Assembly (NCBI RefSeq): GCF_932294415.1
Contig: NC_065536.1
Coordinates: 1,302,001-1,366,000 of the forward strand
Source of the DNA: Quercus robur
Taxonomy: Eukaryota > Streptophyta > Magnoliopsida > Fagales > Fagaceae
DNA length: 64,000 bases
Direction: 5' to 3'
A program made the translations under genes and the position numbers. The notes under the pieces are model-generated. The model was given only the letters and a program-made list of their open reading frames with translations. It did no database searches and had not been told where the DNA came from. This document shows, one piece after another, positions 1 through 64,000 of this stretch; within the stretch, counting starts at the first letter, position 1; each line of letters starts with the position of its first letter.

Positions 1-3000
1 ATCCCATATGTTTATTGGATCATCAAATAATGCAAATATTGAAATTCAAGATAGGCCCATTTAAGACAACAAGATCAAGCCTATCTCCAGTTCAAGATCA
101 AAGTCTATCTCTGGTTCAACTTTGTGGGTCCCTTTTTTTAGACAGTTCCCAAGCCCAGTATTGATAGGGGATCCTGGGCCACCAAAGAAGGGATGATAAA
201 ATGTGGGGTGAACTGGGTCCGAATCTCCACGACCTATTGGAGTCATTATATGAACTGGTTTGTGCGCAAGTGACATAGAGCTCCACGAGGCAAAAATATG
301 ATTTCCTCCTAAGCAATAAAATATCTTTGTAAGTGTTTTAATGTCATAAAATGACCTTTTACCCTTACAAAATGAGTAAAATAATATTATCCATATTATT
401 CACAATGAGAATGAGATTAAAATAGAGTATTTAGGGCTTATCTTTTATTGTGTGAATATTGAAAAGAGTTCTTTTACTCGGTTCCTCCACGATGGTTCCT
501 TGGGAAAGATGTTGCACTGGTTCCTCTACCAGCGGCTCCCAGGACATGGGTCCGTAGTTCCCCGTGCGTGATGTCACAGTTCCTAGGAGTACTAGGTCTT
601 TAATCCATGGAACCCAAAACGCTCATTCCTTGAACCATGGGGCCTTTTATCTAGGAACGCGAAATGCTGGTTCCCTGGCCACAGGATCTTCCTCCATTCT
701 TAATTGATTTTGTCCTTTCTCTTTACCTTTGTAGGTTCTACATAAGAACTATACAATACAAATATTCTTAAGTAATTGTTAATTCCTAGGTTAAATTATA
801 CATTCTAAAACATATACATACATACATATATACATATATATATGAATGAGCTTCATAAAAATGGGTTAGCCACGAGGATCTTGGCCCCAACTCTTACAAA
901 CTTAGTGCTTTTACACAAGACATGTGGGATTTGGAACTCAAGTCCAAGTAGTTTTGTTTGGACATTTCCTTCCAAGATAGTCAGGTGAGGAGGATTTTGT
1001 GGGAAAGAGTGACATCTGATGTGTGCATATTTTTACATATGTTTCTTTGGAGGCTAAGTGATGATCTTAAGGATATGGGACGAAGTCCTCCTCCTTGGCT
1101 CTCTTATTTTGTTCTTTTTCTCTCCTCTCCCCCTTGCTGAATTCTTAAAACTCTAAGAAAATTATCCTATTAAATCTTTGCCCCCCCCCCCCCAATTTCT
1201 GCTCTACTTTGGTGTTCCTTTTATAGTGAATATGGTTTGGGACCCCTAGGCGAGGACGTCCTTGGTTTGCTGGGTAAAACCATGTCTTCTGATAGGAATT
1301 TGAAGGAGTTCCTTGGGCAGAGTTTTAGCTTAGTTTGGAAATTATAACTCAAAAGAGTATTTGGATTTAGCTACAAATGGAAGATGCCTTCTTGGAAAGT
1401 CCAAGGAATAAGTGAGATATTCAATGTAATGGGTGACAACTTTGATTGATAAAGACAACTAAAAGGAAGTTGTGGGGAGATGCCATGCACATAGAGGAAT
1501 TGAGTTAGGCCTTTAGTTCATGCATTCCAAGCAAATACACTAACCAAGGGAAAACTTCAAGATCCTTCTTTCACTAGAAATCACTCCCTACTGACCAAAC
1601 CACTTCTTCGTTACTACCAATTCGAGATCCCATGGGCTTGGACCATAGGTAACAAAGATGATGCTTGGTTTGACTTACTGGGTACTTCATGACATTTGCT
1701 GGGAATCTGAATATACACCTTGGCTTTCTCATGTGTCAGCCAAGGTCCTCTTCTCAAGGCTTTGAAAGGACACATCAAGGTCCTAGGGCCTTGATGTTGA
1801 CTCTTCTTGGTTTGGCCTTTTCCCAGAAATGGCGTAGATTCCTCCTTGCAATGGGTGAGCTTGGAAAGCCTCTAATAATTCTCCCTTTTGCTGCATGTCT
1901 TTTAACCTGACTGAGATCCCTTGGTTCTTTTGTCAGGTACTAAACCGAAGGACATCACTTGTCTCTTTCGCTACTCTTTGCCTCTTGATTTCAATAGGAC
2001 ATCTAACAAATCTTTTATTCTTTTTCTTCTTTCAAGGATACATGTGAGTGATTTGTTCTATCTTGATCGCCCACGTCCTTCTCAAGATCTTCTAGTTTGT
2101 CCACGTCCTTCTTAGGATCTTCAAGCTTTCTCTCAAAGGATTTGCTTCCTGGATGATGGAGATCTCGTTCATGGCCCAAGTTTGAGTCCTCTTTTTTTTA
2201 CTTTTTTATTTCACTTTCCTTATTTTTGGGCCTTTGGGCCTTCATGGTCCTTCTTAACTTCATGAACTGGTCCTTTTTTGGTTAAGGCTCATGGTCTTTC
2301 TTTGCTTTTCATGGAATGGGCTTCCTTGTCACATTTTAGTCCTCAACAAACTTCAAAATACTAGGATAACGTAGAGTGAGAGAACTTTTCAGTAACCCAT
2401 TTTGTGTTAGACATTTTATCAATCAATCTGAGTTCATCTTATAATGTTCTTGTCCTAAGCCCGCTTGAGACCACTTTTTTTCTCAAAAAGTCAGAATCCA
2501 ACATGGTTTTCTTCGTAATGGAAGCTTTGTCTGGGAACATAATGGATGCAAGAAGTTAAATTAATATAAAAAGATGTAGGAAAGTCCCTTTGGGGAACAT
2601 GAACATAACAGGTAAAATGACACCGTAGGAAAAAAAAAAAAAAAAAACCTCTCTTCTTGGCTTCTTGCCCATTTGAATCTGACTCGATCCATCTCTTTTG
2701 CCATTTCTAGCACATCTTCTAGCACAGTTCGTAGTTCCCATGGTTCTATACAATCATGTTCCTTGATGGCTTTGTTGAGTGCATCAATGCAGGTTCTCAG
2801 CCAGCTTTCTCAATTTCAGCAATTGACTCATTGACATTGCCCATCTTATGCTCTTTGCCTCTGGTACGCATCCCTCCCAGTCTCTTTTCACCATAACAGG
2901 GAAGTGTTTATCAGATATTGCAGCATCACTTTTAACTTTAAAAGAGCCGAGGTAGGTTCTTGGCAGTTAATTATATACCTATCACAGCTAAGTGCTAAGA

Positions 3001-4278
3001 CTTATTGTGGGTTTTTTGTTTGATTTTGTTACATTCTTTAATTATTTCTAAGTATTAATTTTTACAAAACCATCTCCTTTTGATCTTGTTTCCTTTTGTT
3101 TTTTTATGCAATTTTTGTTTTAGGATGAGAGACACATAAAAGGAGAGCAAAAATACATATTTACCCATATTTTTAACAGAGGTGAGTTACAAAAGACAAA
3201 CGGAACAAGCCTCAGGTAGGCAAAAAGTGACAATTTTCAAATTACGGATAGGTAGTGTGAATTTAGGCCAAACGGCAAGTAGGTTTATTGTAATTACCCC
3301 TTTAAATTTTATGCAATAGTCATGCTTAGGAAGTTGTAATCATGATATAAGGTGTCCTATTTGTTACTTAGAGAACACTGATATACATGGTTTTAATCTA
3401 CCTATAATTTTATTTAATGGAAACTTAAATTGCACATATGCATTTTCTTATCTTTTTTTATTTTATTATTTTATTTTATTTATTTTCTTGCATAAAAGGG
3501 TGTTTAGTAAAAACCAAGTAAGATAAACATCTTAGCTAGACACATAAAACGTAAGATAATGATATTCATTTTCATTCTTAAAAGTTTTTAGTGAATAGAC
3601 ACTGCCTTTAGAAAATAGGTTATAAGAAACTATTATAGAAAATTTATATTTCATACATTAAATAGCTATTCTAAGTTTTGTGTAATCAAAATTCTTATAT
3701 GAATGAGATTAATATTGTATGATATATATTTTTGAGTATATGGTTTCATAATCCTTTAGGTAGAAGCTATCTTAATTTTCACAATCAAGGATTCAAGGAT
3801 CATGTGAGTTGGTTAAAAAAATTGTAAGTTATAGATGTCTAGTATAGTAAAATTATAGGACTAATTACAACTTCACCCACCTGAGGATAGCTCAGTTAGA
3901 GTTTCGTAACCCATTTCTGTTAAAAACAAGACTAAATATATAATTTTCCTCTACTTTTATATCTTTCCGTTACAAACCCATGAATAGAACTCACATTCAC
4001 CCTTGAAAAGGGGCTTACAATGCTAGATGGCTTATTTCTTAAGCCATGTGAGACATTAGGATCATAACATACCATCACATACCAAATGTTACAAACCCAT
4101 AGGTAGAACTCACTCTTAAAAACTGGCTTACAATAGGAGGGTGCCCAAGAACTTATAAACACATGGTTAAACTTATTCTTAATTCATGTGGGACATTAGG
4201 ATCATAACATTCTCTCCTTCAAAAACACAAAAACTATAAAAATACAAGATCAAATAAGATCAAACCTCAATGGTTAAA
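1..4278. other. Intergenic, repeat-like, no intact gene
   Basis: I see no intact gene here. The stretch holds pyrimidine-rich and transposon-like sequence, an 11-base C run near 1183 and an A/T run near 2630. Between about 3970 and 4212 there is a degenerate tandem duplication, in which a block starting with 'gttacaaaccca' and ending with 'attaggatcataacat' occurs twice. Two sequences containing 'taacagaggtgagttac' or its relative, at about 3160-3300 and 3857-3945, lie back to back and resemble ends of Mutator-type elements. No TSD could be matched. The short ORFs lack any recognisable domain. Confidence 0.5.
2650..2935 (-). pseudogene. Possible decayed coding fragment, unidentified
   Basis: On the minus strand two overlapping frames give protein-like sequence. 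One contains EPWELRTVLEDVLEMAKEMD and the other DWEGCVPEAKSIRWAMSMSQ, with stops and a frame change between them. The amino-acid mix (acidic and basic helix-like, with Trp) looks more like real protein than random AT-rich translation. I do not recognise the family. It could be a gene fragment carried by a transposon or a chance open stretch. Confidence 0.25.
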
Positions 4279-4283
4279 GTGTT
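4279..4283. repeat. Target-site duplication, left (gtgtt)
   Basis: The five bases gtgtt stand directly before the TG that opens the left LTR. They are repeated directly after the CA that closes the right LTR (10761-10765). A 5-bp direct repeat is the normal mark of LTR-retrotransposon integration, and it fixes both outer edges of the element. Confidence 0.9.
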
Positions 4284-5385
4284 TGTAAAGTTGAATTTTA
4301 TCAATCATCTTATTGGCTTTATTTCGTGTCAAATTTGCTTACATTTTAGCAATTAGTAATCTTGTATTTAGGTGGGAATCATGTAAGGGTAGTAAGTGAG
4401 AGAGTGTGAAGAAATGTTCAAGATTGTGCAAGGATGCAGAGACTCGCAGCTGGACTCGCGGGTGACTCGCGACTAGCAAACCGCCAAAGTTGGCACGCGT
4501 GTGGAGCATACAGGGGAGCTGAAGAGTCATGCTAGCTGTTGCATTACAGGACAAAAGTCCCAAGCTGGCCAGGTCGTTAGCTCGCGGCTTGAACTCGCGA
4601 CTCAGCCCAATCGTGAGGCCAAGTCGCCAGACCGCCCTGTTTGGGAAAAACTGACTTTTCACATTCCTTCTCACCCGACTATATATAGACCCTTATACCC
4701 ATGATATTCAAAGAGCTTCTAGAGAGAATTTTGAGAGAGAAACCTTAGAGAAAAATAAGATTGATTCATCCACAATCTTCACATAGAGACTCTTTTAATT
4801 CCTCTATTCTCTTCCTCTCCATTGTCAAATCCTTGAGAGGTTCTTAGCCAAACCCTTTTTCTCACCATACCCATATCTGTGAGAAGGCTTTTTGGTGCTT
4901 TGGGAAGCAGTTAGGAAGGGACCAATTTCATATTGGTTGACGCTATGGTCAAGTAGCAGAATCTGGTAAGCTAAAGAAGAAATAGGTTCGGCGTAACCTC
5001 GTTGGAGTAGGAGCTTGGAGGGCTTAGGTACATTGGGTAGATTAGGCTTGAAGGGTCATATGATGTTCATGTATCCCAACTACATTCTTTAGTAGATTAT
5101 TTATCGCTTGGAGGGCGGCGAAGAGGTTTTATGCCGAGGGCCACGGTTTCCTCTTCGATAACACATTGTTATGTTGTCCTTGTATTTGCATCTCTCTTCC
5201 CTTAATCTTTGCCATTTAATTTCTGTTGTGGATGTGATTTTATTTGATTTAGATTTTTTATCAATTTTGCATTAAGTTTATGTTCATATTCTGCATATTA
5301 ATTGTTTGATATAAAGCTCGAATTGGTAATTTGTTAATTGGGGGTCTAAATGTTTATAGTGTTTTATACACTAATTGAACTTTCA
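4284..5385 (+). repeat. 5' LTR
   Basis: The 1102-bp terminal repeat begins TGTAAAGTTG and ends CTTTCA. It aligns along its whole length with 9692-10760. It contains a TATA box (4680-4687) and a GC-richer block at about 4435-4640 with repeated CTCGCG/TCGCGA words. A stretch at about 4710-4765 (agagagaattttgagagaga) is missing or reduced in the 3' LTR. Confidence 0.9.
4680..4687 (+). promoter_or_regulatory. TATA box of the 5' LTR promoter
   Basis: TATATATA followed by GACCC lies in the middle of the LTR, at the same relative place as 10088-10095 in the 3' LTR. The retrotransposon transcript would be expected to start about 30 bases downstream. Confidence 0.6.
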
Positions 5386-5387
5386 AT

Positions 5388-5399
5388 TGGTATCAGAGT
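5388..5399 (+). other. Primer binding site (initiator tRNA-Met type)
   Basis: TGGTATCAGAGT begins two bases after the end of the 5' LTR. It matches the well-known plant Copia primer site TGGTATCAGAGC, complementary to the 3' end of initiator tRNA-Met, with one change at the last base. Confidence 0.85.
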
Positions 5400-5461
5400 G
5401 AGTACACCTGTTGTGGTTTAAATACCTAAGTTTGATCCTTGACCCCTTGTGTTTATTTGCC

Positions 5462-6496
5462 ATGGATAGTGCTTTGTATGCCTCTTTGTATGATTTGGTT
5501 GGTGATGAATGTAACATGCCATGTGTTTGTGAAAATGCCTCTATGAGTGATAATTCTCATGATTGTGATGCTATGTTACATGAATATTTGGATGTTGTTG
5601 ATATTCCTAACATCAAACTCTTGAAGAAAAACGTTAAGAAGTTCAATAAGGATTTGAGCAAGTTATTTTGTGAAAATGATGATTTGATTGCTATGCTAAA
5701 TGAAACAAACAAATTGGTTGAAAAATATAAAATACTTGCTGAAAATTCTCTTGAAAAGCTGAAAGAGTTTGAATGTTTGAATATGGACTTGGATGCTAAA
5801 CTTGTTTTGTCTAACAAACTTGTAGATGAGCTAAAATGTGAAAATGAATCTCTTAAGATACATGCCAAATATTTGATTGCTGAACCTATTGCTAAAAAGG
5901 ATGATAATATATGTTGCAATCATATTGTGGTACCCAATTTCATGCCTATTGTGGGTTCTACCTCTAAGGACAAATCGGTGTACATTCCTCCACATAAAAG
6001 AAATCAAAAGGTAGAGAGAAAAGCTATTAAGTCAAAGCCTCTGTTTAGGTCTCAACTTAAGGCTTTGAATGGATCTAAGTTTGTTCCAACTTGCCACCAT
6101 TGTGGTGTAATTGGTCATATAAGACCTCATTGTCATAAGTTGAAGAGAGAATAAAACCATGTTGCTAGATCCCTTCCCAAAAAGTCTAGTAGACCTAAAC
6201 ACATTATTTGTCATCATTGTGGTGCTTTTGGTCATCTAAGACCTCATTGCTCTAAATTTCATGTTCTTAAAAGAATCAAAAGAAAAGAAAAACTTAAGCT
6301 TCTTGGAAGTTGTGCTAAAAAGAGTAAACCAGTTTTGAGTGAAAATAGCATGTTGTTAAAGAAAATGTTTAATGCTCTTAACTCTTTGACTATGTGCATC
6401 TCCGGTCCTCATTCTTTCAACCCTCGTCTCACTTCTCTTGAGACACTCATTCCAAACCATCGTTCCATTTGGATGAGAAAGGGTTCCTATGATTGA
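5462..6496 (+). pseudogene. gag: gag-like ORF with two CCHC zinc knuckles, broken by one stop
   Basis: From the ATG at 5462 the frame is open for 230 codons to a TAA at 6152-6154. It then continues in the same frame without further stops to the TGA at 6494-6496. The first part is Asn/Lys/Glu-rich and helical (likely coiled coil, residues about 45-150). The end of the first segment has a CX2CX4HX4C knuckle (CHHCGVIGHIRPHC), and a second one (CHHCGAFGHLRPHC) lies just after the stop. Retrotransposon gag proteins package RNA in cytoplasmic particles and bind it with such knuckles. The stop may be a mutation or may limit the product to one knuckle. An upstream in-frame ATG at 5411 is also available, but 5462 fits the start of the low-complexity gag better. 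Confidence 0.75.
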
Positions 6497-9400
6497 GTTT
6501 TTGTTCTTTTAGTCCTTGATCTAATTCTTTCGATCTTTATAAGACTCTTCATGTATTAATTGTTATATCTTTATACATTTTGTGCATCTTGCATTTATTT
6601 GTATGCATTGCTTTTGTTTTCTATCTTACTTTTATGTTTTAGTTTTGTATGAGTAAAAATCCAAAACCACATAAAAAGTGAAAAATTCAAAAAGTTTAAT
6701 CGTATATATTTGAGCACCTTTCACATATGAGTTTAGCCTTATACCTTTGTACAAATGGTTTTGTGCATTTACGAGCTTAGCTTGTTCTTTTTGCACTTAT
6801 ATCTTTGTGGGAAAAATCTTGACATCTTTGTGTGATTGTTGTAAATCAATCTTCAAGCTTGTCATGAATGATTAGTCAATAGTCATGTTAGTTTTGATAC
6901 ATGCATAGACTTGTGCCTATATCTCTTCCCACTCTTTTATTTTTATTACTTAAAGAGTTCAGTAAATGTAAATCTCAAAATGAAAAGAGATAACGAGTTG
7001 CAAAAGCCGTCGCACATACTAGTATTCAACTAGAAAAAAGAGAAAGCGATTTATATGAAAATGTATGATGCCCAAAAAGTCAAAGGCTTGTTCATCAAAT
7101 TGAAATATCAAAAATTTCAGGCATCAATCTCAAAATGAGATATATTGATTCAAAATAATCAAATGTTATGAATTGTAAAGAAACCAAATGAAAAGCTTCA
7201 TCGTATGTAATAATTTTCTTGTGGGAGGTCATATATGTTCATTTCTATAATTGAGATAGACCACTTGACTTAGTACTAGTTGTGTATGACTTGATTGAAT
7301 TGATCATTAAAACTTTACTCTAGACTAAGGACTATTCCACATTTGATACACACACACAACACACATGTCTAATGTTCAATGGATGTTTTATTCATTTGTT
7401 AGATTGTATTTTTCTAAATGTGATGTGTGTGTGTGCTCAACTATATATTGATCAATCCAAAAAGATATTTGATCATTTTATATGTTTTTGGAAGTGATTT
7501 TTATCACTCTTTGTGTTCATGTTTAGTGCTTACTTTGTTTTTCATTATTTAGACATGTTCTGTGTTGAAAAAGAGGTGTCAGAGTTTTTCGCGACTGAGC
7601 TGGCAACTCGCCAGTCGCGAAACCCCAGTCGCGAGTTCATCCAAAAGCTTTGGCGATTCACTCGCGACTTGCGAAAATTTTCACGACTAAACCTGGCGAC
7701 TCGCCCAGTCGCGAAACGCCCAGAAACAGCTTTTTAAAGGGCTTTTCGTGGGAAACCTGTTTTAAACTTCTCCCATCCTCTTTTAAACCCCTCTTTCAAT
7801 ATTTTTACATTAAAACACAATCAATTTGAATGGTTTTTCATTCCATTAACATCTCTAAGGTAATTATAAACTTTTTATTAATTTTAATTCTTAGATTATG
7901 TTTTGGAGAGTTTTGTGCTCTTGGTTGGGATTTTCATCATAGGGGTTGGGAAAACTTAATTTTTTGCCAAATTTTTTTATGGGATTAGTTTCTTTTGATG
8001 ATTTGCTTTGGATATTGGCCCCTTGTGGCAAAAAGAACATGTATTAAGGGTGGATTTCATGATGTTTATGCATTATTTTTCATTATTGTTTATAGTGTGC
8101 ACGCTAGATGTTTGATAAAATTCTTCTTAGGCATTTTCTCACTTGCTTGGACTCCGATGAGTACCAAACTTTGGGGTTTCTCATGTTTCCTCATTAGGAA
8201 CATGTTTGGTTCTTTGGTTGTGTATTTATCACACATTGCCCCACAAGTGTTTTTTCCATGCATTGGTCATGCATTGCACATAGCCACCTCTTGCACATAC
8301 CTTTGCTACCCTTGTCATGCATTGGTCTATAACTTGCTTCTTCATCCTAGCATGTCATGTTTACCTTATACTTTGTAGCATTTTATTTTGTCCTAGGTTA
8401 AAGTTTCATTTTCTCATTCATCTCGCATCCCTCATGCATTATTATCATTGTTCTTACCTTCATCTTTTGCCCTCTTTTCTCCTTAACCCTTTGTCTATTC
8501 CTGACAAAAAAGGGGAGAGTATACTTCAGAGTAGTATACCGGAGAGTTTTGTCATTTCTTTATGACTCTTGTGCACAACCTTAGGGGGAGAAATTCTATT
8601 TCTCGTACACATTTGTATAGGGAGAGATATTCCATAGGAGATATGCATATACCAAGGGGGAGAAGACATTGTGTTAATAAGAAAACTCTGTTCTATTTGT
8701 TTTCTTGTTGACTTTTTGGTGCTTTGAGTTATGTTTTGTTGTTCTTATTACATCATGTTTGTATGTTGGATATGCATACATCCTTAAGCTATTGTGCTTC
8801 ATTGAATGCATGTTCGAATAATTATTTGCTTTGCTATGTGATCATTGTAGTCATTTCTATATAACTGTTTTGGTGTATGTTCAAGTTGCTCACATGTTTC
8901 ACATAATGTTTTTCTTGATCGCAATTTACTTGTTACATTATACTTGTTCGTTTATTACTTGTTTTACCTTGAGGGTCTAATGTGTTTTGTGCAAGTGTTT
9001 TAGGTTATAGGTATTTATGTTCCAAGTTCATTACAGCTCCTATGACTCGTGATAGGGGGAATGATATGATAAGGGAAGTGTTTATTTTTGTACTTTGGGA
9101 TTTGTACCTAATTTGTGCCCATGTTACTTTTGTAAGCTTTTAGGGTTTATTTCCATGTGCTATTTGTAGGCTTTTATGGTTTGTATCATGCTTATGCAAC
9201 CTTTATGTTATGTTGTCTAATACTTTTAGCTAAATGTTATGCATTTTCTTTAAGCATTCTCACTCTTATGCCCTTATAGGATTTTGTTCCTAGATGCATA
9301 TACTTTATGTATTGTGCATTGGTTAAATGTTGGGCATGCAAGTGATTTGCATTGAGCTTATTGGCTTGTATGTCCAGATGTTCATTCCAAGTGTGAATAA

Positions 9401-9679
9401 GCATTGTGGTCACTATTTTATAGTGATTGCCTATTTGGTCAAGCCATGGTTTATTTCTCATTCCATTTTGCTTGATCGTATTGTGCTTGCCTCATATGCA
9501 ATTACAAGTTTTTTTGCATACAATGATGATACTGTGTTGTTATGTTTCAGGAGATTTTTGTTCATATGATTCAAGAGCTTATTAGATTCTAGAGTTAAGT
9601 GTGAGTGAGTTTTGTTCAACTGTTCCCAACTCACATGTTAAGTCTAGAGTTTGTTTTAGGGTTTTGTCACGGAATAGCC
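6497..9679 (+). other. Retrotransposon internal region without pol
   Basis: About 3.2 kb of T-rich sequence contains no reverse transcriptase, integrase or RNase H motif in any frame. The short ORFs (for example 7995-8378) are low-complexity Cys/Leu/Phe-rich and look accidental. A block at about 7588-7710 repeats words such as TCGCGA and CTCGCGAC that also occur in the LTRs. Purine-rich runs of the form AGGGGGAGA occur near 8511, 8583 and 8655, with a shorter one near 9054. Confidence 0.6.
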
Positions 9680-9691
9680 AAAGGGGGAGAT
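9680..9691 (+). other. Polypurine tract
   Basis: AAAGGGGGAGAT lies immediately before the TG of the 3' LTR at 9692. This is the usual position and composition for the primer of plus-strand DNA synthesis. Confidence 0.85.
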
Positions 9692-10760
9692 TGTAAGGTT
9701 GAATTTTATCAACCATCTTGTTGGCTTTATTCCGTACCAAATTTGCTTGTATTTTAGCAATTAGTAACCCTGTATTTTGGTGGGAATCATGTAAGGGTAG
9801 TGAGTGAAAGAATGTGAAGAAATGCTCAAGATTGTACAAGGATGCAGAGACTCGCGGCTGGACTCGCGGGTGACTCGTGACTAGCAAGCCGCCAAAGTTA
9901 GCACACGTGTGGAGCATACAAGGGAGCTGAAGAGTCATGCCAACTGTTGCACTACAGGACAAAAGTCCCAGGCTGGCCAGGCCGTTAGCTCACGGCTTAA
10001 ACTCGCGATTCAGCCCAGTCGTGAGGCCAAGTCACTAGACCACCCTGTTTGGGAAAAACTGACTTTTTACATTCCTTCTCACCCGACTATATATAGACCC
10101 TTATATCCACGATATTCAGAGAGCTGAAAAAAAATATTGATTCATCCACAATCTTCACATAGAGACTCTTCAAATTCTTCCACTCTCTTCCTCTCCATTG
10201 TCAAATCCTTGAGAGGTTCTTAGCCAAACCCTTTTCTCACCATACCCATATCTGTGAGAAGGCTTTTTGGTGTTTTGGGAAGCAGTTAGGAAGGGACTAA
10301 TTTCATATTGGTTGATGCTATGGTCAAGTAGTGGGATCTAGTAAGCTAAAGAAGAAATAGGTTCGGCGTAACCTCATTGGAGTAGGAGCTTGAAGGGCTT
10401 AGGTACATTGGGTAGATTAGGCTTGGAGGGTCTTCTAATGTTCATGTATCCCAACTACATTCTTTAGTGGATTATTTACCACTTGGAGGGCGGCGGAGAG
10501 GTTTTACGCGGAGGGCTTCGGTTTTCTCTTCGATAACACATCGTTGTGTTGTCCTTGTATTTGCATCTCTCTTCCCTTAATCTTTACCATTTAATTTCTG
10601 CTGTTGATGTGGTTTTATTTGGTTTAGATTGTTTATCAATTCTGTATTAAGCTTATGTTCATATTCTGCACATTAATTGTTTGATATTAAGCTTGGATTG
10701 GTAATTTGTTAATTGGGGATCTAAACGTTCATAGTGTTTTATACACTAATTGGACTTTCA
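9692..10760 (+). repeat. 3' LTR
   Basis: The 1069-bp copy of the 5' LTR begins TGTAAGGTTG, ends GGACTTTCA and carries its TATA box at 10088-10095. It is followed by the TSD gtgtt at 10761-10765. Confidence 0.9.
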
Positions 10761-10837
10761 GTGTTAAATTTCAAACTACAAATAGACAACTTAAATTTCA
10801 ATTAAATCACGCGTGGGTAAGTTGTAATTTTCCCAAA

Positions 10838-11034
10838 GAGAGATGCTACGTCTACAACATTTTTACAACAAATCATAGGTGGTTAGTTGTTATTAGTTCA
10901 AATTTGAAACTAACACTAAGATTACTTTTTTGCCCCCAACAATAACAACCAGTAACAACTTGCCACTAAGGATTTGTTGTAACAACTTGCCACTAAGGAT
11001 TTGTTGTAAAAATGTTGTGGACATATCATTTCTC
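10838..11034. mobile_element. Mutator-type MITE, copy 1
   Basis: The 197-bp element has inverted ends GAGAGATGCTACGTCTACAA and, reading inward on the other strand, GAGAAATGATATGTCCACAA. Flanks ttttcccaaa and tttgcccaaa form a degenerate 10-bp duplication. It belongs to the same family as 25590-25768. A 27-bp unit starting 'taacaacttgccactaagg' is tandemly doubled near its right end. It has no coding capacity. Confidence 0.75.
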
Positions 11035-11116
11035 TTTGCCCAAAACTATAAAAACACAAAGGATGTCCAACAGGAATTCAATCAATTCATAACTTTGCTC
11101 TCTAAAGATGGTAAAG

Positions 11117-11310
11117 ACTCAATTATAGGAGAAAGTATATGTTGTTTCTGAAACTCTAACTCAGCATTCATGTGGTGCTTCTAAGTCCAATAATAAATTG
11201 ACACATGTTTTAAAATGACAGGTTAGCATATTTAGGTCACTTAAAATAAAAAGGCAAAAATGCCCCTAAAAACTTCAAAATCCCGCCACTAACTCTTGCT
11301 TTTTCCCTTT
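11117..11310. repeat. Inverted repeat partner of the NLR promoter segment
   Basis: This segment matches the reverse complement of 20430-20612 over about 170-190 bp, with small indels. Shared words include gagaaagtatatg, aagtccaataataaattgac, acacatgtt and aaaaatgcccctaaaaa. It may be a copy of an unclassified repeat or one arm of a very large inverted-repeat element. No clear TSD was found at either copy. Confidence 0.65.
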
Positions 11311-12376
11311 TGCAAAATCAAAAATTTCATCTCTCTATTTCTCTGTCACACCATCACAGCACACCAGCACTTCCATCTTCTCTCTCAACTCCAAACCTCG
11401 ACAGCCATTACCTGGCATCGTCACCAGAAATAAAGACACTATCAATCATTTCCAGTTCTGACGAGACCAACTTTTTTCTTGTTAGAAAACACCCAAAATC
11501 ATCTCTCCTTCTCATTGTTTCCAACCACAGACGCCAGAAATTTTCTCGCTGCTTCTAACACTTGACTTTGCAAGAAAGTTTTCTTCTCTTTCGTTTTATT
11601 TTCTGAATTTTTCTGTTTACATGTGTTTTGTTTTGTTTTTTTTTTTTTTTCCTTAAATTGACACATACATTCGTATGTAGAAAGGAAACTTGTATTGTTT
11701 GATAAAATGCTTTAAGTGAAGATGGATGCACTAATAATATAGTAAAAGGGTTTTTTTTTTTTTTTTTTTCCAAATAAATGTTCTTTTGGATTAGATTAAA
11801 AGTGGTTAGTATGATGTAGTTTTATTGGTAGAGAAATAAAGCTTCTTTCTTTGTTTATCAGTTGATTTCACATATTTGGTGGTTGTGCTTGATTTTCAGA
11901 TATTATGTATTGGTTAGACAGATTTGTTCTTTTTCAACTATGCATTTTGAAGATAATTTCTTTTAGAAGTGTTTAAGTTTGGAATATATATTGGCTTACT
12001 TGGAATTTTCAGAACTTGTTTCATTCCTTGTAATAATTTATTTCATGGTGCAGATATAGATGTGATGCCTTTGCTCTGTTGTTTTTGCTAAAGGAATTGA
12101 TTTTGAGAAATACTCTCTTCCTAAGAGTCTCCTCTAAGGTATTCAATCTATCATTTTGTCTTATTTTCCTAGTTTAAGTCTTTGGTTGAGTTATTATGGA
12201 AAATTATGATATTTTGATAATTGGTGTGTAGCCCAGTTGAATGTATGTGTTTATGGCTGAGGACCAGCGGGTGGCTGGCAGCAATTCTTTTTTTATGACT
12301 TTGTGGCTAACCTGATAAGCCATCATCAACAGTCACTGCATCACCTATAACCTCCATTAGGAGTCACCATTAAAAC
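11311..12376. other. No gene seen
   Basis: A pyrimidine-rich stretch with an 82-codon Ser-rich ORF (11310-11558) resembles a 5' UTR and leader region, but it leads into AT-rich sequence and T runs with no further coding signal. I see no domain on either strand. Confidence 0.4.
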
Positions 12377-12384
12377 ACCTAAAC

Positions 12385-13550
12385 CAAGGCTTTAAAAACC
12401 AGACTGAACCGGCCGATTCAACCGAGAACTGGACCTTAATCTGATCCGGTTATTAGTTAAAACTGGAAATGAAGGAAAAACTGGGCAAACAGTGCAAACC
12501 GCCAGTTCAACCGACATAACCAGAAACCGATGCGGTTAAACCGGTTTTAGCACTTCTTCATAAATACTTCAACTGTTGTGTTTTCTAACCCAAAAAGAAA
12601 AATTAAAAATTAAAAACAGAGATCTTGTTTCAAATTTAAGAAGAAAGGTTTTGATTTTGAAAATGCTCTCTCAAGAATGAAGTGGTGAAGCCTAAGACAC
12701 CCACAGTGACCCAAAAACATCAGATTTACTTTACTTACCTTTTGCTCTAAAGAAAAAAAAAATCAGATTTCCTATATTTGGGTTGAGGAAGAACTGAAGA
12801 AGCCCAAAGATAAGCAGGTTTGTAATGATCTGATGCTTCAGTTGGGGCTTTTTTTTGCTACTCTTGCCTCTTGCCCGTGCTCATTAAGAGAGAGAGAGAG
12901 AGTTTTGAAGGAAGAGATATGAAAAGCAAAAAGTGAGATGGGAAAATGTAAAAAGTATTGTTGAAACTTGAGATACATCAGGTCAAACTTGTGATCAATG
13001 CATGAGAACACTTCAACAACACTGGTGAAGTTTGAGATACATAAGGTCAAACTTAGTGTTGTTGAAACTTGAACCAAAAGTGTGGCAGTGGTTTGAATAG
13101 ATTTCAAAGTGTGTGGTAGTTGGGATATTAAGTATTAACGTGTAGAATGTATAGAGGGAAAAAAATATCAAGTGGGCAATGATATTACTATGCATTGGTG
13201 CACTTACTTTTTGTTATTTGAAAGGTTAAAAAATAACTAAAATATTTTGTACTGGGTTGTGGGTGCTTGTATATCAGTATATGTGTTTTTGTTTTTGTTG
13301 AATTGTGTTAAGTGGTGTCTAAAAGTTGGTAAGCTAAAGTTTAATGTTTACTATTATTTAATTTTTTAGTTAAAATGACCAGGTATAAAATTATTTATTT
13401 GTTTATTTTTATAATTATTAATTTTATAATTATTAATTAAATTATTTATGACGTCACCGGTTCGACCATCAGTTAGACCCCGGTTCGACTAGAAAATCGG
13501 TAATTAGTCCCTTTTTCGATTCTTTCACCATACCAGTTTTTAAAACCAAG
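12385..13550. mobile_element. Non-autonomous hAT-like element, family A
   Basis: The element is 1166 bp long and is flanked by exact 8-bp duplications acctaaac (12377-12384 and 13551-13558), the hAT superfamily mark. Its ends are CAAGGCTTTAAAAACC and, reading inward from the right, CTTGGTTTTAAAAACT. Both ends are rich in ccggtt/aaccgg words, and a gacgtca word lies near the right end (13450). It encodes no transposase. A GA microsatellite lies at about 12888-12902. A second family member, in opposite internal orientation, is at 42920-44077. Confidence 0.88.
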
Positions 13551-13831
13551 ACCTAAACTCACTAATTGAAGACAAATCAACCACTGTGTGACCTATTGCA
13601 CAAAAAGAAGGAAACCCAACAGCACGAAGATAGTGACTATAAAAGTAATTTGTAGTTTAGGTTTCATATTTTGGGACTGGTGCTTTTAAGTTTCAGATTT
13701 GCATTTCTAATTAATTGTTGCAGTGATAGTAACCTTTTCAGTAATTACTCTTAACTCTCTAATTGCAATGAAGGTGGAAAAAGAGACATTGATGAGCCTA
13801 AAAATCCATACAAGATATGGAAGAACTATGA

Positions 13832-13954
13832 TCATATAAAAGGTGTGGGAAATGCAAAAAGGTTGGGCACAATGTTAGGACATGTCCTGACGATGAGAGA
13901 AACAATGGAAAGAAAGAAAAAAAAGCAAAAGAAGTAACAGGTTATGTTGTTTAA
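13832..13954 (+). pseudogene. CCHC zinc-knuckle tail of a transposase-like protein
   Basis: An open stretch without its own ATG encodes CGKCKKVGHNVRTC, a CX2CX4HX4C zinc knuckle, followed by a Lys/Glu-rich tail and a TAA. This knuckle plus basic tail is typical of the C-terminus of MuDR-type (Mutator-like) transposases. It is also seen in other nucleic-acid-binding proteins. The sequence upstream that would match earlier coding is out of frame, so this is a remnant or an isolated exon. Confidence 0.5.
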
Positions 13955-14082
13955 GGGACTAACACTTAAATGTTTACATAGGTAGATTAATTGAGGATAT
14001 GAAGTATTGTTGGTTTGTATGTAGTAAGGAAAGAAAGTTCCAAGCTTCACACAAGGAAGATGACTGGGAGTTCTAAGTAGGG

Positions 14083-14220
14083 GAGAGCTTTTTTGTTAGT
14101 GACGAGCATGGCAATTTGGTCCATCCCAAAGTGAAGAGAAGGACACCGAAACATGGACTTGTTAGTCAGCCTCTTTACAAGACTTTTAGAAGCATGGCAG
14201 CCCCACCAAGCACACAATGA
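14083..14220 (+). pseudogene. Open exon-like stretch, unidentified
   Basis: There are 45 codons open to a TGA, with protein-like content (SDEHGNLVHPKVKRRTPKHG then an Arg/Ser/Pro tail) and no in-frame ATG near its start. It lies about 130 bp after the zinc-knuckle tail and may belong to the same decayed protein. I do not recognise the family. Confidence 0.25.
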
Positions 14221-14300
14221 TCAAGGAAGCATGACATAGACAAACTTTATAGTCTTCAAACAAAACCAAGTGTATAATTTTTGTTTACATTTTGCACAAC

Positions 14301-15736
14301 CATTAATGAACAAGGATGTTAAACCTTAGATAATTTGGTAAATATATTGATGGTTACACCAAAACATTAGAGGTGATATTATGGAATGAAATTATGCAAG
14401 TTGTTTTTTTGTTTATGGAATTGTTATTATATTTGTGGAAGCTCACTTCCTGGAATAAGCATCTTTGCTATGGTTACATTGTAATTTGGCACGAAACTAC
14501 TTGGAAATTTTTTTGAGTTTATTAGTTTATAGTAGACCTTGATAGCAATGTGTTGCATTAATGATATAATGGTTGTGTAGAAATCATGAATGATGACTGA
14601 GTACAATGTCAAATATGTGGCTCAAGTTAGTGGCTTAAGTTAACGGCTTTTCAATCACACGTATAAGCTTTAATCTTTGTAGGAGATCCTAATTGGATCC
14701 CACTTTGCTTCTGCTACATACGATTATGATGAAAATGCTACCGTTGTCTCAGCAATTGGAATACTCGTATAAATCAATATTATAATTCCTCCAAAAAGTA
14801 CAATGTGAGATTTTAGGAACAAAGTGCCATGTTTATTTATTTATTTATTTTAATCTTTCAAAACAATCAATCCTTTAGATAGATGACAAAGTACATTACA
14901 AATCATAACAATAACATTAAAATGGCGATACATTTGATCCAAATTAGCTAAATTTTGGCAAAATCTTTTTCTGCTTCACTCTAGCCCCATTGCACCAAAT
15001 CATAGGAGTCACAATAATTACAAATGCAATCCACTATAACAACAATGCAATCCTCAACTTTTTCTCCTCCTTGTGGTGTACAACTAACTTATCTTGATCA
15101 ACTTTATCTTTATCAATCTTTTGCATGCATTCTTGTAGTTAGCATATTATCTTGTTTAAACCAACAAAGAATGCCCTCCTTAATTCAGACCTCCAACTCT
15201 CTTCCTAGTGAAGCTTGGGACTTTCTTTCCCTACAACCAACAAACCAACAAGTAACACATTATAATCAACAAAACCTAAAAAATTGAACTCAAATAACTA
15301 TTTAACTATGTAACTAATCATCAAGACCATCGCTCTAGTTTAAAAAAGATAAACAGATATTTCTATAGTACCAAGAACTTACCAAAACTCAAAACCCAAG
15401 TAATGCCTAGGCAATACAAATTTTCATTCCTATAGCACATGTTATTTATCTTATGGGGCTCAAATAATAAGAGACCACATCACCTCAATTCTCTAACTAT
15501 TCAATGGGGTAGAATTAAAACTATCCAAGGAAACATAACAGCAGTTCTCTAACATGGTTCAAAGAAACATAAAAATATAATCTATAAGATATATACTAAT
15601 CAAACATCGCCATCATATTAACAAAATTATAATGTAGACTAAACATAATAGTAGCACCTACAGGTTGTGATATACTCTACAATAAAAAGGATATAGCCCA
15701 ACATAGAATCAACTTATGTCCGTAGCCAACAGTCTA
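14301..15736. other. No gene seen
   Basis: AT-rich intergenic sequence. The only ORF above 80 codons (15024-15287) is Gln/Ser/Leu-rich with no domain. Confidence 0.4.
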
Positions 15737-16203
15737 AGGGCCCGTTTAGTACATGTGTTTAAAAATTGAAAATTGTTGTTTGAAAACATTTGTGAAAATA
15801 CGTGTGGGTGAAAAAGTATGTGAAAATACGTATAATCTATATATATCTAAAAGCTGAAGCGTAGCATTTATTGTTGCTACGCTCCAGTTAAGCCACATCA
15901 GCGTCCACCTCATTATCATTTTCTTTCCAATTTTCCTATAATTGTTTTTAACATTTACTTTTTATTTTATTTTAATATTTACACTTTTTCCAACATTTCT
16001 CCACCCTTACCTTTTCATCTCCCCACTACCCTCTACATAAATATTCTTCTTCTTCTTTTCATCTCCCCACTACCCTCTACATAAATATTATTCTTCTTCT
16101 TTCTTTTCATCTTCCTTTAGTTTGTCTCTTCTCATTCACACTCTTTACTATAAATTTGTAATTATCTATTCCATTCTATGCATGGTTTTCTTTCACAAAA
16201 AAA

Positions 16204-16553
16204 AGGTTCTCTCTCTCTCTCTCTCTCTCTCAATTTTTCGATGAATGTTTTATACATTCTTCTATTTATGCCAAATTACTAATCTTTGGGAATCCTCTTT
16301 CTTTTTTTTTTTTTTTCTACACTAGAATCATTATGCTCATTTTCTCACTTAATTTAATCGGGTAGTTTGCCGGAAATCAAAAAAAGGTTCTCTCTCTCTT
16401 TCTCTCTCAATTTTTCGATGAATTTTTTATACATTCTTCTATTTATGCCAAATTACTAATCTTTGGGAATTTTTTTTTTTTATTTTATAAATTTTTTCTA
16501 CACTGGAATCATTATGCTCATTTTCTCACTTAATTTAATCGGGTAGTTTGCAA
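16204..16553. repeat. 181-bp tandem duplication inside the Helitron
   Basis: Two copies start at 16204 and 16385, each reading aggttctctctct, caatttttcgatgaat, atgccaaattactaatcttt and taatttaatcgggtagtttg. The second copy runs straight into the captured exon. The copies differ mainly in T-run lengths. Confidence 0.8.
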
Positions 16554-16554
16554 G

Positions 16555-16707
16555 AATTCAAGTAAAACTAGACAATAAGGAATTTTACGGCATTGGAGAA
16601 CACCTATACAACATATACCAGCCAAAAGTTGAAAGTCAGCAAATTAGTGGAGCTATGATTAAGCTTCAAATGGGATTGATGGTATTGCCAATGTTCTTTA
16701 ATTAGCA
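16555..16707 (+). pseudogene. Captured neprosin-like (DUF239) exon fragment
   Basis: After an AG acceptor-like site at 16553-16554 an open frame reads VKLDNKEFYGIGEHLYNIYQ and, a little later, SGAMIKLQMG, closing with a TAG near 16707. This resembles the start of the neprosin (DUF239) domain. Plant proteins of that family have a Tyr-Gly motif, an N-x-(W/Y)-x-P-x-V segment, then a Ser/Gln-rich stretch leading to the catalytic region. Neprosins are secreted prolyl endopeptidases. Only one exon-sized piece is present, with neither signal peptide nor catalytic glutamates, so it cannot be functional alone. The call rests on remembered family pattern. Confidence 0.45.
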
Positions 16708-17346
16708 TCCTTATTTCTATTTCTCTATATATGTTTCCTAGAATTAGTAGTAGTCTCATTTTTATTTTCTCTATTATATTCTAGGTAAACCAAGAGTTCT
16801 TTAAAATTCCACATTGGTTAATGCCATTTAGATTTTTTTTTTTAAAAAAATTTCTCTTTAATTGTTAAATGTTACCCTTTTTCTGTTCTTTCTTATAACT
16901 CTAATTAATGTTGATGGTTTTTTTTTTTTTTTTTGGTTAGTTAAGGTTGATGGTGTATTCTTACAGAGAAAAGAAAAAATTGAATTCTGTATAAACCTGT
17001 ACCTAAAGGGGATAGGAGCCTTTGTTTATTTGATTAGAGACAATATATTAAAGGGTCATATCCATTGGCCATTGCATTGCATTTCTTAGAGGTTAAAAGA
17101 TAAAGCTTGTCATTATAGAAAAACATTTTGGGTGGGGATAAGGGCGTCATTTTGTTTTCTCTAAGAGTAACAAAAGATCCTATTATAAAGGAAGCCCACA
17201 ATCATATCACATGCTTATTACACTAACCATGAGCACAACCCATTATTCTCTCTCACCATGTTTCTACTACATTTGCATTTAGCAACCTAAGATTGGAATT
17301 TATTCCCAATAGAAGACTTGTAGAATCATTCAGTTTTTATAGGAAA

Positions 17347-17380
17347 CTAGCCGCAGACTCGTGCGATGCGTGAGAATATA
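17347..17380 (-). mobile_element. Inner Helitron 3' terminus
   Basis: On the minus strand the sequence reads cacgcatcgcacgagtctgc then GGCTAG and T, i.e. a GC-rich imperfect hairpin followed by a CTAG end. This mirrors the termini at 19987 and 34753. A matching 5' end was not found to the right, so it is a truncated or diverged second Helitron nested in copy 1. Confidence 0.5.
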
Positions 17381-18631
17381 AATATTATGCAATGAAGTGT
17401 AATATATAAAAAGTAACAATTACTTCAAGAATTGTCTTTTTTTCAAAAAAAAAAAAAGATTTTTACACTTATTTTTTTTAATATTTTTATCTCTACAAAT
17501 ATATCATTTAATTTTTATTTTTTTTGGTGTATATCACCAATATATTTTAAGGTTAACCATATTCTTCTAACTTTGTTGTAGTGTGTTACATTTGCTTAAT
17601 ATACAACTCATCTCTTAAGGAATAAGGAAATTATCATAATAAAAAAAATTATCACAAAATTACAATGTTAACTTAACCAAAATTAAAATAAACTAAAGAA
17701 ATAAAAAATAGATTTTATAATAATTTATTAGTCAAAAAATTGGTAGGCATATTCAAATTCCTATTTCCAAAAACAACTAAGTATTAATCCAAACCAAAAT
17801 TCAATCAAAATTATAAAAGGGAAAGAAAAAACTTTCTGATGGGAAATTAAAAAAGCACAATCCTAAAACACATATTAAAAAAAAAAAAACCATCAATCTT
17901 AATTTGAGTTATAAGAAAGAACAAAAGTCTTTTATGTGCAATTGTTCTCTTTATTGGTATTTATTGTTATATATTTTATTTTTACTTTTTTTTTTCTCAT
18001 CTTATGTTATTCAACATTTAAATTCAGTCACATCTTCTACGTCATTAAATTATTTATATTTTCTCTCTTTTTTTATTTTTAATAATTAAACATGGAATAT
18101 TTTATTTAAATTAAAATCAATAAAATTTTCCTTAAAAAATTGTACTCTTTTTATTTTATTTTATTTTTACATTTACACTTTGTCCAAGCTTTTTCCTTAC
18201 CTTTATCTTTTCATCTCCCCACTACCTTCTACCTTAATATCACTATTCATCTCCCCACATCTTCCATATCATTAAATTATTTATATTTTTCTCTACTTTT
18301 TATTTAAAAAAAAATTAAAATTTTAAAATTTTACTTACATTCAATAAATAAAAGTGTCCTCATAAAGTGCAGTAATACTAGGGACACACTTATTCTCAAA
18401 CCCAATACATCAAAGAAAAAATATAATACAAAACAAATGCCAATTGGGAAACACTAAATTATAAAAATAAAAAAAAATTGTGGATATCAAACCAAATATA
18501 ATATAAAGAAACTAATAGTTATAGATATACTAACTTAAGGGTAGCAAAATTAAATGAAAAAAAAAAAACTACAATGCATATTTAATGCAATAAAATCATC
18601 ATCAAATTTTGGAAAACAGTAGCTTGCCTAT

Positions 18632-18665
<34 letters not shown>

Positions 18666-19029
18666 TAAAGAAAAAAAAATGAAATGTCAATTAGTAACTA
18701 TTAATTGGAAAACAAGGAGGTTGTAAGAAGTAAAAATAAAAAAATAAATATGACCCGTATGGAGCTTCAGTGATCAAATTCTTTACAGTGCAATAAAATC
18801 AACTGTTACATTCACATAAAAAATTGAATCAATAATCAATAATTATAGACAATCATAGCAATATATTTAAACTTAAAACTAATCAAACTCTATTTCATAA
18901 CTAAAAGGAGATGATTCTCAAAAAAAAAAAAAAAAAAAAAAAGGAGATATCCTCATGTAATAATAGAAATTACATAAGAAATAAAGTTAGAAAATTTTAA
19001 AATCCCTTTTTTGACATTTCATTTAACTT

Positions 19030-19075
<46 letters not shown>

Positions 19076-20038
19076 CTTCATACACAATTACATTTAAAAA
19101 TCTAATAAAAAGTGCTACATCTCTTTTAACACCTTTGTTATGAAAATCATTAGCCAGTAAATATATAGTAATAGTAAAAAACGTTATAAATGAAATTATG
19201 AAAAAAAGTGATAAAACTAATTAGCTACTATCATTATGAAGTAGTAGTCTATAATTTTACACATCTAAAGAAGTGGAATATATAGAGTTTACTTAAGGTA
19301 TATGTAAAGATTCACATTAAAAAAAAGATATGTAAAGGTTAAAAAAATGTATATTCTATAAATAAATAAAAAGGTATATGTAAGGTTTTTATTAACTTAA
19401 AAGAAATTGAAAAATCAATTATTAATAACAACAACAACAACAATACTAATATAGGGGTAATTACATTCCCCTTCCTTGATGTTTGAAGAAATGACACTCT
19501 ACCCCAAACTTGAAAGAAAAAAATATTTTCACCCTTTACATTTGTTTCACCAAACTTTGTTAAATTAATATTAAAATATTGTGGACTAACTTGCCTGTGC
19601 TTAAGGTAGGTTCCAAAATTATCCTTAATTTTAAAATTTAATTCTCTTATTTTAAAATTTTAAATTAAAGTGTATTTCAAAATATTAAGTAATGTCTTTT
19701 GCTTTTTTTTTTTTTTTTTCCCTTTTCTTTTCCCAATGAGTTATGGAGAGATTTGTCATTTCAAATGTTTTGGTATTTTATAAATTTGTATTTTAATTCT
19801 AAAGTTATGAGTAATGTCTTTACTAACTATGGTTAAAAATTTGTAAACAAATTCTTAAATAAATTTATAATATTTTGTTATTAATATAAACAAAATGGGA
19901 GAGTGTTATTACTTATTACCCCAAATATATTTAATAAGATTAACCTAAAAAAAAATTATCTCGCGCAATGCGCGGGTTTGTGACTAGTGTTGTTTAAAAA
20001 CTGAAAATAGTTGTTTGAAAACACAAACCAAACACCCT

Positions 20039-20429
20039 CTTAAAATGCATAACAATAAGTTTTTTACTCAACTCAATTATTGGGGCAATTTATCAAGCAT
20101 GTTATATGCATGATTTAACGAGAGAATGAACAAAAAAGCAAGGGAGGTTGGTCTTGGCCAACAAATTACACACAATCAAAGCATCGTAAAATGGACCAAA
20201 TTCCTCCTTACTTATAGCTAAGGCAATATGAACTATATTCAACTAACAACGTACACTGCTAGCAATATATTATCTTAGTTCAATTTGGCAACCAACATGA
20301 GCATTAGTTGCAAGGAACCATCAATATTAATTTAAGCAGTGCAATCCCATTTAATTTTATAGATATTGATAATAAAATTGGATACAAACTAAAACAAGGA
20401 ATTATAGTTAATAAACCCCAAACTCACAA
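20039..20429. other. No gene seen
   Basis: AT-rich sequence between the MITE and the NLR promoter segment, with no coding signal or clear repeat boundary. Confidence 0.4.
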
Positions 20430-20612
20430 CTGTGGAGGTTTGCAAAAAGGGTAATGCTTATTGTTAATGGCGGGGTTTTGAAATTTTTAGGGGCATTTTT
20501 GTCTTCTTGTTTTAAGTGACCTGAGAATGCTGGGCTGTCATTTTAACATGTGTCAATTTATTATTGGACTTAGGGAGATCCAGAAACAGCATATACTTTC
20601 TCCAATTATAGA
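20430..20612 (+). promoter_or_regulatory. NLR upstream segment, shared as an inverted copy
   Basis: This is the reverse-complement partner of 11117-11310. It lies immediately upstream of the GA-rich region taken as the NLR 5' UTR, so the proximal promoter appears to be made of, or next to, a repeat. No convincing TATA box stands out; 'gcatatactttc' at about 20590 is the best AT candidate. Confidence 0.45.
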
Positions 20613-20752
20613 GTAAACGCAAGTCAAGATCGAAAGTAAAGTCTTCTCTGCGGTCCAGCAGTCCGCCACTTCCTTGACGCAACACACACTTCGCTTCAGA
20701 GAGAGACAAAGAGAGGCGGAGGCGGAAGAGAGAGAGAAACAAAAGCTCGGAG

Positions 20753-20790
20753 ATGATAGAGATCGTAGATCGACTATGAGGGGACTGTGA
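20753..20790 (+). promoter_or_regulatory. Two overlapping short uORFs in the NLR leader
   Basis: ATG at 20753 opens an 8-codon frame ending TGA at 20777-20779. A second ATG at 20776 overlaps that stop (ATGA arrangement) and closes after 4 codons at 20788-20790. Both lie in the inferred 5' UTR exon, before the intron. If transcription starts upstream of 20750 they could lower translation of the receptor, a control seen in other plant NLR genes. Confidence 0.4.
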
Positions 20791-20837
20791 TAGAGGTACT
20801 GAGACTAGCAGTAGTACTGGATAGCGTTCCCAATCTT

Positions 20838-21273
20838 GTAAGTTGCTTTTTTTTTTTTTTCTCTTCCCATCCTTTTTTCCCTTCTCTCTTTTACTCTATG
20901 CTATATATTTTCATAAAGAATGTCATTCTTTCTCTAACCATTCATATTATAGTACTCAAAGCACATAACTTGAATCGGAACTATTTGGCTAGAATATTTG
21001 TATCTCAACAATCATTCAAGTAACCTCTATTACAATTAAGGAAAGTTTTACAAAATAGGTAATGTTAAGCATCAAAGTAATATATAAGGTAGATAAAGTA
21101 GATAAAATAGAAAAGCCTCTACTGATTATCAAAAAAAAAAAAAGCCTCTACTATCCAGAGCAACCCTTTGTCAACCCTTTTCGTATCGTTTCGTTTTTTT
21201 TTTTTTTTTTTTTCCACCTTTTCTCCTTTTAGCTGATTTTTTTTTTCGTTAAATGTTGTTTATTTTTTCATAG
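20838..21273 (+). other. Inferred 5' UTR intron of the NLR gene
   Basis: The donor is CTT|GTAAGTTG at 20838 and the acceptor TTTTTTCATAG| at 21271-21273, preceded by long T runs. The acceptor lies 13 bases before the ATG. The upstream exon is GA-rich, like a plant 5' UTR. Transcript data are needed to confirm it. Confidence 0.5.
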
Positions 21274-21286
21274 ACAACCAATAGTG

Positions 21287-23962
21287 ATGGCGGATTCTTT
21301 TATCTCAACCATGAAAGAAATTAAAGAATTTGGTTCGTGCCTGTGGGATGCTGTGTCAAGCCGCAATCTGGAAGAAAATCTGAAGTCCTTAAAAGGTGCT
21401 ATGGAGTCTCTGAAGAAAGTTTATGAAGATGTGAAGCAAAGGGTTGAAATTGAAGGGAAAGTACCACAGATGAAGTGTACAAACGAAGTTTCTGGTTGGC
21501 TTTATGAAGTATTGAAATTGGAAAAAGATGTGAGCAAAACTCTGCAAGATGGTGAGAAAGAAAAGCAGAACAAGTGTCTTAGAGGTTATTGTCAAAAAAA
21601 CTGTTGGTCAAGCTATAATCTCAGAAACACTATAAGCGAACACCTCGATGAAGTAAAGAAACTGAGGACACTAGGTCAATTCAATGCTGTGGTTCAGAAG
21701 TTTCATGTTACAGTTCAGCAGCTACCTATGGTCGAGACCGTTGGTCTAGATGCCCCGCTTCAAGATGTCTGGAGATGTATTGAAGACAGAAAATTGGGAA
21801 TTGTTGGATTATACGGGATTCCGGGCGTTGGAAAGACTACCCTTCTCTACAAAATAAACAATGAGTTCCTCAATGTTAGCCATGATTTTGATGAAGTGAT
21901 TTTGGTTTCAGTATCAAAACTATCAGAAGTAGAATTGGTTCAGAAAAAAATCATGGATAAATTGGACCTCCCTAGAAACATGTGGAGTTCAGATGGTAGG
22001 GAGACAAACGCTCAGAAGATATTTGAAAGGCTACACGGAAAAAAGTTTTTGTTGTTGTTAGATGATATATGGCAGCAACTTGATCTTAATCTTGTCGGGG
22101 TTCCTCTTCCAAATGATCGGAATCAGTCCAAAGTTGTATTTACAACCCATTCCATCGATGTTTGTGGCCTCATGGAAGCTCAACAGAAAATTGAAGTTAA
22201 AAGTTTAGGACCAGAAGAAGCATTGCATTTGTTTCGGATGAAGGTGGGTGAAGCCACTCTAACTTCTGGTCCAGAAATATCCAAACTGGCAAATGATATG
22301 GCTGCAAAATTGAACGGCCTGCCACTAGCACTCGTAACTGTTGGGCGTGCCATGGCCAGTAGGAATGATCAATGTGATTGGGAATCCGGGCTAAATGTAT
22401 TGAGAAACACTCCATCACAGTTCCCACACATGGAAGGCCGCATCCTTAAGAATTTGAAGTTTAGTTATGATAGACTACAGAGTACTACCGATAAGTCTTG
22501 TTTCTTGTATTGTTGTCTATTCCCAGAAAACTCTGACATCAGGAAAGAAAAAATTATTAATTGTTGGATAGGAGAAGGGTTTATAGATGAATTGAATGAA
22601 GATGCAGATATAAATGGTGACTTACGCTCTAAAGGAGAATTAGTTATCAGAAATTTAAAGCGTGCATGTTTATTAGGGAGTGGTGAATCAGAAGAGTTCA
22701 TTAGGATGCATGGTATGCTACGTGACATGGCCTGGCACGAATGCAAAGAGGACATTGTTCTTTTAATTAAAAAAGATAAGGAACAACGTGGATTGAGAAG
22801 TTGGAATAAAGTTAAAAGGATGTCATTGTGGGATCATAGTATACAAGATCTCCTCACAATTGTCCCGCACTCATCCAGAGAAGATCTCCTTGAAAATATC
22901 TCTCCGTTACCCAATCTCCTGACTATGATTTGTATGGATCCTATGTCAACAACATTGCATGCAGGATTCTTTCCATCGATGTCTTCTCTGGGGGTTTTGG
23001 ACTTGTCAAATAGTTCATCCTTACATGATTTACCTAAGGAGATTGGTCATCTAATCAACTTGAAATGCCTTAATCTCTCTAATACAGCTATTCCTGAATT
23101 GCCATCTGCACTTCAAAATTTGAGAAAATTGCGGTGTTTGATACTAAATTGTACAAAAATTCGGAAAATTCCAAGGGCAATGATACCAAACTTTCTGTCC
23201 CTGGAAGTATTTAGTAAGTTGGAAGTTCTTCAGCACTTAGATCCTGGTGGTTTCCTACATCGTGATGATTACCTACAATATTTGTTAAAGGAATTAGAGT
23301 GCTTGCTACACATAAAAGAAATCTGCATTGTCATTCATGAGGCCACTTCCCTGCAAAAGTTATTGGAATCACACAAGTTACTAGGGTGCATAAGAAAGCT
23401 CACACTCGATGAGTGCAATGATCTGCCCACCCTTGAACTATCACCCTCATTGGTGACAAAAATGGAGGATCTTGAATTACGTTATTGTAAAGAGTTACGA
23501 GAGATTTCCCTTGGAACAGGGCAATTCAGAAACCTTAGTAAGGTAGTGATTAAAGGTTGTAACTTGTCAGATGTGGGGTGGCTCATATATGCTCCAAGAC
23601 TTCAAACTCTTGAATTAGTTAATTGTGAATTATTGGGAGAAATAATAGGAGATACACCGGGAGGTGGAGAAATTGAAGAAAATACAAGGATATTCTCAAG
23701 TCTTTTGGTTCTACGTTTGTTTTGCCTACCAAGCCTACAGAGCATATACCGGCATGCCTTGCCCTTTCCTTCCCTGATAAAGATTGAGGTACAAGATTGC
23801 GAACTTTTAACCAAGCTTCCATTTTCCAAGAGTGCAACGAAAACTCTAAAGCTAATTAGCGGAGAGGAAAGCTGGTGGGATAGCTTGAGTTGGGATGATG
23901 AAACCATTAAGGAAGATTTCAGCCCAAAATTTGTTGAAAGAATTGTTCAGAATGCTTGGTAA
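21287..23962 (+). CDS. CC-NB-ARC-LRR disease resistance protein (RPS2/RPS5 type)
   Basis: The protein is 891 residues in a single coding exon, the usual length for this class. The start is the ATG at 21287 (MADSFIST); the open frame extends only one GTG codon further up. Order: N-terminal coiled-coil region (about 1-145), P-loop GIPGVGKTT (about 177-185), kinase 2 KKFLLLLDDIW (252-262), RNBS-B FTTHS (about 285-289), GLPLAL (344-349), RNBS-D CFLYCCLFPE (405-414), MHD-like MHG (474-476), then LRRs from about 560 to the end. Such receptors sense pathogen effectors, or host proteins the effectors modify, and trigger hypersensitive cell death. There is no Gly-Cys acylation signal at the N-terminus. 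Two odd points: His replaces the usual Arg in RNBS-B, and Gly replaces the Asp of MHD. The frame is intact, so it is either a functional divergent receptor or a young pseudogene. Confidence 0.93.
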   Translation: MADSFISTMKEIKEFGSCLWDAVSSRNLEENLKSLKGAMESLKKVYEDVKQRVEIEGKVPQMKCTNEVSGWLYEVLKLEKDVSKTLQDGEKEKQNKCLRGYCQKNCWSSYNLRNTISEHLDEVKKLRTLGQFNAVVQKFHVTVQQLPMVETVGLDAPLQDVWRCIEDRKLGIVGLYGIPGVGKTTLLYKINNEFLNVSHDFDEVILVSVSKLSEVELVQKKIMDKLDLPRNMWSSDGRETNAQKIFERLHGKKFLLLLDDIWQQLDLNLVGVPLPNDRNQSKVVFTTHSIDVCGLMEAQQKIEVKSLGPEEALHLFRMKVGEATLTSGPEISKLANDMAAKLNGLPLALVTVGRAMASRNDQCDWESGLNVLRNTPSQFPHMEGRILKNLKFSYDRLQSTTDKSCFLYCCLFPENSDIRKEKIINCWIGEGFIDELNEDADINGDLRSKGELVIRNLKRACLLGSGESEEFIRMHGMLRDMAWHECKEDIVLLIKKDKEQRGLRSWNKVKRMSLWDHSIQDLLTIVPHSSREDLLENISPLPNLLTMICMDPMSTTLHAGFFPSMSSLGVLDLSNSSSLHDLPKEIGHLINLKCLNLSNTAIPELPSALQNLRKLRCLILNCTKIRKIPRAMIPNFLSLEVFSKLEVLQHLDPGGFLHRDDYLQYLLKELECLLHIKEICIVIHEATSLQKLLESHKLLGCIRKLTLDECNDLPTLELSPSLVTKMEDLELRYCKELREISLGTGQFRNLSKVVIKGCNLSDVGWLIYAPRLQTLELVNCELLGEIIGDTPGGGEIEENTRIFSSLLVLRLFCLPSLQSIYRHALPFPSLIKIEVQDCELLTKLPFSKSATKTLKLISGEESWWDSLSWDDETIKEDFSPKFVERIVQNAW

Positions 23963-23980
23963 GTCAATAAGAACCAATTC

Positions 23981-24101
23981 TTTATTTATTTGTTTTGTTT
24001 TTTTGACAATTCGATAGTTGGAGGTGGGGGGATTAGAACCCTGAATGTCTCATTTTGAAACATCAGGAGGTGCCAACCAATTGAGCTACAAAGCTCTAGT
24101 T
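23981..24101 (-). mobile_element. tRNA-derived SINE just after the NLR stop
   Basis: Reading on the minus strand, a pol III A-box-like TAGCTCAATTGG and a B-box-like GGTTCTAATCC occur in correct order, followed by an A-rich tail (the T-rich run 23981-24017 on the plus strand). About 20 bp at 23961-23980 is repeated with few changes at 24102-24122, a long TSD as made by LINE-type integration. The left TSD overlaps the stop codon TAA. The SINE is probably in the receptor's 3' UTR or in a terminal intron. Confidence 0.75.
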
Positions 24102-24122
24102 AAGTCAAATAAGAAACAATTC

Positions 24123-24553
24123 AAGTGTAGGCTTGAAGCTGAAATGTTTTGTGCTGCTCTTATGGGCGGGCTCTTCCTTTTGGTCATTTGGGCAATTGCC
24201 AGGCTACTCTTCAAAATAGTATTTAGCCAAATTGAAAGGGTTAATTTGAAAACTAGTATTATTTTAATAATAATTATTTAACTTGGCATTGTTTAAAACT
24301 TATTTGGGAATCTAGTATTTCTCTTAAAATCGCGTATTCAAAACACAATTTTAACACTTGAAACTTTGTTTTGAAAATACAATTTTACTTAAAGATGCTA
24401 CAATTTTCCATGAACACGATTTCAACTATTAAAACACAATTAAAAAAATTCCAAAAAAATCCAAAACAATGTTGATTAAAATAATATTATTTTGAATAAG
24501 AATGTACTATTTTTTAATTACTAAGTCACACCAATCACAAAGTAACTCTTGCA
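24123..24553 (+). other. Possible NLR 3' exon or UTR with a membrane-segment-like ORF
   Basis: The 78-codon frame 24045-24281 ends with a hydrophobic stretch (ALMGGLFLLVIWAIARLLF) after basic residues. It starts inside the SINE, so its ATG is not original. The sequence tgg-taagt at the NLR stop is also a strong splice donor. Before the SINE came in, the gene could have been spliced to this region, but no clear acceptor decides it. The rest is AT-rich, including a 42-bp block (from 24504) nearly repeated at 25507. Confidence 0.25.
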
Positions 24554-24562
24554 TAAGAATGT

Positions 24563-25503
24563 GGATTTTTTTAGAAAATAACTATAAAATCTAAACAATA
24601 TCATTAGTTAGCAAACGTTTCAAACTATTTTGATTTATAACAATTCGAGTTTGGTGGAGTCGATTTGTGGGTTGTAAAATCGAGTTTAGTATACTCGATT
24701 TCCCTTTTTTGCAGCAGATGACGTGGGGAAACGGCGCACAGAAATCGAGTTAAACAAACTCGATTTCTATGCATACAAACCGAGTCCAATACACTCGGTT
24801 TTTACACATAGAAATCGAGTTCGTTGGACTCGATTTCTGTGTATAAAAAACGAGTCTATTAGACTCGGTTTATATGTACAAAAACCGAGTCTAAAACTCT
24901 CATTCAAAACGACTCCTCTCAAAAAACTCAGTCCTCCCACACTAACATACTAACAGTCCTCTCAAAAAAAACTCTTTAGTTCAAAAAACTCTCACATTCC
25001 CTCCCACACTCACAGTGCGTCTCAGTCTCTCTCTCACTCTCACTCCATTCCATCTCAGTCTCAGCTCCGCTCTCTGATTCGGCTCCGTCGCCGTTCCGTT
25101 GCACTCATTCCCTCTCTTCAGCTCCGTCGCCGTTCCGTCGCACTCATTCCCTCTGATTCTTCAGTCAGGAACGAGTGGTTCTGCAGATAAGGAAACCGAG
25201 TTCAAAGGAGTCGGTTTCTAAGCCTGAAAAACAAGTTCATTGAACTCGGTTTTCAAGCCTGGAAATCGAGTTCTACGCTGTCGGTTTCCAAGCCTGGAAA
25301 CCGAGTTCATTAAACTCGTTTTTCAGGCTTAGAAACCGACAGAGTTGAACTCGATTTCTGCCGACGTGGCCACTCCGCCAACCTCAGCTAAAAACCCAGA
25401 AATCGACCCTGCTTAACTCGAATTGCTAGAAACCAAAATAGTTTAAAACGTTTCCTAACTAATGATATTGTTAGGGTTTTGTTGTTATTTTCTAAAAAAT
25501 CCC
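24563..25503. mobile_element. Mutator-like element packed with palindromes
   Basis: The 941-bp element has exact 9-bp duplications TAAGAATGT (24554-24562 and 25504-25512). Its inverted ends are about 88 bp long (GGATTTTTTTAGAAAATAAC left; GGGATTTTTTAGAAAATAAC reading in from the right). A 9-bp TSD with long inverted ends marks the Mutator superfamily. The interior has at least ten short palindromes built on AAATCGAGTT/AACTCGATTT and the AAACCGAGT variant, around a pyrimidine-rich core (about 24900-25160). It has no transposase coding; the 76-codon ORF at 24723 is a by-product of the palindromes. Confidence 0.85.
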
Positions 25504-25589
25504 TAAGAATGTACTATTTTTTAATTACTGAGTCGCACCAATCACATTATCGCCACCTTAATTTGTAAACAAAACTCTTTTATTAAAAT

Positions 25590-25768
25590 GAGAAGTGCTG
25601 CATCCACAATATTTTCAAAATATTTTTACAACAAATCATAAGTGGCAAATTATTGTTAGTTCTAATTTAAATTCACAACTTAAATTACTTTTTTACCCAT
25701 CTATAACTACCAATAACAACGTACCACACAAGATTTGCTGTGAAAATATTGTAGACATAGCATTTCTC
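25590..25768. mobile_element. Mutator-type MITE, copy 2
   Basis: The 179-bp element has exact 9-bp duplications TATTAAAAT (25581-25589, 25769-25777). Its inverted ends are GAGAAGTGCTGCATCCACAA and, from the right, GAGAAATGCTATGTCTACAA. It is in the same family as 10838-11034 and has no coding. Confidence 0.85.
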
Positions 25769-25777
25769 TATTAAAAT

Positions 25778-27933
25778 CAATATATATATATATATAAGCA
25801 AAGACCTTATGCAAGAGCGCGGGAGTTTTTTTTACTATTACTCCACCATATCCTTTCCTATTGAGAAAGTATTGACATAACTATAATGCCGCAACAACAA
25901 CATGTGTGATTGTGAACGATAAAGGAAAAATGGTAGATTCATATAAAAGTGATGCAATTACTCATATCATCAAGTTGTGGCAAAAAAATGTTGTAAAGGG
26001 TGTAGTTGTATAAGAATTGTTTCCTAATACCCCCAATTTTTCATAAATAATAATAAATAATAATTTCAAGGGTTTGGGATAATTTTGGAGGTGACTTATT
26101 TTTTTATGAAAAAAGTTTGGCTCCAAACATGTTTAGAGCTATCTAGCTCCATCCTACTATGTAGCAATTGAAGACACCATTTATGCGTAGTTTTAATCAT
26201 GACTTTTTAACGAGTTGTGTCACTTGTTTAAATAGTTCAATGGTAATGGATAGGGTTTTTTTTTTGGTCTTTCTTAGCATTATTTTTTGAGGTAACATGG
26301 ATAGTTTTATAATTTGCATCTCTCTTATAATTTGTCACGTAATGAATTGGAAAAGTTGACTCTTAACTATTTTTGTTTTATTTAGGAAAAAGAAAACATA
26401 TTTGGAACCAAAGTTTGTCCTTTATTCATTTCAGAACTGAGGTTTTTCTATTTGGAAATTTTACTCTGGTTATAAAATTTCTTGGCTTAAAATCCCTGGT
26501 AAAATCAACTTCTCCAAAGCCCCACACCATATCTAAGAAACCAATCCCCAAATTACTGAGAATCATTTTCATAATTGAATGAGAACCCAGTAAGTAGATC
26601 TTGATCAAAATACTAATTTCATTTAATCGATTAATTTGGGTTCCTAATTACTGGTTCAGACCCTTGGTTGGGTGAGGTAAAGTAAAAGGAAATGTTGGAT
26701 TAATTTAAATGAAGGTTCTGCGAAGGAGGAATTTTGAAGTTCCAGTTACTGTAATCTCAAACAACTTTACTATGGACACAACTCCATGGTAATTGAGGCC
26801 CTAATTTAAGTTTTTGAGGCTTTATGGATTTTTATTTTTTCTTGATACAGGCTTTATGGATCCTATATTGGGATTTTTGTAACTTGGCCTTAAATTCCCT
26901 AGATTGCCAATATCTATGTGGAATACCCTATAGGAGATCTAAAAAATTATGTGTGGCTTGAACATTCATGTTCAAGATGATTTTGGAATCCATCAATTAA
27001 TTATTAAATGGGATTTTATGTCATTGGCTTTTCAAACATGAGATTTATTGTGAATGTTATTGCTTGTTTCGGAAATGCTTAGTTGCTCACTTGCTCAGTG
27101 TTATTGAGTTTAGCAGATCTAATCAAAGTCTTTCTGAGTTTTTTAGTGTGGAATTAGAATTCATTGAGGAATTTCACATATTAGGCATTGATGTGCTTGT
27201 TTGGCTCCAGGCTCGAGGACTTTCAGCCAGAGTATTGAGATCTGATTTTCACTTGTTTGTGTGAGGCTGCGAACTTAAGGTAAGTAGAACTGTACCGTAT
27301 GCTCCTCATTACTCATTTACACTCTTTGCTATATTGCATATGTTGATGACTGCTCCTCTTTATGCAATTTCAGTTGTTTATGCCTTTGTAATCTCACTGT
27401 GCCCTGGCCCTTTTCAGTTGATCTTTACGCAATTTTAGTTGTTTATGCCTTTTCAGTTTTTGCTCTGGCCCACTATGCCCAATATGTGGATCATATCAGG
27501 TTTTTAATGTTGGCCATATTATATTTACCATAATCCTTAGAGGGAACAAAAAAGGGTACGTGGTGTTATGGAAAATTTTGGTGGAGATGTGGTGGTGTTA
27601 TGGAAAATTTTGGTGGAGATGTGGTGGTGTTCATAATAGGAGTTGTAAATGTTGATGACTATACATATTGCAACTGTGCTCTTTTTAGGGCATAATTCAC
27701 TAGGCACCATATTATAAATGTTCTTCAGTCTCTTTATTAAGATTCACGTGTTGACATACCTGCGTTTAAGTAGGACTCTGTTTTGTGAACGATCTCTTAT
27801 TTACTTTTGTGGTGATGATTGAGCTTGAACATTGGTATCTCCTCATTGCTTGACATTGGGTTTTATATCACTATTTTCCCAAGTCCGAAGTGAATATAAT
27901 TTGTCTCAAAGCAATAACTTATTTAAGGATAAA
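25778..27933. other. No gene seen
   Basis: AT-rich intergenic sequence. A 30-bp unit (ggtgttatggaaaattttgg...) is tandemly doubled at 27562-27621. Short ORFs at 26373-26582 and 27064-27264 show no domain. Confidence 0.4.
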
Positions 27934-28070
27934 ACTTAGGTACTATTTCCTAGGTTCCTTTCTTCAGATTCAGCCATGTGACTATTTAACTAAAAAATAC
28001 ACTTCCAACTCATGAAAAAAAATCCATATGCAAAATTTTAAGAAAGGAATCTAAGGAACAGCACTTAAGT
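27934..28070. mobile_element. MITE-like inverted repeat
   Basis: The left end ACTTAGGTACTATTTCCTAG and the right end, read inward, ACTTAAGTGCTGTTCCTTAG form an inverted repeat; both continue into TTCCTTTCTT. The total is about 137 bp. No exact TSD was recognised. Confidence 0.55.
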
Positions 28071-28147
28071 ACTGTATTTATGTCTTGCCCCTCATTTAAT
28101 ATCTCTATTATATATATTTCTCACCTTATATCGAGTTATTGATTTTA

Positions 28148-28336
28148 GGAAAATGCTAACAGATGTCCTTAGAACAATGATTAACAATTCATTTAAAGAA
28201 AATTTTTATGTGAAAAGAAAAAAAAAAAAACAATTAATGTTTTGATAACTTTTTTCATTTTCCATAAAAATGATGTCAAAAATTTCCTAAAATGGACTGT
28301 TAACTATTGCCCTAAGGGCACTCATTTGCATGACCC
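28148..28336. mobile_element. Mutator-type MITE, second family
   Basis: The 189-bp element is flanked by exact 9-bp duplications TTGATTTTA (28139-28147, 28337-28345). Its inverted ends are GGAAAATGCTAACAGATG and, from the right, GGGTCATGCAAATGAGTG; further inward both arms carry TTAACA. There is no coding. Confidence 0.75.
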
Positions 28337-28451
28337 TTGATTTTACTTCTCCCTAAGCTAAAACAGTAAAACCTATGTAATAGACCACTTATTAGACTAT
28401 TTAGTTCATTGTGTGTTTGCATATCTTTTTCATATAATGATACTCTCACAT

Positions 28452-29022
28452 AGGGGTGGCAATTCGTAATTGCGTGTTGGATTCGTGTCATGCCAACTTA
28501 TGAGTATTTGATTATATGAGTCAATATTAACCCGACATGTTTATTAAAGAGATCAAAATTCTTCAACCCTAACACGACTCATTTATTAAACGGGTCAGTC
28601 ATGTCAACCTATTTATAAGATTTTATCAAAATAAAATAAAAAAAAATTATGAAAAAACAAACAAATAAATATTTTTAATATAAAATTTTAGAACTAAAAA
28701 GTCACTACATCACAAATAATCATTCAAAACTAAATCATATTTTAATATCACAAATAATCAATCACAATATGTCAAAGAAAATAAACCACAACAACTAATA
28801 AGTTTATATACCTAGGGTTTGAAGGGTATATTAGTAAAATATTATTTAATTAAATGGGTCAGACAGGTTGCATGGGTGGAACACTAATCCAATCCATTTA
28901 TTAAACGGGTCAGTCATGTCAACTTGATTATGACACGAATCCATTAAGTCTCAACCCATAACCTACTAATTTCGTATCGTGTCGTGTTAGATTAACAAGT
29001 TGTGTCTAATTTTGCCACCCCT
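28452..29022. mobile_element. AGGGGTGGCAA-type inverted-repeat element
   Basis: The 571-bp element opens AGGGGTGGCAATTCG and closes TTTTGCCACCCCT. It is flanked by actctcacat and actcttacat (9 of 10 match). Inside, two blocks with 'tattaaacgggtcagtcatgtcaac' character occur near each end. The superfamily is uncertain. There is no coding. Confidence 0.7.
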
Positions 29023-29032
29023 ACTCTTACAT

Positions 29033-32000
29033 CAATATTTTCACATCCTCTTTCATGATTTAAATGTGGACATTTTCATTTTGTATTTTAAAATCTGTAC
29101 ATCACAGCATTAATTGTGAATATTCTTTAAAAAAGTTGATGTAAAATAAGTGTAAGAGAACATTTTCCCTTTTCATATTAGCTACTTGCACATGTAGCTT
29201 GTGCCATGTGAGGGTGCCTAGAGGGTGATTGATCTTTATGTCCAGGCTGCTCATAATTTTGGTATTTTTCTTGAGTTGTTTTGATATGCATAAAAATCTT
29301 GCTTAATGAAGATTTACTTTCTTTAGATTGTGAGTTTATTTCTCTCTCTCTATTCGATGTTTGCTCCCACTGGTCACCCACAAATCCTCCCATGTCTCTA
29401 AGGCTGGCCCACATGGTCTCCGCCACTCCACCTTCAATTGCGTCGTCTTTGCCTCTCCACTTGCTCAAACCCACCTATTTGTTTGCCACTCCGTTGCTCT
29501 ACCGGTCAAAACCACTATCCTTTAGCGGACAAAAACAAAGAGATCTGCCTTTTTTGAGGGTGGTGATTTTGCCGGTGGTATGGCGGAGTGGCGAAGAAGA
29601 TGTGGGTTTGAGCTATGAAATGACAGAGGCGTTGTGGAAAATGGAGTGTCGGAAACTAGGTCGGCTAGTGGTGGAGATTGGCAAGGGTTTGTGGGGGTGA
29701 CCAATGGAGTGAGGGGATTGATCAGTGACGTTGCAGAGAGAGGGAGAGATACAGTGTGTCAGAGCCAAACTTTCCCTGTAGAATATTAGAAGGTGAAGGT
29801 TCATACACACACATAGATATACTTTCTTTATTTTTAACATTTTGATAATATCTTATATAAGATTTTAATTTGTGGCATGATATATTTTGTACACTTTATG
29901 CTGTGATTTGGATCTTGAATATCTTGGTTTTGATGTTTTTTTTTTTTTAGAAAATTTCAACTTATGACGTCTGCTTCTAATAATAGCTCTTTGTCATCAA
30001 ACTAAGACACCAATCAATTTTTAGTGTAGGTGAGGATTGAATCACAAATCTCTTATACAACTATCAGAAATTTTACCATTTGAGTTAACTGGAACTAACA
30101 TTTGGTTTTGATGTTGGTCTAGCAAGTAATTGATTTTCGTAGGTTGCACGCTTTACTTAATAGTTTGCTATTCTTAGCATATCCAAATGTGTGGACGTCG
30201 GGGTGTGACACCATTAGTGTTACTTCCAAATATCATCTCTATTATTTTATCTAAAATTTTCATAAATAAAGTTCTTCATATATTTTTATTTTAAGATATT
30301 TATTGTTAGGTCTATATGTATTAGTATTGGCAAACCGCAAACCATGTCAAATTGTGAGTTTTGTTGTGTCTTAGAGGTGTAACTCAAGATCAAAATGAAG
30401 AGCTGATCTCAACTCAAGAAAGCTACAATCTCAATAGCAACCTTGACTCCAATCTCAACCTATTGAGTTTACACGAACCTTTAGCATCTGAAATGACCCA
30501 ATAACTTGTCTATCTCAACGTCCATTGCCTACTTGTTGGAAGATGGAAGATGTCTCAACGCTTGTAGGTACTAAAAGGGACATTATGAGTTGACTCTAGG
30601 GGGCTTTTTTTAAAGGAGAGAAGCTATGCTTATGCAACTAAGGTTTTATAACTAAGTTCCTCTCAATTTCACAATACCAAAGATATTCAAGTAAATCTGA
30701 AGATCAATTGGTGAAATAATTGAAGCCATTGTACCGACTATAAACTTGTTGCTTTGAAGAAAACTGTTAGGGTTTTAGGCCTCAGTTGTCACAAAATTAA
30801 TCAACTTTTAACCAATTAATCAATTAATTAATTATGCTCTTGATTAAATTGATTAACATATCAAACAAACATAGATCACATGGACACCAGAAATGATGAC
30901 TTAGGAAAACTAATGGAACTGTTGTTTAACAATAAAAAACCTGGGAAGGATTTAACTTAAAAAATTCTCAAGGCAACATATCCATTAATAGAATTGAAGG
31001 TTGTACAATAGACTTCATTCTAAATCTATTGCTACCTTATGTATTACTTATTGGTGTGACCACATGCAGATTCGAATCCACGGACTTTTCTATTATGGAA
31101 TGTTGCACACGAACTTTCCTGTTCGTGGCTTCAAGAACTCCGCTCAAAGATTTGACCAGCAACTGTGGTTAACTGATTGCAACAACTCTGCTTTATAACC
31201 AGATCTGATGATTGCATGTAGCCTCTAGTTATAGCTTCAAAAAGGCTTGGAAAATCTCCAGATCTTTTACAGAACACTACCCTCTTATGTCTTCCAAAAC
31301 ATGCTTTGGAGTTTGTATTTATATGTCCTTAAGATCCATCAAAATCCTAGATCAAACTTTAAGAAAATAAACTGCAGATCTATTCTGCATGAATCTCAAT
31401 TGATTGAGATGTACAGCAAGTGAATTTCAACGTGTCTGGCCTGCAATTGAAATGCAGTCTTCTAGCAGTCTAATTTTTTGTTTTCTTGAGTCTTTACTAC
31501 TCTAAACCTGATTGTCTTGATCCCAATATTTATTCAATACTAAATAACTAGACAAACTTAATTCTAAAAGGTTACATTTGTTCTTAGTTGCCAATCTAAA
31601 AATATAGACCCTACAAAAACCTTCAAGAGTTTCTTGGAGTCGGTTGGAGGTTCTAATTGTAATCATGGATGTGTCATTTGCAAAGGCAATTTGTATAGTT
31701 GAAGAGTACAGATGTTCAAGTGCGGTGAAAGCCTAGATTTTGAAGAAAATAACCCAATGACCTAGGTAATGATTTATACCCTGAAATTTTAATTATGGCT
31801 AAGTAAGTCAATTAAAGCTTCATCATCTTCTTCTTCTTCTTCTTTTTGGAATTTTAAGTCAATTAAAGCTAATCTATCAATTAAGGCCCCATAGACGTGA
31901 TTAACCAATTGAACTAGGCATGGGTGCTAACAATTTCATGGATAAACATGTTAATGCAATTTAAATGAGAATTTGATAATAAGATAAGAGAAGCAAACCC

Positions 32001-34752
32001 AAGATAATAACCAATGTGTTATCATAGAGAAAAATTTAAGTACTGGTTGTAAAAACCCCCCGCTGGTTAGATTGCCAAATCGATCCACTAAGAATAGATA
32101 GTTGCGGTAAAAATTGACCCACACAACCCTCCAAGTAGTGCTGCAATCTTGTACTCAATCCCTCCAAGCTCCTGCTAGCAACTGACTTTGCTGAGTTGTT
32201 TCTCTACCTGAGTCTTCAGTTTCGCAACCAAGCACTTGTTGCAACTTCAAGCCACCATGGCTGAAATGGAAGTCCTCCAGTGATTCTTAAGGATCCAAAC
32301 AACACTGAGGTGATGATAGTTGTGAAGGATCTAATCTCCTCTCATGGGATTTGGCTATGGTGAGAAGGAGAAGGTAGAGAGAAAAGAAGGTTTTAGCTCT
32401 AGGGTTTTAAGTCTCTCCCGTGCTCTTCAATATGGGTGTCCTTAGGGTTTAAATTGTGGGAAATGATGTGAATTTGTAGTGGGAATGGGTTGGAGCAGTA
32501 GAGGATCTGAATAACTGATTTTTCTGTTCGAACAAATTCACGAGTGCAAATTAGTAAGTGTCCGCAAATCTATCCTGTGAGTCAAGTCATAACTGCTTTT
32601 TTAATGCTTGTCATGTCACATGCCTATTTCGTGAGTGCCAAAATCCCTGAGTGTCCCGCAAATATGAATCTTCAGCAGCACTAATTTGGACTCTCAAACC
32701 CAACCTAATTACAAAAATAGCCCACAAATACAGAGTATTTAGCTTGAATTACAACCAATTTGACTAGGAATAAAGCGTACACAAATTAATGAAATTACAA
32801 CATAACAAGTTATTACCTTAAGATTGTAACAAGTTGTTTGAGATTGTAACAACTTCTCTTGCTATAGTGGGTTTGCTTCACTGGGGAACTGGGGAAGGTT
32901 TCTCTACGGTGGTTTTTCCTTTAGAATAGCTTTTCCATCTCGGTTTCCCTGCGTCACCAGATTGCCTTCTCCATTGTGTTTGATTTTATGCTATTGAATA
33001 TTGATAACACATAATTTAATTTGCTATTTAATGATTGTTAACATGCATGGTTGATAAATTTGCATAACCACATACTTTGTTAATATACTCAATTAACAAC
33101 TTGGTTCTAAAAGCTAACAATTATAATTTGTGAATTTGTTGTATTTCATGTAGTGAACTATAAAGGCATTTCAATATTGATGATCTTTGATAATATTTAT
33201 AAAGTTGGTTTATGGAAGTTGTGTGGTCTTTTACAATGTATAGTAATTCTTGATTGATTTTTGTACAAAAATTGTTTGAATATTAAAAACAATGCAGAGT
33301 TTCTAATGTATGTTATCGCACTCCAATATTTGCATGATTTGGAACAAAAAGGAAATGGGCAAACATGATGTATGTAAAATGAAAGTGCAGATATAGGGAA
33401 TATGTTGAGTTACTATGCTTAGGTTATTCTTGAGACATGCCTTTTGCAGTTATATAGAAAGTTTTTGTCTCATCAAGATGCAATTTTTGTAGATTTGGAA
33501 TTGTATTTACTAGCTACATATAATAAGAAAATATGCTCTTTCTATTTTGTTTTCACTTTTGGTTTTCAGTATTTTTTTTTTTTTCCCATCACAAAATATT
33601 CGCATCTTGATTATTGATTATAATTATGATGAGCTATGAAATTTTTGTAGGACGAGTGCTTGAAGATTTTTCAAGAATATTGCTTGTGAAGTGTTGAAGT
33701 ATTGGTGTTTTGTTTCACAATAAAAGAAGTAAGACTGTTTGTGAGAATGAGCGTTATGTTATTGAACTGGTAAAGGTGTTTTGGCCTGTTGTCTGGCCGT
33801 GTATTTAATTTGTGTTTTTTTTTTTTTTTTGGACCATACTGTGTATTTATTTTTCATTGTGCTTTTTGGCCAGTACCATGTATTTTGTTCTAAGTGTACT
33901 TTTTGGCCAGTCCGTCAATATGCTTTACTATAAATTACTCAAAGAAAGGTGAAACCTCTGCACATTATGAGTGACATTTCTCTTCAGCACTGTTGTTAAT
34001 TTTGCGATTCCAATAATCGTTGAGTGGAATTGGCTTTCTCAAAGGCAATACAGATTTCTGAAGTGAACCTTCTTGTGCTGGTTATGAACGGACGATTTTG
34101 AGGTGTTTTAGTGTTTAGAGGATGGTGACAACTTGGGGAAGTACATTTTGTGATGAAGTAAAGTGTTACTCATGGATGCACATTTTAGAAAGCACTGCAG
34201 AAGATACTCCTAAGTAATTCATATTATATGGTGGCTGTTGAAACGTGAGCTAGCTAATTGACCAATTTTCAACTTATGTAATTTCTACCGTTATTTTTTA
34301 GGGTATGAAATCTAGTGTGCTAATTTTCTTGGCTTAGTGTTACAAATTTAGGAGATCTAGTACAAATGTGTTTGGAGTGGGGGAGAATGGAATGTTACCA
34401 CCGGGAGGGAGGGGATGAGCTGAGAAATGCCTCTTGTTTTTTCCCATCAGCAGTTTCCCAATTTTGGAATGACATTCAAAAATGGACAGACCCCAAATGG
34501 TAACTAATATGTTCAACAAAAAAGAATAAGAAGGCAATGAAGCCATATTACAATTGTTTTCTTTGGGCCATTCAATTCTGATTTACATATAGGTAACTTT
34601 ATGTTCTTCTTTTGATGCTATTGCATTTTCTTGTTAATCCATGGTCAATAACTTTTATTTCCAATCCTTAAGGTTGCAGGAATGTTTTGGTCTTATTCAT
34701 TCAGAAAATCAAGCAAAATGTTGTTCTCATTTGGCCTCATTCATTGTAAACA
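29033..34752. other. No intact gene; scattered repeat remnants
   Basis: A 139-codon ORF (29281-29700) in locally GC-richer sequence is Leu/Ser/Pro-rich without a domain and is likely accidental. 30300-32900 has the look of diverged non-coding retrotransposon or LTR sequence, but I could not pair any ends. 33780-33920 repeats the phrase 'ttttggccagt' several times. A possible single Mutator-type end ('ttattttagtccctaaatttt') lies near 34800, inside the Helitron. Confidence 0.4.
29938..30105 (-). mobile_element. tRNA-derived SINE remnant
   Basis: On the minus strand, A-box-like TTAACTCAAATGG and B-box-like GATTCAATCC are in order and are followed by a tail that is a T run (29938-29949) on the plus strand. 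No TSD was matched. Confidence 0.4.
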
Positions 34753-35067
34753 CTAGTTTCAGACCCACACATTATGCGTGATAATTTTTTAGGTAAAATA
34801 TTATTTTAGTCCCTAAATTTTGTAAATAGTTTTTTTTTTTTAATTAGTTTTATCATATTTTTTTAATGGTCTCATCTATATTGTTTCTTACCATTATCAT
34901 ATATTTATTGGTTGATAAATTGCATAACATAAATATTAAATCAGAGGAAGACCTATTCATTAGATTTTTCAATTTTATTTCTTATGTAATTTCTATTATT
35001 ATTGGAGAAGATCTCATTTTTGTTATGATAGGAAATATAATTTCCTTAGTTAGAGTTTGATTAGTTT

Positions 35068-35357
35068 TGTGGGGACAATTTTTGCTTCAAAGGCCAAGGG
35101 CTAGACCATGTTGGAACCTTAGGCAATTTTTGTTGTCCCAGATTGGAAAGAAAGCCTCCCTCTTTGCACCTTATAAGGCATGAACCAATGGTGATAGAGT
35201 ACCACTAGTTTGGTTACTAGTGGTACTCTATCACCATTGGTTCATGCCTTATAACGTGCAAAGAGGGAGGCTTTCTTTCCAATGTGGGACAACAAAAATT
35301 GCCTAAGGTTCCAACATGGTCTAGCCCTTGGCCTTTGAAGCAAAAATTGTCCCCACA
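35068..35357. mobile_element. Near-perfect foldback hairpin, 142-bp arms
   Basis: The left arm (35068-35209) and right arm (35216-35357) are reverse complements with only two mismatches that I can find, separated by a 6-base loop ttggtt. The ends are TGTGGGGAC and GTCCCCACA, flanked by 5-bp direct repeats agttt (35063-35067, 35358-35362). The TSD shows it was inserted as a unit. RNA from either strand would fold into a long double strand, a natural Dicer substrate. It has no coding. Confidence 0.9.
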
Positions 35358-36614
35358 AGTTTTAAGTTTAAATTTTGTATTATTGATTTAATTAAGTGAA
35401 TGTAATGGTTGATTTTATTGCACGGTAAAGTTTTTAATATCCTCTATTTGATTTTTGCTATTAGTTGTTAGAATCATTAGGTCTTCAAATCGTTCATTTG
35501 AAAAAAATTGAAACTCTTCTTATTGGATGATCATGCATACTTCCCAGAAATCGAATTGACGTTTGATTTCACTTCTTTTTTTCTTCTTTCATTTATTCTT
35601 TATTACTTTGTATGTTCCCTTGATTGCTATAATTTTTATGGTTATTAATAAGAAATAGATATCATAGATGTCTTAAATAGTTATAGATGTAATTACATTG
35701 GTGGTATGTAAAGGGTTTTTATGTTTTTTGTTTTCATTTTTTTTTCTTTTGAATTTTCAAGGAAATATAAAAGGCATTTCTCTAGTTTGGTCTCGATCAA
35801 TTAAGGCACTCATAATATCTTAACTGAAGTAATAATAAGCTTTAATTTTTTATTTAATGTATGAAGTGGTTTGGTTAGTGGTATGTCAAAGTTAAAAATA
35901 AAAAATAAAAAATAAAAATCCAAGGAAATGTAAAAGGTCTTTTTTTGAAAAATAAAATTGGTGACTTTTTGAAGAGTAGAAATATGATTTTTTTTTTAAT
36001 TACCTTGTTCATAGAATTTATTATTTAGTTATAAACATTTAAATTAAAGTAGATGTATATATAAATGCAAAATTATATGTAAAGTTACAATTGCACAAGA
36101 CAAATATGTATAGATAATATTTGTTGTTTTTGATTATTCATGAATCATTATTTCATTGTTTTCAAATAAATATCTAAATTAAAGTTTTTTTTAATAGAAA
36201 AATCTATATTAAAATAAATGAATATATAAAAGTAAAACTATATGAAAAGTTAAAACTATCCAAGATGAATGTTTAACCACTGGTAGATGTGTATTTTTTT
36301 TTTTTTTTCTAAGGCTAAAAGTATACTTGATTACTTTAGCTGGAACTATATAACTATGCAAATATTATTACGAGTGGTTCCACCATTTGCAAATTATCAA
36401 GTCTGGTGGCCTTACAGAATAGGCATTTCATTTTGCAAAAATTTTTATATGAAGTCTTCTTTTGTGATAACTTTTTTTTTTCAATTTTTTCTTTTTGCCG
36501 AAACAACTTAAGAATATTAAAATTTAAGTTACCACATGTGGTAGCTGTAAAACATGATAGTGATATAAATAATAGAAAGGTTTAAACAGTTAAAAAGCAT
36601 TTTTAGTAGATTGT

Positions 36615-37300
36615 TGTGGGGCCCGAGAATTTGTGGTCCCGGCCCACTTCATAATAGGGCCTAAGATCCAAGCCAAGGAGAATGATTTCCGAGGACGCGA
36701 GGTAAAAATCCAAAAAAGGCCCAAATATATGGCCGAGGACGATCTTATGCTTGACACCTAACAAAACGCCTGAAGAAAAGGACAAACTCAGTACAGGGGC
36801 AATACAGGAGAGAAAGCCGCCAACACCGTAGTATGGAACCCTGCATCTGACAGGCCCATACCCCAGACCATGCTATTTAACTTTTTCAACCACTCCCAAC
36901 CACTCTATGTATGGATTTTTAGGACGGGTCTATACCCCAAAAAACGCAAAACTTACACGTGGACACTAAACAGAAAGTAAACACGAGTATAAAAGGGAAA
37001 GATAGCCAAGGGGGAAGGGGACCCCGGAAGGTGGATAAATCCTACAAAAGGGGAAAGGGAAGGATACTATGCTCCTCGGACTATGTCCGAGGACTTAAAC
37101 CCTACAAGCCGCCCCGATGCAAGACTTAGCTAGTCAAGCCAAGTCCATCCTCATATAAGCTTCCATAAAACCATGACTAGACCGCTGACTAGTGACCAAG
37201 ATCCAGCCTTTCAAGCCCACACTCTACAAATTATATTGTTCGGGCCCTTTACATACGAGCCCAATGTCATTCTTGGGTCATGGATAATCGTGTCCTTACA
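36615..37300. mobile_element. Solo LTR
   Basis: The 686-bp sequence opens TGTGGGGCCCGAGAA, closes GTGTCCTTACA, and has exact 5-bp duplications attgt (36610-36614, 37301-37305). It is GC-richer than its surroundings, with 'ccgaggac' repeated several times and a possible TATA-like 'gtataaaaggg' near 36990. A lone LTR with a TSD is left by recombination between the two LTRs of a full element. It probably derives from a Gypsy-type element, but no internal sequence proves it. Confidence 0.85.
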
Positions 37301-37938
37301 ATTGTAATATAAAACATTTTTTTCTTAATACTTTATATAACTTTTCCCATAAGATATTGTTGACATCCTTTAAAGATGATACATAAAAATTTTTAGAAGA
37401 AGAAGAAGGTGAGAATATGCTAACACATAATATAAAATTATTAAGTTTGTGTGTTTTAAATTTGTGGCAAAAAAAATTAATATAACTATGATTAAAGGTT
37501 TTTATCTAAATGATATATATAGTAGTCCAAATATTTCTAGTCTTGATTCAAAGAGTCCACTCATAATAGTCTTTTAAGTCTACAAATTGCTCAATCTATA
37601 GGTCCATACACATTCAAAGAATGCTATCTAAATTATGAATTATATGGTCCTTTATCACACGCACAAATTTTTTGATTCCCCTAATGTATGGTAAAGGAAG
37701 GCATGTGTGTATCTAACTTTTTCTTGATTTGTGCTACGTAATTTAATGAAATGGAGGATATAGCTGAATTTTGTTGAATAAAATAAGATGCGAAGAAAAA
37801 AGAGCAAAAATATAATATATAGCAATAAACATCAAATTATCCATGTCATGCAATGTAATATAAGAACATTATATTATTATATACTATATGCATAATGTAG
37901 TAAGATAATATATAACAATCAAAGATAATAAAAAAGAT

Positions 37939-38060
37939 AACAACTTAAAACACAAAACTAAATCACAACAACCCAAAGTAGGATTCTAATTAACACAAAA
38001 ACTCATCAACCTAAAATACCAACGCAATAAAAATTAAAAAAAAATAAACAAAATGAAAAA

Positions 38061-38114
<54 letters not shown>

Positions 38115-39071
38115 TTTAACGTTTTTGTGTAAGAAAACTATGCATAGAATGGAAGAGAAAATGTCAAATTTATAGTGAGATGATGAAAATACGAATAGTC
38201 AAAATAAAAGAAGATAAAATGATAGAAAAATAATAATATTAAGATAGAAAGTAGTGGGAAGATGAAAAAGTAAAAAGAATGGAAAGATATTAGAAAATTA
38301 ATAATAAAAATAATGTTTTTTTTTTAGGGTGAATAAAAATAATGGTTAAAAGATATGCACTCTTAAGAATGTATGGCATACCTCAATTTAATGTTGGACC
38401 ACGAACAATATCATTGGTTTGTCTAGAGCTTAAGGAGATGCTCCTTATAGTGGTGGCCTCATGAATGAAAAATGAACTATCAAACCAAGGCAGATGGAGG
38501 GGAGGCACACGTGACTCATTTTATTATGATTAGGGGTCTGTTTGGGATCCGTTTATTTTGCTAAAACTGAAAATTTTTTGCTGAAAGTACTGTAAATGAA
38601 GATAAAAGTTAGCTGAAATAGTATAATGAGACCTATAAATAGTACCAAAAAGTGTAGTAGGACTCATAAATAGTAGCAAAAATAAGCTGAATAATAAAAT
38701 AAGTTGCCAAAAATAATTTTTGCCAAACACACACTAAGATTGCACATATGTACCAGGTCTTCACTCAAATAGAGTCGTTGAACAAAAGTAAAATATTCAA
38801 TATTCGCAAAGTCTACAGCCAGTCCATCAAGGACCACATAATTTAGCAATGGAAGATACATTAGTTCACCATATTATATGACATTTGATTATATTCCTTC
38901 CACCCATGTTCTTGTTTCATTATGCCATTTCTAAAGGCAAGATTCATCTCTCACTAACACAACTTAAAACACAAAACTAAATCACAATAGTCCAAAGTAG
39001 AATTTTAATTAACACAAAAATTAATCAAAACCTAAAGTATGGATGCAATAAAATAACAAAAAATGAAAAAC

Positions 39072-39122
<51 letters not shown>

Positions 39123-39334
39123 GAGATAACCATTTTGTGTGAGAAAACTATGTATAGAATGGAAGAGAAAATGTCAAATTTATAGTAAAATGATAAGAAT
39201 AAGAAGAGTCAAAATAAAGGAAGATAAAATGATAGAAAAAGAGTGATATTAAGGTAGAAAGTAGAAGGGAAATGAAAATGAAAAAGGGAGGGAGAAATGT
39301 TGGAAAATTAATTATAAAAATAATTTTTAAATAA
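37939..39334. repeat. Pair of ~380-bp direct repeats with GA microsatellites
   Basis: Copies at about 37939-38325 and 38957-39334 share 'acaacttaaaacacaaaact', a GA run (38066-38110 and 39076-39117), 'gaaaactatg' and 'gaatggaagagaaaatgtca'. The spacing is about 1.02 kb. This suggests an internal duplication of the Helitron, with a MITE landing between the copies. Confidence 0.7.
38533..38734. mobile_element. GGGGTCTGTTTGG-type MITE
   Basis: About 202 bp with ends GGGGTCTGTTTGGGATC and, read inward, GTGTGTGTTTGGCAAAAA. Internal words 'ctaaaactgaaaattttttg' and repeated 'ataaatagtagcaaaaa' are typical of small plant MITEs. The TSD is ambiguous. Confidence 0.55.
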
Positions 39335-40285
39335 TGAAATTTTTAAAACCAAAAAAAGAAAAAGGAAAGAGTGTTTTTTTCTTTCCTAGGAAAGAACAGA
39401 TTTTGTTAGGGGTGATTTAGTTATGGTAAAACATGACTTTTGGCTTACTTAAAAAGGATCTAAGGGAAAAAAGAAAGGAAAAAAAATTGATGGAGTATTT
39501 AAGTTTATAGTGGATATTAATTATAATGGTGAACTTATAGAGCATATTATTGACACATGCTAAAAAAATTGTAGAAGTTACAACGGATAAAGGATGTGAA
39601 GAGGTTGTAATTTATTGGAGACTGTAAAAATTCCATATAATAGTAGCATTTGAAGAGACTGGGTTAATGGAGAGACACATGATAGAGTTGAAGATAGAGT
39701 AACACCTTAGTTTAAGGAAATGCTCAATAAATGTCAACCGATAAATCTAAAAATAAAAAATAAAATAAGAAAATAAATGATGACATAATACTAATGTGGC
39801 TTAACTGGAACATAATAACAATAAATACCATGCTTCAACTTTTAGTAATATAAAAATATAGATATAGATTATGCAAACTCAAAACTAAGATAGGTAGGTA
39901 GTGAGCGAAATAGATAATTCAGAGATAGAGAAATAGAAATGGGAAAGGTTTTAAGTACAAAAACCCCGATGCTTATAATAATAATAATAATAAAAAAACC
40001 CTGTTATCCATTCAAAGATGCTGCAAACAAGCTTAACCTGTAGTCTGGTTTTCTTTAGCAGTCCATCTTAAATGGTGACATATGAAAAGCAAACTATTTA
40101 ATTTTTTGATAACTCTACTCAGTCTTCCATTTATCATTTAGTTCTTGAACCTTTTTTCATTCAACGGGTGCCTCTAGGCCTTATATTTATTTTAGATCAT
40201 TATCATTTTTTTCCATTGTGATTAAAAGTATATTGTTCTAATCATTTAAAACATTACGTTTTTCATTGCAAACTTCTTACTTTTA

Positions 40286-41850
40286 GTGATACTTGTTACC
40301 TGGAATAATCCCTGAATCCGAGCCACCAGACCCTGAGGACGCAAAAAGGATGTTCAGCGACAACTTGGGGATGCAAGCAAGGATTTTGAACTGCCTTGGA
40401 AGTAAGTTTTCCTGTTTTACATACAAATATTTCCAAAGAACAAATTTCCCAAATTTGTCCTTCAAATATTGTTCTGATGCCTTAATAGGTTCTCTATCTG
40501 GCATGCAACTATTTGGTTTATTCTTTCTCTACCTTAATCTGTTGGTGTGGTTATCGCTCATGATATAAATCATATATCATAGATGAAGCTAATTAAGCTA
40601 GGCACAGCCTGTGGTTGAAGTTATAAGCATGGAGAATGGTGTTGTGCGCTACAGTGTGGTGTTCCACAGAAATGAAGATTTGAACAATTGGCCTCCAATT
40701 TCATCCGTTGTCTTTAGTGTCCTCTGTTTTCTCCTCATTATCGGGCTTACATTTAAGGTTTGCATTTTTCTTCTTCTTTTCTTACTTCTTTTCTGTTAGA
40801 TTTTTCATTTTATCCAAGTTGTAGAACAATAGATTTGTATGTGTTTGTAATCACTTTTTCAAATTTCTATATTATTACTATAAAATTGTTCAAACATCAT
40901 TCCACCATGTAGTTAAGTTTTAAATCATAGTCAACAAGCTGCAAATTACAGGGGATTAAGAGGTCTAGTCAAAGCTTCACTTTTCCATATTGTTTGGTCA
41001 ATTTAAGAATATCTCTTCTTTTTTAGACATCATGAATTGATTTATTTCAATCTCATACAATTAGTAAAAATTTTGTCAAATATTACCGGTTTTCCTTTCG
41101 GCTCAATTTCATATGATGTTTCATTACAATAATGGGCTTACATAACGTACACAAAATACTTCATTATTCAGAATGGTGTACTTATTGTGAATTTGCTAGA
41201 ATTGTTAGGTGGGGAATCAAATCCTTAGATTGATCTCCAAATGCAGTTTAAAAGAGCTTACACATTGCAAGTGTCTTTGCTCTTTCTTAGAAAAGCGTAA
41301 TAGAAGAGTAGTTTAGAAGGGAGCCCTATCCCGGCCGTAGGAAACAATCCCTACTTTACGTGGGAGCTTTGAGGACAGAAAAAGGAAGTTCAGCGAGAAA
41401 TTGGAGATGCAAGCATGGATTCTGAACTGCCTAGGAAGTAAGTCTTCCCACTTTATATACTAATATGTCCAATGACCAAATGTTTTCAGATTTGTACTTC
41501 AAATATTTATCTGATTTTGTATTAGGTTCTTTATTTGACATCCATTTTTTTGGTTTCTTTTGCTGCATTAATCTGTTGGTATAATACTATGATTTAAATC
41601 ATAGACAAGGGTAATTAACATAGTAAAACAACTCGTGATAGAACTTACAAGCATGGAGAATGGTGTTGTCTACTATAGGGGTGAGTTTTATAGTGATGAT
41701 GATTTCAAAGATTGGCCTCCAATTTCGTCCTTTGTAGCCTTTATGTCCTCTGATTTTTTGCCGTCACCAGGAAGGTACATCATACATGAGTTCTATTATA
41801 TTAAAATTGTAGAACAATATAAAGATGTAGCATCAGTGTTCTAGGTAGGA
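40286..41850 (+). pseudogene. Tandem-duplicated exon pair of an unidentified gene
   Basis: Two similar exon-like pieces occur twice. First piece: 40340-40400 and 41375-41438, each ending in a GGAA|GTAAGT donor. Second piece: about 40611-40700 and 41632-41731, both encoding SMENGVV and, later, WPPISS. Differences between copies are largely conservative in the SMENGVV frame (for example FHRNEDLNNW versus FYSDDDFKDW), which suggests past protein-level constraint. For the first piece two frames are open, and the frame containing GDASKDFELPWK / GDASMDSELPRK may be the real one. I do not recognise the protein. Phases do not join simply, so one or both copies are probably broken. Confidence 0.4.
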
Positions 41851-41950
41851 GAATTGAAGATAAAAAAAAGGATATACACTTTTATCATTGACATTTTTGT
41901 ACTCTTTGTGAGAGTGTCTTTTTCGGGATACTCAGGCCCAAGGATCCCGA

Positions 41951-41973
41951 NNNNNNNNNNNNNNNNNNNNNNN
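41951..41973. other. Assembly gap (23 N)
   Basis: A run of 23 N bases lies about 100 bp after the second copy of the duplicated exon pair. The true length of the gap is unknown. Confidence 0.98.
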
Positions 41974-42919
41974 CTCTTTAACATAGAATAATACCTTCAA
42001 ATTGAAATTGCAACTCTCATTTGCTTCTATTTTGTTTGTATTCAAATGTGAAAAAAAAAATAAAAGAACCACCAAATGTGTCAAAAGAACAGTCACATAT
42101 GATGTTGGAACTATATAATGCGAGGATGAAACCGTCAAATATAATGTTTTGGTAACATGGTATAGCAGGTTGCCTACTAGTGGGTACCGTACCCCCTTTT
42201 TTTTTGGGTACCGTAGAATTACCCCAAATAATTAAGTTATTTGATTCTATTGTCCATACCTTTTTACAAAACATTAAAAGAAAAAAAAAAGTGAAACTAC
42301 GTTGTTAGTCTCTGAAGTTTACCTATTAAATGCTTTTGGTCTCTTAGGATTCAAATGAGCTCTACTAGTTCCTAAAATTTAAAAAATGAGCATTATTGGT
42401 CCATCAGTTAACTTTCATTAGTTTCATTGCTTATGTGTCTAACAGAATAATGATGTGGCAAATACTAGAGATGATACATTAGTTTTTAAAAAACTAAATT
42501 GCCAAATCAAATTTATTTATATTAATTCATCTTAGTCTAAAACTAAACTGAAAAAGGATCAAAAATTAAAATAAAATAAAACTATCTTCAAAAATTCTCA
42601 GTCTCACCATTCATTTCTAGATTTCCTCCTTATTGTGGCACCAATCTTGAACTACACCCAGATTAGGGATTGGGCTTCATTATCTCCTTTAGCTACTTCC
42701 CAATTGTCAAGAATAATAGTCACCAAAACGACAGTAAATCATGATCTTAGAACCAAAATCGATTTTCGAGCAGCATCCATGTTGGTTTTTATTCGCATAT
42801 TATGTCTACTCAAAAGGAAGATAAGTAGAACTTATTAATGAGAAAGCAAAATGGATGGCACACTTTATAATCAGCGTCTATCCTTGACTTTCTTGGTTTC
42901 CTCCCTTTGTCATCTTTAT

Positions 42920-44077
42920 CAAGGTTTTTAGACCCGGACCGTTTATTGAACCGTAAAAGGGAGAAGTTCAAGGTTTTTAAGGTCGAACCAAGATCAAACC
43001 GAGGTCGAACTGTGATGACGTCATAATTAATTTAATAATTAATTAAAGCCTAAATATAGATACTAAATTTATAAAACTAGCAAAATTGACAATATATCTA
43101 TATATGTGAGGGAAATTTAATGATTTTCAAGCATATATTTAATAATTAAATAAGAAAGTTAATAAAAAACATTAAAATTTATGATTAATTTTTGAAGTAA
43201 AGTTGAATATCTTTTGATGGTGTATAATAACACACCAACTCCAAACTCATCCATTGAGATCGTCCAAGGAAAACAAGGCAAACGAAGCAAATGTAGATGG
43301 ATTGCATTATAGTATGCTCATCCAAGATGAGGTCGTCCGTCCAAAGAAATACCTGGACGACCTTCCTACATTCTAGACGTCTCTCCCCATGCAAGATTAG
43401 GACAAGCTTCTCACTTACCCCGGAACGCAGAGGTCAAGGTTCATTACCATAGCCAGTTTCCAATGACAGTTATGGAAAACAATCCCAAATAAGGTAACTT
43501 CCATAGCAGTTATGGAAGTTACCTCCGAGTCTTCCGAATTCCTCAATGATAGGAGAAGTTACTAAACAAGTAACTGTCCCAAAGTGTGTGCTATATAAGC
43601 ATTCATCCACAAGAGGGTAAGTCATTCAGACACTTCCACAAAAATTGGAATCCCAGAAATACTAACTTTACCATCAGAGGATTCTTGGCGGGTTTCCCTG
43701 GTCGCCTCTAATTTTGTGTTTGCTTTTTCAGGACTTTCAAGTGCTCTCTGATCATTGACGCCCGAGACATTCAGCTTACTGATTTCATTGTGTTCATCAT
43801 CTTTGAAGGATTTTAATTATAATTTTTTTTATTCCTTGTAAGAGATTGATAATTTAATTAAGTAGAATAAAATTGTGTTAAGTTGTTTTTATTAAAAAAA
43901 AAAAATGCTAAGGGGTTCACGGTTCTTGCCACTGGTTCGTACGGTCCAATCCCAGTTTTAGGGATTCATGGAATTAACAAAAAATCTGGTTCTTTATACT
44001 TAAAAAAATTGATTTTCATCCCAGTTCCCAGTTTTCACGGTTTGACCTCCCAGTCTGGACCGGGTCAGAAAACCTTG
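42920..44077. mobile_element. hAT-like element, family A, interrupted
   Basis: Exact 8-bp duplications atctttat (42912-42919, 44078-44085). The ends are CAAGGTTTTTAGACCCGGAC and, from the right, CAAGGTTTTCTGACCCGGTC. A gacgtca word near 43018 and repeated ggtcgaacc-type words tie it to 12385-13550, which reads in the opposite direction. Removing the solo LTR and one TSD copy leaves about 568 bp. There is no coding. Confidence 0.88.
43215..43799. mobile_element. Solo LTR inside the hAT element
   Basis: The 585-bp sequence opens TGATGGTGTATAAT, closes TGTGTTCATCA, and has exact 5-bp duplications tcttt (43210-43214, 43800-43804). A TATA box, TATATAA at 43592-43598, lies where an LTR promoter is expected. 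It is the youngest insertion of the nest. Confidence 0.85.
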
Positions 44078-44867
44078 ATCTTTATGCCTTCAAGTACTTA
44101 ATATCGTCTAAACACTTTAAAAAAGTATAATGGCACGTCAATGAGATTAACAGTGCGATTCAAGATTAAGGTTGGCGCCTTGGCGGTGTGAAAGAAATTT
44201 GGAATGGACGATGAGAATGGGGATTTTTTAGAATTGGCTGTTTAGGTTTTAATCTTTTTCTTTTTAATTATATTTGATGTTTAGTTTTCAAAACAAAATG
44301 AATTAATATAAATAAATATGACGTGGCAATTTTGTTTTTTGATAACTAATATTGTATTTGCCATGTCATTAAAAAATACCACATCATTGTTCCATTAGAC
44401 ACATGAACAATAAAATTAACAAAAGTTAATAGAGGGACTAATAGAATTCATTTTTTAAACTTTAGGGACTAATAGGACTCATTTGAAACTTGAAGGACCA
44501 AAAATGCTTAGTAAGTAATCTTCAAAGACCAGAATTGTAGTTTTGCCAAAAAAGAATATCTAGTATTTAAAGAGCCTTGGACACTAGTATTAGAAAAAAA
44601 ATCACAAAATAAAATGTCAGATAGCTTTGTACTTGTTTTAAATTTTAAATTTTAAATTTCTATATAAAAAATCAAAATTATTATTTCTTATAAAGTGAGA
44701 ACTTGTATTTTTTGTTTTTACATTTGTGACCTTAGTTAAACAAGCTGAGTCAAATCCTTTCAAGTATTATAAATTTGGTGTTTTTTTTTTAAATTATTAT
44801 TTATAAAACTCCTACTTAGTAGACTCACCAAAAAATATTTCCCTAAAGCTTAACACTAAGCTCAAAT

Positions 44868-45015
44868 TTTTTTTTTTTTTTTTTTTTTTTTGCCAATAGT
44901 CTTGTAACTCAACCGAACTAACACATTCTAGTATTTCTAACAAAAATGTTCAAAGTTCAAATCTCTTCCCCTCATTGTAACTATGGAATTGATAAAATAT
45001 TAAATATTGATTAAG
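44868..45015 (+). mobile_element. Possible SINE remnant
   Basis: A-box-like TGTAACTCAACCGAAC and B-box-like AAAGTTCAAATCT lie in order after a long T run. No TSD or tail was matched. Confidence 0.3.
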
Positions 45016-45261
45016 GAAGTGGTATTTATCTACGAATTTATAGTGTGGTGAATAAAACCTAAAATTTCCAAATTTAAGTTATATCTCCAGACCATTGAAC
45101 CTACCACTCAGGGGTGGCAATTTTTATCCAAACCCATGAACCCATCCAAAACCCACTTAATTTGAATAAGTCTTGACACGGTGCAATTAAATATTTAGAT
45201 TAAATGAATAAGACTCAAATGGATAATTCAATTAATGGGTTTTGATGGTTAAGACTCAGAG

Positions 45262-45770
45262 TCTCCGTTGGATCGGAGAACAAGCCGAGTTCGAACTTGC
45301 GGAAGAGATATCTCGATGAAATTGAAGGCTCCGGAGCTGTGGTTAAGGCCAATGCACTGGTTCGTAGAGTTACCAGATCGTATTACAGAAAGAAGGAAAA
45401 TGAAGGTAAAGTCAGTGAAGCAGAGGTGTCTGAGTCGTTGTGTGTGGAATCGAATTCTAAAGTTGATGCTGGAGTTTTCATAGAAAGAAGCTCCAAGTGA
45501 AAGAACAAAAGTGGAAAACCAAATGTAATTATGGAAGAGATTGTAGGGAAATGAAGGCTTTGAAGCTGTTTTGAAATCGGAGGTTTCTTTTGTTGAGCAA
45601 GTTTCCGATGGAATTTTGAATTTCAGTGACAGAAATGTAAAAGCAAATTCCGATTTCAATGAAAACGAATTCGTTTCGGTTGCTTCTGCTGCTAAGTTAG
45701 CTGATGAAGCAACTGAGCAAGTTGAGAACAGAGCATCAGAATTTTCGGGAATGTGGTTAGGTTGTTTTGA
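45262..45770 (+). pseudogene. Broken fragment of an SDS-like meiotic cyclin (N-terminal region)
   Basis: One frame gives RRVTRSYYRKKENEG followed by VSEAEVSESLCVESNS. After stops and a frame change, another gives KSEVSFVEQVSDGILNFSD. These match, in order, the remembered N-terminal region of the plant cyclin SOLO DANCERS (RRITRSY, then VSESSCVDSNS, then a segment with SxVxF and LNF). SDS is a meiosis-specific cyclin needed for recombination. The C-terminal cyclin box is absent and the frame is broken, so this is a relic. The flanks start with AGGGGTGGCAA (45112) and end with a loosely similar inverted sequence near 46246, so a transposon may have carried it. The identification needs a search. 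Confidence 0.5.
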
Positions 45771-46665
45771 TACAGGCGTGGATGAAAGAGTGTGTTAAAA
45801 TATGTGTTAAAATGTGTGTAAAGTTGTTTAAAATATGATAATGTGTATTCGAACTTGCTCACCATACAGGGCCGAAAATGTGAGTAATTAATATTTTTTT
45901 TTACTTGTCTTCTGTTTGGTTGCCAAGAAAAGTTGGGAGAAAAGAAAATCTGCATGTTAGTTTCAGTGTTCTTATGTTTTGAGGGAAAGGTAAATTAGTT
46001 TTGCAGAAGAAAAAAAAAAAAAAAAAAAAAACCTCAAATGATTTGCATAATTATGGGTGTGAAAATTTTTGAGAGAATTTCTTGTTGAATTGCTAAATAT
46101 GAATTTTATAATGGGTTAATAGGTGGGTTACTAATTAAATGAGTTGGGTTGGTAATGAATAATTAATTTATATATAAACGGATCATAAATGAATAATTAT
46201 ACATTCAACTCATTTATGATCCAACTCACCCATTTGTCATCTCTATTCATAGGGTTCAAAAGATTTCAATTAATCACATAAGAATGCTGTATTTTTATGA
46301 GTATAACAAAAATTCACAACATTTCTAAAATTGTCTACACCTCACACGTGAATTATAAAAAAATTAATCAACTAAATTGAAGAATGCAGATTCAGTAGGA
46401 TTATTGTAAAATTGTTGTCCTAGTTTTATTGAAAAATATTACTTCTAAATTCTAATAAGTAATGGCCATTAAAAAAATTAAAAATAAAAATAAAAATAAA
46501 ACCCTTTTAGTTTAAAGAAACGACGTCGTAGGACGAAACCCTAATAAAACGAAAACTCACATTACTCCCCTAATCGTCTTCGTCCTCACTCTCCTCCTTC
46601 CTTCCTTCCTTCCTTCCTCTCTCTCTCTCTGCAACCCTAACCCTAGCACTAATACCAATAATCAA

Positions 46666-47496
46666 ATGAACCTCGCCACACCCTCCAATCCCAACACGAA
46701 TCGAAACCCACCATCACCAAAAGGCCAATCAGAATGCAGCAATTGCGGCAAGGCAAGCCAATCAGGCGGGTCCCACACCGACACCCACAACCACAAGTGG
46801 GCCCAGTTCCATTTCCACCACGTCAGGCTCCGAGGCGTCGACCGTCTCCTCTGCACCTCCTGCGTCCTCCGCCTCCACCCTTCTTCCTTCTGCCCTCTCT
46901 GCTTTGACCAATTTACCCCTCCCAACCCCCCAATTCACAACCATACCCCTTGCTCCAAATGCTCCTCTCTCACCCACTCCCACTGCCTCCCCACCACCAC
47001 CACCACCACCAACAACCCTTCTTCTTCTTACCTTTGTCCTCCTTGCTCTGACCCCAATTTCTCCTTCTTCCAATTCCAACCCCACACCGCCACCCGCCTC
47101 GACACCCGCTCCGCCTCCGTCCTCCTCTGCGCCGCCCGCATTGCCTCCGCCTCGATGACCAAGGCTGCTGCCGTGGCGCGCGCCGAGGCCGAGAGGAAGG
47201 TCCGCGAGGCTGCAGCTGCCAAGAAGCGCGCACGCGACGCCATGGAGCATCTAGCCATGGTGGAGGCTAAAGCAGGCCGGAAGGACTACTGCATTGAAAA
47301 CAAGAATAAAGATGGGGTTTTGAGTAATGGGAATTTGAAGTCTTTGGAAAGCGTGGTTCCCAAGAATAATAACAATAACAATAGTTGTAGTAATGGGGTT
47401 GGTGGGGTTTTCGAGGAGAGAAAATTGGAGGTTGAGTGTAGGGCAAGTAATGCGAATGGGATGCAGAGCGAAAATGGGAAGGAAAATGAGAGCTAG
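46666..47496 (+). CDS. Cys-rich PHD/RING-like zinc-binding protein with Ala/Arg helix
   Basis: The protein is 276 residues in one exon. The start is the first ATG after a pyrimidine-rich leader with a TTCC repeat and 'aaccctaa' words, as in many plant housekeeping promoters. CX2C pairs lie at 24/27, 63/66, 76/79, 96/99 and 124/127, with H/C at 106-107. The last group resembles half of a PHD finger. The N-terminal third has His- and Thr-rich runs. Residues about 163-205 form an Ala/Arg/Glu-rich helix (likely coiled coil), followed by an Asn-rich low-complexity tail. I take it for a conserved plant protein of unknown function; a nuclear or protein-binding role is inference. The codon use in 46950-47260 is GC-rich, unlike the AT-rich surroundings, as expected for a real gene. 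The opposite-strand 162-aa ORF is a shadow. Confidence 0.72.
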   Translation: MNLATPSNPNTNRNPPSPKGQSECSNCGKASQSGGSHTDTHNHKWAQFHFHHVRLRGVDRLLCTSCVLRLHPSSFCPLCFDQFTPPNPPIHNHTPCSKCSSLTHSHCLPTTTTTTNNPSSSYLCPPCSDPNFSFFQFQPHTATRLDTRSASVLLCAARIASASMTKAAAVARAEAERKVREAAAAKKRARDAMEHLAMVEAKAGRKDYCIENKNKDGVLSNGNLKSLESVVPKNNNNNNSCSNGVGGVFEERKLEVECRASNANGMQSENGKENES

Positions 47497-50400
47497 GAAT
47501 TTGTGGTTTTGTGTATTGTGTGCACTTTCAATGTGATTGCAGATGCATTGGGAGTTCGGCTCAATGAATTGCAAAAGAGATTTCAAGTTTCACTATATGT
47601 GAGATTGCACGCAAAGAATGTTCTTCGGTGAGTGATTGTATACATTTGTTGGCTGTTTTGCTGGGAGGGTTTTTGAGAATTATGTGATTATGTGTAGTTA
47701 TAATTGATTCGATGTGCTCAGTTGTAATTTTTAGTAGGCACATTGTTATCGTTGGTAGTCAGTCTAATACAGATATAGATAGTTGCTAATTCCCAATTTT
47801 TTGGTTCTGTTTTGGTTAAAGATAAAGATGTTATTCTTTTTCTAGTGAAATAATGGCATATATTTACTTGTATTTAGTGATGCAGAGGTTTGCTTTTGTG
47901 GGATTTTGTAAATATTAATCACGATGACAGCTACAAAAAAATTTCTTGAGTTGATGTTTTGCTAAGCCGAGGGTTGAGTTGTTTATGAAGTTTGAAGAAA
48001 ATTCAACTTTTCCGAGTTCATTAATAATTATTTAACTAGTGCTATTGTTTTGATCCAGCAAATTTCTTTCTGCATTAGATTTTTGTCCTCTGACTTACTG
48101 TAGATCTTTTCAAGGACTTATGCTTTATGGGTTTCTTGTTGGAAGAGAGGTATACCAGAAAAAGTGCAGGCTGCAGTTTGGCACTAATAATGTGTTACAA
48201 TAGGGTTGGCAATATATATATACACAATCACAATATATGGACATAGAACTAATAGAAAACTATTTTGGATTCAATGACCTGAAACCCTCCCTTTTTTATG
48301 TCTTAGTACTTTGCCAAGAGCCCTTTTCTCTCTTTGTTACACTAGTTCGCTTCAGATCTTGCTTAATGCAATCTTTCATTCTTATCACATTATAAAGGGG
48401 GAAGATTTCTTGCCAGATTAGTAGTAAAATTGTTGTATTCCTATTCTACTGCAGAAAAGCACAGGTCATTGTGTGTGTGGTTCATCACTTCTTCCTTTGA
48501 GTATAAAATCAAATTTGCAGTCTTGACTCATTAATTTTGCACATATTCGCTACCACTTAGTAGGTGATTCATTTGGAATTGTAGAAAAATATTTTTCTTG
48601 ATTTTATGATTTCTGCATATATGAACCTTCTCAATATATTTCCCTGCCCTTTTCGCAAAACTTGGTAATTGGTTTGCAGCAACCAAAGTGAAAGCAGAAA
48701 GGCATAATGCATGCCATCCAGAAAAGGTCGTGGTGGTTGCATGTCTACATTCCTGAATTCCAGCTGCTTCTCAATAGCTTTAACTAAGACAACATAGGTT
48801 TAAGAGACTTGTTATTCAATGATTATGGTTTATGTATTACCAAATATGTCAGCAAGAATCAGTGAATCATGCATTTATTTCTTACTTTGGCTTAAATCTT
48901 CATTTACAAATACAACAGCCATGGATTAAGACAAAGATGTTGGCACGTTCAAAATATACATGCATAAGACCTACAAACAACACAAACTTAGCCCACAGAA
49001 ATAGGATTGCAAAAAGGACCAGAGAGAGATCTTGAGAAACAAGTTGGTTCTTGATTACAAAAAAAGGGTTAGTTCGAGCTAGCAAGAAACTGAACATGGA
49101 AAGACCTGAAAGCAAAATTGATTGCATTCTAAACGCGATGCTTGGGTTAAAATTTCTGAATGCATCTTTCTAGAAACAATCAATGGAAAACAGAAGCTAT
49201 GCAGCAGCATTTGTCATTAAGGATGCTTTCTTCTAATCCTAGGTTCTTCTAAATACAAATATTCTTCACCTTTGGATAGCAAATAGCTTTCAGGTTGCTT
49301 GCCTAAAGTTTGTGACTGTCCATACCTGAACAAAATAAAATTGGCAGCTCTCTCCAATTCTTTTAATCACTTTCTTTTTCCTTTTCTTGTTGGCGGCAGA
49401 AAAACATTACATGTTCTCTTTGTTGAGTCTCCCCCACATGTTTCTCTTTCTATCTTCAGGAAAGAAACCCAGCCTGAAAAGGGACTTCAGTGCCTGGTAA
49501 CCATTTTTGTGCTTGAATGAATCGACCAACTGTGAAACATTAGACTCTCTTGTTGGCTTGAGCTCCAAACCCCTTGTTACCATACTCAGCAAGGGTCAGT
49601 TTCAATTCCAAAGGTATTATTGTTGTTAAACCATCCCTCTGGACTAATTAAATCTCCCAAAAATGATTGCAGTGGCATGCCCAGGTAAGTGATTCTTCAG
49701 TCCTTCAAGGTAGTAAGACTTGTCTCGGTCAATACTGCTGTTATGGACCACAAAACCAGTGCTTTGACCCCTGTCACTACTGGCTTACACAGCTATTATA
49801 TCTACCATCGATCCAAAAAACTCTTGAAATGGTAACATTGACAGAACCTTTGAAATAGATTATTACTTTGATTTGATTACCTACTGTTTCTAAGCTAGAT
49901 TTAGAGGATTCCTTGCAATCTATTTCATTACAAATCAAGTCAAGGGTGACATTTGTGTTTGCTATGGTTTTTGGGAATGATCCAACCCGGCAACAACGCC
50001 AATGACAACCGCTGCAATTACTATGAGAGAAACACCCAACACAACCATGTTTCCAATCAATTCATCTTGATTTATTTCCTCATCAAATTGCGCCATGAGC
50101 AAGGAGACAAAAAAGAACTACTATTTGGTTATTTTTTGTTTATTTTCTACTCCCCTTATGATGATGGAGAGGGCATTTCAAAAGTAGGGTCATCTAGCTT
50201 TTTGAATGCATGAGATGGAGGTTAGCACAAATGAGTCTGGCGCCTTTCAAAAGCAACCAAAATCATATATGTCGCTAACAGTATGTAGTTTTTCTGTATT
50301 TCTTTTTCCTGCTGAAGCTAAACAGTATGTAGTTAGGTACTGAAAGGTTTTGATGCAAGTTTGTCAAAACTACATGGCTATTTTTAGAACCCATTTTGGT

Positions 50401-51469
50401 ATGAATAGCAAGATAGGCAATAGCTGAGTCATTTCCTCGATGTATATGAGGCAACTTGCTTGTCGGCATAACCATAAACAAAACATAAAAGAGTGATAAG
50501 AAGCTAGCCCTATTTTGGGTAGATAAATATGCCTGTGTTAGTAAATTCTTTAACATCCAAATCCAAGTAAATCCAGACACCTAAGAGAGGACATCAGAAT
50601 GGAAGTTTGTTAAAGAAAATAAAATGTAAGATTGTTTTTTAGGGTGATTTCAAAGTAGAGATTTTAAAATCTTAACTGAAATTTAAACCCCCCACCCCGG
50701 GCAAAAAAAAAAAAAGAAGAAACACTTTAATCCTTTTTTAAGGTAATTCCACGATTGAGATCTTAAAATTTTAAACAATACCATTGAACTATAAGGATTT
50801 AGGGGTTTATTAATGTTTCTCTAAATATTAACAATGTGATGAATCTAAACCACTCATTTTAAAGACAAATAACCAAAATTTTAAGAACTCCACAATGGGG
50901 CTTTTCTTTTTTTTTCTTTACATCAAAGTTATTTTAAGAACTTCAGAGAATCTCAATCTAAAAGGAGGGAATCTGTGAAATGAGATTTTCCTGGACTTTA
51001 TGAGCAGTATCTGCATTTAGGAATAGGTATTTCCGTGTATACAATCTTCTTATTAACCTTATTATAATTAATAAAAATAAAAATAACAACAACAACAACA
51101 AAATACCAAAATATAGGCAAATGACTTGAGTTTAATTGCAAACCTACCAAAAGAACCGAAACAAAAAACATTTTCAATTATTTGACACGTACATAAAATC
51201 ATTATTATTTCTTATAACTCCAAATATTAATATAAACAAAATATTAAAATGTGAAAAAAATTCTATTTTTATGGAACATTTGGAAGTTCTCAACTCTTTT
51301 TTTTTTTTTTTTAACAGGAGGGAGTCTCAACTCTTAAATAGGATAATAATTCCAAATTTGAAATCTACACAAAAAATTAACACTCTTATTCTTTTATTTG
51401 AGCCTTCAACCTTCAAGCTTACATCTTAAAATAAAGACCTATTCCCTATGTAAGCCTTGACATTTTTAA
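47497..51469. other. Intergenic, no gene seen
   Basis: The first few hundred bases are probably the 3' UTR of the zinc-binding protein gene. The remainder is AT-rich without coding signal or definable transposon ends. A minus-strand stretch near 49550-49600 reads protein-like (LTLAEYGNKGFGAQANKRV) but has no exon context. 50640-50900 has T/A runs of a decayed repeat. Confidence 0.4.
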
Positions 51470-51615
51470 ACAAACCATTAAATACCATTCATACATATGG
51501 GTGCAGAATTTGTAGTTTTGGCATCCAACAATAATGTCCCATGATTGGTCACGGTGAATGAAACCTTACAAACACCATCAATCTCCACATTCAGATAGCT
51601 TTCCTGACACAATTT
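51470..51615 (-). pseudogene. Possible exon-like open stretch
   Basis: On the minus strand about 40 codons are open and protein-like (ESYLNVEIDGVCKVSFTVTN, then a Thr/Asn-rich end) before a stop. It lies about 0.5 kb beyond the end of the PPR gene, on the same strand. It may be a relic or the 3' end of another gene; I do not recognise it. Confidence 0.25.
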
Positions 51616-52132
51616 TTTTTTTTCTGGACAAGCTCTCCTATTACCTGATAGCAGAAGAGATCAGAATTAAGGGAAAGTGGTCCAGTATTTTTTGATTGAT
51701 TTGCACCCATCCAACACATCAAATTCCATGCTTAAGGCACAAGTTTTGTACTATTGCAGCTTCAGCCTCAAGCCATTAGTTGCTATACACAAAAGCTTGC
51801 GTCTCCTCCTCAATCTGACAATTTTCTCTCAGACCCTTTGTAACAACCTGCCAGTCAAATAAATAATGCAACCATTCAAATCTACTGCAAGTTATAAATA
51901 GAGAAAATAAAACATCAAATACCAATATAATAACTGTAAGTATAATGACAACCAAACCTTGAGGATGTCATTGCCCTTATGAGCACCTACATCGCTGCAT
52001 GAAGAAAAAAGAATACAGCTCTTTCTCACTGAACATAGTATAACATCTTTTTGCCACTCATTATAGTTCTGATTATCAGGGTTCACGAGGAACAGCCATT
52101 GTCTTTGTCCATGCCTACTTTAAGTGGGTACA

Positions 52133-54319
52133 TCACGTATTTCCTAAGCCCTCAGTAAGTATGCTACAAACAGCATCTTGTGCGGTGGAATCATCATGGG
52201 CATATGCCCCCCTGTCTGCTTCCTCTCTAGCAATAGATCCAACCAACAATCCATGAGTAGTAGCATCTGGGACCCAACCTCTTTCCAACATCAAATCCAG
52301 TAAGCGACAAGCTTCACATTTATTACCCTCTTTCCAGAAGCCATTAATCAAAATGTTGTAAATTTCAGGATTTAGAATTTCAGAATTAGAAATAAGTTTA
52401 TTGATCGCACTTGAAACCACACACAATTGAGAATGGTTGGATATACACAAAAGAAGATCAAATAGTCTTTTAGAATCAGGTACCCAACCCTCATTAACCA
52501 TCATGTTAAAATAGAAGACACACTCCTTTATACGATTAAGTGAACTCATGCTTTGTATGAGGAAGCTATACACTTCCTGATCAAGACTGCAACCCCGTAT
52601 CAGCATTTGTGAGAAAACTACTAACACATCTTTTGCCCTGTCTAATTTAGATAACTCAAGCATAATTGTACTGTAAGTTCCATTATTACAAGAAGTGCCA
52701 GAATAGTAAGCCAACTGCCATAACTTTATTGCTTGATCAACTTCTGCCGTGGCACAAATACCCTTGATCAACATATCAAATGAGGAAGATTGAAGAGGGA
52801 ATTTATTACTAGACATATAATAAAACACTTCAGCAGCTTCTAGAGTCCTTTCCACCTGGCATAGGCCATTGATCAGCTCGGAATAAGATTTAGAATCCAA
52901 AATCCAGCATTTAGCACGAATCTCATGAAACAGCTTCAAAGCATCATCATGCTTGTTCAATTTACAGTTGCCAATAACTAGAGCCAAGTACGTGGCACAA
53001 TCAGGAATAAATGAAGAAACAATCATTTTTCCAAGAAGTTCAAATGCCTTCCTGATACCCTCATTCTCACAAAGCCATCTGATAAGAAAATTCCAAGAAT
53101 CACAGTTGGCTATGTTCTTTTCAGACATTTTCTCAAGTAGGCCTTTTGCCACTGAAAATTTACCAGAACTGCAACAAACTTCAAGCAATATATTGTGTAA
53201 AGAAGTTTCAGAAACATCATTCTCCTCCAAGAACTCTATAGCTTCATTTATTTTCCCTAATGTACACAATCCATTTACTATATCCAAATACACATTATCA
53301 GCCGGCTTTGTATCACTAATTATCATCTCTTTGAAAATGTTCAATGCATCATCCAGCAAAAGGTTCTCACACAAACACCGTATTAGACCCTCGTAAACAA
53401 ATGAATCAGGAACAAAGTTAGAAGCTCTCATTAATCCAAACAACCTAATCCCCTCCCCTGGTTTATTCTCCCTACAAAATAAAGGTATTATACAGGTATA
53501 AAAACTCAAATCAGGCTGACACCCAAATTCAAACATTTCACCTAAAACATTAACAGCTTCATCCACTCGGTTTTTCTCAACAAGACCCTTTATGACTATC
53601 TCAAAGGTCCTGCTATTAGGATTGCATCCTTTCTTGTTCATTCTTCTAAACTGATCCAAAGCAGACTCAACCTTATTGGTCCCAAACAAAGCCTGCAACA
53701 AATAATTCAAACTATCAACTGTTGGTACAATTCCGGCTTTCACTATTTCCTTATAAACGAACATCACATCTTGAAATTCCCTCTTCTCCTCCACAACAGC
53801 ACCCAATACAGCATTAAATGCATCTATAGAGGGCTTATAACCACCCAAGTTCATATTAACAAGAACTCGAATAGCTTCACTCGGCCTACCATGCCTAACA
53901 AAGGTATTAATTAATGCCACAAGAGCTTCCTCAACACCAGGACACCTATCTTTCACCATATTCTGACAAAAACCTTCCATTTCCTTAACATTTCCAGCCA
54001 AACCCAGCTTCAGAATTATCCAATAATACGTATCAGTGGTATGGTGGAACCTTTTTTGGAGAGCAGCCCATTTGAATATCCTCACTGCTGAGTTCAAATC
54101 ACTGGTGTTATCCAAAACCCGGATTAAGTTATCCGGGGCAAGCTTATTCCTTAAAAAGTTAACATTTTGTTCATAGTCAGATGAGTTCAGTGGATTTTGA
54201 TTGTTTTCAGGGAAAATTTCGATGGTATTAGCACATGAAACTGAAGAAATGAATGCATTGAGAGTGACCCATTTGGGGATTCTCTTGGAAATTGCTAAAG
54301 GTGAGAGCTTTACAGCCAT
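52133..54319 (-). CDS. P-class pentatricopeptide repeat (PPR) protein
   Basis: The protein is 728 residues in a single exon, as is usual for plant PPR genes. Degenerate 35-residue helix-turn-helix repeats run from about residue 95 to 700, roughly 15-17 in number. Typical pieces are FNAVLGAVVEEKR, YEGLIRCLCENLLLDDALNI and YNILINGFWKEGNKCEACRL. No E, E+ or DYW editing domain follows the array, so it belongs to the P class. P-class proteins bind organellar RNA and stabilise, process or help translate it. The first 33 residues are basic and free of Asp/Glu, which fits a mitochondrial or plastid targeting peptide. The ATG at 54319 is the first in frame. The RNA target cannot be read from the sequence. 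The opposite-strand 147-codon ORF is a shadow. Confidence 0.93.
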   Translation of the reverse strand: MAVKLSPLAISKRIPKWVTLNAFISSVSCANTIEIFPENNQNPLNSSDYEQNVNFLRNKLAPDNLIRVLDNTSDLNSAVRIFKWAALQKRFHHTTDTYYWIILKLGLAGNVKEMEGFCQNMVKDRCPGVEEALVALINTFVRHGRPSEAIRVLVNMNLGGYKPSIDAFNAVLGAVVEEKREFQDVMFVYKEIVKAGIVPTVDSLNYLLQALFGTNKVESALDQFRRMNKKGCNPNSRTFEIVIKGLVEKNRVDEAVNVLGEMFEFGCQPDLSFYTCIIPLFCRENKPGEGIRLFGLMRASNFVPDSFVYEGLIRCLCENLLLDDALNIFKEMIISDTKPADNVYLDIVNGLCTLGKINEAIEFLEENDVSETSLHNILLEVCCSSGKFSVAKGLLEKMSEKNIANCDSWNFLIRWLCENEGIRKAFELLGKMIVSSFIPDCATYLALVIGNCKLNKHDDALKLFHEIRAKCWILDSKSYSELINGLCQVERTLEAAEVFYYMSSNKFPLQSSSFDMLIKGICATAEVDQAIKLWQLAYYSGTSCNNGTYSTIMLELSKLDRAKDVLVVFSQMLIRGCSLDQEVYSFLIQSMSSLNRIKECVFYFNMMVNEGWVPDSKRLFDLLLCISNHSQLCVVSSAINKLISNSEILNPEIYNILINGFWKEGNKCEACRLLDLMLERGWVPDATTHGLLVGSIAREEADRGAYAHDDSTAQDAVCSILTEGLGNT

Positions 54320-55448
54320 TTGAGGAGTTCATGAACATGAACCTATATTTTCTCGGAAAAAGAAGAATTTCTCGAAGGGTAAAAAGGAAATAACTTTCAC
54401 GGGAAAATGAACTAATGAGAAGGAAGATATAAAGGAATGGTGATCACTGACCTGAGAAAAGATGCACCAGACTGAATTCAGCAGAGGCTACTGGCGAGGA
54501 GACGATAGTGTCAATGGAGGACTTTCGGTTTTTGCATTTTACTTGCTAAAATGTGCAAGAAAGCAAGGGTTTTGTTCTATGCACCCAATCCATCTCTGTT
54601 TGTTCCCGGCCCATATATTACCAAGCTACTGGCCATTGGGCTTTATTACTTAATTCTTTATAGACTCTCTCTTTTGCACTTGGAAGTTGGAATTACCATT
54701 GTATTGCACATTTTTTAATCACTTTATGTTAGAAAAGTGGGTAAGAATTTGGATTTTAGTTAATTCAATTAGTAAAATTTTTATCGTCAATTAAAAGATA
54801 TGGGATTCAAACTTGCCTATGCCAAAAATTGATTAGTGTTTTAGCGTGATGATAAGAGTAATCATTATGAAGTGTATATCATAAGTTGAAATTCTATTAT
54901 ATTTATTCAAAAAAATAAAAAAAGTGTAAGAATTAAAAAATGGTGGAAGGAACATGTATCAATTAGTGCTTATAAATGAATAATAAACCTCAAAAGTTCA
55001 TATATTATTATATTTATAAATTATAGACTCGTATCTATTAACCGACGTGATTCCCCCCAAAGTACGAAGAAGATAGAGTTAATTTTGTTGTAGATTGAAC
55101 CAAAAATCTTCCTCATGTGCATGAATATAATTTGTTTGAAACAAAACTTCATAATCCTTTTCCTCCTGAATAAACGGAGTACCTAGTCAATCCTTTTTCT
55201 TTTTTTTTGTGTGGTAAAAAGAGCATAGATATTAATAAGCTAAAAGATTATAGTAGTTTTTTGTTCCTATGTAGCAGATATATAACATCACACACAATTA
55301 CATAATACATAATGTCATGTATATTATCTATATGGGTGGTAGACTCCTATCCTATCTCAAAAGAAAGTAGTGATAACAAAAAGGTACAACATGTATCAAA
55401 TAGCGCTTCACGTTGCATTTGGTTCTTTCATTTTTTAACTCATTTATT
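54320..55448. other. PPR upstream region and intergenic
   Basis: The PPR 5' UTR and promoter are expected in 54320-54700. The remainder is AT-rich and includes a SINE-like copy at about 54745-54910. No coding beyond short shadows. Confidence 0.4.
54745..54910 (+). mobile_element. tRNA-derived SINE-like copy
   Basis: 'ttcaattagtaaaa' (A-box region), then 'gggattcaaact' (B-box-like), then 'gcgtgatgataa' and 'gttgaaattctatta', occur in the same order as at 63690-63860. Both are probably members of one SINE family, without visible TSDs. Confidence 0.4.
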
Positions 55449-55784
55449 TGTTACTCTATTTGGCCTACGGTAGGAGAAAGTTTACACCGCATACAACAAA
55501 TGCAAGGTATACTTTCTTCCATGATAAATATGATTATGTGAGTCTGGTTGAATTCCTGTTACTCTATTTGGCCCACGGTAGGAGAAAGTTTACACCGCAT
55601 ACAACGAATGCAAGGTATACTTTCTTCCAGGGGCGGAGCCAGAGGGGGGCGAGGGGGGGCACCTGCCCCCTCTGACTCCTCCTAAAATTGTCATGAATAT
55701 GTAATCTTAAAAAAAAGACTAGCATAGAGAAAAAAACTAAAAAAGGACTTGGTTGAAACTTAAAACTTAAAAGTGATTATGATA

Positions 55785-55824
<40 letters not shown>

Positions 55825-56386
55825 AAAAGTTTTCTCAGACATCAAATCGTATAACTTTTTCACCTATTTTATTGTTCTTGTAAGTGGTTTTCGTCTTGTC
55901 CCAAGTTTGACACATGTTTCATAATTTTTTTCTTTTTTCTTTTTTATTATTATTTTTCACCATTTTCACTATTAATGAGACTTTTTACAGTATTTTATTG
56001 TTGAGTGATGCTAGAGATACTACAAATTTACTACTTATATCTTACAAATTGGTATATTACCAATCATAGAAAATAATTCCAAATATTTATTTATTATATA
56101 TTATTTAAATAACACTAATCACATTTTTACCACATCAATTTGTAAACTTTTTTTGTAAATTTTGTAGTATGAATCAGTTATTTTTTAAAAATTTATTTTA
56201 ATGATATGAAATATATTTATTTTCTTACAACTATTTATTTATTTTGTTATTATTATCGATTAATATTTTTTAGATCAATTTCAGTTTGAATAATATCTTT
56301 TAATTTTGCCCCCTCTGAACCAAAATTCTGGCTCCGCCACTGCTTTCTTCCATGATAAATATGATTATGAGAGTCTGGCTGAATTC
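55449..56386. repeat. 108-bp tandem duplication, second copy split by a hAT element
   Basis: Copy A is 55449-55556. Copy B begins at 55557, is interrupted after 55627, and resumes at 56343 up to 56386. Both read ttactctatttggc, ggtaggagaaagtttacacc and ttccatgataaatatgatta. The duplication is older than the transposon. Confidence 0.88.
55628..56342. mobile_element. hAT-like element with CAGKGGCGGAGCCAG ends
   Basis: The 715-bp element opens CAGGGGCGGAGCCAGAGG and closes TCTGGCTCCGCCACTG, with exact 8-bp duplications ctttcttc (55620-55627, 56343-56350). The middle has long A runs. At about 56003-56177 there is an inner inverted repeat ('gatgctagagatactacaaa' versus 'attttgtagtatgaatc'), probably an older MITE. 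It has no coding. Confidence 0.85.
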
Positions 56387-58295
56387 TTCATTTATGTGTT
56401 TTGAAGAAGGCATTTGAATTGAGTTAAATTTATATGAATTTTATGTTTTTTTACTGGTACATTTGAGTGGGATATAAATCATATGATACCAAATATAAAG
56501 TACACAAAAAAAAAAAACAAAAGAAAAGCAGGCAGAACAAAATTACTCTACCAAGAATAATACTCTACGCTCTACCCTCAGGATATATAACATTGTGTGT
56601 GTGTGTGTTTTTTTTTATTTATTTATTTATTTTTATTTTTTATTTTTTTATGAATAAGTACATTTTATTAAAATAATAATATATAATCCAAATTACAATT
56701 CAAATAACAGGAAGCCCATGTCCTTACAATTATTTGCTATAACAAAGTAACAAGTAACAAGTAACATCCTTTCTACGGAAAAAAGAGACCACGAGGCACT
56801 CTGTGTACAAGTTTTCACTCATTTACACGACTTATCCAAGCCTTAACATCCAATCTAATCATTTGATTTTTTTTTTTTTTTTTTTTTGGTTACTAGAAAT
56901 CATTTAAATAATTTCCTCCTCTATTTTGATGTACCCAATATTGTGAAATTTGGCATTCCTTTGCATCCATTATCCATATATGGTCCACAGCAACGCAACA
57001 GCCAAGGCTAACTCTTTAAGAATCATATTCAGAACAAATTGCATGTTTGGCTAAAAACTTTTTCTCGATTTTATCACATTTGAGGTTGTGGCTTCTGATG
57101 CTGTGGCTGATTCCCCCCACTAGAACTTTCAAGCACTGCTGTTAGAAATAGTTACTTTCCATTTTAATACATAAATTCAATTATATGTATGTATAAGTAA
57201 ATGCACAGGCATGCATCAATAAAGGTATAAACATATCATTTCTCAAGGGCTTCCATTACACAACTATCACGAAGGAGAACAATAAGGATATAGACAACAA
57301 ATTTATTAACATTCTTCAACTCATTATGAGCACAACAATGCCTCTACCATGAAACATATTCATGCATCTACAGTAGAAAGTTCCATGACAAAAGGAAAAA
57401 AACCAAAGACCAAAATGTAGCAAGATGATTCAAATATGCAGTGAGAGCAACTCAAAGGCTCTGTAGGCTGCATTCCTGTCTAAAAATATGACATGCCCTT
57501 GTCATTTGGCTTCAATTTTCTTTAATCCCACCATGTTCTTTCATAGCATGATATGATCATAGAAGGCTAATCAGATTCCACCAATAGATTTCCATATTCC
57601 AATTACATGATTGCATAAATAAAAAGCTTCCTCAGCCGTATAACTTGTGTTCATTTGTTTGTCAACTGTGTAAGTAGTGTCTTCTGTTCTCTGTCCAGTA
57701 GTTCAACCTCCTGCCTCAACTTGAAGACATGACCAATATAAAAAACTACTGTCCACAAAATATAAATGCACTTTTCTGTGGACCTTCATGAACAATTGGA
57801 GCGAACAAATAGTGAATACTTATTGTGATACATATAACTGTCTCGGTGATGGGAAACTAACATGCTTGATGCTCCATAGGCAAAAAAAACAATGGTTTGA
57901 TCTTCTCTTTAAATCCCCATTTAAATGGTTCACAAGAAGTCCACTGTAGCAACTAGCAACTCCACAACCTCAGAAAATTGTATCATATAATTCTGATCCA
58001 ACTCTGTCCACGCACTGCTTTCAATTTCTCCCCAAGATAAACTTGAGAACTCCAGCAATAAAACTTAAAATATATATAGAATCAATAAAACTTAAAATAT
58101 GATATAAAATTATATGTAACTATTCTATAACCTTTAGGTATTACTAAGTATATTATAATTCTAGGGAAAAAGAGCCTCCTTTCAACTATCTATAGTCCAA
58201 ACCACCATCATTAAATGGCACCATTTAGATCTCTTCAGGCCCTTTTCCCTTCCCATTTTTAGCTTCAGTTTGCACTTATGGACTAGCTATGGCCC
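56387..58295. other. Intergenic and NYN gene 3' region
   Basis: Nothing firmly coding. T runs and a GT microsatellite (about 56596-56608) lie on the left. The 3' UTR of the NYN gene is expected in roughly 57900-58295. Confidence 0.4.
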
Positions 58296-60563
58296 CTAGG
58301 TGAGTTCAGTCTGGGCAACAGTAATTATAATTGGTTGCCATCCAGATAGATGATGCACAATCCATTTCTTTACAGTAATTACCATATTTAAAATTTGAAG
58401 TATGTCACCCAAGGCAAGCTCTTTCAGGCACATATTCCTTAAAATACTAGCCGCTTCATACCTACATAAAAGATAGAACAGAAGATAAGAGAAACTGGAG
58501 GGAAATTCCAGTAAGCCATATAATAAGAAGCAAAAGTAGAAGTGTTACTTGCACTGAGAAGCGATTATTGCAGATCGTCCGGCAGGGGATGTTAAAAAAT
58601 TTTCAGTTTCATCCCATGTAACTTTTGAGTATCGATTAGGATTACCATCTATAGGGTTCACACAATGCCAAAGTTTCTTGTTCTTAGGAACATACAACTG
58701 CACATCACCGGCAATGTGCTTCACTACCATCTGCTGCTCAATAGCACTCTCCAGAGCATTTTTAATGTCAATATTCCGATGCTTGGGGTCTCCATATTGA
58801 ATGCAATCAATTATATTTGCTTCAGTAGGCATTATCTTTTCATTTTTTAGGGTGTCCAATGCAAGCAAGATTACCCCTAGTAGGCCTTGGACATACCCAG
58901 AAGGCTTTGGGAATCCAGGAGTCTCCAATATACAGGTACCAGTGCCACCCATTTCTGCTGAAGACAAGGATGGATACTCTGGATCACGAGGATATCCATT
59001 ATTCAGCATGTTAGGGTAAGCTGACAGCTTCTTCTGCACCATATATCCATTTTGTGATTCACTTAAGCATGCATGATTTGAAGACTTAGTAATAGAAATA
59101 TGTCTAGGCTCTTGATTTCTTTGCTGGACAGTAGGAGGGTTGTGAACACTGTTGGAATATCCAGAGATGTTCAAGAAATTAATATCAGGCACCTTTGTAG
59201 GTGGTCTTGAGGTAAAGTTGGATCCATTAAGCCTCAGAGGGGTTAAGGGAGGAACAAAAGTGTTAGTATTAAGTGGAGGTGGATGCATATTACGAGGTGA
59301 AAATGCAGGTTGAGTGGCAAAGTTGTTTGGCCGTAATGACTGTGAATAATTATATTGGTGATTTTTTTGGTGGTTACTGCTATTGCTCCATGAAGGACCA
59401 GAATTGCCATGAACAAAATTTTGGGCAGGTCCACTTGGAGGAACATTTGGAATATAAGAAAAATTACCAGGTTGATGAGAGTTTACATTGCTGTAATGTT
59501 CTACTGGTGAACTCAAAGTTTTTGATCCATTAGCTTGACTGAAGTTTCTTGAAATTGATTTTCCTTGATATCTACTGTCCACCCCCTTTCCTATATATGC
59601 CATAGTATGATTTCCAATATGGGGATTACCCTGATAGGTTTTCATAGGTTGCGTTATACCAATGGCATTAGAAACTGGCATCTGTAATGTGTTGGAACTT
59701 GATGAATAGCTATTATTATTAACAAGCTGTTGCAATTCACCGTTCATTATTGGTGGCCCTCCAGCTAAAAGACTGGTATAAAGCCAGATGCTCTTGGCAG
59801 CAGAAAGAAGAGGTGCAGAAGCCTGCTGAGGCTGTGCTAGAAGAATGTTGTACCTCCTCATGCTCAACTGATGCAGAGCATTAGAGAAATCCTGGTCACC
59901 AGAAATCAAGAGGTAATTAGCCGGTGCAGGATTGTCCACTGCCCAAAACAACATGTCCACCAAAATCCTCTTGTCACTTGCATCTTTGACCCCTATATTC
60001 ACATTAATGAAAAAAAAATTATATATCATAACAGAACAAAAATACCAGATGCAATGCAATCAACCAAAACAAGTAAATGAAAAATCAAATATTAACAAAG
60101 TATAGAGCATAGCAGTATTACACTACATTGTCAAGGATATTCAATAAACCAAATGCAACTTTTTCACAAAATAGGACACACACTACCAAAAGGATTAAGA
60201 TATTACAAGGTTTTGACAGTAGAAGAACAATGAAAAAAACATAACATAGTTTTTATGATACTAGTAGTAAATATTAGGGTAAATTTCACTAACCCCCACC
60301 CTGAGGTTTGGACTAATACCAACCAGGTCCAACACATTTTAAAATTGACCCATTCGGTCCCTAAAACCAATTTGGTCCTAATTAAACACCGTTAGGCCCA
60401 TCTCAATCCGTTAGTCACTTAAGCTCAGATCTCTCTTCTTTCTCCTCTGTCTGATTCTCTCATCTACCTATCTTCTCTCATCATTCCCTAACCCTAAACT
60501 CAGATCCTCCAAAACCTCATGGCTACCACATCAAGCCACAGTCACTGCAAGCCTTTACGGCAG

Positions 60564-60644
<81 letters not shown>

Positions 60645-62835
60645 TCTTTCCCTCTCAAGCTCAGCCATGGCCGAACACCACGAAGCCCATACCACCACAA
60701 ATGGCAGCTGAGCTCAACAGCACCACCACAACCGCCGGCCACTGCCTCTTACTCTTTATTTCTCTCTTATTCTCTTCTCTTTTCTTTTTTTTCTCATTTA
60801 TTTTCTCATAAACAAACCCCCTTTTGTGTTTGGTTTTGCGATTGGTTTGGTTAATTTAGGGATTGAGTTTTCTGTTGGCTGTAGGGATTTAGTGATTTTG
60901 ATTTGGATTTGTAAAATGGAGTTCTAAGTGTTTTGAGCTTTGGCTATTAGGGTTTCGAAAATGGTATTTTGGGGTTGATTTCAAAATGGGTTTGGATGTA
61001 CTGTGTATATCAGTATATGTGCCTGAATCAGTGATGGGTAAGATTTTTTTGTGCAGGTGAGGCAGTGATTTTGTTTGGTTTTGTACAGGAGAAGAATTTG
61101 ATGGATTCATTAGTCAAAATTTGTGTATATATTTTCTGTGTATATGTCTCACCAATTTGGTATTGGTTTGGCTGGGTTTGGTGTACAAACTGAGAGAAAA
61201 GAGAGGGGTATGGGTTTGGCTAGGTTTGGTGTACAAACAGGGAGAGAAGAGAAGGATAAAAGAGAAAATAGAGGGACGAGTTAGAATCAGAGAGAGGAGA
61301 GAGAGAAGAGAGGGACTAACGTCATTAACGGTGTTTAGGGACTACATTGGTTTAAGGGACCAAATTGGTCAATTTTAAAATGTCTTGGACCTAGTTAGTA
61401 TTAGCCCAAACCTCAGGGTAGGTTAGTGAAATTTACCTTAAATATTATTAACCACCAACAACAAAAACCACATCATAAAGTTATAGAACATAAATTTTCT
61501 ACACACATCAAATTAATTAAAATCTCTATGCATGTCAGATGGGCAAATAGGAGATGACTAAAATTTATATAATATTCTACCAATAATAAAATAAAACAAT
61601 TATATGAATGTCAACTAGTTTGGATGATAAAATCTCCTCCAAAAAACTTGGATCAATTCCCTATCACCTATATACCCAATGCACCTTCAATTAAGGTTTA
61701 AACACACACATATTCTACTGCAAGAAAATAATAACATCAACATGAGTTTTGCAAATGTAAGATAAATGATGAAAAAAACCATACAATTAGTCATGTCCCA
61801 AGCTTGAAAGTATACATAACCCAATAGGCAACTACATAACATTTGCTACATCAAAACCTCTCTCCCCCACCACCCCCCCACAAAAAAAAAAAATAAATAA
61901 ATAAATAAAACTAATGAAACCAATCATGGGTCAAGCTCCAAAAGGTAATACACAAAAACCTACCTGCCAGCTTCCACATAAATTACAGCAAAGACAATTA
62001 CCACAGAGGGAAAAAAAAAAAAAAAAACAAAGAATCCATGAAACCAGTCACCGATCAAGCTCCAAAACTGTATACACAAAACCCAACTAGCCAAATTTTA
62101 CACAAAATTGCAGCGAAAACATTGACCATAATGAAACCAATCATGGATCAAGCTCCAAAAGTTCTACACATAACCCAACTAGCCAAATTCTACAAAAAAA
62201 TCACAGCAAAAACTAATCATGGGTCAAGCTCCAAAATTTCATACACATAACCCAACTAGCCAAATTCTAACCAAAAGCACAGCAAAAACATTGATCACCC
62301 TAAACCCAATCATGAGTCAAGCTCCAAAATTTCATACGCATAACCCATCAAGCCAGATTCTACCCAAAAGCACAACAAAAACATTGATCCCCTTAAACCC
62401 AATCATAGATCAAGCTCCAAATTTTCATACACATAACTCAATTGACCAACTTCCATTAAAAAATATATATATATTCACCACAGCACATGGTAAAGCATAT
62501 AAAAAAAATGATTAAAGAAATAAAATAAAAAGGGTTAGCAATTCTATACCAGCGGGGACATGGTAGAGGGAGATGCCAGTGCTGGAAAGAGCATGCTGGA
62601 CAGGATCAGGGATAGCATTGGTGTCACCATAGGCAGCAATAGAGATGGGTCCACAATAACCCATCTTCATCAACGCAGAACTTATGTTCTGAGCTATGGC
62701 GTTTGGGTTGTACCCTTCTTTTGGAACCCTGCAATTTTCTATGTCCCACCACACAGATGTCTTTGCCGCACCATAACCAAACCCCGTAGTTTTGCTTCCA
62801 CCACCATTGTTGTTGATGCTGGTGGTGCTCACCAT
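58296..62835 (-). CDS. NYN-domain putative endoribonuclease (MARF1/limkain-b1-like), three exons
   Basis: Exons: 62835-62550, 59992-58549 and 58461-58296. The introns have GT donors (GTATAG, GTAACA) and AG acceptors, and the phases join cleanly into 631 residues. The NYN (PIN-like) fold spans residues about 25-160: VWWDIENC with Asp31, AYGDT with Asp71, then across the splice GVKDASDKRILVDM and ISGDQDF. These acidic residues are those that bind metal in NYN nucleases. Residues about 165-440 are Ser/Asn/Pro/Gln-rich and disordered. Residues about 440-630 form a helical C-terminal domain, the last 54 residues of it in exon 3. Plant relatives are usually labelled 'putative endonuclease or glycosyl hydrolase'. 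The expected role is RNA cleavage or RNA-granule function; the substrate is unknown. The start MVSTTS is the first ATG. Intron 1 holds a Mutator-like element and a minisatellite. Confidence 0.85.
60277..61438. mobile_element. Mutator-like element in intron 1 of the NYN gene
   Basis: The 1162-bp element has exact 9-bp duplications TAAATATTA (60268-60276, 61439-61447). The inverted ends are about 150 bp: GGGTAAATTTCACTAACC left; AGGTAAATTTCACTAACC from the right, then CCCTGAGGTTTGG on both arms. The core has a CT run of about 70 bases (60569-60641) and a GC-richer part (60650-60750) encoding Ser/Pro/His-rich ORFs without domains, possibly captured gene sequence. No transposase. Confidence 0.87.
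60569..60641. repeat. (CT)n microsatellite
   Basis: About 36 uninterrupted CT units inside the Mutator-like element. Long perfect runs like this are usually length-variable. Confidence 0.95.
61915..62458. repeat. Minisatellite, ~85-95 bp units
   Basis: Six degenerate units start near 61915, 62038, 62131, 62214, 62301 and 62393. Each contains a form of 'accaatcatgggtcaagctc', 'cataacccaactagccaa' and 'cacagcaaaaac'. The first is the most diverged and is followed by an A run. It lies in intron 1 of the NYN gene, close to exon 1. Confidence 0.9.
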
Positions 62836-64000
62836 TTTTGGGGATAGAATTGGTTTGGTTTGGTTTGGAGAAAGAGTCTAATACTAATAAATAAAGGAGG
62901 AGATTAAGTTGGTTTGGTTTTGGTTGACTTATAGTTGCAGTTGTTTTTTCTGTGACAGTTGTGTCACTCGGTGTGATGTGAAAGCGTTGGTGACGAATAA
63001 ATATGATGATGAGGATTAGAGAGAGATCTATGGCGGTAGATTTCCTTACCTTTTTATATTGTCTTGTGGGACTCACTTTGCAACGAGAAGAATCGGTCAG
63101 TCAGGGGACTCTCAAGTCTTGCCTTGTCGTGTGTTTTGGTTGTTGTACTTGTTGGTGTAGAATGATGGTCCTTTGTTATCGTTTTTAGTGTTTAAACAAC
63201 ATTACACGTATTTTTATATACTTTTTTATTTATACGTATTTTTAAAAAATACAAACGTTACTAGAAATCTCTTACCTAACAAAACCTCTTAGTTATCTTG
63301 ATTCAAAAATTCTAGTACCACAACTGGGGCACAACTTTGTACCATGTCTAATAGGATGACAAGTTGCGAGTGGTATTGAAAAAAACAATAAGTTTATGTA
63401 AAAGTAAGAAGCCGTTATTGCTACATAAGATAAATGTAATAATTGTTGTGGTCTTGATTGATAGTGAGAGTTGTGGGTTTATAAAGGAAAATAAATTAGA
63501 TTATTAATTTAAGATGTTTGAAAGGGGGAAAATAATTGTTTGGAAACTGAATAAGAAATAAATTATTTAATAAAAATAAGGATATAGCCTTTTTTTAATG
63601 TGAAGATATAGCCATTTTTATGTGAAATGATAATTATTATTTGTTTTCCATTCCATTCTCCAATCTATTTTAATAAGTTGTTATTTGAACACAGGTTCTA
63701 AATACCAAAAATTTAACTGGTAAAGTTTTTTATTGTTAAATAAGATTTAGGATTCCAATCTTACCTATAATAAAAAAAAATTAATAAAACCAATTAATGT
63801 ATTGGCTTGATGATAAAAAAAACAATTGTCATAAAGTGAAATAAAAAAGAATTATGATAATGAGCAACATCAAAACAGCAGTTATGAAAAAAATTGTAAA
63901 AAATTTGTGTCTCTAAACTAATTAAGGAAGAAGGTGGATCATGATCCTAGTAATTAATATATTTTATCAGATATTGACTATAATCATTTTCGTATCCATT
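62836..64000. other. NYN gene upstream region and intergenic
   Basis: The 5' UTR and promoter of the NYN gene are expected in about 62836-63100; 'ggtttggtttggtttgg' repeats lie just upstream of the ATG. No TATA box is clear. The remainder is AT-rich with a SINE-like copy. Confidence 0.4.
63690..63860 (+). mobile_element. tRNA-derived SINE-like copy
   Basis: 'aaatttaactggtaaag' (A-box region), 'aggattccaatct' (B-box-like) and 'ggcttgatgataaa' occur in the same order as at 54745-54910. Confidence 0.4.

Follow-up and report, generated by a model that had tools for sequence, protein, structure and literature searches.

The window, that is the whole 64,000-nucleotide stretch of DNA which was analysed, carries at 35068-35357 a compact element composed almost entirely of two inverted arms. 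Its parts, together with the site of the window at which it is absent, are as follows.

35068..35357, no strand assigned: foldback element, 290 bp, TGTGGGG...CCCCACA (sequence; terminus backed by relatives)
35068..35209, plus strand: left arm, 142 bp (arm alignment)
35216..35357, minus strand: right arm, 142 bp, reverse complement of the left arm (arm alignment)
35210..35215, plus strand: loop TTGGTT, 6 bases (sequence and fold)
35063..35067, plus strand: left target-site duplication AGTTT
35358..35362, plus strand: right target-site duplication AGTTT
35141, plus strand: arm mismatch, G in the left arm and C in the right; left arm derived
35170, plus strand: arm mismatch, C in the left arm and G in the right; left arm ancestral, right arm derived
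35171..35178, plus strand: TATA-like TTATAAGG in the left arm, directed toward the tip (sequence only)
35247..35254, minus strand: mirror TATA-like motif in the right arm, directed toward the tip (likewise)
18865..18892, minus strand: core of the unoccupied paralogous site, TAGAGTTTGATTAGTTTTAAGTTTAAAT (alignment of the inverted duplicate with the hairpin flanks)

One terminus, TGTGGGGACAATTTTTGC, stands in inverted orientation at either end of the element, whose ends read TGTGGGGACAA..TTGTCCCCACA. The arms account for 284 of the 290 bp, so that long terminal inverted repeats fill most of the element, and the arm alignment showed that they differ only at 35141 and 35170; the arm length becomes 143 bp if the outermost T/A pair is included. 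The coordinates, the 142-bp arms, the two mismatches and the 6-base loop of the original prediction were all confirmed by this alignment, and the TG/CA ends and the 5-bp AGTTT duplication which it had described are correct to the base. The RNA fold of positions 35060-35365 (306 nt) reached -275.2 kcal/mol with a z score of -36.5, and none of 100 dinucleotide shuffles folded as well. The longest exact stem in the window with a loop of at most 20 nt was 39 nt, compared with 9-10 nt in five mononucleotide shuffles, and among the 37 inverted pairs with arms no more than 1500 bases apart, of which the best 25 were listed, the hairpin was the longest. Other inverted matches in the window are longer, but they are distant and far more diverged (e.g., 351 bp at 73%). 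No convincing further copy of the hairpin was found within the window, and no Rfam model matched it at gathering scores. The TTATAAGG motif in both arms, which we take to be a promoter-like TATA motif of putative function, was given little weight.

The surrounding sequence is plant-like, as judged by its matches to NB-ARC-LRR and PPR proteins and by an LTR retrotransposon, and it holds several other repeats. The LTR retrotransposon occupies 4284-10760 and has LTRs of about 1.1 kb that are 89% identical; TTGGTATCAGAGTGAG follows its left LTR, a purine-rich tract precedes its right LTR, and both flanks read GTGTT. An open reading frame behind its left LTR is, as we presume, CCHC zinc-knuckle-like, and a Pfam search of this frame returned no match. 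A different MITE-like inverted repeat family (TACAACAAATCATA...) is present in two copies at 10834-11038 and 25583-25775, which are about 79% alike over 126 columns, one of them lying just outside the LTR retrotransposon. Two arrays of near-palindromic units of about 35/70 bp (ACTCGGTTT.../AAACCGAGT...) were observed at 24737-24893 and 25191-25358, and both sit inside a larger inverted repeat with arms at 24567-24673 and 25393-25499.

In a self-comparison of the window, the stretch at 18.77-19.22 kb aligned in inverted orientation to that at 34.84-35.44 kb, as part of an old inverted duplication that survives as scattered collinear blocks of 68-83% identity between about 15.8-19.2 kb and 34.8-39.9 kb. 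When the 290 bp and one AGTTT were deleted, the hairpin flanks matched the duplicate without interruption over the 28 bases TAGAGTTTGATTAGTTTTAAGTTTAAAT spanning the junction, and the flank alignment score rose from 203.5 with the element retained to 284.5 with the element removed; in the window as it stands this 28-mer occurs once only, at 18865-18892 on the minus strand. The hairpin thus arrived as one unit with a 5-bp target-site duplication, as had been claimed, and since the duplicate lacks the element and matches across the junction, its insertion is, most simply, younger than the duplication. The same inverted duplication flanks an open NB-ARC-LRR reading frame of 909 codons (21233-23962; NB-ARC E 6.6e-56).

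The two arm differences could be polarised with related sequences found elsewhere. At 35141 relatives P0001, P0002 and P0003 have the base of the right arm, which makes the left arm derived; at 35170 P0001, and with less certainty P0003, share the base of the left arm, and the derived state lies in the right arm. This makes one private substitution per arm and suggests that the arms were probably identical when the element landed. Two differences per 142 bp correspond to K = 0.014, and thus to a loose figure of about 1-5 million years if 1.5-7e-9 substitutions per site per year are assumed. The predicted recent origin therefore holds relative to the surroundings, in view of two arm differences against 68-83% identity in the older flank blocks; correction between the arms may also account for their similarity. 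Both differences are C/G transversions and not the C-to-T changes expected from methylated DNA, a pattern which, with two events only, may be due to chance. With an unoccupied duplicate in the same window and polarised arm changes, this copy is unusually well dated relative to its surroundings.

Relatives were sought by comparing translated arm frames with a protein collection in which spurious open reading frames over repeats remain; they are thus known only as translated frames, and complete hairpins at their sites would be an extrapolation. The frame running from the outer end to the tip matched P0001 (E 8e-19) and P0002 (1.7e-6), in both of which the homology starts at the TGT of the element, and the frame running from the loop outward matched P0003 (1e-11), which runs from the tip of the left arm across the loop and on to the right end. 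P0003 as a query gave 27 matches, itself among them, bringing the total to 29 open reading frame clusters with 73 member sequences (tables summed by hand), all on ENA contigs. P0008 and P0009 likewise span the hairpin tip, and P0006 and P0029 span it with a deletion. Six of the 29 matched the window copy directly at E < 1e-3 (tblastn), and the remainder were tied in via P0003 by a tip block, a middle block and a terminal block; with motif patterns composed after sight of the sequences, these blocks were counted in 26, 27 and 26 of the 29, respectively, and at the protein level the right-end motif was present in 26 and the left-end motif in eight. Two versions of the arm's outer half occur, one in the window and P0003 and the other in the majority, with the tip and the terminus common to both. 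These shared termini and tips place the hairpin, as judged from the translated relatives, in a dispersed repeat family, which agrees with the earlier expectation that it came from one.

The relatives vary in arrangement. In six of the 29 a left TGTGGGG end (terminus TGTGGGGACAATTTTTGCC, deduced from protein) is followed by the right arm, and these look like TIR elements with unequal arms. Eight of the 29 (P0004-P0007, P0010, P0011, P0024 and P0025) carry at least two directly oriented arm units (full or partial) or ends, spaced 49-50 codons (147-150 nt) apart in P0007, P0010, P0024 and P0025, 47 codons in P0006, 73 codons in P0005 and irregularly in P0004, while P0011 has no shared motif spacing. 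Five others (P0013, P0015, P0021, P0023 and P0026) have the peptide MKNIISNNF upstream of the arm, and their right flanks fall in four groups; the stretch may belong to an internal region that is conserved in a longer member of the family. Two further sets of matches were taken as chance, namely a match of P0014 with its flank to 10855-10944 (E 0.009) and four prokaryote contigs from a 19-mer scan of genome contigs, which matched over 19-21 bases only. Pattern scans of viral contigs for the hairpin gave no matches.

The relatives also bear on where the element ends. The right-end motif gave 30 matches in the 29 proteins, followed by N (11), T (8), K (4), S (4) or I (3), so that the next codon can begin with A in all 30 (serine only if AGY) and its second base varies. 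In seven of the 30 the motif leads into another arm unit or the tip, and these were set aside; the other 23 were collapsed by hand to 19 distinct flanks, with A in seven, C in five, G in four and T in three when serine is read as AGY; for two of the 19, P0005 (first unit) and P0008, an internal junction is an alternative. The tally leaves out P0001, P0002, P0003, P0004, P0012 and the second unit of P0011; ends read by hand in other frames gave A/G after CACA in P0003, C/T in P0004 and A/G in the second unit of P0011. Because the base after CACA is variable among the relatives, the element appears to end in ..CACA, and the comparison favours a 5-bp duplication, AGTTT, over a 3-bp one, GTT. Six relatives show both ends, of which P0016 and P0017 have too little left flank and four could be tested for a duplication (at least four known left-flank bases). 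Among lengths of 2-10 bp P0019 is compatible with 5 alone, provided that its serine codon is AGY, whereas P0020, P0022 and P0027 fit no length of 3-10 bp, two of them fitting 2. These three may be recombinant or nested copies, and three of four testable relatives without such a duplication count against a simple story.

Alternatively, the hairpin could be an ordinary MITE from one of the standard plant TIR superfamilies, its arms 143 bp long and its duplication the 3-bp GTT. This is formally possible, since the T and the A that lie just outside the TG..CA ends can pair, but the base following ..CACA differs among the relatives, which puts the A after CACA in the window outside the element, and we rejected this reading as improbable. 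Tc1/Mariner elements duplicate 2 bp, PIF/Harbinger and CACTA elements 3 bp, hAT elements 8 bp and Mutator elements about 9 bp; the window has 5 bp, and the 3-bp alternative is disfavoured. Near-perfect arms could also come from a single event that duplicated one LTR or a gene piece in inverted order, as in a newborn MIRNA-like locus. Against this stand the target-site duplication with its unoccupied site, the related copies spanning the tip elsewhere, and the fact that the two arm frames searched matched only spurious open reading frames of the same repeat; the birth of a MIRNA from a gene was rejected, and a one-off duplication, which the relatives contradict, is very improbable. Perfect palindromes are furthermore a known assembly artefact, formed when a read is joined to its own reverse complement, but folding over would not yield a 5-bp duplication matching an unoccupied site, tip-spanning relatives on other contigs or one private change in each arm. 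The artefact was rejected on these three grounds and is the least credible explanation of all.

A stronger competitor is a miniature LTR retrotransposon (TRIM) with two LTR units head to head, integrated by an LTR-retrotransposon integrase. The TG..CA ends and the 5-bp duplication agree with it, as TRIMs and other LTR retrotransposons have duplications of 4-6 bp, and the direct arm units 147-150 nt apart in four relatives resemble tandemly arrayed TRIMs. The arm also contains GTCCCACATTGG and TTATAAGG, both of which are common in plant LTR promoters. In addition, a maize TRIM pair in inverted order with the duplication CTTCA appears in the excerpted text of PMC4717578. On the other hand, the window holds an inverted pair only, direct arm units being seen in eight of the 29 relatives, and in place of a PBS and PPT it has a 6-nt loop. 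The spacer between direct units in the relatives, known only as protein, would be about 21 nt if the unit is TGG..ACA (by hand), which leaves no room for both a PBS and a PPT, and no obvious PBS can be made out from its residues. The relatives with both ends visible moreover carry the same inverted terminus at each. We consider an inverted TRIM possible but rather unlikely, and prefer to read the hairpin as, probably, a non-autonomous foldback element (long-TIR, MITE-like) of a dispersed family with integrase-type termini.

To our knowledge, these ends with a 5-bp duplication fit none of the standard plant TIR superfamilies. In the foldback reading, the inverted terminus TGTGGGGACAATTTTTGC at both ends would be recognised in trans by a DDE-type enzyme, which would cut the target with a 5-bp stagger and join the TG..CA ends in the manner of retroviral-type integrases. 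An integrase of this type is suggested by the TG..CA ends, the TGTNR pattern and the 5-bp duplication, and a TIR element by an inverted terminus exceeding the short inverted repeats of LTRs, given as roughly 7 bp in the excerpted text of PMC3601003. The mobilising enzyme may be an LTR-retrotransposon integrase or a Ginger-like transposase; the analysis, which covered the window and collections outside the host genome, found no transposase partner. Any transcript would fold into a long double-stranded RNA that could feed Dicer-like enzymes. The suggestion that the hairpin, as a young locus, might silence the LTR family from which it came gained no support, no parent LTR element being found with the same coverage, and there is no evidence of a host function.

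More speculatively, and with considerable doubt, the family might represent a plant case in which a retroviral-type integrase moves DNA that has no LTR pair but an identical end, inverted, on either side, either as a plant counterpart of Ginger or as a route from LTR retrotransposons to hairpin MITEs, by which those retrotransposons would give rise to siRNA sources against themselves. A near-perfect hairpin family with integrase-type ends would be a natural test case for the origin of foldback elements from LTR-type machinery and for the birth of new inverted-repeat small-RNA loci. A literature search, in which motif strings are seldom printed and to which repeat libraries did not belong, met no published description of the family among the papers listed; matches to the motif strings were mostly animal or microbial work, presumably primer matches, with none on this repeat among the matches listed. 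We regard it mostly as a new family of a familiar kind, whose odd feature is its retrovirus-like ends.

Foldback elements are mostly Mutator-related with target-site duplications of about 9 bp, compared with 5 bp for the hairpin. Plant foldback elements and hairpin MITEs that give siRNAs or MIRNA-like hairpins share with it long inverted arms, small size and dispersal, and in rice and Solanaceae hairpin MITEs are small-RNA sources with 24-nt reads as the most abundant class, according to the excerpted text of PMC3086885. The original prediction considered LTR-like ends unusual for a foldback element, which is fair, but precedents exist in the inverted maize TRIM (PMC4717578) and in Ginger (PMC2836005), as far as the excerpts describe them. 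Ginger1 and Ginger2 (TDD-4/5) likewise have TGTNR termini, long TIRs (40-270 bp and 50-180 bp, respectively) and 4-5 bp duplications, and the TGTGG..CCACA ends of the hairpin fit their pattern TGTNR..YNACA; the hosts named in the excerpt are animals, Dictyostelium and a fungal vestige, and the elements encode a transposase (PMC2836005), whereas no transposase was found for the hairpin, and the Ginger target preferences reported there do not include AGTTT. The inverted tandemly arrayed TRIM of maize, Zma-SMART, similarly has a 5-bp duplication, small size, inverted units and tandem-unit relatives, maize TRIMs also forming tandem arrays (PMC4717578, excerpted text); compared by description only, the hairpin differs in its 6-nt spacer and in having no direct LTR pair, PBS or PPT. 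The SMART element FRetro129 (292 bp) resembles it in TGT..ACA ends, 5-bp duplication and size, but as described in the excerpt of PMC3281118 it is built of direct 85-bp repeats around a 122-bp internal region, while the arms of the hairpin are inverted.
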